Below are positions 1-32,349 of a stretch of DNA of 32,349 nucleotides, in pieces. How positions within the stretch are numbered: position 1 is the stretch's first letter; each line of letters begins with the position of its first letter. The position numbers and the translations under genes are program-made. Below the pieces are notes generated by a model. The model was given only the letters and a program-made list of their open reading frames with translations, was not told the origin of the DNA and ran no database searches. The stretch is from Acidobacteriota bacterium. Lineage in GTDB: Bacteria > Actinomycetota > Acidimicrobiia > ATN3. The stretch spans positions 1 through 32,349 of the forward strand of contig QEUQ01000029.1 in the NCBI GenBank assembly GCA_003577105.1. Direction: 5' to 3'.

Positions 1-1
1 C

Positions 2-91
2 AATATCGAGTGCGGCCGGGGAGCCAACTACGAACTTACAGCGCGATATCGGGACTGGCTGGAGTCGCTGAACTCAACTTGCGCGGCATAG
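2..91 (+). CDS. C-terminal end of a protein, possibly trypsin-like serine protease (partial)
   Basis: An open frame enters from the left edge and ends at TAG 89-91, giving 29 residues. The segment YELTARYRDWLESL has the Tyr-x5-Tyr-x2-Trp-Leu spacing of the last helix of trypsin-fold proteases (classically YTRVxxYxxWI), and a Cys lies 8 residues before the first Tyr. That spacing is the only evidence. The catalytic triad would be outside the window. The gene converges on the oxidoreductase, whose stop codon is 34 bases away. It could equally be an unrelated protein tail or a chance frame. Confidence 0.35.
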   Translation, partial: NIECGRGANYELTARYRDWLESLNSTCAA

Positions 92-125
92 GAGCATCAC
101 TGCGGAATAGGAAATTGCGGATGGC

Positions 126-1103
126 TTAGGGCGAGGGTGCTAATGCGGCGATTGTCTCCTCGGCCGATTGCGTTCCTTCGCCCTCGACGATGCCAATCAC
201 GACTTCGTCAGCGCCAGCTTCGACAAGGGATGTGATTCTTGACTTCACATGGTCAGCGGATCCGATCGCGGTCAGCTCCCCCACCATCTCCTCGTCAATT
301 GCATCAAGAGCGCCGCTCCGATCGCCTTCACCCCAAAGTCGGCGGACTGCTTCGACCTGAGACTCGAATCCCGCTTCACCAAAGACCGCAGCGTAAGCAT
401 CTACTGTCGAATATGAGACCAGCACTCGCTTGTAGGCGTCTATGGACTTTGCCGGTGAGTCAGTAATCGCCACATGGAGCATCACCGAGACGCCAAAGCT
501 GCGACCCGATAACTCCTTCAATTGCGGCACTAGGCCGGCAAGGCGAGAAGGCGTTATGTAGCTCATCAGGATTCCGTCAGCGAACTCAGTGGCGGCCTTT
601 GCCATGCCATCTCCAAGGGCGGCGACGACGAAATCGACGTCATCGGCTCCGTTGACTCTCAGGCGGAACCCCTTGATCTGATACCAATCGCCGCTGAAGT
701 CGACCCGTTCCCCCGACAAGCAGGCCGATACCGCTTCGACAAACTCCCGCACTTGCGCGACCGCGTTCTCCTGGATGAACGGACGGTCACACCACCTGCC
801 AACCACGTTGGGACTCGAGTGGCCAATGCCAAGCCTGATGCGGCCAGGAGCGAGTTGCGCGAGATTCGCGCATCCCATTGCCACGAGTGCGGGCGGACGG
901 GTTTGGATCGGAATCACTCCCGAGGCAATCGACGCGCTCTTGGTCGTTACTGCAGCTGCATGCATCAATCCAATGGCGTCTGCCTGATCGGACTCTGCAA
1001 ACCAGACCGAGCTGAAGCCCAGTCCGTCAGCCGCCTCAGCCAGCTTCATGACCCTTCCAGTTGGAAACACCTTCGAGGGCGAGAGGGTCAGTCCAAGATT
1101 CAT
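126..1103 (-). CDS. LLM-class (luciferase-like) F420-type oxidoreductase
   Basis: 325 residues, the usual size for bacterial luciferase-like monooxygenase-fold oxidoreductases of the F420-dependent type. The TIM-barrel start is clear: a beta strand at residues 1-6, then LAEAADGLGFSSVWFAE (21-37), typical of the family, and GRIRLGIG (87-94), the conserved strand before the cofactor site. The C-terminus GADEVVIGIVEG is also typical. By family it probably moves hydride to or from coenzyme F420 or flavin in the cytoplasm; the substrate cannot be read from sequence. It is the last gene of a three-gene operon: its ATG overlaps the stop of the SCP2 gene in an ATGA arrangement. The neighbours (sterol-carrier domain, enoyl-CoA isomerase-like protein) suggest lipid or acyl-CoA catabolism, which is inference. 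Flavin-dependent monooxygenase activity is an alternative. Confidence 0.85.
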   Translation of the reverse strand: MNLGLTLSPSKVFPTGRVMKLAEAADGLGFSSVWFAESDQADAIGLMHAAAVTTKSASIASGVIPIQTRPPALVAMGCANLAQLAPGRIRLGIGHSSPNVVGRWCDRPFIQENAVAQVREFVEAVSACLSGERVDFSGDWYQIKGFRLRVNGADDVDFVVAALGDGMAKAATEFADGILMSYITPSRLAGLVPQLKELSGRSFGVSVMLHVAITDSPAKSIDAYKRVLVSYSTVDAYAAVFGEAGFESQVEAVRRLWGEGDRSGALDAIDEEMVGELTAIGSADHVKSRITSLVEAGADEVVIGIVEGEGTQSAEETIAALAPSP

Positions 1104-1507
1104 CAGTCAGTCATCTCGCGCACGCGCGCAGTTACCTCGACACTAGTCGGATGCTGCTGCTGAGCGGCAAACTTCACCAGCTTGCCCATGTCTCCGGAGA
1201 CCTTGACCTTCCCCGTGGCCAGCGATGAAGCGGAGTCCAGCTCCCCGAGAATCATTCCTCTGGCGGTCTCGTAGTCGCCTTCTATGACAGCGTCTGGATC
1301 AAATGGCGGTTTGCCGCGACCCAGGTCAATCACAATCCCCTCGTCGACGATGATGAAGAAGTCCTCGCTGATTCCATCGGGCGGTATGTCATGCACACGC
1401 AGACCCAAGATCGTGCTGATGGACTTGATTTCTTCGGCAACCTCAGTCACCGACTCATATATGACCAAGGCCTGCTCGATCCACTCATCCGTCAAGAATT
1501 CCGCCAT
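1103..1507 (-). CDS. SCP2 sterol-binding domain protein
   Basis: 134 residues, the size of a stand-alone SCP2 domain. Residues 55-118 show the family pattern: beta strands around IVIDLG, then the segment DYETARGMILGELDSASS (79-96) and GKVKVSGDMGKLVKF (99-113), matching the SCP2 C-terminal signature in which a G-x-(I/V)-x-(I/V)-x-G-D strand is followed by a helix. SCP2 domains bind hydrophobic ligands such as sterols, fatty acids or acyl-CoAs in a cytoplasmic pocket and have no catalytic residues. The ATG lies two bases after the stop of the upstream crotonase-family gene, with an AGGTAGG ribosome site, and its TGA overlaps the ATG of the oxidoreductase. It may hold or deliver the substrate used by its operon partners; this is inferred from gene order. 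Confidence 0.8.
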   Translation of the reverse strand: MAEFLTDEWIEQALVIYESVTEVAEEIKSISTILGLRVHDIPPDGISEDFFIIVDEGIVIDLGRGKPPFDPDAVIEGDYETARGMILGELDSASSLATGKVKVSGDMGKLVKFAAQQQHPTSVEVTARVREMTD

Positions 1508-1509
1508 GG

Positions 1510-2298
1510 TTACCTACCTTTGAATTCGGGTTCACGCTTCTGAAGCCATGCGGCCATGGCCTCAATAAGATCTTCCGTTCCCATTGCGACTGACTGGGCG
1601 TGAGCTTCCGCCTCAAGCGCGCTTTCCATCGATGATGCGGCTCCTGCTCGCAGATTCTGTTTGATGAGCATTGTCTGAATGGGCGGGGCCTTAGTGATTC
1701 GCAGCGCGAGTTCTGACGAATCAGCGTCCAGTACGCCGTCAGGTACGACTTTATTGACAAGGCCGATCCGCTCGGCCTCCGGCGCGTCGACCATGTCTCC
1801 TGTTAGGGCAAGTTCGAAGGCCTTGTGAACCCCCACAAGCCTAGGTAGTAAGTAGCTTCCCCCGTAGTCGAGCACAAGTCCCCGCTTGACGAAGATCTGA
1901 GAGAAGCGGGCCGTCTCTGACGCGTAGACGATGTCACACCCAAGCGCCAAATTCGCGCCTGCGCCAACTGCAACTCCTCTAACGGCGGCGATGGTCGGCT
2001 TCGAGCACCAATGAAGAGCCAACGCCCCAGAGTGAATTTTCTTCATTCGAGCGAGAGCGGCGTGATATTGCGAACTTACGGCTACTTCGCCCCCTCCCGA
2101 TTTCAGATCAGCTCCCGAGCAGAAATCACCTCCAGCGCCAGTCACGAGAAGAACCCGGTCATCGGGAGTGCCATCGACTTCTCTGCAAATGCGCGCGAAC
2201 TCATCAAACATCTCGGCAGTCATCGCGTTCTTAGTGCTCGGCGATGAGATCGTGACCTTTGCGACACCGCCCTCACGCTCTAGTAGGACTTCGCCCAC
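1510..2298 (-). CDS. Enoyl-CoA hydratase/isomerase (crotonase) family protein, isomerase-like active site
   Basis: About 262 residues, normal for the crotonase fold. The oxyanion-hole segment FCSGADL and the segment AVRGVAVGAGANLALGCD are clear, as is GGSYLLPRLVG. Both catalytic glutamates of hydratases (rat Glu144 and Glu164) are replaced: the first position is Asn116 (in GAGANL) and the second Phe136. An Asp is kept at 144 (VLDYGG), as in PaaG-type isomerases. An isomerase role (double-bond shift or oxepin-type chemistry) is therefore more likely than hydration; this is inferred from residues. I chose GTG at 2298 because it has an AAAGGTG ribosome site 7 bases upstream and begins at the canonical family N-terminus; a TTG/ATG start at 2349/2346 would add about 17 unrelated residues. 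First gene of the operon with the SCP2 and F420-type genes. Confidence 0.85.
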   Translation of the reverse strand: MGEVLLEREGGVAKVTISSPSTKNAMTAEMFDEFARICREVDGTPDDRVLLVTGAGGDFCSGADLKSGGGEVAVSSQYHAALARMKKIHSGALALHWCSKPTIAAVRGVAVGAGANLALGCDIVYASETARFSQIFVKRGLVLDYGGSYLLPRLVGVHKAFELALTGDMVDAPEAERIGLVNKVVPDGVLDADSSELALRITKAPPIQTMLIKQNLRAGAASSMESALEAEAHAQSVAMGTEDLIEAMAAWLQKREPEFKGR

Positions 2299-2449
2299 AG
2301 CCGCACCTTTCGCCTCGGCAAGGCACGATGGCCCAGCAACGATCATCAATCATGATGAGCCGCCGTTTACTCGGCGGGACCTGAGAGGATATCGACCACC
2401 GCTCGTTGCTGGCGAGCGCGCTGAGTACCGTCAACCTACTCATAACGAG

Positions 2450-2458
2450 TGTTAGCCT
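2450..2458 (+). promoter_or_regulatory. Possible extended -10 promoter element for the 2504 gene
   Basis: TGTTAGCCT (TG-n-TAGCCT) lies about 45 bases before the start of the + strand gene. The same TAGCCT hexamer occurs before rpmB near the right edge. No convincing -35 box is seen at 16-18 bases, so this rests on the extended -10 alone. Confidence 0.25.
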
Positions 2459-2503
2459 GTCTGCTTTGAAGTCGATTCGTCGGCAATTGCAGATTGGGTG
2501 TCA

Positions 2504-3604
2504 ATGGCTCTCAACATGCGCAACCCCCTAATCAAGCGGCCAATCATGATGGCCGGAATCGAGGGGGGAGCGATCTTCATATTGACTCTCCTCGCAGGCG
2601 AGGCTATCGGCAAAGTTCTCCAGCTGAGCTTGATTGCTGCTGCAATAGCCAGCGTCGCCGGTCTCGCAATTGGCGCATTTGAAAAGGCCACGGTTAACCC
2701 GTCGAAATTCCAGGCCCCGACGAAGCGCGAGAAAGCCAAGGCGCAAAAGAAGAAGGAAGAAAAGAAGTCCGAGGAGAAGCCGGCACCCGTTGGTACGGCA
2801 TCGACTCCCGCCGACGCTTCGCAGACCAAGAGCTGGGCAGAAAGGGCAATAGATACAGGGGGCGCTGGAGCGTCGCCCAAGCCTGATGCGCAGGCCGAAG
2901 AGGTCCGGCCAGTACTCCCGACGGTAACGACATCTGCCGCCATGCCAAGCACTTCGGCACCCTCCCAATCGATGCTGCCGACGCCGCCCGCTCCGATCGG
3001 TGCGGACCAGGCCTCGCAGGGTCCGGCCCCGGCCGCTCCCGCTGCCCCGGAGTCGCCGCCGTCACAGCCCATGGCCCCCGAACCAGCCACTGCAAGCACC
3101 CAAGGCGAAGAGCAATCTCAGGCGGCTGCTCTTCTTAGTCAGCTGATGGGGGGCGACGACGCTTCGCCGCCTCCGGCTGCGCCTGCGCCTTCGACCGCGG
3201 AATCGCCTGCCGCAGCTCCTGGCTCGCCGCCCCCGGCGGCGGCAGAGACTCCGGCCACAGTCGGAGATGTGGACCTGAGCGCGGCGATCATTCACCCCGA
3301 AGCGGAATTGCGTGCTCACATCCGAGAACAGCTGCGGACAGCGGGATTCAGGGTGAGCGTTGAGCAGGAGGAGTTTCAGTCGGGTCTTGTGGCTTTGCTC
3401 GAGCAGCAACCTGACTTGATCATCACAGCTGCACCCCCGCTAGCGGAGGACTACTTCCAGAACGTAAGGCGCGCGTGCCAATACGGCGTCATAGTCCTAT
3501 ACGGCGACGACGATCCTGAAGGCATCGATCAGGTGACTGGGGTATGGCGGCCGTGGACACCGCTAAACGTTGCAGAACTGCGATCGGCGCTAGGGCTTCC
3601 GTAA
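2504..3604 (+). CDS. Membrane protein with Pro/Ala-rich linker and receiver-like C-terminal domain
   Basis: Not a family I can name. Reading from ATG 2504 (GTG 2498 adds two residues; neither has a strong ribosome site), there are 366 residues in four parts. Residues 13-60 hold two hydrophobic segments. Residues 70-92 are extremely Lys/Glu-rich (AKAQKKKEEKKSEEK). Residues 93-255 are a low-complexity Pro/Ala/Ser linker. Residues 260-366 form a compact domain with the alternating strand/helix look of a response-regulator receiver: ELRAHIREQLRTAGF, then PDLIITAAPP, VIVLYGDDDP and a closing RPWTPLNVAEL. At the position of the phospho-accepting Asp (PDLIILD in true receivers) there is Thr308, and the N-terminal acidic pair is missing, so it would be a pseudo-receiver. 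Likely membrane-tethered with the domain in the cytoplasm. Alone on its strand between minus-strand operons. Confidence 0.75.
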   Translation: MALNMRNPLIKRPIMMAGIEGGAIFILTLLAGEAIGKVLQLSLIAAAIASVAGLAIGAFEKATVNPSKFQAPTKREKAKAQKKKEEKKSEEKPAPVGTASTPADASQTKSWAERAIDTGGAGASPKPDAQAEEVRPVLPTVTTSAAMPSTSAPSQSMLPTPPAPIGADQASQGPAPAAPAAPESPPSQPMAPEPATASTQGEEQSQAAALLSQLMGGDDASPPPAAPAPSTAESPAAAPGSPPPAAAETPATVGDVDLSAAIIHPEAELRAHIREQLRTAGFRVSVEQEEFQSGLVALLEQQPDLIITAAPPLAEDYFQNVRRACQYGVIVLYGDDDPEGIDQVTGVWRPWTPLNVAELRSALGLP

Positions 3605-3616
3605 CCGACCGATTTC

Positions 3617-3970
3617 CTAGAACGCGGCCTCGATCCGGCGCACCTCGGTCCGGTCGCCGCCAGAAATCAGCACTTCCACAACGTCGAACCGAACTTCGTC
3701 CCACCGCCGTCGATCGATGGCCATCCAATTTTCGGCGAGTCTGCGAATCCGATGGCGCTTAGCGGCGGTCAGGGCCTCAGCTGGGGTGCCGTACCCGAAC
3801 CCCTTGCGGCTCTTGACCTCGCAGAAAACCAGAAGAGTCCCCATGCAGACGATCAAGTCGAGCTCGCCCAATCTCGTGCGCCAGTTGCGAGCCAGTACCT
3901 CGTACCCGGAATTCAGGTAGTGCTGCACAGCAGCATCCTCGCCTGTCCTGCCAGTCGCCAAATGTGACAT
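3617..3970 (-). CDS. yraN: YraN/UPF0102 family putative endonuclease-fold protein
   Basis: 117 residues, the usual length. The family core is intact: GRTGEDAAVQHYLNSGYEVLARNWR (residues 7-31), then GELDLIV with Glu36 and Asp38, and FCEVKSRKG with Glu51 and Lys53. This E-x-D...E-x-K set is the PD-(D/E)XK nuclease-like metal site, so a nucleic-acid role is likely, but the function of this family is not established. ATG start with an AAGGGGGG ribosome site 8 bases upstream. It ends the ribosome-maturation operon, 24 bases after the DUF2469 gene, a neighbourhood common in actinobacteria. It converges on the + strand receiver-like gene, whose stop is 12 bases away. Confidence 0.9.
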   Translation of the reverse strand: MSHLATGRTGEDAAVQHYLNSGYEVLARNWRTRLGELDLIVCMGTLLVFCEVKSRKGFGYGTPAEALTAAKRHRIRRLAENWMAIDRRRWDEVRFDVVEVLISGGDRTEVRRIEAAF

Positions 3971-3994
3971 CTCTATTCCCCCCTTTGCCCGAGC

Positions 3995-4285
3995 CTACGG
4001 CTCCTTCGCCAGCTCCTCGATGTTCACATCCCGAAAGGTCACGACTTGAACTCGATTGACAAAACGGGCGGGGCGGTACATGTCCCAAACCCAAGCGTCT
4101 CCCATCACGACCTCGAAATACGTACGGCCGTCGACCTCTCGCACCTTTAGGTCAACCTTGTTCGCCAAGTAGAACCTGCGCTCAGTCTCAACAACATAGG
4201 TGAACATTGGAAGTACGTCTCTGTACTCCTTGTAGAGCGCGAGCTCTATCTCGGTTTCGTACTTCTCAAGGTCCTCGGCGGACAC
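3995..4285 (-). CDS. DUF2469 family protein (actinobacterial)
   Basis: 96 residues. The sequence follows the conserved actinobacterial DUF2469 family closely: MSAEDLEKYETEIELALYKE at the start, YRDVLPMFTYVVETERRFYLAN (21-42) and DAWVWDMYRPARFV (63-76), ending in TFRDVNIEEL. The family has no known function. It is almost confined to actinobacteria and is the best taxonomic marker in this window. GTG start with a GAGGAGA ribosome site about 7 bases upstream. It lies 90 bases downstream of lepB. In many actinobacteria rnhB (RNase HII) separates lepB from this gene; here nothing does. Confidence 0.93.
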   Translation of the reverse strand: MSAEDLEKYETEIELALYKEYRDVLPMFTYVVETERRFYLANKVDLKVREVDGRTYFEVVMGDAWVWDMYRPARFVNRVQVVTFRDVNIEELAKEP

Positions 4286-4375
4286 TTCAACTCTCCTCAG
4301 TCACAGCCGGCCTCGCGGGGCGATACACACGGGGCATAAGCCATCATAAACCCGACTGGCGCACGCGTTTTCGAG

Positions 4376-5113
4376 CTATTGCGGCCCCGGCGCACAGGTC
4401 CCCACGCCTCCGGGCATGCCCCCAAACCGACTCGGCGGCCAGATCCGAAGCGCCGCGCGCCCCACTATCTCCTCCGAACGCACCGGGCCATAGACACGCG
4501 AATCAGACGAATTCTGACGGTTATCACCCATAACAAAGAACTCGTTGTCGGCTAGCTTGACCTCCAGGTCACCCTGGGTGAACACGCCCTGAGGCAGGTA
4601 GGGCTCCGGCGTTCGGACGCCGTCAATTATCAGTTGCCCACCCCGAACTTGAATTGTCTGACCAGGGCATCCGATTACTCTCTTGATCAAATGCCTGTTG
4701 CGTCCCTCACCGCCAAGCGACTCGACTACGCCGTCCTTTGCCTTGCCGAAGAAATTGCGATCATCGACGTGCCCGCGCTGGGCCGGATCGACGAAGACGA
4801 TGATGTCGCCTCTGTGCAAGCTCTCGGGCGAGTAAGTCAGCTTGTTGACGACGACTCTGTCACCGATCTGGAGAGTCGGTGTCATTGAAGCTGACGGAAT
4901 CCTGAACACTTGAAATGCAAAAGCCTTGATGAGTACAGCGACGGCCAGCGCGATTACAAACAGAAGCGGAAGTTCAAGCCAGAAAGAAATGGCCTTCTTC
5001 TTCGGCTTCTTCTTGCTCGATGGTCCACCCGCGCGCGCCGCTTCATCATCGGACGGTGCGTCTCCGAGGGCCTCCCAGACGTCCGGCTTGTCAGATCTGT
5101 TGTCGTCGGACAC
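4376..5113 (-). CDS. lepB: Signal peptidase I
   Basis: 245 residues. Membrane serine protease that removes signal peptides from exported proteins on the outer face of the membrane. Domains in order: a charged cytoplasmic N-terminus (1-40) rich in Lys just before the membrane, one transmembrane segment (about 43-67), then the catalytic domain. The box IPSASMTPTL holds the nucleophile Ser76, HLIKRVIG holds the general-base Lys144, and the GDNRQNSSDSR box is at 196-206. The C-terminal tail is short and Gly/Pro-rich. The GTG start directly follows the TAG of rplS with no gap, so translation is probably coupled. A single N-terminal transmembrane segment is typical of Gram-positive type enzymes. 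It does not process type IV prepilins, so it is unlikely to serve the pilin genes further along. Confidence 0.96.
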   Translation of the reverse strand: MSDDNRSDKPDVWEALGDAPSDDEAARAGGPSSKKKPKKKAISFWLELPLLFVIALAVAVLIKAFAFQVFRIPSASMTPTLQIGDRVVVNKLTYSPESLHRGDIIVFVDPAQRGHVDDRNFFGKAKDGVVESLGGEGRNRHLIKRVIGCPGQTIQVRGGQLIIDGVRTPEPYLPQGVFTQGDLEVKLADNEFFVMGDNRQNSSDSRVYGPVRSEEIVGRAALRIWPPSRFGGMPGGVGTCAPGPQ

Positions 5114-5455
5114 CTACTGGCGCTTTTCCTTGATTTTTGCGGCCTTGCCCACCCGGTCGCGCAAGTAGTAGAGCTTCGCCCGCCGGACATCGCCGCGAGT
5201 CACAACCTCAATCTCGCTAATGATGGGTGCATGCAGAGGAAATGTGCGCTCGACCCCGACGCCAAAACTTACCTTGCGAACCGTAAATGACTCCCTGAGT
5301 CCACCGCCTCGGCGCGATATCACGACTCCCTGGAACACCTGGACGCGCTCACGTCCGCCCTCGCGGATTCGGACATGCACCTTGACGGTATCGCCGGGAC
5401 CGAAATCAGGGTGCTCGCGCAGGCGCGTGCGCTCGATGAGGTCAAGTTTGTGCAT
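5114..5455 (-). CDS. rplS: Ribosomal protein bL19
   Basis: 113 residues, full length for bL19, a 50S protein at the subunit interface. Diagnostic stretches: [16 protein letters not shown] near the N-terminus, [16 protein letters not shown], then [20 protein letters not shown] and [13 protein letters not shown], all in the expected order. ATG start with a GGCAGGAG ribosome site about 9 bases upstream. Its stop abuts the lepB start. It follows trmD by 168 bases. That gap contains an extended -10-like element, so rplS may have its own promoter as well as read-through from the rpsP operon. Confidence 0.97.
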
Positions 5456-5560
5456 CGGTCTCGACTCCTGCCGGCTTCCGATCGGACTCCCTACGCAGCG
5501 AGATGAGCATTCAGGGGAATTCCACTGTGCGGCAGCTGCGCCTGATGAGTTGGGCTTATC

Positions 5561-5569
5561 AGATTAGCA
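5561..5569 (-). promoter_or_regulatory. Possible extended -10 promoter element upstream of rplS
   Basis: On the minus strand TGCTAATCT (TG-n-TAATCT) lies about 105 bases before the rplS start, inside the 168-base gap after trmD. The -10 hexamer matches TATAAT at four of six positions and has the extended TG. The -35 region at 17 bases (AGCCTG) is poor. The same TGCTAnnnT form occurs before rpmB and before the second pilin triplet. Confidence 0.4.
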
Positions 5570-5623
5570 CTTCTGCGCCGCGGCAGGCTACGCGCGCAAG
5601 CATCCGAAACCTACTTTGGCTGC

Positions 5624-6388
5624 TCATCCCTCTGATTCAAGCGGCCAAAGTCCCTGCGAGCGCAGCCACTCGACATCGGATTCGCTGATGTCCGCATTGG
5701 CCAGCAATTCGGGGCGCCTCTCGGCAGTTCGCCGCAACGACTCTCTCCGCCTCCAGCGGGCGATTTCGCCGTGATCCCCAGAGCGGAGAACCTCGGGCAC
5801 TTCCCATTCCCTGAACATAGCTGGGCGGGTGTACTGGGGGTACTCGAGAAGGTGATCGGCTTCAGGGGAATGCGATTCCGCTTTGGCGGATTCGAGATTG
5901 CCCATCACTCCCGGCACGAGGCGCGCGACGGCATCAATAACGACGAGCGCAGCCGCCTCTCCACCAGAAAGTACGAAATCACCCACTGAGAGTTCCTCAG
6001 TACACAAGTGTTCGATAACCCGCTGGTCAATGCCCTCGTAACGTCCACATACAAGGGTAATTGCGGAGCCTCCGGCGTAGGTTTGAGCAACCTCCGAATC
6101 GAATGGTCGGCCGGCGGCACTTAGGCAAACGACCGGCCCTCTCGCCATTTCATCAACGGCCTCCACCGCGCCAAAGATCGGCCCAGGGGCAAGAACCATG
6201 CCCGGACCGCCGCCAAAGGAATAGTCGTCAACCTCGCGCGGATTGTCCGCGTAGTTCCGCGGATCCACAAGATTGAAATCAAGCAAGCCTTGTTCTACTG
6301 CCTTGCCAATTAGGGATGTGCCGAGCGGGCCCTCGAAATACTCGGGAAACAAGGTAACAAGATTGAATCGAAATGCTCCGACCTTCAC
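5624..6388 (-). CDS. trmD: tRNA (guanine37-N1)-methyltransferase
   Basis: 254 residues, full length. It methylates G37 next to the anticodon using S-adenosylmethionine and prevents +1 frameshifting. The trefoil-knot SAM site is clear: LVCGRYEGIDQRV (112-124) and SVGDFVLSGGEAAALVVIDA (134-153). YPQYTRP and GDHGEIARWRR are also typical. Two oddities. The DDxPxGGGxGM box reads DDYSFGGGPGM, with Ser replacing Pro. In the segment that normally reads SAxxDS(F/H), with the catalytic general-base Asp (Asp169 in H. influenzae), this protein has SAKAESHS, so Glu171 takes that place. The GTG start overlaps the rimM stop by four bases (GTGA). Confidence 0.96.
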   Translation of the reverse strand: MKVGAFRFNLVTLFPEYFEGPLGTSLIGKAVEQGLLDFNLVDPRNYADNPREVDDYSFGGGPGMVLAPGPIFGAVEAVDEMARGPVVCLSAAGRPFDSEVAQTYAGGSAITLVCGRYEGIDQRVIEHLCTEELSVGDFVLSGGEAAALVVIDAVARLVPGVMGNLESAKAESHSPEADHLLEYPQYTRPAMFREWEVPEVLRSGDHGEIARWRRRESLRRTAERRPELLANADISESDVEWLRSQGLWPLESEG

Positions 6389-7002
6389 GACCCGGAATCC
6401 CCCGACTCGTCGCTGCCGATCCCAAAGAAGCTCTCGAGATCCACGCCCGCATCAAGTGTCATTAGGCCGCCATCGATATCGACACTCGGCACAAGCTCTC
6501 GCACAAATGGAATCAGGCGGCTGCCACGCTTTGTCCGGACCTCGAGAATCTCTTGTGCCGGATAGTCCAGTACATCAGTTACCTCACCAAGGTGCTCGCC
6601 ACGGGCAGAGACCACCTCGAGGCCAACGAGTGCATCGGGTAGAAACTGCCCCTCGGCAATGATCGCCTCCAATTCGGGAATTGACAGAAGCGCACCGCGA
6701 TAGCCCTCCGCCTCATCGCGGGTGCTACAGCCCTCCAGTCTCAACAACCACCTGCCTTGGTGCCTCCGTGAGCTGGTAATTTCCACGGCTCGCAGATCCT
6801 GGCCCGCCTGGGCCTCTCCACCGGATTCCCTTCCAGGAAATGACACGTGAACCACTGCTCCGGAATCAAAGCGCTCGGGAACGTCGCTCAAGAGCTGAGC
6901 GGTGATCTCTCCGGTCAGCCCATGGGGCTTATGAAGCAATCCGACAAGTAGGTGTCCGGGGGGTGGCTTGACGGCAGGGCGGCCTTTTCGGCTGCCACTC
7001 AT
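6385..7002 (-). CDS. rimM: Ribosome maturation factor RimM
   Basis: 205 residues. RimM helps assemble the head of the 30S subunit and binds uS19. The N-terminal RimM barrel starts at LLVGLLHKPHGLTGEITAQLLSD (residues 18-40; the G-x-HGLxGE motif is diagnostic). The C-terminal PRC-barrel follows, with LVGLEVVSARGEHLGEVTDVLDYPAQEILEV and then RLIPFVRELVPSVDID. The first 16 residues and the Ser/Gly/Asp-rich tail are variable. It starts 6 bases after khpA ends and overlaps trmD by four bases, the standard rpsP-khpA-rimM-trmD order. Confidence 0.96.
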   Translation of the reverse strand: MSGSRKGRPAVKPPPGHLLVGLLHKPHGLTGEITAQLLSDVPERFDSGAVVHVSFPGRESGGEAQAGQDLRAVEITSSRRHQGRWLLRLEGCSTRDEAEGYRGALLSIPELEAIIAEGQFLPDALVGLEVVSARGEHLGEVTDVLDYPAQEILEVRTKRGSRLIPFVRELVPSVDIDGGLMTLDAGVDLESFFGIGSDESGDSGS

Positions 7003-7008
7003 ATTCGA

Positions 7009-7371
7009 CTAGTCGACTATGTCTACCGTGGCCGAGGTGCCGTCAAGGCGCGCTGCGGTTCTCACCAGGGTCCTGATTGCATTCGCGACCCGCCCGCGCC
7101 TGCCGATGATCCGGCCCATGTCATCAGGATCAACATGGAGCTCGAAGACAATCCCGCGCCGGTCCTCGATCATCTCAACGTCAACTTCATCGGGGTTGTC
7201 GGCGATCGCTGTACTCACGTACTCGAGTACGGCTCGGGGCCTTGCACCAACGAGACGATTTCCGTCAGCGGCAACCTCGTCTTCGAAATCTTCCTCGACC
7301 TCTTCATAGTCGTCGTCTTCGAACTCTTCGTCTTCGAACTCTTCGAAGTCCTCGAAGTTGTATGCGCTCAT
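7009..7371 (-). CDS. khpA: KH-domain RNA-binding protein KhpA with acidic N-terminal extension
   Basis: 120 residues against about 75-80 for most KhpA proteins. The KH core is residues 44-120: ARPRAVLEYVSTAIADNP, then HVDPDDMGRIIGRRGRVANAIRTLVR with the GxxG loop as Gly90-Arg-Arg-Gly93. KhpA binds RNA, often together with KhpB. The extra part is residues 6-32, almost entirely Asp, Glu, Phe and Tyr (FEDFEEFEDEEFEDDDYEE). It is encoded partly by a perfect 15-base tandem duplication. I keep the full start because ATG 7371 has a GGCGAGG ribosome site and directly follows the rpsP stop, and no other in-frame start lies before the KH core. Cytoplasmic; the acidic tail may limit non-specific RNA binding or contact basic proteins (inference). 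Confidence 0.93.
   Translation of the reverse strand: MSAYNFEDFEEFEDEEFEDDDYEEVEEDFEDEVAADGNRLVGARPRAVLEYVSTAIADNPDEVDVEMIEDRRGIVFELHVDPDDMGRIIGRRGRVANAIRTLVRTAARLDGTSATVDIVD
7316..7345 (-). repeat. Perfect 15-bp tandem duplication inside khpA
   Basis: Two head-to-tail copies of the 15-mer TCTTCGAACTCTTCG (as read on the + strand) at 7316-7330 and 7331-7345. On the coding strand they give two copies of EEFED (residues 10-19) in the acidic extension, so the extension appears to have grown in part by in-frame duplication. Confidence 0.9.
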
Positions 7372-7905
7372 CTATGCCTCGCCTTGCTCGGATTCGGATG
7401 CCTCTGCGGCATCAGATGACTCGACTGCCTGCTCCACGGCGTCGGCTGGAGCCTCAGTTGCCGCCTCGGTCGCCTCGACTACCTTGGCCTCCGGCGCAGG
7501 CTCCTCGGCTGCCGGTTCGGCTGCCGGTTCGGCTGCGGGCTCGGGCGCCGCTGCTGCAGCTTTCGCGGCCGCTTTCGCAGAGGCCCTGGACTTCTTGCGC
7601 TCGGGGTCACGAGCAGGCCGGTCCTTGCGCAACTTCTTGCCGGGCCTCTGAGCGGTGAACTCGTCGGCAACGCCGCTGATCTTGAGCAGGTTGGCGACTG
7701 CCTGGGTCGGTTGTGCGCCTTTCAGGAGCCAATCAAGGGCCTTCGCATTGTCGATTTCGACGAGTGACGGCTCCTGGCGCGGCTCGTATCGCCCGATGAT
7801 CTCGATAAAGCGGCCATCTCTCGGGCTGCGTCCATCAGCAACAACAACCCTGTAGACGGGCTGCTTCTTCTTGCCAACGCGCATTAGGCGGATCTTGACT
7901 GCCAT
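7372..7905 (-). CDS. rpsP: Ribosomal protein bS16 with long C-terminal tail
   Basis: 177 residues, twice the minimal bS16 length. Residues 1-88 are the conserved 30S protein: [26 protein letters not shown] at the start, then [10 protein letters not shown] and [17 protein letters not shown]. Residues 89-112 are very basic ([19 protein letters not shown]). Residues 113-177 are an Ala/Glu/Pro-rich low-complexity tail with a PAAE triplet repeat (123-134) and an acidic end. Extended bS16 tails are known in actinobacteria, but this one is long. ATG start with a GAGGAG ribosome site. First gene of the rpsP-khpA-rimM-trmD-rplS operon. The 153-base gap from ffh should hold its promoter, though I see no good box there. 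Confidence 0.95.
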
Positions 7906-8058
7906 CGTGCTCCTCTCGACCGTGGCATGTGGTCGCGCGTACGGTCATTGAACGGGGTATCAGTGTGGCCGGTGCCGTGGCGCATCAGATCGTGTGCCAT
8001 GCCGACATCGACAGGATACACGCAATGGGCGTCAAATACTGAGTCGGATGGATGCGCG

Positions 8059-9411
8059 CTACTCGGGAAGCGCGGGAAAGTCCGGCATCATCATGCGCCG
8101 GCGCTTTCCTTTGCGCCCCACGCCGGCGAACTGCTTCATCATCTTCTGAACCTCGCCAAATTGGCGAAGGAGCATGTTGACGTCGGCTGGAGTCGTCCCC
8201 GAGCCCTTCGCTATACGGCGGCGGCGCGATCCCTTGATGATTGCCGGCTTGCGTCGCTCCTCTGCGGTCATCGACCGAATAATCGCCTCGACCTTGCCGA
8301 ACTCGGCCTCATCGAAGTCGTCTGCATTGATCTTCCCGATTCCTGGAATCCCCGGGAGCATCCCCAGCAATTGAGTCATGGATCCCATCTTCTTGACCTT
8401 CTGGAGTTGGCCGAGGAAATCCTCAAGGTCGAAAGCGGCCTTGCGGATCTTCTCCTCCATCGCCTTGGCCTGTTCAACATCGAATTCTTGCTCAGCCTTC
8501 TCGATCAGAGTGAGAACGTCACCCATGCCGAGAATGCGCCCTGCCATTCGATCAGGATGAAAGACGTCGAACTCCCCCAGCTTCTCGCCAAGACCAGCGA
8601 AGTAAATCGGAGCACCTGTTACCTCGCGCACCGAGATGGCCGCGCCGCCCCGCGCATCCCCGTCAAGCTTGGAAAGAATCACGCCATCGACGCCCACCCG
8701 TGTGACGAATTCCTCGGCCACGCCGACGGCATCTTGACCCGTCATGGCATCGACAACGAGCAAGACTGCCTCGGGATCGATTGCCTGTCTGATCTCGGCC
8801 ATCTCTGTCATCAAGGCTTCATCGATCGCCAGACGCCCTGCGGTGTCAACGATCATCACGTCGTTACCCATGTTGCGGGCGTGCTCGAGAGCGTCCCTGG
8901 CGACCTGTACGGGATCTCCAGGCGGATCAATCGAATAGACCGGAATATCAACCTGTCTACCGATCGTACGGAGCTGCTCAATGGCCGCCGGCCGCTGAAG
9001 ATCGCACGCGACGAGGAGCGGCCGATGTCCCGCCTTGCGCATGAAGACCGCGAGTTTGCCTGCTGTGGTCGTCTTGCCGGAGCCTTGGAGGCCGGCTAGC
9101 AGCAATCTCGTAGGGGGATGCGAGGCCATCTTGAGCTTGACCGCGCTAGTTCCAAGCGTATTGATCAGCTCTTCGTGGACAATCTTTATTACCTGTTGCG
9201 CCGGATCGAGGCTCTTGCTCAGGTCCTCCCCGACGGCGCGATCCTTGACACGCGCGACGAGCGATTTGGCGACCTTGAAGTTGACGTCCGCTTCGAGAAG
9301 CGCCACCCGAACCTCGCGCAGGACCGCGTCGACGTCTTTTTCCGAAAGTCGGCCGCGAGAGCGCAGCCGCCCGAAGATCCCCTGCAACCGGTCAGACAAT
9401 GAATCAAACAT
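8059..9411 (-). CDS. ffh: Signal recognition particle protein Ffh (SRP54)
   Basis: 450 residues, full length. Ffh binds signal sequences of membrane and secreted proteins on the ribosome and delivers them to FtsY. N domain 1-95. G domain with GLQGSGKTTTAGKLA (107-121), DTAGRL (189-194) and SKLDGDARGG (247-256). The linker and Met-rich M domain (about 300-450) include KKMGSMTQLLGMLPGIPG, RSMTAEERRKP and RRRRIAKGSG, the SRP-RNA-binding helix-loop-helix. The C-terminus is basic and Met-rich. It lies 31 bases downstream of ftsY, so both SRP GTPases are probably co-transcribed. No SRP RNA gene was seen in the window. Confidence 0.98.
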   Translation of the reverse strand: MFDSLSDRLQGIFGRLRSRGRLSEKDVDAVLREVRVALLEADVNFKVAKSLVARVKDRAVGEDLSKSLDPAQQVIKIVHEELINTLGTSAVKLKMASHPPTRLLLAGLQGSGKTTTAGKLAVFMRKAGHRPLLVACDLQRPAAIEQLRTIGRQVDIPVYSIDPPGDPVQVARDALEHARNMGNDVMIVDTAGRLAIDEALMTEMAEIRQAIDPEAVLLVVDAMTGQDAVGVAEEFVTRVGVDGVILSKLDGDARGGAAISVREVTGAPIYFAGLGEKLGEFDVFHPDRMAGRILGMGDVLTLIEKAEQEFDVEQAKAMEEKIRKAAFDLEDFLGQLQKVKKMGSMTQLLGMLPGIPGIGKINADDFDEAEFGKVEAIIRSMTAEERRKPAIIKGSRRRRIAKGSGTTPADVNMLLRQFGEVQKMMKQFAGVGRKGKRRRMMMPDFPALPE

Positions 9412-9442
9412 GCCCCAAGATTACCTTGACTGCCGAGACGGC

Positions 9443-10615
9443 CTACTCGAAGAGGGCGTCGACGAAATAGCGAGGTTCAAACTCCATGAGATCAGAAGCT
9501 CCCTCGCCGAGGCCGACTAGCTTCACTGGAATTCCGAGCTCGCGCTCCACCGCTACGACGATCCCGCCACGCGCCGAACCATCGAGCTTGGTTAGGACGA
9601 TTCCGGTTACATCGACGGCCTCAGAAAATTGCCTCGCTTGGGAAAGGCCGTTCTGACCCGTAGTCGCGTCGATAACCAATAGGGTCTCGGTGAGTCCGCC
9701 GCCTGCCTTCTCGATGACTCTGCGGACTTTCTTGAGCTCCTCCATGAGGTTGACCTTGGTGTGGAGACGCCCCGCCGTATCGACAATGAGCAGGTCTGCA
9801 TGGCGAGCGCGGGCAGCGTCGGTGGCGTCGTAGACAACACTCGCTGGATCGGCACCCTCCTGCCCGCGAATCACTTCGGCTCCGGTCCGCTCGCCCCAGA
9901 CTTGAAGCTGCTCTGCTGCGGCCGCCCTAAAGGTATCGCCGGCCGCCAAGACGACCGACTTACCCGCGTCGACATTCCTCTTGGCAAGTTTCGCGATGGT
10001 CGTGGTCTTGCCCACGCCGTTGACGCCAACCATCAACCACGTGGTGAGCGAGTCGCCGTTGGCTACGAGCGAGCGATCCTGCCCGGCAAGCAGACTTTCG
10101 AGCTCGTCCTTTAGGAGTGTGATGATCCCGTCCGGATCCTTTACGCCCTCGGCCTTGGCCCGAGCCTCGAGGTCTTGAAGAATTTGCTGAGTAAGATCGA
10201 TCCCCACATCGCAGCGGACAAGCGCCTCTTCGAGATCTTCCCATGTCTCTTCGTCAATAGCCTTGCGCGAGAGCATCGAGGAAAGGGCCGAAGAGAATGT
10301 TCCGCGAGCACGGGCGAGACGATCGCGAAAGCGCTTCTTGGGGGAGATTTCCTCTTCGACCGGAGGAGCTTCGGCAGGCTCGACGCGCTCAACCGGAGGA
10401 GCTTCGGCTGGTTCGATAGCAGGTGGAGCCTCGGCGAGGGGCGCACTCTGCGGCGGCGGAGCGACCTTGGGAACAGCTGGCGCTTGGAGTGGCGGCGCTG
10501 AGGAGCGAGACACTTGCCCACGCCGGCGAGCGCGCCGTCTTGAACCGACGATCGCGATTGCCGCGACCATTCCCACGAGTACGACGACAAATGCAATTAG
10601 CAGCAGCTCAGTCAC
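9443..10615 (-). CDS. ftsY: SRP receptor FtsY
   Basis: 390 residues. Membrane-associated GTPase that receives Ffh-ribosome complexes. Residues 3-23 form a hydrophobic anchor followed by a basic stretch (SRRRARRR), so it is likely membrane-inserted. Residues 38-90 are a Pro/Ala/Glu linker with an EPAEAPPVE repeat seen twice. The NG domain follows: GVNGVGKTTTIAKLA (197-211), GDTFRAAAAEQL (226-237), DTAGRL (279-284), TKLDGSARGG (342-351) and LVGLGE near the end. GTG start 14 bases after the smc stop. The smc-ftsY-ffh order is common in actinobacteria. Confidence 0.97.
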   Translation of the reverse strand: MTELLLIAFVVVLVGMVAAIAIVGSRRRARRRGQVSRSSAPPLQAPAVPKVAPPPQSAPLAEAPPAIEPAEAPPVERVEPAEAPPVEEEISPKKRFRDRLARARGTFSSALSSMLSRKAIDEETWEDLEEALVRCDVGIDLTQQILQDLEARAKAEGVKDPDGIITLLKDELESLLAGQDRSLVANGDSLTTWLMVGVNGVGKTTTIAKLAKRNVDAGKSVVLAAGDTFRAAAAEQLQVWGERTGAEVIRGQEGADPASVVYDATDAARARHADLLIVDTAGRLHTKVNLMEELKKVRRVIEKAGGGLTETLLVIDATTGQNGLSQARQFSEAVDVTGIVLTKLDGSARGGIVVAVERELGIPVKLVGLGEGASDLMEFEPRYFVDALFE

Positions 10616-10629
10616 GACTGCCCCTCAGT

Positions 10630-13600
10630 TCAAATCCGAACCGGGTCCGTCATCTTTTGGGAGACGACCTTGGTAACACCCGAACCTTGCATTGTCACCC
10701 CATAGAGGCAGTCGGCAACATCCATTGACCGCTTCTGGTGAGTGATGAGGACTAGCTGCGACTCATTCCTGAACTCGTCTATCAGCTCGAGGAACCTATG
10801 TAGATTCAGGTCATCAAGAGCTGCCTCGACCTCATCTAGAAGATAGAAGGGGCTTGGCCTCGCCCTGAATACGGCGAATAAGAATCCGAGCGCCGCCATC
10901 GAGCGCTCGCCACCAGAGAGGAGTGACAACTTGCGCACGCTCTTGCCTGCGGGCCTCGCGTCTACCTCAATTCCGGTCTCAAGTAGGTTCTCCGGATCTG
11001 TCAACCGAAGTCTGCCACGCCCGCCTGGGAACAGCTTCGAGATGATCTCCTCGAAGTGATGCGCGACATCGTTGAACGCTTCTTCGAAAATCTCAACGAT
11101 CTTCTTGTCAACTGCGCGAACTATCTTTTGTAGATCCCTGCGAGACGCTCTCAAGTCATCAAGCTGAGCCTTGACGAACTCAATTCGCTCGGAGAGCTTC
11201 TCGAATTCCTCGAGTGCCATGGGATTGACCGGACCCATCTGCCGGATCTCCCGCTCCAACGCGGCCGCCTCGCCAGCTGCGCTCTCTGCCTCAATCCCCT
11301 CGGGCAACGCGGCCTTCTCGGCATCTTCTGGGCCGCAGTTGAACTCGACCATCATCGATTCCGCAATCTGGGCAATGCGCACAGAACTCTCAGCATTCTC
11401 GAGGTCGAGAGCCCGCTCGGTCTCGCTCAACCGGGCGATCTCGTTACGGGCCGCCTCGGCACCTCGGCGCAATTCCCCGAGACGCACCCTGGAATTCTGC
11501 GCCGACGACGAAAATGAGTCCCGATACCGGCCGACTTGCTCGAGAAGAGCGGTCGCTCTGGGTTCCAGAGATGCAGCCTTCTCGGCGACCGCACGGGCTA
11601 TGCGCTCAGCACGCGCCGCTTTCTCGCGCTGCTCAGCCCGACGAGGCTGGGCAACTTTGATGCTCGCAATCTCGGCCTCGATTTCCTCGATCCTCGCTAG
11701 CATCACCGACTTCCGCTCCTCTAGTTGCGCAAGTGCGATTCCAGATGCCGTGCGTTCGTCAGAGGCGAGCTGCAATGTCTGTTCGCACCGCTCCAGCACC
11801 TCCATAACCTCTTGCTCTGAGATGAGTTCGTCGTCTTCTCTTAGTAAGGTCTCAAGTTCGCGGTCGATGGCCGCCAGGCGATCGCGATCACGGCTCAGCC
11901 GTTCTGCAAGCTCCACCTCGGTCTCAGAAAGCACCTCGGCTTCCTTGGCAAGATCGTCAATTTCCGGGCCCACTCGCGCCAGCTGTCCAGCCGCGGAGGT
12001 GAGCATTGCGTCATTCTCGAGCAGGGCGGCTTCTAGTACCTCGAGAGCCTCGCCTGCCTTGTTCGCCTCCTCTCGCCGGCGTTCCAGGGACTTCTCCAGG
12101 TCCGCAACGACAGCCGAAGCCCGCCTCGCTGACGCCGCGACTTCAGATAGAGATGCTGCCTGTCGCAAAGGTCCGCGAGAGCCACTTCCCGCCCTCCAGT
12201 GGCCCTTGCCGCTCAGCCTGTCGCCTGATCGCGTGACGACCACGACGTCGGGATACCGAGAAGCAAGCTGCCATGCCTCACTCCACGACTCGGCTACATA
12301 AGTCCTGGACAAGAGCTGCCTCAAGACAAAAGAAACACCAGGCGCACCATCTTGCGAGGAGATGTGTGGCAACAACGGCTCAGCCTCCCCGGGTTTCGGT
12401 GTCTCTATCGACGGCGAGCCAAATCCCGCGTAGTGGATATCGGTCGCCTCGATGAAGCTAGCCATGCCTGCTTCATCTGCCTTGAGTGCGAGTACCGCGC
12501 TATCCACCGCCTCTCGCGATGTAACGACTACCGCCTCTAGTGCCTCACCAATGGCTGCATCGGCACAGGATTCGTAGCCGCTCTCCACGGAAATCAAGTC
12601 CTTCAGGACGCCGACGATCCCAGCGCCACCTCGGTCAAGAACATGCCTCCCCCCCTCTGATGCCGCCTGCTCCTCGGCAGCTATTCTCAGCGCCTCTAGG
12701 CGCCCGGACCAGACTGAGGCTTCCGACTCCGCTGCGCGACGTTGGGCATCAAGCGTTTCAACTTCGGCCCTCGCATCGTCACGTAGCTGCTTGATTCGGT
12801 CGACCTCGGCCGCAAGCGGTGTCGCTTCAGAATCCAGACGCTCGATCTCGGCTGTGAGGCGCTCGCGCTCATTGAGTGCTCGCTCGAGTCTGTCCTGGTT
12901 CCGACTTCGTCGCTCGACGAGGCGACTCGCCTCAGTCTCCGAACGGGAAACCGATGACTCCAGGCCGTTTCGCTCACCGGTCAGCTCGGCAACTCGTCTC
13001 GCTGCCTCGCCGCCGCCGCCGTACTTCTTCGCGGCGACCTCTCTGTCGGCTAGTGCGACCTGCTCGCGCTCTATGGCAAGAGCCGATCTGCTTCGCGCGG
13101 CTGTGAGCGACTCCTCAACTTCGCCAATCCTGTCGGCGAGACGCGTCTTCTCGGCCTCGAGAATGTCAAAGCTCAGCACTTCAGGCGCTGTCGCTTGCGA
13201 TCGATATGCCTCAGCCCTGACTGTTGCGACCTCGACGAGCGAGGCGAGACCGCCGACGAGCTCGGAAGCCCGGTGGCGAAGTTCGCTGATCTCTTCGGTG
13301 TCTTCTCGAGACGCGCTCATCTCATCTTCGAGCTTCCTGGCCTCGCTCTCGAAGCCAGCCAGCCTCTGCTTTTCGGCGGCGAGGGCTCCCCGAGCCTGAC
13401 CCATGAGGACTTGCCGATCACGACCCGACTTGGTGAGAGCCTGGTACTCGGCGGCCACCAGGTACAGGCGCAGGTCCTTCAAGCGTTGCTCCACTGACCC
13501 GTAACGCCGCGCCGCATCTGCCTGCTTCTCCAGTGGCTTGAGCTGGCGTGAGAGCTCGCGAATCACATCTTGAAGTCGCGTAACATTGCCTTCGGTTGCC

Positions 13601-14145
13601 GCCAAGCGGCGCAGCGCCTTCTCCTTGCGCTTACGAAACTTGAGAATCCCAGCTGCTTCTTCGATCACAGCCCTGCGATCCTCGGGTCTCGCCGAGAGAA
13701 CCGCGTCAAGCTGACCCTGCCCCACAATTGTGTGGAACTGCCGGCCCACGCCGGAGTCCGAGAGCAGCTCCTGAATGTCTAGCAGGCGGCAGGGCGCGCC
13801 GTTGATTGAATACTCGCTCTCTCCGCTCCGGTAAAGAGTTCGAGATATTGCCACCTCGACGAAATCAATCGGCAGGATCCCCGTCGAGTTGTCGATCGTG
13901 AGCATGACTTGCGCGCGCCCAAGAGCCGCACGCTGCGGGCCGCCGGCAAAGATCACGTCCTCCATTTTCGAGCCCCGTAGCGCCCGAGGACCCTGCGCGC
14001 CAAGCACCCATGTCACGGCATCAACGATGTTGGACTTTCCCGAACCATTTGGACCGACAACGACAGTTACGCCGGGCTCGAAAACGAGTTCGGTCCGGTC
14101 CGCAAAAGACTTGAAGCCCTTGATTTCAAGGGATTTCAGGAACAA
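10630..14145 (-). CDS. smc: Chromosome segregation protein SMC
   Basis: 1171 residues, full length. Condensin ATPase that organises and separates chromosomes with ScpA and ScpB, which are not in this window. The Walker A motif GPNGSGKSN is at 31-39. Two long coiled coils rich in Glu, Arg, Ala and Leu flank a hinge around residues 500-660 (GIVGVLKDLISVESGYE is the hinge start). The C-terminal head holds the signature LSGGERSMAAL (1076-1086) and the Walker B segment YLLDEVEAALDD with Asp1104 and Glu1105, then the switch LVLITHQKRSM. No frame break was seen. The gap before the hydrolase stop upstream is 91 bases and contains a weak extended -10-like sequence on the minus strand (TGATAGCAT). Confidence 0.98.
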   Translation of the reverse strand: MFLKSLEIKGFKSFADRTELVFEPGVTVVVGPNGSGKSNIVDAVTWVLGAQGPRALRGSKMEDVIFAGGPQRAALGRAQVMLTIDNSTGILPIDFVEVAISRTLYRSGESEYSINGAPCRLLDIQELLSDSGVGRQFHTIVGQGQLDAVLSARPEDRRAVIEEAAGILKFRKRKEKALRRLAATEGNVTRLQDVIRELSRQLKPLEKQADAARRYGSVEQRLKDLRLYLVAAEYQALTKSGRDRQVLMGQARGALAAEKQRLAGFESEARKLEDEMSASREDTEEISELRHRASELVGGLASLVEVATVRAEAYRSQATAPEVLSFDILEAEKTRLADRIGEVEESLTAARSRSALAIEREQVALADREVAAKKYGGGGEAARRVAELTGERNGLESSVSRSETEASRLVERRSRNQDRLERALNERERLTAEIERLDSEATPLAAEVDRIKQLRDDARAEVETLDAQRRAAESEASVWSGRLEALRIAAEEQAASEGGRHVLDRGGAGIVGVLKDLISVESGYESCADAAIGEALEAVVVTSREAVDSAVLALKADEAGMASFIEATDIHYAGFGSPSIETPKPGEAEPLLPHISSQDGAPGVSFVLRQLLSRTYVAESWSEAWQLASRYPDVVVVTRSGDRLSGKGHWRAGSGSRGPLRQAASLSEVAASARRASAVVADLEKSLERRREEANKAGEALEVLEAALLENDAMLTSAAGQLARVGPEIDDLAKEAEVLSETEVELAERLSRDRDRLAAIDRELETLLREDDELISEQEVMEVLERCEQTLQLASDERTASGIALAQLEERKSVMLARIEEIEAEIASIKVAQPRRAEQREKAARAERIARAVAEKAASLEPRATALLEQVGRYRDSFSSSAQNSRVRLGELRRGAEAARNEIARLSETERALDLENAESSVRIAQIAESMMVEFNCGPEDAEKAALPEGIEAESAAGEAAALEREIRQMGPVNPMALEEFEKLSERIEFVKAQLDDLRASRRDLQKIVRAVDKKIVEIFEEAFNDVAHHFEEIISKLFPGGRGRLRLTDPENLLETGIEVDARPAGKSVRKLSLLSGGERSMAALGFLFAVFRARPSPFYLLDEVEAALDDLNLHRFLELIDEFRNESQLVLITHQKRSMDVADCLYGVTMQGSGVTKVVSQKMTDPVRI

Positions 14146-14236
14146 GTGAGCAGTGCCTCCGGAGGTAAGCGGCCCTGCTCGGGGCCATCTTCGGCGATGC
14201 TATCAGAGCGCCGAGATTCCCTATTGCATTTCGCCC

Positions 14237-15337
14237 TCAAACTCCGGGGAGATATACCCCCGGCGACGGGCTTGCTGTCGGGCGAGGTGTTGGCGAGGTA
14301 CCCGGGAGTGGCTGTGGACCGCCTCCGGGCGGGGGAGTAATGGGTTTCGGCTGATCTGGCAACGGCTGGCCCACCTTTGCCGTGAATTCGGCAATCTGCC
14401 TGTTGACTTCGTCCGGTCGTTCCTCTAGCAGCAGGTGACCGGCTCGCTCGTAGGTGACAAGGCGCGAGCCCTTGATTACGCGAGCTAGCTCCTGCCCTTC
14501 GGAGACTGAAATCAGCTTGTCCTCGCTCCCCCACAAGATGAGAGTGGGCTGGACAATTCGCGATATCTCACCCTTATTGAGTGACGGAATCGAAGTCCTG
14601 ATCATTCGGAGCAGCCCCGCCTCGGCGTCTTCAACATCTAGCGGGTCGCGATAAGCCTTTATGGAGCGCTCGTCTACCAAAGAGGTGTTGTAGGTGGATT
14701 CATTGAGAATTCTCCTGACCATGCCCTCGGAGCCGGCGATTCGGACAAGGGTGGTATTGAACGGAGGTGGAATTGGCGGAACTTCGCGGAATCTGTCACG
14801 TTCGGGGTTCGGGAGGCCAGAGCTGTTAATCAGGACCAGACCGGCGACATCTTCGGGGCGCTGAAGGGCAATTCTCATCGCAACCTCACCCCCAAGGGAA
14901 TGCCCGACGAGAATCGGGCGACGAATTCCGAGGATGTCCATGAAGCTCGAGACGTGCGTCGCGTACCCCTTCGCCGAATACTCAGCCGCCGGATCGCGCG
15001 ACGAGAAACCAAATCCGCGAACGTCGATGGCGATCACCGTGAAGCGCTCGGCAAGGTAGTCGATGTTCTTCCGCCACGAATAGGTCGACCCACCAAAACC
15101 GTGAATCAAAACGACCGTTTCGGGACCGTCACCTTTCTTGACGTAGTGGGTCCGCACCCCCGCACCCGTCACGAAAGAACCTTCGATGTCTTTGACTTCA
15201 GCGGCCTTCTCAGGATCCAGGTTTTCCTTCGCGGTAACTGCGTTGAAGCCAAAGCAAAAGACGACAACTCCAAGTACAACCGGAAGCGCGTAGCGCCCCA
15301 GCCACCTGATTATTCCCCGTCGTCTCTTACCGGCCAT
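14237..15337 (-). CDS. Membrane-anchored alpha/beta hydrolase
   Basis: 366 residues. A basic N-terminus and a hydrophobic segment (15-34) suggest a signal anchor, with the enzyme on the outside. The alpha/beta hydrolase core follows: VLIHGFGGSTYSW (76-88, oxyanion loop), the nucleophile elbow VGHSLGG with Ser147, LILWGSEDKLI with Asp273 and ERAGHLLLEERPDEV with His301, so the catalytic triad is complete. Residues 323-366 are a Pro/Gly/Ser/Thr tail that could be a cell-wall spacer. The substrate cannot be predicted; esterase, lipase-like or haloperoxidase-like activity are all possible. ATG start with a GAGGTG ribosome site. It lies between mutM and smc on the same strand, 84 bases after mutM. 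Confidence 0.85.
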   Translation of the reverse strand: MAGKRRRGIIRWLGRYALPVVLGVVVFCFGFNAVTAKENLDPEKAAEVKDIEGSFVTGAGVRTHYVKKGDGPETVVLIHGFGGSTYSWRKNIDYLAERFTVIAIDVRGFGFSSRDPAAEYSAKGYATHVSSFMDILGIRRPILVGHSLGGEVAMRIALQRPEDVAGLVLINSSGLPNPERDRFREVPPIPPPFNTTLVRIAGSEGMVRRILNESTYNTSLVDERSIKAYRDPLDVEDAEAGLLRMIRTSIPSLNKGEISRIVQPTLILWGSEDKLISVSEGQELARVIKGSRLVTYERAGHLLLEERPDEVNRQIAEFTAKVGQPLPDQPKPITPPPGGGPQPLPGTSPTPRPTASPSPGVYLPGV

Positions 15338-15421
15338 CAGTGCACCTCAGGTCCAGTTCCGTTCACTCTCGAACTACCTTTGCCAAAGGCTATGCGGTTC
15401 AAGCTATACCCGTGAGCGCGC

Positions 15422-16258
15422 TCAAGTCTGACATTGCGGGCAATACCAGGTACTGCGCTGGGAGAACTTGGCCCTTACTATCGGCGTGCGGCAACGCCTG
15501 CACGGCTCGTTGGTGTGCTGGTAGACCTTCAGGAACTCCTGATATCCACCAAGCTCGCCGTAGAGGTCCCTGAATTGTTCATCAGCGGCCGAGGTGCCTC
15601 GGTACTTGATTGCCTCGTGAAGGATCTCCAAGAGTGACCGATACAGGCGCCTAACCTCTTGCGAGGCCAGCTCATCTGATTGCCGGTCGTAGCGAAGTCC
15701 CGCCGCAAACAGAATCTCGTCGCTATAGATATTGCCGATTCCGGCGACAAATTTCTGGTCCATCAGTACGGACTTGAGCTTGGCCTTTCGCTGGGCGAGC
15801 AGCGAGGCGAAGAGCTGCCATGAGAGCGGCTCTTCCACAGGGTCAATCCCAAGATGCGCCAATTCGGCGATCTCGTTGAGTTCGTCTTTCGGAGCGACGA
15901 ATAGCTCTCCGAATTGACGCGGATCGACGTACCGAAGCTGTCCGCCCTGAGTGAACGTGATGACGACGTGGGTGTGCGGCTCCATCGGCGCCTTTGCAGA
16001 CTTCTCTTTTAGGAGCTGACCTGACATGCCGAGATGAATCACCATGGTGTTCTCGTCGTCGAGGCGAAGAAGAAGGTATTTCCCCTTGCGGCTGACGGTC
16101 CTGATCTTGCGATCCTCGAGCAGCTTGACAAAATGCTTCTTGTTGGGGTGGCGACGGACGACTCGCATAGAGTTGACCTCGACCGCCTTGATCTTCTTGC
16201 CTTCGGCCTCTTTCTCGAGGTCACGCCGGATCACCTCGACTTCGGGTAATTCAGGCAT
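15422..16258 (-). CDS. mutM: Formamidopyrimidine-DNA glycosylase (Fpg)
   Basis: 278 residues, full length. Base-excision repair glycosylase and AP lyase that removes 8-oxoguanine and ring-opened purines. The N-terminus MPELPEVE carries the catalytic Pro2 and Glu3; Lys58 lies in SRKGKYLLL; Met79 is in HLGMSGQL. The helix-two-turn-helix segment LMDQKFVAGIGNIYSDEILFAAG (165-187) is characteristic. The C-terminal zinc finger has four cysteines at 253, 256, 273 and 276. His41/Lys42 in HPNKKHF is also typical. It overlaps the rnc stop by eight bases, so translation is likely coupled. This is Fpg rather than Nei because of the LPEVE start and the GIGNIYSDE loop. Confidence 0.97.
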   Translation of the reverse strand: MPELPEVEVIRRDLEKEAEGKKIKAVEVNSMRVVRRHPNKKHFVKLLEDRKIRTVSRKGKYLLLRLDDENTMVIHLGMSGQLLKEKSAKAPMEPHTHVVITFTQGGQLRYVDPRQFGELFVAPKDELNEIAELAHLGIDPVEEPLSWQLFASLLAQRKAKLKSVLMDQKFVAGIGNIYSDEILFAAGLRYDRQSDELASQEVRRLYRSLLEILHEAIKYRGTSAADEQFRDLYGELGGYQEFLKVYQHTNEPCRRCRTPIVRAKFSQRSTWYCPQCQT

Positions 16259-17018
16259 TTGAGTCGACCTCCCTGCCGCTCGAGTTACTTGATTTGCCAG
16301 GCTGCTCGCCTGCCTCCATGCGCTCCCAGGCCGAGCGAGCCGCAGCCTGCTCCGCCTGCTTCTTCGACCTGCCCTCCCCCTCGCCCATCAGCTGATTCGC
16401 CAGGAGCACACCCGCATAGAACTTCTTCGCATGGTCGGGGCCCTCTTCACGCATGCGGTAAACCGGGATCTGATCGAGGCGCCTAGCTGCAAGCTCCTGC
16501 AAGCGTGTCTTGTAGTCCTGCCCGCCCGGACCTTGTGAAGCCTCCTCGATTCGCTCGCCTAGCAAGCCCAAGATGAGCTTCTCCGACGGGTCCCAGCCGC
16601 CATCGACATAGACCGCGCCAATCACTGCTTCCATTGCGTCGGCCAAGATCGACGGCTTCTCTCGACCGCCGCTGGCGTCCTCGCCCTTACCGAGAAACAG
16701 GGCACTGCCAAGATCAAGTTCGGTTGCGACCTCTGCCAGTGCACCTGCGTTCACTACGGATGCGCGGATCTTGGCCAGCTCGCCCTCTGAGAGTGCCGGG
16801 AATCGGTCATAGATGTATGTAGTGACAACGAGGCCAAGTACAGCGTCGCCGAGAAACTCAATGCGTTCGTTTGATTCGGGCTTGGCCTCCCCCTCGCCAA
16901 CAATCTGCTCGGCCACCCACGAACGATGCGAAAGGGCGATTGACGCGAGTTGTGGGTTATTGAATCGATAGCCGATGGAACGCTCTAGAACCTCGCGTGC
17001 TTCGTACATCGAGATCAC
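16251..17018 (-). CDS. rnc: Ribonuclease III
   Basis: 255 residues. Double-strand-specific endoribonuclease for rRNA precursor and other RNA processing. The catalytic signature NERIEFLGDAVL (50-61) holds Glu51, Glu54 and Asp58; Asp127 and Glu130 (LADAMEAVIGAVYVDGG) complete the metal site. The double-stranded RNA-binding domain spans about 165-235 (DYKTRLQELAARR, then GEGEGRSKKQAEQAAARSAW). The C-terminal 20 residues are Ser/Gly-rich and variable. The start is GTG 17018, overlapping the plsX stop (GTGA); ATG 17009, three codons later, is an alternative. It overlaps mutM by eight bases. Confidence 0.97.
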   Translation of the reverse strand: MISMYEAREVLERSIGYRFNNPQLASIALSHRSWVAEQIVGEGEAKPESNERIEFLGDAVLGLVVTTYIYDRFPALSEGELAKIRASVVNAGALAEVATELDLGSALFLGKGEDASGGREKPSILADAMEAVIGAVYVDGGWDPSEKLILGLLGERIEEASQGPGGQDYKTRLQELAARRLDQIPVYRMREEGPDHAKKFYAGVLLANQLMGEGEGRSKKQAEQAAARSAWERMEAGEQPGKSSNSSGREVDSNA

Positions 17019-18145
17019 GCGCCTGCCCCCGCGGTCGCCCCCGCTGAAGTGGCCACTCGGCTCCCGCCCTCTTCGACAGCCTTGAGCCCCCGAAAGGCGC
17101 TCCTCATGATCTCAACCAGCCCCGCTGCTTCAGGATCAGATGCGAATTCGATCGCGTACTGAATAGCTCTGGCGTCTGCCGCGCCGTGCGCAATGACGCA
17201 ATTGCCCTCGACGCCGAGCAGGTACGCGCCGCCCGCACCGTCGGGATTGAGACGCCGCTTCACCTCTGCAAAGTCCTTGGCGAGCTCTTCCATGGCTCTT
17301 GAGTCGCGCCCCTCGCTCAGAACTGCAAGGAGCTCATAGATGACAGCTCGCGCCGTGCCTTCCGCGAGCTTCAACACGACGTTTCCTGTAAAGCCATCGG
17401 TCACTACAACGTCAGCCGCACCCATCGGCATGTGGTATCCCTCGACGTTTCCTACGAAGCGATAGAAGGTGGACTCTTCACCGGCCGACCCGATCAACTC
17501 ATCAATCTCTTCGAGTCGGCCAGCCCGTGCCGCCAGTAGAGCGTGGGCATCTTTGTGCAGAGAAGCTCCCTTGCCCACCTCTTCGCCAATGTTGAGCAAC
17601 CCCACGCGCGGCTCGGCAATCTTGAGGGCATGGCGTGCAAATAGCGCCCCCATAACGCCGAACTGACCGAGGTGGCTCGCCTTGCACTCCGGGCTCGCTC
17701 CCGAGTCAATCAGCACAACGGGATGATTAGGAAACGGAATAAACGTCGCTATCCCCGGGCGCTCCACACCCTTGATGCGCCCCATCTTCAGCACGGCTGC
17801 GGCAACTGCGGCACCGGTGCTGCCAGCTGAGACCATTCCCGAGCAGCGCCCTGATGCGACCAGCTCCGCGCAGACCGATACCGACGCCCCGCGCTTGGCC
17901 CTTATTGCTCCCGCTGGGTTCTCGGCCATGCCGATGACCTCGGGCGCATGTACCAATTCAAGGCCGTCGTCGAGAATTGAAGCCTCGCCGATTCTTCTAA
18001 GTTCCTCGGTGAGGACTCCCTCGTCACCCACCAGCAGCACCCTGCAACCTTGCCGGTGGGCGGCGACAGCTCCCTCTATGGCGGCCTGTGGCGCCTTGTC
18101 GCCTCCCATTGCGTCGAGCGCAACGGGGCCATATTCCCTAGTCAA
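17015..18145 (-). CDS. plsX: Phosphate acyltransferase PlsX
   Basis: 376 residues. PlsX converts acyl-ACP to acyl-phosphate, the first step of phospholipid synthesis by the PlsX/PlsY route, as a peripheral membrane enzyme. The family start VALDAMGGDKAPQAAIEGA (8-26) is clear, followed by MVSAGSTGAAVAAAVLKMGRIKGVERPGIA, VLLIDSGAS-type and GLLNIGEEVGKG segments, and VVTDGFTGNVVLKLAEG. The C-terminus is an Ala/Gly-rich tail. The only suitable start is TTG 18145, which overlaps the rpmF stop by eight bases, so PlsX translation probably depends on rpmF. The rpmF-plsX pairing is widespread in bacteria. Confidence 0.96.
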   Translation of the reverse strand: MTREYGPVALDAMGGDKAPQAAIEGAVAAHRQGCRVLLVGDEGVLTEELRRIGEASILDDGLELVHAPEVIGMAENPAGAIRAKRGASVSVCAELVASGRCSGMVSAGSTGAAVAAAVLKMGRIKGVERPGIATFIPFPNHPVVLIDSGASPECKASHLGQFGVMGALFARHALKIAEPRVGLLNIGEEVGKGASLHKDAHALLAARAGRLEEIDELIGSAGEESTFYRFVGNVEGYHMPMGAADVVVTDGFTGNVVLKLAEGTARAVIYELLAVLSEGRDSRAMEELAKDFAEVKRRLNPDGAGGAYLLGVEGNCVIAHGAADARAIQYAIEFASDPEAAGLVEIMRSAFRGLKAVEEGGSRVATSAGATAGAGA

Positions 18146-18314
18146 CCTCTATGACTGTCCTTCCCGCATATCGACCGCAATTTGGGCAAACTCGGTGCGG
18201 CAACTTTGGCTCGTGACACTGAGGGCACTCGGCCGCAGCCGGCGCCTTTGCCTTCCAATTTGCCCTTCGCTCACGCGTGCGAGAGCGGGACTTTTTGCGC
18301 TTTGGGACTGCCAC
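18138..18314 (-). CDS. rpmF: Ribosomal protein bL32
   Basis: 58 residues reading from GTG 18314 (MAVPKRKKSRSRTRERRANW at the start), the normal length and N-terminus of bL32. A zinc-ribbon is intact: CPQC at 34-37 and CPNC at 48-51. It is a 50S protein, here of the zinc-binding form. The frame stays open upstream to an ATG at 18383, but the GTG has a perfect AGGAGG site nine bases upstream and gives the canonical MAVPKRK start, so the longer form is rejected. Most actinobacteria have a DUF177/YceD gene just upstream; here the 234 bases back to the SepIVA-like gene contain none. Confidence 0.95.
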   Translation of the reverse strand: MAVPKRKKSRSRTRERRANWKAKAPAAAECPQCHEPKLPHRVCPNCGRYAGRTVIEVD

Positions 18315-18323
18315 GGATTCAAA

Positions 18324-18329
18324 CCTCCT
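18324..18329 (-). promoter_or_regulatory. Strong ribosome binding site deciding the rpmF start
   Basis: AGGAGG on the minus strand, nine bases before GTG 18314. It fixes the bL32 start and is the best Shine-Dalgarno match in this part of the window. Confidence 0.85.
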
Positions 18330-18548
18330 GGCTGAATACCCGATGACGGCACGAAGGGAGCGGCTCAACGAGAGCGTCGGCACCAGCGCGCGGGCCGCGT
18401 CACAGTTCTAGTACTGCCGTCGGGGGGTGATCAACAATTCGATCGGTATCTGGCTGGTCCAGTTACACGACCAGAAAGGGACAATCGTGGGCGCAGTCTA
18501 CCAGAAACGACCGACAGATCCCGATTTTACCTGCTCAGAGATACTGTT

Positions 18549-19271
18549 CTAGAACAGATCCTGATCGAAAACCGGCTCTGCTTGGCTCTGAGCGGACCCC
18601 TCGGCCGGAATCACGGCGACATCGGGCCCGCCATCTACGGCCGTCAAGTGACCGATTGCGGGCTGTTCGCCAGAGCCCGTCGCCTGCGGCCACCCTGTTT
18701 GGGGAGCATATTCCTGTTCCAGGTCCGGCACCGCCCTCAGACGCTCCCTGCCGGCAACTATCGCCTCGAGAGTGCGACGAAGGATCGACTCAAACGATGC
18801 AAGCTTGGAATCTATGTATCCGTCGGTCTCGGCCCTAAGATTTCGTGCCCGATTCTCGGCTTCTTCGACGATGAGGTTCGCTTTCCATTCGGCATCTCGG
18901 GCAACCTCGGTTTCTGAGACCATGCGTGCGGCCTCGGCGTGCGCATCCTCGAGGATCAAGTCCGCCTCGCGCCTGGCCTTGGCAATGAACTCGTCCTTTT
19001 CGCGCAGCATCCAGCGGGCCTGACGGAGCTCTTTGGGCAGGGACTCCTTGATGTCTGCAATCAGCGCAAGGAGATCCTCGCGGGCAACCAGCACCGATGA
19101 GGAAAGTGGCATCGTCCGCGCTAGATGGAGCATTTCCTCGATCCTGCCGAGCTTTGCCTCGACGTCTTCTTCGGCACTCGCCGGCAGCGGAATTGAAACA
19201 GGGGGCGCTTCCTCTGGATTCGCCGCCATTTCTTGGTGGTCCATGCTGCCGCCGTCTCCCGCGTCAGTCAT
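18549..19271 (-). CDS. SepIVA/DivIVA-like coiled-coil protein
   Basis: 240 residues from ATG 19271. Variable N-terminus (1-35), then a helical, charged region (36-185) rich in Ala, Glu, Arg and Leu: EAKLGRIEEMLHLARTMP, EDLLALIADIKESLPKELRQARWML and AKARREADLILEDAHAEAARMVSE, ending with RTLEAIVAGRERL. The ARREADLILEDAHAEA pattern is like DivIVA-family and ATP-synthase-b-like coiled coils. The position next to coaD and upstream of rpmF matches SepIVA of mycobacteria, a cell-division and cell-envelope factor, so a septum or envelope role is inferred. The C-terminus (186-240) is low complexity. The ATG overlaps the coaD stop (ATGACTGA); a longer start at 19301 would overlap coaD by 38 bases and is less likely. 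Confidence 0.75.
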   Translation of the reverse strand: MTDAGDGGSMDHQEMAANPEEAPPVSIPLPASAEEDVEAKLGRIEEMLHLARTMPLSSSVLVAREDLLALIADIKESLPKELRQARWMLREKDEFIAKARREADLILEDAHAEAARMVSETEVARDAEWKANLIVEEAENRARNLRAETDGYIDSKLASFESILRRTLEAIVAGRERLRAVPDLEQEYAPQTGWPQATGSGEQPAIGHLTAVDGGPDVAVIPAEGSAQSQAEPVFDQDLF

Positions 19272-19755
19272 TGCCGCTTCCCCTGCCAAACCTATCTGCA
19301 AGCCGCCTAAGCACTGGGTCGGGGACGAGCCCTGTGACGTCGCCTCCGTAGCGCGCGACCTCCTTTATCAGGCTTGACGACAAATACGAGCTCTTTGGGC
19401 TCGCCGCCATGAAGAGCGTCTCGATGCCAGTCAACTTGTGATTCATCTGCGCCATTTGGATCTCGTAGTCGAAGTCACTGACAGCTCGCAACCCCTTGAC
19501 CACAACTGAGATCTTCCGCTCTTGCGCAAAGTCGACGAGCAGGCCATCGAAGCTGTCGATCTCCACATTTGGGATGTGCGCAAGCACCTCTCCCAACAAC
19601 GCCTTGCGCTCATCCAAGTCAAAGAGGGGGGCTTTTGACGGATTGGTCACAACCGCGACGAGGACCTCATCAAAGTGGCGAGATGTGCGTTCGATGATGT
19701 CCACATGCCCCACAGTTACGGGGTCAAACGAGCCGGGACAAAGTGCTCTTGCCAA
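19264..19755 (-). CDS. coaD: Phosphopantetheine adenylyltransferase
   Basis: 163 residues, full length. Fourth step of coenzyme A synthesis: 4'-phosphopantetheine plus ATP gives dephospho-CoA. Nucleotidyltransferase motifs: GSFDPVTVGHVDII (8-21) with Thr14 and His17 at the T-x-G-H site, VVVKGLRAVSDFDYE for substrate binding and YLSSSLIKEVA for ATP phosphate binding. MAQMNHKLTGIETLF is a further family block. ATG start nine bases after the rsmD stop; the pair rsmD-coaD is conserved in many bacteria. It overlaps the SepIVA-like gene by eight bases. Confidence 0.97.
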   Translation of the reverse strand: MARALCPGSFDPVTVGHVDIIERTSRHFDEVLVAVVTNPSKAPLFDLDERKALLGEVLAHIPNVEIDSFDGLLVDFAQERKISVVVKGLRAVSDFDYEIQMAQMNHKLTGIETLFMAASPKSSYLSSSLIKEVARYGGDVTGLVPDPVLRRLADRFGRGSGND

Positions 19756-19764
19756 TTGCCGCTC

Positions 19765-20370
19765 TCACCGCCTCCCCGGATCGTCAGGTGTCTCACCTAA
19801 GTCGTGACCTCCCCCAACATAACGAGCGAAGCAAAGCGTTGTCCCGCCGTAAATCCGCTCGCCCTCCAAACGATAACCGGAAGGCCAGCCGAACCGGTGG
19901 TCTTCCCCCTTTGACCTGGTGTCCCTGTGCAGGACCACTAGTGCCTTTCCTTCCCATCCGGCGACCCCTGCCGCCAGCAGGTCCCTCACCGTCTGGTCGT
20001 CGTCTGCATATGGAGGATCGACGAAGATGAGGTTGTAGGTTCTGTCGCTTCCGAGGCGCCTCACAAATCGCGCGACGTCAGAGCAGACGACCTCGGAACG
20101 GCTGGCAAATCCACACAAATTGAGATTGGCTCTCGCCGTCTCGACAGCCTGGGATGCGCGGTCCACGACGGTTGCCCACTCTGCCCCCCTCGAAAGCGCC
20201 TCGCAGCTAAGAGACGCCGAGCCGCCGAATAAATCGAGGACTCGAGCCCCCTCGACCTCGCTGCCGATGATCGAAAAGAGTGCCTCTCGGACTCTGTCGG
20301 TCATCGGCCTTGTCTCGTCTCCCGGCGATTGGAGGCGGCGGCCCTTGGCGGAACCTGTAATCACACGCAT
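19765..20370 (-). CDS. rsmD: 16S rRNA (guanine966-N2)-methyltransferase
   Basis: 201 residues. Methylates G966 of 16S rRNA on the assembled small subunit using S-adenosylmethionine. The N-terminus MRVITGSAKGRRL and RPMTDRVREALFSIIG are diagnostic. SAM motif I is VLDLFGGSASLSCEALSRGA (44-63), with SASL where many members have SGSLG. The catalytic loop is DPPY at 118-121. The C-terminal 25 residues are Gly/Asp-rich and variable. No ribosome site is visible before the ATG. A strong hairpin separates it from the pilin triplet upstream, so it is probably first in its own operon (rsmD-coaD-sepIVA-like). Confidence 0.95.
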   Translation of the reverse strand: MRVITGSAKGRRLQSPGDETRPMTDRVREALFSIIGSEVEGARVLDLFGGSASLSCEALSRGAEWATVVDRASQAVETARANLNLCGFASRSEVVCSDVARFVRRLGSDRTYNLIFVDPPYADDDQTVRDLLAAGVAGWEGKALVVLHRDTRSKGEDHRFGWPSGYRLEGERIYGGTTLCFARYVGGGHDLGETPDDPGRR

Positions 20371-20397
20371 AGAGGCAAATGGTAGTTCGCCAGAAAT

Positions 20398-20433
20398 GCG
20401 AACGGCGCCCCCGCGGGAAGGGGCGCCGTTTGC
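20398..20433 (-). terminator. Strong hairpin between the first pilin triplet and rsmD
   Basis: Perfect 11-bp stem AACGGCGCCCC (20401-20411) with GGGGCGCCGTT (20420-20430), loop of eight bases, extendable by three more pairs including one G-T. It sits 31 bases after the PilX-like stop in the direction of transcription. There is no long U tract after it, so it may be a U-poor terminator or an mRNA 3' end stabiliser. Confidence 0.7.
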
Positions 20434-20463
20434 GGCCCGGAAGCCGCCTACGCGACTCGGCTA

Positions 20464-21816
20464 CTACGCAGCGTCAGCTGGCGGAATTTCTCGCCAATTC
20501 TGAATGTAGTACTTCTTCGTTGTGATCAGGCTCAGTGAACGGTCGTAGGCGAGCACATTCACAGCGCCATTCGTGTCGAACTGGTCAACCATGACCGATC
20601 CAAAAATGTAGACCTGCGGTCCACCGTTGAGGGTGAAGCTCGAGTACGGAGCGTAGAGCACCATCGACATGACGGGCTTGTTGGCACCGCCAGGCGTACC
20701 AATCTGACTCGTTGACGCCTTGTGGACTCTGAATGCGCCTGCCATTTCTGTCGGATAGAGACCGTCAATTTCGGGTCCTGTCGCCGCTCGGGGCGCGCAC
20801 CCGCCATTTGGCTGGTCCCCGACATTCAGCCAAGCGCCACCATCGAAGTCGAGGTCACCGGATACGTAGATCTCAATTGGATTCCACATGTCCACCGAAT
20901 TATTGGTACACATCGACTGGTTCCCTCCGGCGCCCAGGACCAGGTTGGTGCAGTTATAGACACCCGGGTTCATTGCCGCTACATCCGCACCGGTGAGATT
21001 GCAGTCACCAGACCCATTGTCCCACAGGGCATTGGAGCCTCCAGGTTGTGGTGCTACTACTGGCTCCCACGGATACGGCGTTGGAGGCGGCGGCACGGTG
21101 TTCTGGCACGCGCCGGTAGCGCTCGAGCTCGGTGGCCACAAGACGACGGGAATTTCGTTCCAATCGCTTGCGTTGCCATTGCAGTCAAGTGATCCTGAAG
21201 TGCCAATTAGCGCAGCAGTCAAATTGTTAGGCTCGGGATATCCGGCGCAATAGACAGGATTCGAGACATCGCGGGAGTCATAAGAGCATGCTTGATCCGT
21301 GTCGAGCGGATTACCGCTGAACGAAACGCTTGTACGACCACCAACTGCAACATCAAACCGAGATGTTGTCCGTGCGTCAGCCTTGATTGCTCTCCGAATC
21401 GTGTATGGAGCGTTTGGGCCGCCTATCACAGCCACTGATACGATCTCCCAGCTAAGATCATCTTTTCGAGTAGCGGTGTAGCTGAAGCTCCCCCCACTCA
21501 TTTCGCCTGAGCCAGTCAATGTGTCTGTAATGGACTCGTCGTCAGGGCTTATTTGTTCCAGGCGGAACATCGCCTCGTCGAGACCTGAATTGGCAACTGC
21601 CATCACGCTCAGGTGGGTCCGATCGTATCCAGAATGATTCAAGCCGCTAATTGTCTTGGCCCATACTGCCGCCGCCAGGATTCCCATGATCATCAGTACG
21701 GCCATTGCGATGATCATTGTATTGCCCCCATCGTCGTCAAACTTGCCCCGACACAGTCGCTTAGCTGGTGACATCCCTGCTCTTCTCCTCGCGTTCTGGT
21801 CTCTGAGTCCAATCAT
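20464..21816 (-). CDS. PilX-like pilus assembly protein (triplet 1)
   Basis: About 450 residues from ATG 21816, which has AGAAGG seven bases upstream (GTG/ATG starts at 21858 and 21774 are alternatives). After a short charged leader there is one N-terminal hydrophobic helix (GGNTMIIAMAVLMIMGILAA) followed by an amphipathic stretch with LSVMAVANSGLDEAMFRLE, the PilX_N-type pattern. The large remaining domain is Cys-rich and Gly/Asn/Pro-rich (for example CAGYPEPNNLTAALIG and MNPGVYNCTN), suggesting an exported beta-rich fold with disulfides. It ends in NWREIPPADAA. It lacks the Glu5 of classical prepilins. Likely a minor pilus-tip or assembly component. Last gene of the triplet, 19 bases after the PilW-like gene. 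Confidence 0.75.
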   Translation of the reverse strand: MIGLRDQNARRRAGMSPAKRLCRGKFDDDGGNTMIIAMAVLMIMGILAAAVWAKTISGLNHSGYDRTHLSVMAVANSGLDEAMFRLEQISPDDESITDTLTGSGEMSGGSFSYTATRKDDLSWEIVSVAVIGGPNAPYTIRRAIKADARTTSRFDVAVGGRTSVSFSGNPLDTDQACSYDSRDVSNPVYCAGYPEPNNLTAALIGTSGSLDCNGNASDWNEIPVVLWPPSSSATGACQNTVPPPPTPYPWEPVVAPQPGGSNALWDNGSGDCNLTGADVAAMNPGVYNCTNLVLGAGGNQSMCTNNSVDMWNPIEIYVSGDLDFDGGAWLNVGDQPNGGCAPRAATGPEIDGLYPTEMAGAFRVHKASTSQIGTPGGANKPVMSMVLYAPYSSFTLNGGPQVYIFGSVMVDQFDTNGAVNVLAYDRSLSLITTKKYYIQNWREIPPADAA

Positions 21817-21835
21817 TGAAATGCCTTCTTCACTC

Positions 21836-22528
21836 TCAACATCCAACACCTGCGACACCCCCAGACCACCCGCTCACACCCCCAGGAATCGAATTGCGAA
21901 TCTCCGTATCGGTGCTGGCGTCATATACCGGCGCACCACCGCCCGCTTCAGATCGAATTCTGATCACAATCCTGACGGTGCACACACTCACAATCTGGGG
22001 ATCGACCTGATCCGGAGAACCGGCCGTTGTCGTCAGAATCAAGTCATCTGAATATCCTGAGTAGTACTGGAACACAGGCTGCGCGGCCGTATTCGCCATT
22101 CGAGGTATCAGCACTTCGCGGGTCGGGAGATCTGGGAGCCCAGATCCTGCTGGCACGCACCCCGACAAGCACTCAGCGACCAACTCAGAGGTGGACGTGT
22201 CAACTCTGAATCGCCATTGCTTTCGGTCGTTGCCCTCGACAGATCCAACCCAAAAAGTGACCGAAGTTTCGAATTCCGAAGAATCGGCAACCGCAGACCA
22301 CTCGATCGGATTTGCGCCTCGCAATTCCCGCGTAAGTCTATTAAATGCCACCATCACGGCATTTTGATTATCAACCACTGCAGTAGTACGTCGTTCCTGC
22401 CTAGTAGCCAGCTCAAGAGTTGATAGGATCGCAGTCATTACAATCATCAGAATTGAAGTCGTAATCACAACTTCCATTAGGCTAAAGCCTGAGTCGCCAC
22501 GTCTGTCTCTTGGATTTGACCGAATCAT
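21836..22528 (-). CDS. PilW/PulJ-like minor prepilin (triplet 1)
   Basis: 230 residues from ATG 22528. The type III signal sequence is exact: a basic leader ending RRGDSG, cut after Gly14, then FSLMEVVITTSILMIVMTAI with Glu19 at the +5 position. Helix residues TLELATRQERRTTAVVDNQNAVMVAFNRLTRELRGANP are the PilW/PulJ pattern. The rest (about 95-230) is a beta-rich ectodomain with a few cysteines. ATG 22528 is chosen because it has GAGG eight bases upstream and a short leader; GTG 22555 would overlap the PilV-like gene. The prepilin peptidase expected to cut it is not in this window. Confidence 0.85.
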   Translation of the reverse strand: MIRSNPRDRRGDSGFSLMEVVITTSILMIVMTAILSTLELATRQERRTTAVVDNQNAVMVAFNRLTRELRGANPIEWSAVADSSEFETSVTFWVGSVEGNDRKQWRFRVDTSTSELVAECLSGCVPAGSGLPDLPTREVLIPRMANTAAQPVFQYYSGYSDDLILTTTAGSPDQVDPQIVSVCTVRIVIRIRSEAGGGAPVYDASTDTEIRNSIPGGVSGWSGGVAGVGC

Positions 22529-22548
22529 TTCGCAAACCTCACGAACAT

Positions 22549-23793
22549 TCAGCACACACTTGTCTTGTAGGTGCAGAAGCTCTGCTGAACTGGAGTTGGA
22601 TTACTTGGACCAGTTCCTTTGAATGTCATTGTCGCGTATCCGATGTTGAATCGTTGCCAATTCGACGTAACTTGTGCGAACCAATAGCTGCCAGCAGGAC
22701 TGAGATAGACTGTCTGAGTTCCGAACTTAGTCGGTACTTCTACCCAGACATCGCTGCAATCACCGCTGGTGGAAATCGCAAAGAGGATTGTGTCCAAATT
22801 CCACCCTTGGTTATTGACCTTGATCTTGTAGGGAGTGGCATTTGCCTGATCAGCTGGACTTACGACAGACGGACCCATCAGCTGACAGACAGCCGGTGCG
22901 CCAGGAGTAGTCACCGGCGACGAGTATGCCCACGCTGATGAGCCAGCTGCATTTGTCGCCCGAATCTTCCAGCAGTATTGCGTATTTGGTGGCAGATTGA
23001 TCGCCAAATATGACGTTGAGTTCTCAGGTCTCGGGGGGTCCGTAAGAATCCAATAGTCATCGCTGATCATGTTGCATGAAGGATACGGGGCAACCGAAAA
23101 CGCCAATTCAAATGAAGTCTCGTTGTCAGAGTTGTCATACCAGGTAACAAGACCCTGTGTAGTGTCCGTTAGCATCAACCCAAATTGAACGTTGCTTGCT
23201 TCTATTGGAGGAAACGACGAAGTGCTACCGGGATTCTGCGAGCCCTGCCCTCCGGGGTAGACATCGGACTCCACCTGGAACTGACGAGTGCCAACCTGGT
23301 CAGTCCAGGTGACAACAACCACTACGTGCTTGAAGGCATGCTCGTATGTCACCGATATCCCGGATTGGGCCTGGGTCTCGATGAAGGGAACCCATGTCAC
23401 ATTCTGTCTGATCGTGAAGATCACACCATTGCGATTGATGTCACCGGGATCCACGGGAACCGACAACGCCGTGTCGGTCACCGGCGTGACTGTCTCTGTG
23501 GTAGCTGATGATGACGTGGGGGTCGGCCGCTCGGCCCAATTCGGATCGTCAGCGCTGATTGCAATCGCGTCATACTCTTGCGAGCGAAGCTTCTCAAGCG
23601 CCTCGTTCGCCACCTGAACCGCATTGAGCCGGTGGCGCTGTAGCCCAGACGCCTTGGTAGCCACAACTAGTGTTCCCAAGATCGCGACAATACCCACCAT
23701 GAGAATCGTCAACGCCATCATCAGTTCAATGAGAGAAAATCCATCTTCGCCATTCGCCTGGCGTTCACGGATTCCGGAGATGAGCCGCATCAT
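22549..23793 (-). CDS. PilV-like minor prepilin with fibronectin type III domain (triplet 1)
   Basis: 414 residues. The prepilin signal ends NGEDG, cut after Gly18, then FSLIELMMALTILMVGIVAI with Glu23 at +5. Segment LNAVQVANEALEKLRSQEYD is the PilV helix. Residues 115-180 form a pilin-type beta domain. Residues 196-300 look like a fibronectin type III domain: NVQFGLMLTDTTQGLVTWYD, then the ending PPNTQYCWKIRATNAAGSSAWAYSSP. Residues 305-414 are a further unassigned domain with C-terminal cysteines. Such ectodomains often mediate adhesion, so a pilus-tip adhesin role is possible (inference). ATG start with AAGGGG nine bases upstream. First gene of the triplet; the shared inverted repeat lies 130 bases upstream. 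Confidence 0.85.
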   Translation of the reverse strand: MMRLISGIRERQANGEDGFSLIELMMALTILMVGIVAILGTLVVATKASGLQRHRLNAVQVANEALEKLRSQEYDAIAISADDPNWAERPTPTSSSATTETVTPVTDTALSVPVDPGDINRNGVIFTIRQNVTWVPFIETQAQSGISVTYEHAFKHVVVVVTWTDQVGTRQFQVESDVYPGGQGSQNPGSTSSFPPIEASNVQFGLMLTDTTQGLVTWYDNSDNETSFELAFSVAPYPSCNMISDDYWILTDPPRPENSTSYLAINLPPNTQYCWKIRATNAAGSSAWAYSSPVTTPGAPAVCQLMGPSVVSPADQANATPYKIKVNNQGWNLDTILFAISTSGDCSDVWVEVPTKFGTQTVYLSPAGSYWFAQVTSNWQRFNIGYATMTFKGTGPSNPTPVQQSFCTYKTSVC

Positions 23794-23922
23794 CTGTGTT
23801 GACCCCTTCTAGGTGTCGAAAGCGCAAGGGTGCCGCACCGGCGTCTGCCGACCGCCCTACACTAAGTGCATATCGGTGGTATTGCCAAGGCTTCTTGATG
23901 GATTTGAGGAATGATTTTTCGA

Positions 23923-23938
23923 TACCCCAATTGGAGTA
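23923..23938. promoter_or_regulatory. Candidate NarL-type operator 1, inverted repeat between divergent genes
   Basis: TACCCCA-AT-TGGAGTA: two 7-base half-sites with a 2-base spacer, one mismatch between the arms. It lies 34 bases before the histidine kinase ATG and 129 bases before the PilV-like start, so it could act on either. The same pattern recurs at 31472-31487 before the second pilin triplet. The 7-2-7 geometry and TAC...GTA ends match the E. coli NarL site (TACYYMT heptamers), apart from the innermost base. Confidence 0.55.
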
Positions 23939-23972
23939 TTTCAGTGTCTAGCTGGGGTTTTGCGGGCACCGA

Positions 23973-25439
23973 ATGACCGCTCGCAACCGCTTCCTGGTCG
24001 TGCTCTCATTTGGAGTTGTAGTCACGGTAGCCTCCCTTGTGGCCTTGTACGGCCGCGAAGAGCTAATGGCGAGAGAGTCCGCAATTGCCCAATCAGAGAC
24101 CGCTGCAGCTGCCGCGGCGGCTGCCATTGACTCGCAACAAGCAGAGGCCGCAGCCTCGGGCGACTTTGCCGCGACGGCGGCGGTCACATCTGACCTGTTT
24201 CGTATTCAACTCGCAAACCCCAGGATCAGGCAGATATCTGCCTTGATGCCAAGTGGCCAACCTGAGACTTTTCGGATTGCGGTCGAGGTTGGCGGTTCTC
24301 CGTCAGCAAATCGGCCTGGCAGCCTCGTGCGCATCGACGACGCCGACGCGAGATCAGCAGCGGATGCAAAGAACTCCGTAAGCTCCTGGAAGGAGGATTC
24401 GGTATCAACGTGGGCGCCAATTCTGGATCGCTCTCGAGTCGCAGGGCTAATTCGCATTGAATACGACGCGGCCGGCATTGGCAGCGGTATTGCCCCTGCC
24501 CTGTTTGCGCTGATGCTCGGACTCCTTGTAACGCTAGTACTTGTGGTTTTCGTGTCACGAAGCATCGGACGACGACTAGGAATACTCCTCGATGGCACTG
24601 GAAAGCTCGCCGAAGGCGATCTCGCGCATCGGGTTGAAGTTCGCGGTCACGACGAGATCTCTGAGCTTGCCGAATCATTCAATTCCATGGCCGATGCCCT
24701 CGAGGAGAACCGCTCCAGCCTGGGAAATGCCATTGCAGAGCTTGGCAGGACCTCCGCCCTAGTCGAAACACGCGCCCGAGAAAATGAAGCTCTGCTCAAG
24801 CGAACAGTAGAGGCTGTCGACGGCGAGCGCCGCCGACTCGCCACGGAACTTCACGACAGCACAATTCAGAGCCTCCAATCGATCGGCATGCTCGCCGAGT
24901 ACGCCGAAATGCTGATAGAGCGAGGTCAGTACGAGGAGGCATCGGAGCGAGTGATCTCACTTCGGCAACGACTCAATGACTCGGTTGCCGAGCTCCGCCG
25001 ACTCCTCTTCGATCTCCGACCTCCCAATCTCGACGACACGGGCCTGGCTTCTGCGCTCGAGCTCCGCCTCAGCGAGGTGTCGGACCTGGGCGACCTGGAG
25101 ACTCGACTAGAGATTGCCGATGATTTGGACATTCCAAATGAGCTGGAGACCGTGATTTACCGCTTTTGCCAAGAAGCACTTTCAAACGTGGTCCGCCACG
25201 CAGAGGCAACCTCGGTCGAAGTCAGAGTGTGGCAACAAGGTGCCGGCTTGCGGGTAGCCGTCGAGGACAACGGAAAGGGATTCGATTCCGACACCCGGCC
25301 TGAGCACGGTCACTTCGGAATCCAAGGCATGAGGGAGCGTGCCGAACTCGCCGGCGGAGAACTCTCGCTCGAGAGCCGCCTCGGTTCGAAGACCAGAGTC
25401 GAACTCACGCTCCCGCTCGGTTCCGACACGCCTGCCTAA
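23973..25439 (+). CDS. NarX/DegS-type sensor histidine kinase with HAMP domain
   Basis: 488 residues. Two transmembrane helices (7-27 and about 174-194) flank an outside sensor region of about 145 residues with an Ala-rich stretch (44-62). A HAMP linker (about 195-247) and coiled coil follow. The HisKA_3 box ERRRLATELHDSTIQSLQSIG holds the phospho-acceptor His294; LRRLLFDLRPPNLDDTGLASAL is the matching second helix. The HATPase domain shows the N box with Asn405 (CQEALSNVVRHA), EDNGKGFD (431-438) and FGIQGMRERAELAGG. This HPK7-type kinase normally partners a NarL/FixJ regulator; one is encoded at 31504. It converges on recG with overlapping stop codons (CTAA). What it senses is unknown. Confidence 0.93.
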   Translation: MTARNRFLVVLSFGVVVTVASLVALYGREELMARESAIAQSETAAAAAAAAIDSQQAEAAASGDFAATAAVTSDLFRIQLANPRIRQISALMPSGQPETFRIAVEVGGSPSANRPGSLVRIDDADARSAADAKNSVSSWKEDSVSTWAPILDRSRVAGLIRIEYDAAGIGSGIAPALFALMLGLLVTLVLVVFVSRSIGRRLGILLDGTGKLAEGDLAHRVEVRGHDEISELAESFNSMADALEENRSSLGNAIAELGRTSALVETRARENEALLKRTVEAVDGERRRLATELHDSTIQSLQSIGMLAEYAEMLIERGQYEEASERVISLRQRLNDSVAELRRLLFDLRPPNLDDTGLASALELRLSEVSDLGDLETRLEIADDLDIPNELETVIYRFCQEALSNVVRHAEATSVEVRVWQQGAGLRVAVEDNGKGFDSDTRPEHGHFGIQGMRERAELAGGELSLESRLGSKTRVELTLPLGSDTPA

Positions 25440-27571
25440 CCGAACTCAAGCCAGCTAACCTCGCCCGACACGAGCCTGTCTGACTCCTCCTTCAACACCG
25501 GATGCGCGTCTAGGTCAGGGTCTCGCTCGAGAAGCTCGTTGGCGAACTCGCGCACTTTGACGATCAACGGGAAGTCCCCCAGCAGGCTGGTAAGCCTCAG
25601 GTCGGTCCTTCCGGCTTGACGAGCGCCGAAGAGCGAGCCTTCACCCCTTAGCTCCAGGTCCTTTTCGGCAAGCTCGAACCCGTCTGACGTGGAACACACC
25701 GCCTTGATGCGCGCGAGAGCGTCTTCACTCTCGGCTTCGGAGACGAGGTAGCAAACTCCGAGCCTTGCACCCCGCCCGATGCGTCCCCTCAACTGGTGGA
25801 GCTGGGACAGGCCGAAGCGCTCGGCTGACTCGATCATCATCACGGTGGCCTCGGGTACGTCAACTCCCACCTCAATGACCGTTGTCGCAACAAGGACTGG
25901 CGTCTCGCCACTCCGAAAGGCTGCCATGGCTGCCTCTTTGTCCGCCGATCGCATGCGGCCATGCAATAGCCCTACGCCGATGCCGGCCAGCGGCCCTTCG
26001 GTCAGGCGCCTGAACTCCTCCTCGGCGGCCGCAGCTTCGAGTTTGGATGACTCCTCCACGAGCGGGCATACGACGAATGCGCGGCCCCCTGCATCAATCT
26101 CCTTCTTGATTTGCTCATATGCCTTGTCACGCGCATCCGGTCGAATCCAGAGTGTCTTGACCGGCGATCTGCCCGGCGGCGTTTCATCAAGCGTCGAGAC
26201 ATCTAGATCTCCATAAATTGTGATTGCGAGTGTGCGCGGAATCGGAGTTGCCGTCATGATCAGCATGTCCGGAACGAGACCGTCTGCTCCCTGTCCACGC
26301 AAGTGAACACGCTGGTGAACTCCAAATCTGTGCTGCTCGTCTATGACCGCAAGACCAAGCGAGGCGAAAGCGACGCCTTCCTGGACTAGCGCATGAGTTC
26401 CAATAAGAACATCTACCTCGCCCCGCCCCACTGCGGCAAGAACTCTTTGACGATCGCGAGTACTCCCCGTGAGTAGTTTGACTCTTACGCCAATCTCCCC
26501 TAGCAGCGGCGCCAGGCCGTAGTAGTGCTGCTCGGCGAGAACCTCGGTGGGAGCCATGAGTGCCCCCTGATGGCCGCCTGCGACAGCAATGCAGAGGGAC
26601 GCAGCGGCCACTACTGTCTTTCCGCTGCCGACCTCGCCTTGGAGCATCCGATGCATTGGAACGGGTGCTCGCATTGACTCCCCGATCTCGGCGATCACTC
26701 GCTGCTGAGCGGCTGTAAGCGGATATGGCAGAGAGTCAATGAGGCTGGTAAGCAACGCCGCTCTGTCGACGTGCGCAATGGCCTTAGATTCCGCCTCGTA
26801 TGCCCGCCTTTTCGTTCCAAGCGCAAGCTGAGTTCGCATCAGCTCATCGACGACTAGTCGCCTGCGGGCTGCTGTCCGGTCTTGCATCGACTCAGGGAAG
26901 TGGATCGCGTTTATGGCAAATGTCCGCTCTTGCACCTTTAGCGCGTTGCGCTCCGCGGGGGTCAGGGACTCGGCAAATGCACCAGCTCGATCCAGCGCCT
27001 CCCAGCAGAGGCGGCGCAGCAAGGCAGAGCTGATTTCGGCCGATGCTGGATACACCGGGACAATCCGCCCGACCTCAAGGCTTGTGCCAATGCCGCTCTC
27101 GCCCTCAATTTTCTCGTAGGACGGCGATGAGATCTGAATGCGCCCTCTGAAAACCTCCGCCTTTCCTGAGATCGCAAACTCCTCGCCCACCTTGAAGTGC
27201 CTTTGGCGGTACGGCTGATTGAACCAGGTCAATCTGATACGTCCGCTGGAGTCGGAGACATCGACCTCTAGAAGACTCAACCGCGGGCGCGGTTTGCGCA
27301 GCGAAACCTTGTCGACTGTGGCGGTGAAAGTCACCTCCTCCCCGAGCGGCAAGTCACGAATGAGAAGAAGCGTTGTTCTGTCGATGTAGTCCCGCGGAAA
27401 GTGATGAAGCAGATCTTCAATTGTCTCAATACCAAGGCCAGCTAGCCCGTCGGCGATTTTCGGCCCTACCCGGGCCAGGGAAGTTACGGGCTCACGCCGG
27501 AGCCGCTCCCAGGTTCGGCCCTTGCGGTGTCCGGGCGATTCCGTCGATGCTGAATTCGTATCAGATCCCAC
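25436..27571 (-). CDS. recG: ATP-dependent DNA helicase RecG
   Basis: 711 residues. Reverses stalled replication forks and processes Holliday junctions. The N-terminal wedge and OB domain include VGPKIADGLAGLGIETIEDLLHHFPRDYID (36-65) and GKAEVFRGRIQISSPSYE. Helicase motifs follow: the Walker A motif LQGEVGSGKTVVA, APTEVLAEQH, the DEQH box as VIDEQHRFGV, MTATPIPRTLA, LLHGRM, VATTVIEVGVDVP and QLRGRIGRG. The C-terminus DLELRGEGSLFGARQAG is typical. GTG start nine bases after the PilX-like gene of triplet 2, with no clear ribosome site or promoter between. In many actinobacteria recG lies downstream of rpmB and a DAK-type phosphatase gene and upstream of rsmD and coaD; here rpmB and rsmD are in the same window but pilin genes intervene. 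Confidence 0.97.
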   Translation of the reverse strand: MGSDTNSASTESPGHRKGRTWERLRREPVTSLARVGPKIADGLAGLGIETIEDLLHHFPRDYIDRTTLLLIRDLPLGEEVTFTATVDKVSLRKPRPRLSLLEVDVSDSSGRIRLTWFNQPYRQRHFKVGEEFAISGKAEVFRGRIQISSPSYEKIEGESGIGTSLEVGRIVPVYPASAEISSALLRRLCWEALDRAGAFAESLTPAERNALKVQERTFAINAIHFPESMQDRTAARRRLVVDELMRTQLALGTKRRAYEAESKAIAHVDRAALLTSLIDSLPYPLTAAQQRVIAEIGESMRAPVPMHRMLQGEVGSGKTVVAAASLCIAVAGGHQGALMAPTEVLAEQHYYGLAPLLGEIGVRVKLLTGSTRDRQRVLAAVGRGEVDVLIGTHALVQEGVAFASLGLAVIDEQHRFGVHQRVHLRGQGADGLVPDMLIMTATPIPRTLAITIYGDLDVSTLDETPPGRSPVKTLWIRPDARDKAYEQIKKEIDAGGRAFVVCPLVEESSKLEAAAAEEEFRRLTEGPLAGIGVGLLHGRMRSADKEAAMAAFRSGETPVLVATTVIEVGVDVPEATVMMIESAERFGLSQLHQLRGRIGRGARLGVCYLVSEAESEDALARIKAVCSTSDGFELAEKDLELRGEGSLFGARQAGRTDLRLTSLLGDFPLIVKVREFANELLERDPDLDAHPVLKEESDRLVSGEVSWLEFG

Positions 27572-27580
27572 ATGGCGATA

Positions 27581-29137
27581 CTACGCGCTGGGCGGAGGCA
27601 CCTCGCGCCACGCGAGCTGCCGCCAACTTGTGTTGCTCGGCTCCATGAATCGGGGAGGCTGGACATAGCCGAGGCGTGAATCGTAAACGTAATCCTTGAC
27701 ATACCCGCGGCTTGTCGAGTTGCCGCAACTTGTGCCGCCCAAAGCGACAACCCCACGACTCTTCTGCGCAAAAGCCCCGACGATCTTCAGGGTGCCACTA
27801 CACCCGGAAAATGTCGTGGAGTCCGGGGGGTTGGTTATGCCATATGCGTGAACGTCGCCGTTCAGAGCGAGCATCGCTGCGTGGATTTCTGGGTTTGTCG
27901 GTCGCCGCATCCAATACGGCCGATCCGACCTGACGCGATCGTCGCCTACATATATGCTTTCATTCGCGATGAGCCCTATCACATCTTTGGATGTGTCGCT
28001 CTCGTCATCAAGGCGCAAAGACTTCCAGACCCAAATGCTGTTTTCTGAGCCGATCGTGATCTGCCCATGCCAACCGGATTGCGGATTGTGAGGAGTACCC
28101 ACATATGCCTTCCCTAGTGACGTTGGGTTACTGGTCTTTCTGCCCACATAGATCACGCCATTGGGTGGAGGGAGCCGGTCAGTAACGGTGCTCGTCGGCG
28201 GAGCATCTCCGAGTGTCCGAGCCTGCGCAGGACCGGGCGGAACACCGTTATTCCCGTATTTCGAGTACACCCGAATTAGTCCGTTGGCGAGTGGAGTGAT
28301 CTCGATCGGACCCCAATAGACATAGCCGCCATTCTCCGCATCTTGACGAAGCTTGGCGTTGGAAATCGGCAAAACACTGTCACAGAACTGGGTCAAGCCG
28401 CATTGGTTGACGTCCCCCTCGTAGTTCGGTGTTGAAACATCGCAATCAGCCTGGGAGTCATCTTCATATACCGTGCCTCTACCGGACTCGACCGTGGATC
28501 TAAACGTCGTCTGGTCGCAGGTTTCGACCATTATGAAGTCGTTGGACTTGATAGGGCCATCAAGCACGTCACCATCGGCAAAACGAATGTCGCATGGGCT
28601 TGACTTCTTCTGATATCGAAGACAACTAGCATTCTGCCCGTTGTAAGTCTCGAAGTCCGTAAAATACATCCAGTCAAGGAACGACTTGCGTTCCATATCG
28701 ACCTGGACAGTCCGAGTGACTCCCTTTACCCTGCCGGACGCTTCAATTGTGACAGTCAGTGGCTCTCCCACAACTTTTGGCTGCGGAATCACCTTGATCC
28801 GATAGTCGCCTTCGCCGTTTGGAACCGGTGTCCAGGTCAGCTCGCCTGGGAAATACTCTGGATCGCGCATCGACGGATCAGTGATGTAGTACTGAGGGTC
28901 TTCATTCATCTTCCACAGATAAGCATTAAGACCGGCTTCTGCCGAATACAGGGCACGAACCCACTCTCGTTCATACGCACCAATAGAGTTATCCCCGAGG
29001 GCGTAACTCATGGCGGATATTGCCAAGAGAGTGCCCACGACACCCATCGACAAAACGGTGACCAGCGACATACCTTCATCGTTGTTCTTTCGGGTAGCCC
29101 AAAGAATTCGAGTGAACACACTTAGGTTTGATCTCAT
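27581..29137 (-). CDS. PilX-like pilus assembly protein (triplet 2)
   Basis: About 518 residues from ATG 29137 (GGAAG eight bases upstream; GTG 29146 is an alternative overlapping the previous stop). One N-terminal hydrophobic helix (GMSLVTVLSMGVVGTLLAIS) is followed by EWVRALYSAEAGLNAYLWKM, the PilX_N-type pattern that also occurs in triplet 1. The rest is a large beta-rich, Cys-containing ectodomain with paired Cys segments (CLRYQKKSSPC, CGLTQFC, CSGTLK with SCGNS). A MLALNGDVHAYGI segment near the C-terminus resembles the MVLYAPYSSFTLNG region of the other PilX-like protein in position. It ends in AWREVPPPSA, close to the ending of that protein. Probably exported and disulfide-bonded. recG starts nine bases downstream. 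Confidence 0.75.
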   Translation of the reverse strand: MRSNLSVFTRILWATRKNNDEGMSLVTVLSMGVVGTLLAISAMSYALGDNSIGAYEREWVRALYSAEAGLNAYLWKMNEDPQYYITDPSMRDPEYFPGELTWTPVPNGEGDYRIKVIPQPKVVGEPLTVTIEASGRVKGVTRTVQVDMERKSFLDWMYFTDFETYNGQNASCLRYQKKSSPCDIRFADGDVLDGPIKSNDFIMVETCDQTTFRSTVESGRGTVYEDDSQADCDVSTPNYEGDVNQCGLTQFCDSVLPISNAKLRQDAENGGYVYWGPIEITPLANGLIRVYSKYGNNGVPPGPAQARTLGDAPPTSTVTDRLPPPNGVIYVGRKTSNPTSLGKAYVGTPHNPQSGWHGQITIGSENSIWVWKSLRLDDESDTSKDVIGLIANESIYVGDDRVRSDRPYWMRRPTNPEIHAAMLALNGDVHAYGITNPPDSTTFSGCSGTLKIVGAFAQKSRGVVALGGTSCGNSTSRGYVKDYVYDSRLGYVQPPRFMEPSNTSWRQLAWREVPPPSA

Positions 29138-29142
29138 TGTTC

Positions 29143-29892
29143 TCACTTCCAGAATCCGGCAGAACGGATGAAAATCGACGTCTCAATCGTGCTGGCTCCG
29201 ATTGCCAGGTTTGGATCACGATCCACGTACAAGACCACCGAAACAATTGACACCTGAGTAAGCTGCTGACAACCGAGATATCCCCCTGGCTCCGATGGTG
29301 TCAGCGGACTGGTTGTATCTGACAAATAGCGAAATATCGCTTGTTCCGTTCCGTGGGCTCCATTCACCACAACACGATTGTTTGCGGCGCCCGCAGCGTT
29401 TGTTATTTCTTCGCGCTGATCTTCGTTAGGAGCACTGAAATCTCTTGTGGCCATCCACATTTGGTTTGTCGAGTCTCTTGAGAACCGCACCCGCACTACC
29501 CGGCCTTCAGAAGGCACTTTGTAGAAGGCAATTGAATTTGGACCAGCCTCGGTCAGGGTATATGTATTCGAATAGCTGCCAAGCGGATTAGTCGTACATG
29601 TGTCGGGAGTTGACGCCATGTACCGTGTCTCGGTCTTCCCCGTAGCCATGCGGATTTCTTTTGAAAGACGATCACCGATGGCTCGCCCCTCCTGGAGTGC
29701 CATAGTTCGCTCTTGATTGCTTTGAGATGTGCGCATCCACGTATCGAAGCTCGCTCCGCCAGCGCTTACGAGAATTGTGAGAAGGAGCGTCGTAACTACC
29801 ACTTCGTGTATCGAGACGCCGGCGTCACGGCGGGTACTGCCCTGGCTCGCAGTCCTTCGACTCATCAGGCGTCGTCCGGCAAGAGTCCGCAT
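29143..29892 (-). CDS. PilW-like minor prepilin (triplet 2)
   Basis: 249 residues. The leader RRDAG, cut after Gly25, is followed by VSIHEVVVTTLLLTILVSAG with Glu30 at +5. Val replaces the usual Phe at +1 and His precedes the Glu, so the signal is degenerate but workable. The stretch ERTMALQEGRAIGDRLSKEIRMATG is the PilW/PulJ helix pattern. The beta-rich ectodomain ends IFIRSAGFWK. ATG start immediately after the TAA of the PilV-like gene, with GGTGAG upstream. Position and architecture match the PilW-like gene of triplet 1, but the ectodomains differ strongly. Confidence 0.8.
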   Translation of the reverse strand: MRTLAGRRLMSRRTASQGSTRRDAGVSIHEVVVTTLLLTILVSAGGASFDTWMRTSQSNQERTMALQEGRAIGDRLSKEIRMATGKTETRYMASTPDTCTTNPLGSYSNTYTLTEAGPNSIAFYKVPSEGRVVRVRFSRDSTNQMWMATRDFSAPNEDQREEITNAAGAANNRVVVNGAHGTEQAIFRYLSDTTSPLTPSEPGGYLGCQQLTQVSIVSVVLYVDRDPNLAIGASTIETSIFIRSAGFWK

Positions 29893-31191
29893 TTAGCTCA
29901 CCACCACCGTTACCTGTTCACCGTCCGTCACGATCGGATAGACGACGGTCTGCTTGTACGGCGCTGGAGGATTCACCGTGAGGATGTATGGCCCCCTGAA
30001 CACGCCCGATCGGTACGACTTGCCATTTGAGTCACTCGTCGGCATCGTGACTGTCTGTCCGCAGTTACTCACCAAGCCAATGGAAGCGCCCTGGATTGGA
30101 CTTTGCGTGCTTCCGCTGATTACCTCAACTGTGAGTGAAATTGTCGAAGGCGGAGCGCCTTTGGTAGCTACAACGAGGCTATTCGTACCGGGTTCGACGA
30201 GCTGGTCAGTCAGGCTGCCGGTCAGCGCCACCATGCTCATTCCGATGCAATGAAAACCGGTGCCCGCGACGTCATATCTGCCGGGGAACAAGTTGCTTAT
30301 CACCAGCGGATTTGTGACGCTTCCTTGGAAGATGGGATTCGCCGACTGATATGAAACGGCCACTCCCATCAACTCCGGCGGATAGGCGAGCTGTGTGCCG
30401 GTCAAGTCCTCGAGCGTTACCTCGACTGTGGCTGGCTGACCCATCACGATGGCGACAGGCGTCTTTACTCCAACCTCCACCCAGATATTGGAGACACTCG
30501 CAGTCGGCTTTCGCTCAGGACCGATGTATCCCGGCAATGTCGCGGTCGCTTCATACCAGCCAGCCGTCCGATATGCGAAGAAGGCTGTACCAGTTACGTC
30601 TGTGTTGAGTGTTTCTGTTTCGAGCGTTGAAACCCTTACCAGCTCGACAGTCGCGCCAATCAGTGGGTTTCCCACGTGATCAACTACGCCAACTTCAACA
30701 TGTCCGGAATACTTGTTGAAGATGTCTCCGGGCGGGGCAATGTAGGTAGTAGCCGTCACTGGCTTCATTGAGCCCATGTTCTCCCAGGTGATTTCAATCG
30801 TCACTCTGAAATAGTCGGGGGATCCCGAGTCGGGGTTTGCGGGGTTCGTCGCCCAATCGACGTTGATGGTCTCGTAGAGCGTGTGAGTACCCACCTGGAA
30901 CGGTTCCGCGATGTACTTGCCGTCGTAGTCGGTCATGATCCGCATGTAGTCCGAATATGCCCAGGAACTGATCCGTTCGAGTTCCCGCTGCGCATATGCA
31001 GTCGCGTCTGCACGTAGCCGCGTGACCTGTTGAACCTTCATCGTGCCAATTAGCAGACTCAGAATCGAAACCGAAACGATGAGAAGAATTGACATCGACA
31101 CAACGGCTTCCATTAGCGAGAAGCCCTGGTCGAGATTGGTTCGGCGCTCTCGCCTCAGGCGCTCAAATACCCTGGTAGTCGCTGACAACAC
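29893..31191 (-). CDS. PilV-like minor prepilin with carboxypeptidase-regulatory-like repeats (triplet 2)
   Basis: About 432 residues from GTG 31191 (GGGGGA six bases upstream; GTG 31197 would abut that site). The prepilin signal ends TNLDQG, cut after Gly23, then FSLMEAVVSMSILLIVSVSI with Glu28 at +5. The helix continues DATAYAQRELERISSWAYSD. Residues about 163-225 look like a carboxypeptidase-regulatory-like beta sandwich (GVVDHVGNPLIGATVELVRV, then DVTGTAFFAYRTAGWYEATA), and a second related copy is at about 353-432 (TVEVISGSTQSPIQGASIGL). These are common surface and adhesin modules. It is first in triplet 2 and has the same role by position as the fibronectin-containing PilV-like protein of triplet 1. 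Confidence 0.83.
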   Translation of the reverse strand: MLSATTRVFERLRRERRTNLDQGFSLMEAVVSMSILLIVSVSILSLLIGTMKVQQVTRLRADATAYAQRELERISSWAYSDYMRIMTDYDGKYIAEPFQVGTHTLYETINVDWATNPANPDSGSPDYFRVTIEITWENMGSMKPVTATTYIAPPGDIFNKYSGHVEVGVVDHVGNPLIGATVELVRVSTLETETLNTDVTGTAFFAYRTAGWYEATATLPGYIGPERKPTASVSNIWVEVGVKTPVAIVMGQPATVEVTLEDLTGTQLAYPPELMGVAVSYQSANPIFQGSVTNPLVISNLFPGRYDVAGTGFHCIGMSMVALTGSLTDQLVEPGTNSLVVATKGAPPSTISLTVEVISGSTQSPIQGASIGLVSNCGQTVTMPTSDSNGKSYRSGVFRGPYILTVNPPAPYKQTVVYPIVTDGEQVTVVVS

Positions 31192-31394
31192 AGCCACTCC
31201 CCCTTTGTGGCCCGGAACAGGGGGAAATGTGCGCGGCTATTGCAGAAAGGGCTATTGCCCAGCCACCAAGCACACTCCCGCTGGGAGGGCCACGGTCTCC
31301 ATTCATTCTTGCTATCGGCGGGGAACCGCAATCCCCTTGAGTCACCGTGACGCTCTAATTGACAGCCACGTCAGTCACGGAACTTCTGCGTTTC

Positions 31395-31403
31395 ATGTTA
31401 GCA
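31395..31403 (-). promoter_or_regulatory. Possible extended -10 promoter element of pilin triplet 2
   Basis: TGCTAACAT on the minus strand, matching TG-n-TATAAT at four of six hexamer positions. No good -35 box is visible at 17 bases, as expected if an activator bound at the nearby 31467-31487 repeats is needed. The repeats lie about 70-90 bases upstream. Confidence 0.4.
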
Positions 31404-31471
31404 GGGTCAATAAGCGCTTGCTACGCTAATGCGGAGTAATTTGGGGATGAAAATATATCCGTCTAATGGAG

Positions 31472-31487
31472 TACTCCATTTGGAGTA
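31472..31487. promoter_or_regulatory. Candidate NarL-type operator 2, perfect 7-2-7 inverted repeat
   Basis: TACTCCA-TT-TGGAGTA: the two 7-base arms are perfectly complementary, with a 2-base spacer. It overlaps the palindrome TGGAGTACTCCA, giving three GGAGTA-type half-sites in 21 bases. It lies 17 bases past the response regulator stop and upstream of triplet 2. Site 1 at 23923 differs at one base of one arm and in the spacer. Confidence 0.6.
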
Positions 31488-31503
31488 GCTGGTTAGCCTT
31501 GAC

Positions 31504-32157
31504 CTAGCTGACCAGGCCAGACCTGAGCGCGATTGCCACGGCCTGAGCGCGATCCGCAGCTCCAAGCTTTTGAAAGATTGACTGAAGGTGCGTCTTGACT
31601 GTAAGCGGACTGATGTGAAGAGTAGCCCCGATTTCCCGATTTGACTTGCCTTCGCATAGAACTGTGAGGACCTCGAGTTCACGCTCCGACAAGTCAAAGC
31701 TCTCAATGCGCTCGCCCTCGTGCATCGACTCAACGAGTGCTAGCGCGGCCCCCGGATCGAGCGCGACTTTGCCTGAATGCGCCGTGCGGACTGCCGCTGC
31801 AATCTCGTCAGCGCCTGCAGTCTTGAGCAGATAACCCGATGCACCCGCGTCCATGGCCGACTTCACATAGTCACGATCGTCGAAGGTCGTGAGCATCACA
31901 ACCTTCACCTCGGGAAGTGCCTCTTTTAGCTGCCTGGTAGCCTCAATTCCATCAAGGTCAGGCATGCGAATATCCATGAGAACCACATCTGGAGCCAGCT
32001 CAGGTACAGCGTCAAGTGCGGCTATTCCGCTACCGGCCTCACCGACGACCTCGAGGTCGTCGATCAGACCTAGACGAAGAGTGACACCGTCTCGCACAAT
32101 CCCGTGATCGTCGACGATCATCACTCTGATTGGCGCGCCAGCACTCGCCGAGCCCAT
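31504..32157 (-). CDS. NarL/FixJ-family response regulator
   Basis: 217 residues from ATG 32157, chosen because GGAGG lies just upstream (GTG 32181 adds eight residues and has no ribosome site). Receiver domain: acidic pair Asp16-Asp17 (IVDDHGIVRDG), phospho-acceptor Asp62 (VVLMDIRMPDLDGIEA), Thr90 and Lys112 (YLLKTAGADEI), all present. C-terminal LuxR-type helix-turn-helix: LSERELEVLTVLCEGKSNREIG, then ISPLTVKTHLQSIFQKLGAADR. It is a cytoplasmic DNA-binding regulator activated by phosphorylation. No kinase is adjacent. The only one in the window is the HisKA_3-type kinase at 23973, the correct class to be its partner. It is divergent from rpmB and upstream of pilin triplet 2. Confidence 0.95.
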   Translation of the reverse strand: MGSASAGAPIRVMIVDDHGIVRDGVTLRLGLIDDLEVVGEAGSGIAALDAVPELAPDVVLMDIRMPDLDGIEATRQLKEALPEVKVVMLTTFDDRDYVKSAMDAGASGYLLKTAGADEIAAAVRTAHSGKVALDPGAALALVESMHEGERIESFDLSERELEVLTVLCEGKSNREIGATLHISPLTVKTHLQSIFQKLGAADRAQAVAIALRSGLVS

Positions 32158-32189
32158 CACTCCTCCGAATTCGGGATTCACCGTTCGCG

Positions 32190-32198
32190 TGCTAGCCT
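32190..32198 (+). promoter_or_regulatory. Possible extended -10 promoter element of rpmB
   Basis: TGCTAGCCT, a TG-n-TAGCCT extended -10, lies about 62 bases before the rpmB ATG. No good -35 is seen. It resembles the element before rplS (TGCTAATCT) and the one before the 2504 gene (TGTTAGCCT). Confidence 0.4.
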
Positions 32199-32259
32199 AT
32201 CGGCCCCGCGACTAGCGCGTACTGAATCCTTTCTTTAGTCAAGACCCCGGAGAACAGCG

Positions 32260-32349
32260 ATGGCTGCAATTTGTGAAGTGTGTGGCAAGGGCCCTGGTTT
32301 CGGCATGCGCGTAAGCCATTCGCATCGCCGTAGCCGCAGGCAGTTCAGG
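32260..32349 (+). CDS. rpmB: Ribosomal protein bL28 (partial, runs off the right edge)
   Basis: The first 30 residues are visible: [20 protein letters not shown] then [10 protein letters not shown]. The [11 protein letters not shown] and VSHSHRR segments are diagnostic of bL28, a 50S protein. The CxxC here is half of the zinc-binding set; the other half, if present, is beyond the edge. ATG start with GGAGA about six bases upstream. Divergent from the response regulator. rpmB followed by recG and rsmD is a familiar actinobacterial neighbourhood, but here recG is on the other strand with pilin genes in between. Confidence 0.95.

Follow-up and report, generated by a model that had tools for sequence, protein, structure and literature searches.

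Our analysis indicates that one short inverted repeat, present only twice in the genome, before both of its sets of minor pilins and beside the genes of a sensor kinase and a response regulator, is probably the switch by which that kinase-regulator pair controls the pili. Both copies lie in the window, by which we mean the whole stretch of 32,349 nucleotides that was analysed. The sole other genome of the order that we compared, G001, belongs to a different family, and the conservation described below rests on that one comparison. The two copies and the smaller elements near them are as follows.

23923..23938, no strand: site 1 (sequence, genome search, orthologous G001 site at L044:13966-13981)
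23953..23959, no strand: possible extra half-site TGGGGTT, 6/7 (chance match possible)
31432..31438, no strand: possible extra half-site CGGAGTA, 6/7 (chance match possible)
31465..31480, no strand: overlapping palindrome AATGGAGTACTCCATT (sequence, shuffle test, half-site scan)
31472..31487, no strand: site 2 (sequence, genome search)

Site 1, TACCCCA-AT-TGGAGTA, is an imperfect 7-2-7 inverted repeat in which six of the seven arm pairs match, and site 2, TACTCCA-TT-TGGAGTA, is a perfect one (7/7); their right arms are identical and a single base distinguishes their left arms. Overlapping site 2 is another perfect palindrome, AATGGAGTACTCCATT, which adds a third TGGAGTA-type heptamer (start 31467), so that three heptamers are found in about 22 bases. 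Site 1 is inside the 179-bp spacer between the divergent pilV1 (start 23793, minus strand) and kinase genes (ATG 23973, plus strand), with 34 bases between it and the kinase ATG. Site 2 is inside the 306-bp spacer that separates the stop codon of the regulator gene (31504) from pilV2 on the same strand (GTG 31197, minus), with 16 bases between it and the stop codon. An earlier note on this DNA had described the same coordinates, arm differences, perfection of site 2 and overlapping palindrome, all of which proved exact when the sequence was read again, and it had correctly placed the repeats upstream of minus-strand pilin triplets, adjoining the end of the regulator gene and the start of the kinase gene. 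No sigma-70-like promoter was recognised close to either site.

The genome that was searched comprises 2,867,214 bp in 104 contigs and is 95% complete. The pattern TACYCCA-N2-TGGRGTA has exactly two exact matches in it, which are site 1 and site 2, and nowhere in the genome does the pattern occur with a single mismatch. Across 395 genomes of the class the exact pattern occurs five times in total, and the three occurrences other than site 1 and site 2 are all inside reading frames. When the two intergenic regions were shuffled with their dinucleotides kept, a matched shared inverted repeat (spacers of 0-10, with 13 or more of the 14 arm bases in agreement) appeared in 0 of 6,000 trials. The number of three-mismatch places in the window alone, two found against 1.75 expected, is uninformative since both matches have no mismatches at all. 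Two short palindromes can be alike by chance, and these are short sequences that were noticed after the fact, but the uniqueness in the genome, the rarity in the class, the outcome of the shuffles and the conservation of site 1 in G001 make this explanation extremely improbable. Because of the first three of these we conclude, as far as sequence evidence goes, that both promoters share one real element; the genome-wide scan that the earlier note had called for finds the repeat above chance and confined to the two pilin promoters. A search allowing two mismatches gave 11 further places genome-wide, nine within reading frames and two in inter-frame gaps with no pilin nearby, as against 21 places in all for the reversed control pattern. 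With a count below that of the control, no wider weak regulon is visible, and we do not claim one.

The genes downstream of the two repeats form minor-pilin operons of the order pilV-pilW-pilX-like.

22549..23793, minus strand: minor pilin 1 of triplet 1, PilV-like, pilV1 (N-methylation motif, Pfam)
21836..22555, minus strand: minor pilin 2 of triplet 1, PilW-like, pilW1 (N-methylation motif, Pfam)
20464..21858, minus strand: third protein of triplet 1, in the PilX position (DUF7305)
29893..31197, minus strand: minor pilin 1 of triplet 2, PilV-like, pilV2 (CarboxypepD_reg/SpaA-like beta domains)
29143..29892, minus strand: minor pilin 2 of triplet 2, in the PilW position, pilW2 (operon position and same-position gene in G001)
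27581..29146, minus strand: third protein of triplet 2, pilX2 (PilX_N just under the Pfam cut-off; G001 orthologue 55% identical)

The N_methyl motif was found in pilV1, pilW1 and pilV2, and PilX_N weakly in pilX2, while pilW2, which has no Pfam match, is named by position alone. Although it stands in the PilX position, the third protein of triplet 1 has its match in DUF7305 and not in PilX_N. In PilV2 the pilin helix is followed by beta domains of the carboxypeptidase-regulatory-like and SpaA/prealbumin-like types, which would be fitting for an adhesive pilus tip. PilV1 and PilV2 are 32% identical over 96 residues, in the N-terminal pilin region only, and the proteins in the PilX position of the two triplets have next to no similarity. 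By these comparisons the triplets are old, separate sets and not the products of a recent duplication. A copied promoter or a recent operon duplication is accordingly rejected as the source of the repeat. The core type IV pilus machinery is also present in the genome, on contig C73, where we recognised, by reading the sequences and not by profile search, the major pilin PilA, a prepilin peptidase, PilM/N/O-like proteins, and assembly-ATPase and platform-like proteins. No copy of the site was found at these core pilus genes.

The syntenic locus of G001 has the order coaD and rsmD, pilin, kinase, recG, regulator, rpmB. That regulator, recG, kinase and pilin are neighbours there as well supports the pairing of the kinase with the regulator. 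The orthologous pilin-kinase spacer of G001 contains TCCCCCA-AA-TGGAGTA (L044:13966-13981), one mismatch from the pattern, in the same place as site 1 and with a weaker dyad (5/7 pairs). The best ungapped match between the spacers of the window and of G001, GATTTTTCGATACCCCAATTGGAGTA versus GATAATTAGATCCCCCAAATGGAGTA (21/26 identical), spans the site, and the remainder of the spacer aligns poorly, so that the site is its best-conserved segment. G001 (2 Mb) has four matches with at most one mismatch, from which about 3e-4 would be expected in the 154-bp spacer. Its other one-mismatch sites, one inside the pilW2 coding sequence, one in a gene read as rpoA and one without a gene assignment, were treated as chance. 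The G001 site is 17 bp from the likely start of the kinase gene, for which we took the TTG at L044:13999, the point at which homology to the kinase of the window sets in; under the longer mechanical frame of that gene the site would fall within it. The first pilin operon of G001 (L044:12518-13850, G001:C12) looks damaged: its PilV-like frame meets an in-frame stop after the N-terminal helix and continues into a C-terminal portion that is PilX-like, and the PilW-like gene is missing, which either decay or an assembly error would fit.

The second pilin operon of G001, that of the PilX2 orthologue, is on another contig, behind an extra gene for a zinc-ribbon membrane protein, and has no such site upstream. 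The extra gene (L181:4597-5631, G001:C3) precedes the triplet and stops where the triplet begins, and the two apparently share an operon. As this operon stands elsewhere and lacks the site, site 2 is, by this sequence comparison, not conserved in G001; either triplet 2 was moved beside the regulator gene in the lineage of the window and acquired site 2, or the arrangement was lost in G001. The minor-pilin operons of seven genomes of the class from other orders have no upstream site with fewer than four mismatches. In genus g81, of another order (L222 G205:C226, L223 G145:C227), a HisKA_3-type kinase and a NarL-class regulator are encoded 5-6 kb from a PilV2/PilX2-like operon, and no TAC...GTA dyad precedes the pilins of either genome. 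This linkage is a loose parallel only, possibly an independent case. The expectation that the repeat would be kept before orthologous pilin triplets is thus borne out for site 1, in the same place in G001, and fails for site 2 and in the other orders examined.

The conserved copy is the one that adjoins the kinase gene, whose ATG is 34 bp away here and whose likely start is 17 bp away in G001, and the second pilin operon of G001 has no site. It could be argued from this that site 1 mainly autoregulates the kinase gene, with pilin control a secondary role or one that belongs to site 2 alone in the lineage of the window. However, site 2 stands before pilV2 with no kinase gene close by, and site 1 is common to divergent genes, which makes both roles compatible; we consider this reading unlikely. 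Even less can be said for the repeats acting as RNA hairpins, of the attenuator or terminator kind, and not as DNA sites. The RNA of site 2 can make a 6-bp stem with a 4-base loop, but neither strand of the site 1 repeat folds into a separate hairpin, and pairing is poorer in the G001 copy. A search for terminator-like sites found none at either repeat and there was no Rfam match, and with site 1 folding, terminator search and Rfam all negative we rejected this reading as having hardly any probability. We treat both repeats as DNA sites with a probable role in pilin control. The neighbouring signalling genes, and recG, are as follows.

31504..32181, minus strand: NarL/FixJ (LuxR-class) response regulator with receiver and GerE HTH (Pfam, nearest structures); proposed binder
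23973..25439, plus strand: membrane histidine kinase with HAMP, HisKA_3 and HATPase_c (Pfam); candidate partner of the regulator, its gene perhaps controlled from site 1
25436..27571, minus strand: recG, neighbour of the kinase gene here and in the family of G001, and outside the system

The regulator matches PF00072 with 97.6 bits and PF00196 with 68.2 bits, both above the cut-off, which places it in the NarL/FixJ (LuxR) class; a Pfam search found no AAA+ domain in it. Its nearest solved structures are VraR, DevR, ChrA, DesR and NarL. The protein classes given in the earlier note, a NarL/FixJ regulator and a kinase of the cognate class, agree with the Pfam results, Response_reg with GerE for the regulator and HAMP/HisKA_3/HATPase_c for the kinase. 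The G001 orthologue of the regulator is 63% identical, and the DNA-reading helix region, SPLTVKTHLQSIF, is the same in both and differs in three other regulators compared, as would be expected if the target sequence is conserved. A HisKA_3-type kinase is encoded near the regulator in both families of the order. The best relative of the kinase in all searches is its G001 orthologue at the syntenic place (44%, 340 bits), the next best in G001 scoring 110 bits, and a scan of GTDB contigs with the kinase brought up nothing nearer than 38% identity and hence no further orthologues. The kinase also has paralogues that lack an adjoining regulator.

Other NarL-class regulators are common in the genome, which has 36 regulator matches, and another regulator could be the binder. 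In that case the repeats would be real operators for a protein encoded elsewhere, either another LuxR-class regulator or a one-component dimer, and the two-component system beside them would be incidental. Palindromic operators suit many dimeric families, and binding by the linked regulator is a prediction. Set against this, the regulator and kinase genes adjoin exactly the two places of the repeat, another family has kept this neighbourhood, and the heptamer is similar to the one known for the NarL class, so that we think a different binder rather improbable, if not negligible. The reading we prefer, and hold to be likely, is that the NarL/VraR-class regulator binds the 7-2-7 operators and controls both minor-pilin operons and probably its own kinase gene.

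On this reading we infer that the kinase would supply phosphate in response to a periplasmic signal, and dimers of the phosphorylated regulator, the most likely single DNA-binding protein, would occupy both repeats, each GerE domain reading one TACYCCA heptamer across the 2-bp spacer in the manner of NarL. Site 1 would then govern the first minor-pilin operon, from pilV1, and probably the kinase gene, and site 2 with its three overlapping heptamers the second, from pilV2. The two sets of subunits, for priming of the pilus or for its tip, would thus be switched together, and separately from the core pilus genes on their other contig. The positions of the sites, about 130 bp (site 1) and about 275 bp (site 2) upstream of the pilin start codons, suggest activation of the pilins rather than repression. 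The local regulon first proposed stands in so far as the repeat is unique to the two promoters and site 1 and the regulator-recG-kinase-pilin neighbourhood are kept; conservation before the second triplet is not supported by the genomes compared. A bolder reading, which we offer tentatively and consider doubtful, is that a single two-component system, whose VraR-like regulator reads a NarL-like operator, keeps two dissimilar minor-pilin sets in step. One of these sets would have come under its control in the lineage of the window only, when it landed next to the regulator gene with a new site of three heptamers, and the kinase may respond to the assembly of pilins and so feed back on tip composition.

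The closest known parallel to the operator is that of Escherichia coli NarL/NarP, which shares the inverted heptamers, the 2-bp spacer, the outer TAC and the class of regulator (receiver and GerE). The consensus of the NarL heptamer is TACYYMT; here TACYCC fits and the innermost base is A, not T, in both arms. NarL binds inverted heptamers two bases apart as a 7-2-7 dimer, a geometry that both our sites have, and its engineered strong site TACCCCTAAAGGGGTA is identical to site 1 at 12/16 positions (PMC4549865), which upholds the likeness, save at the innermost base, that the earlier note had drawn. By geometry the element would work like a NarL site, and we do not file it as one because that base is off consensus. 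By score the regulator here is also nearer to VraR, DevR and DesR than it is to NarL, and the genes that it is predicted to control encode minor pilins instead of proteins of nitrate respiration. To VraR/LiaR-type regulators it is linked by the closest solved structures and a common TVKTH core of the recognition helix. The known role of VraR is in the response to cell-wall stress, whereas no cell-wall stress targets were seen here.

Two-component control of type IV pilins is also known from PilS-PilR. PilR is an NtrC-type sigma-54 activator, unlike the present regulator, which has no AAA+ domain, and AlgR belongs to the LytTR family and not to the NarL/GerE class. The title of a reference in PMC12265715 reports that PilS senses pilins within the membrane, and in Pseudomonas aeruginosa the FimS-AlgR two-component system controls the fimU-pilVWXY1E minor-pilin operon (PMC5979040). 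The switch proposed here is like FimS-AlgR in acting on minor pilins, and unlike it in using another class of regulator and in having one common operator for two dissimilar sets in place of a single operon. It would give a little-sampled lineage, with two genomes of the order compared, a precise operator and, for the tip proteins of its type IV pili, a regulon of two operons, and would link a sensor kinase to pilus composition there. NarL-like operator geometry would be extended to pilin control by a VraR-like regulator with no new kind of mechanism, and the arrangement, neat as it is, is of a familiar kind.
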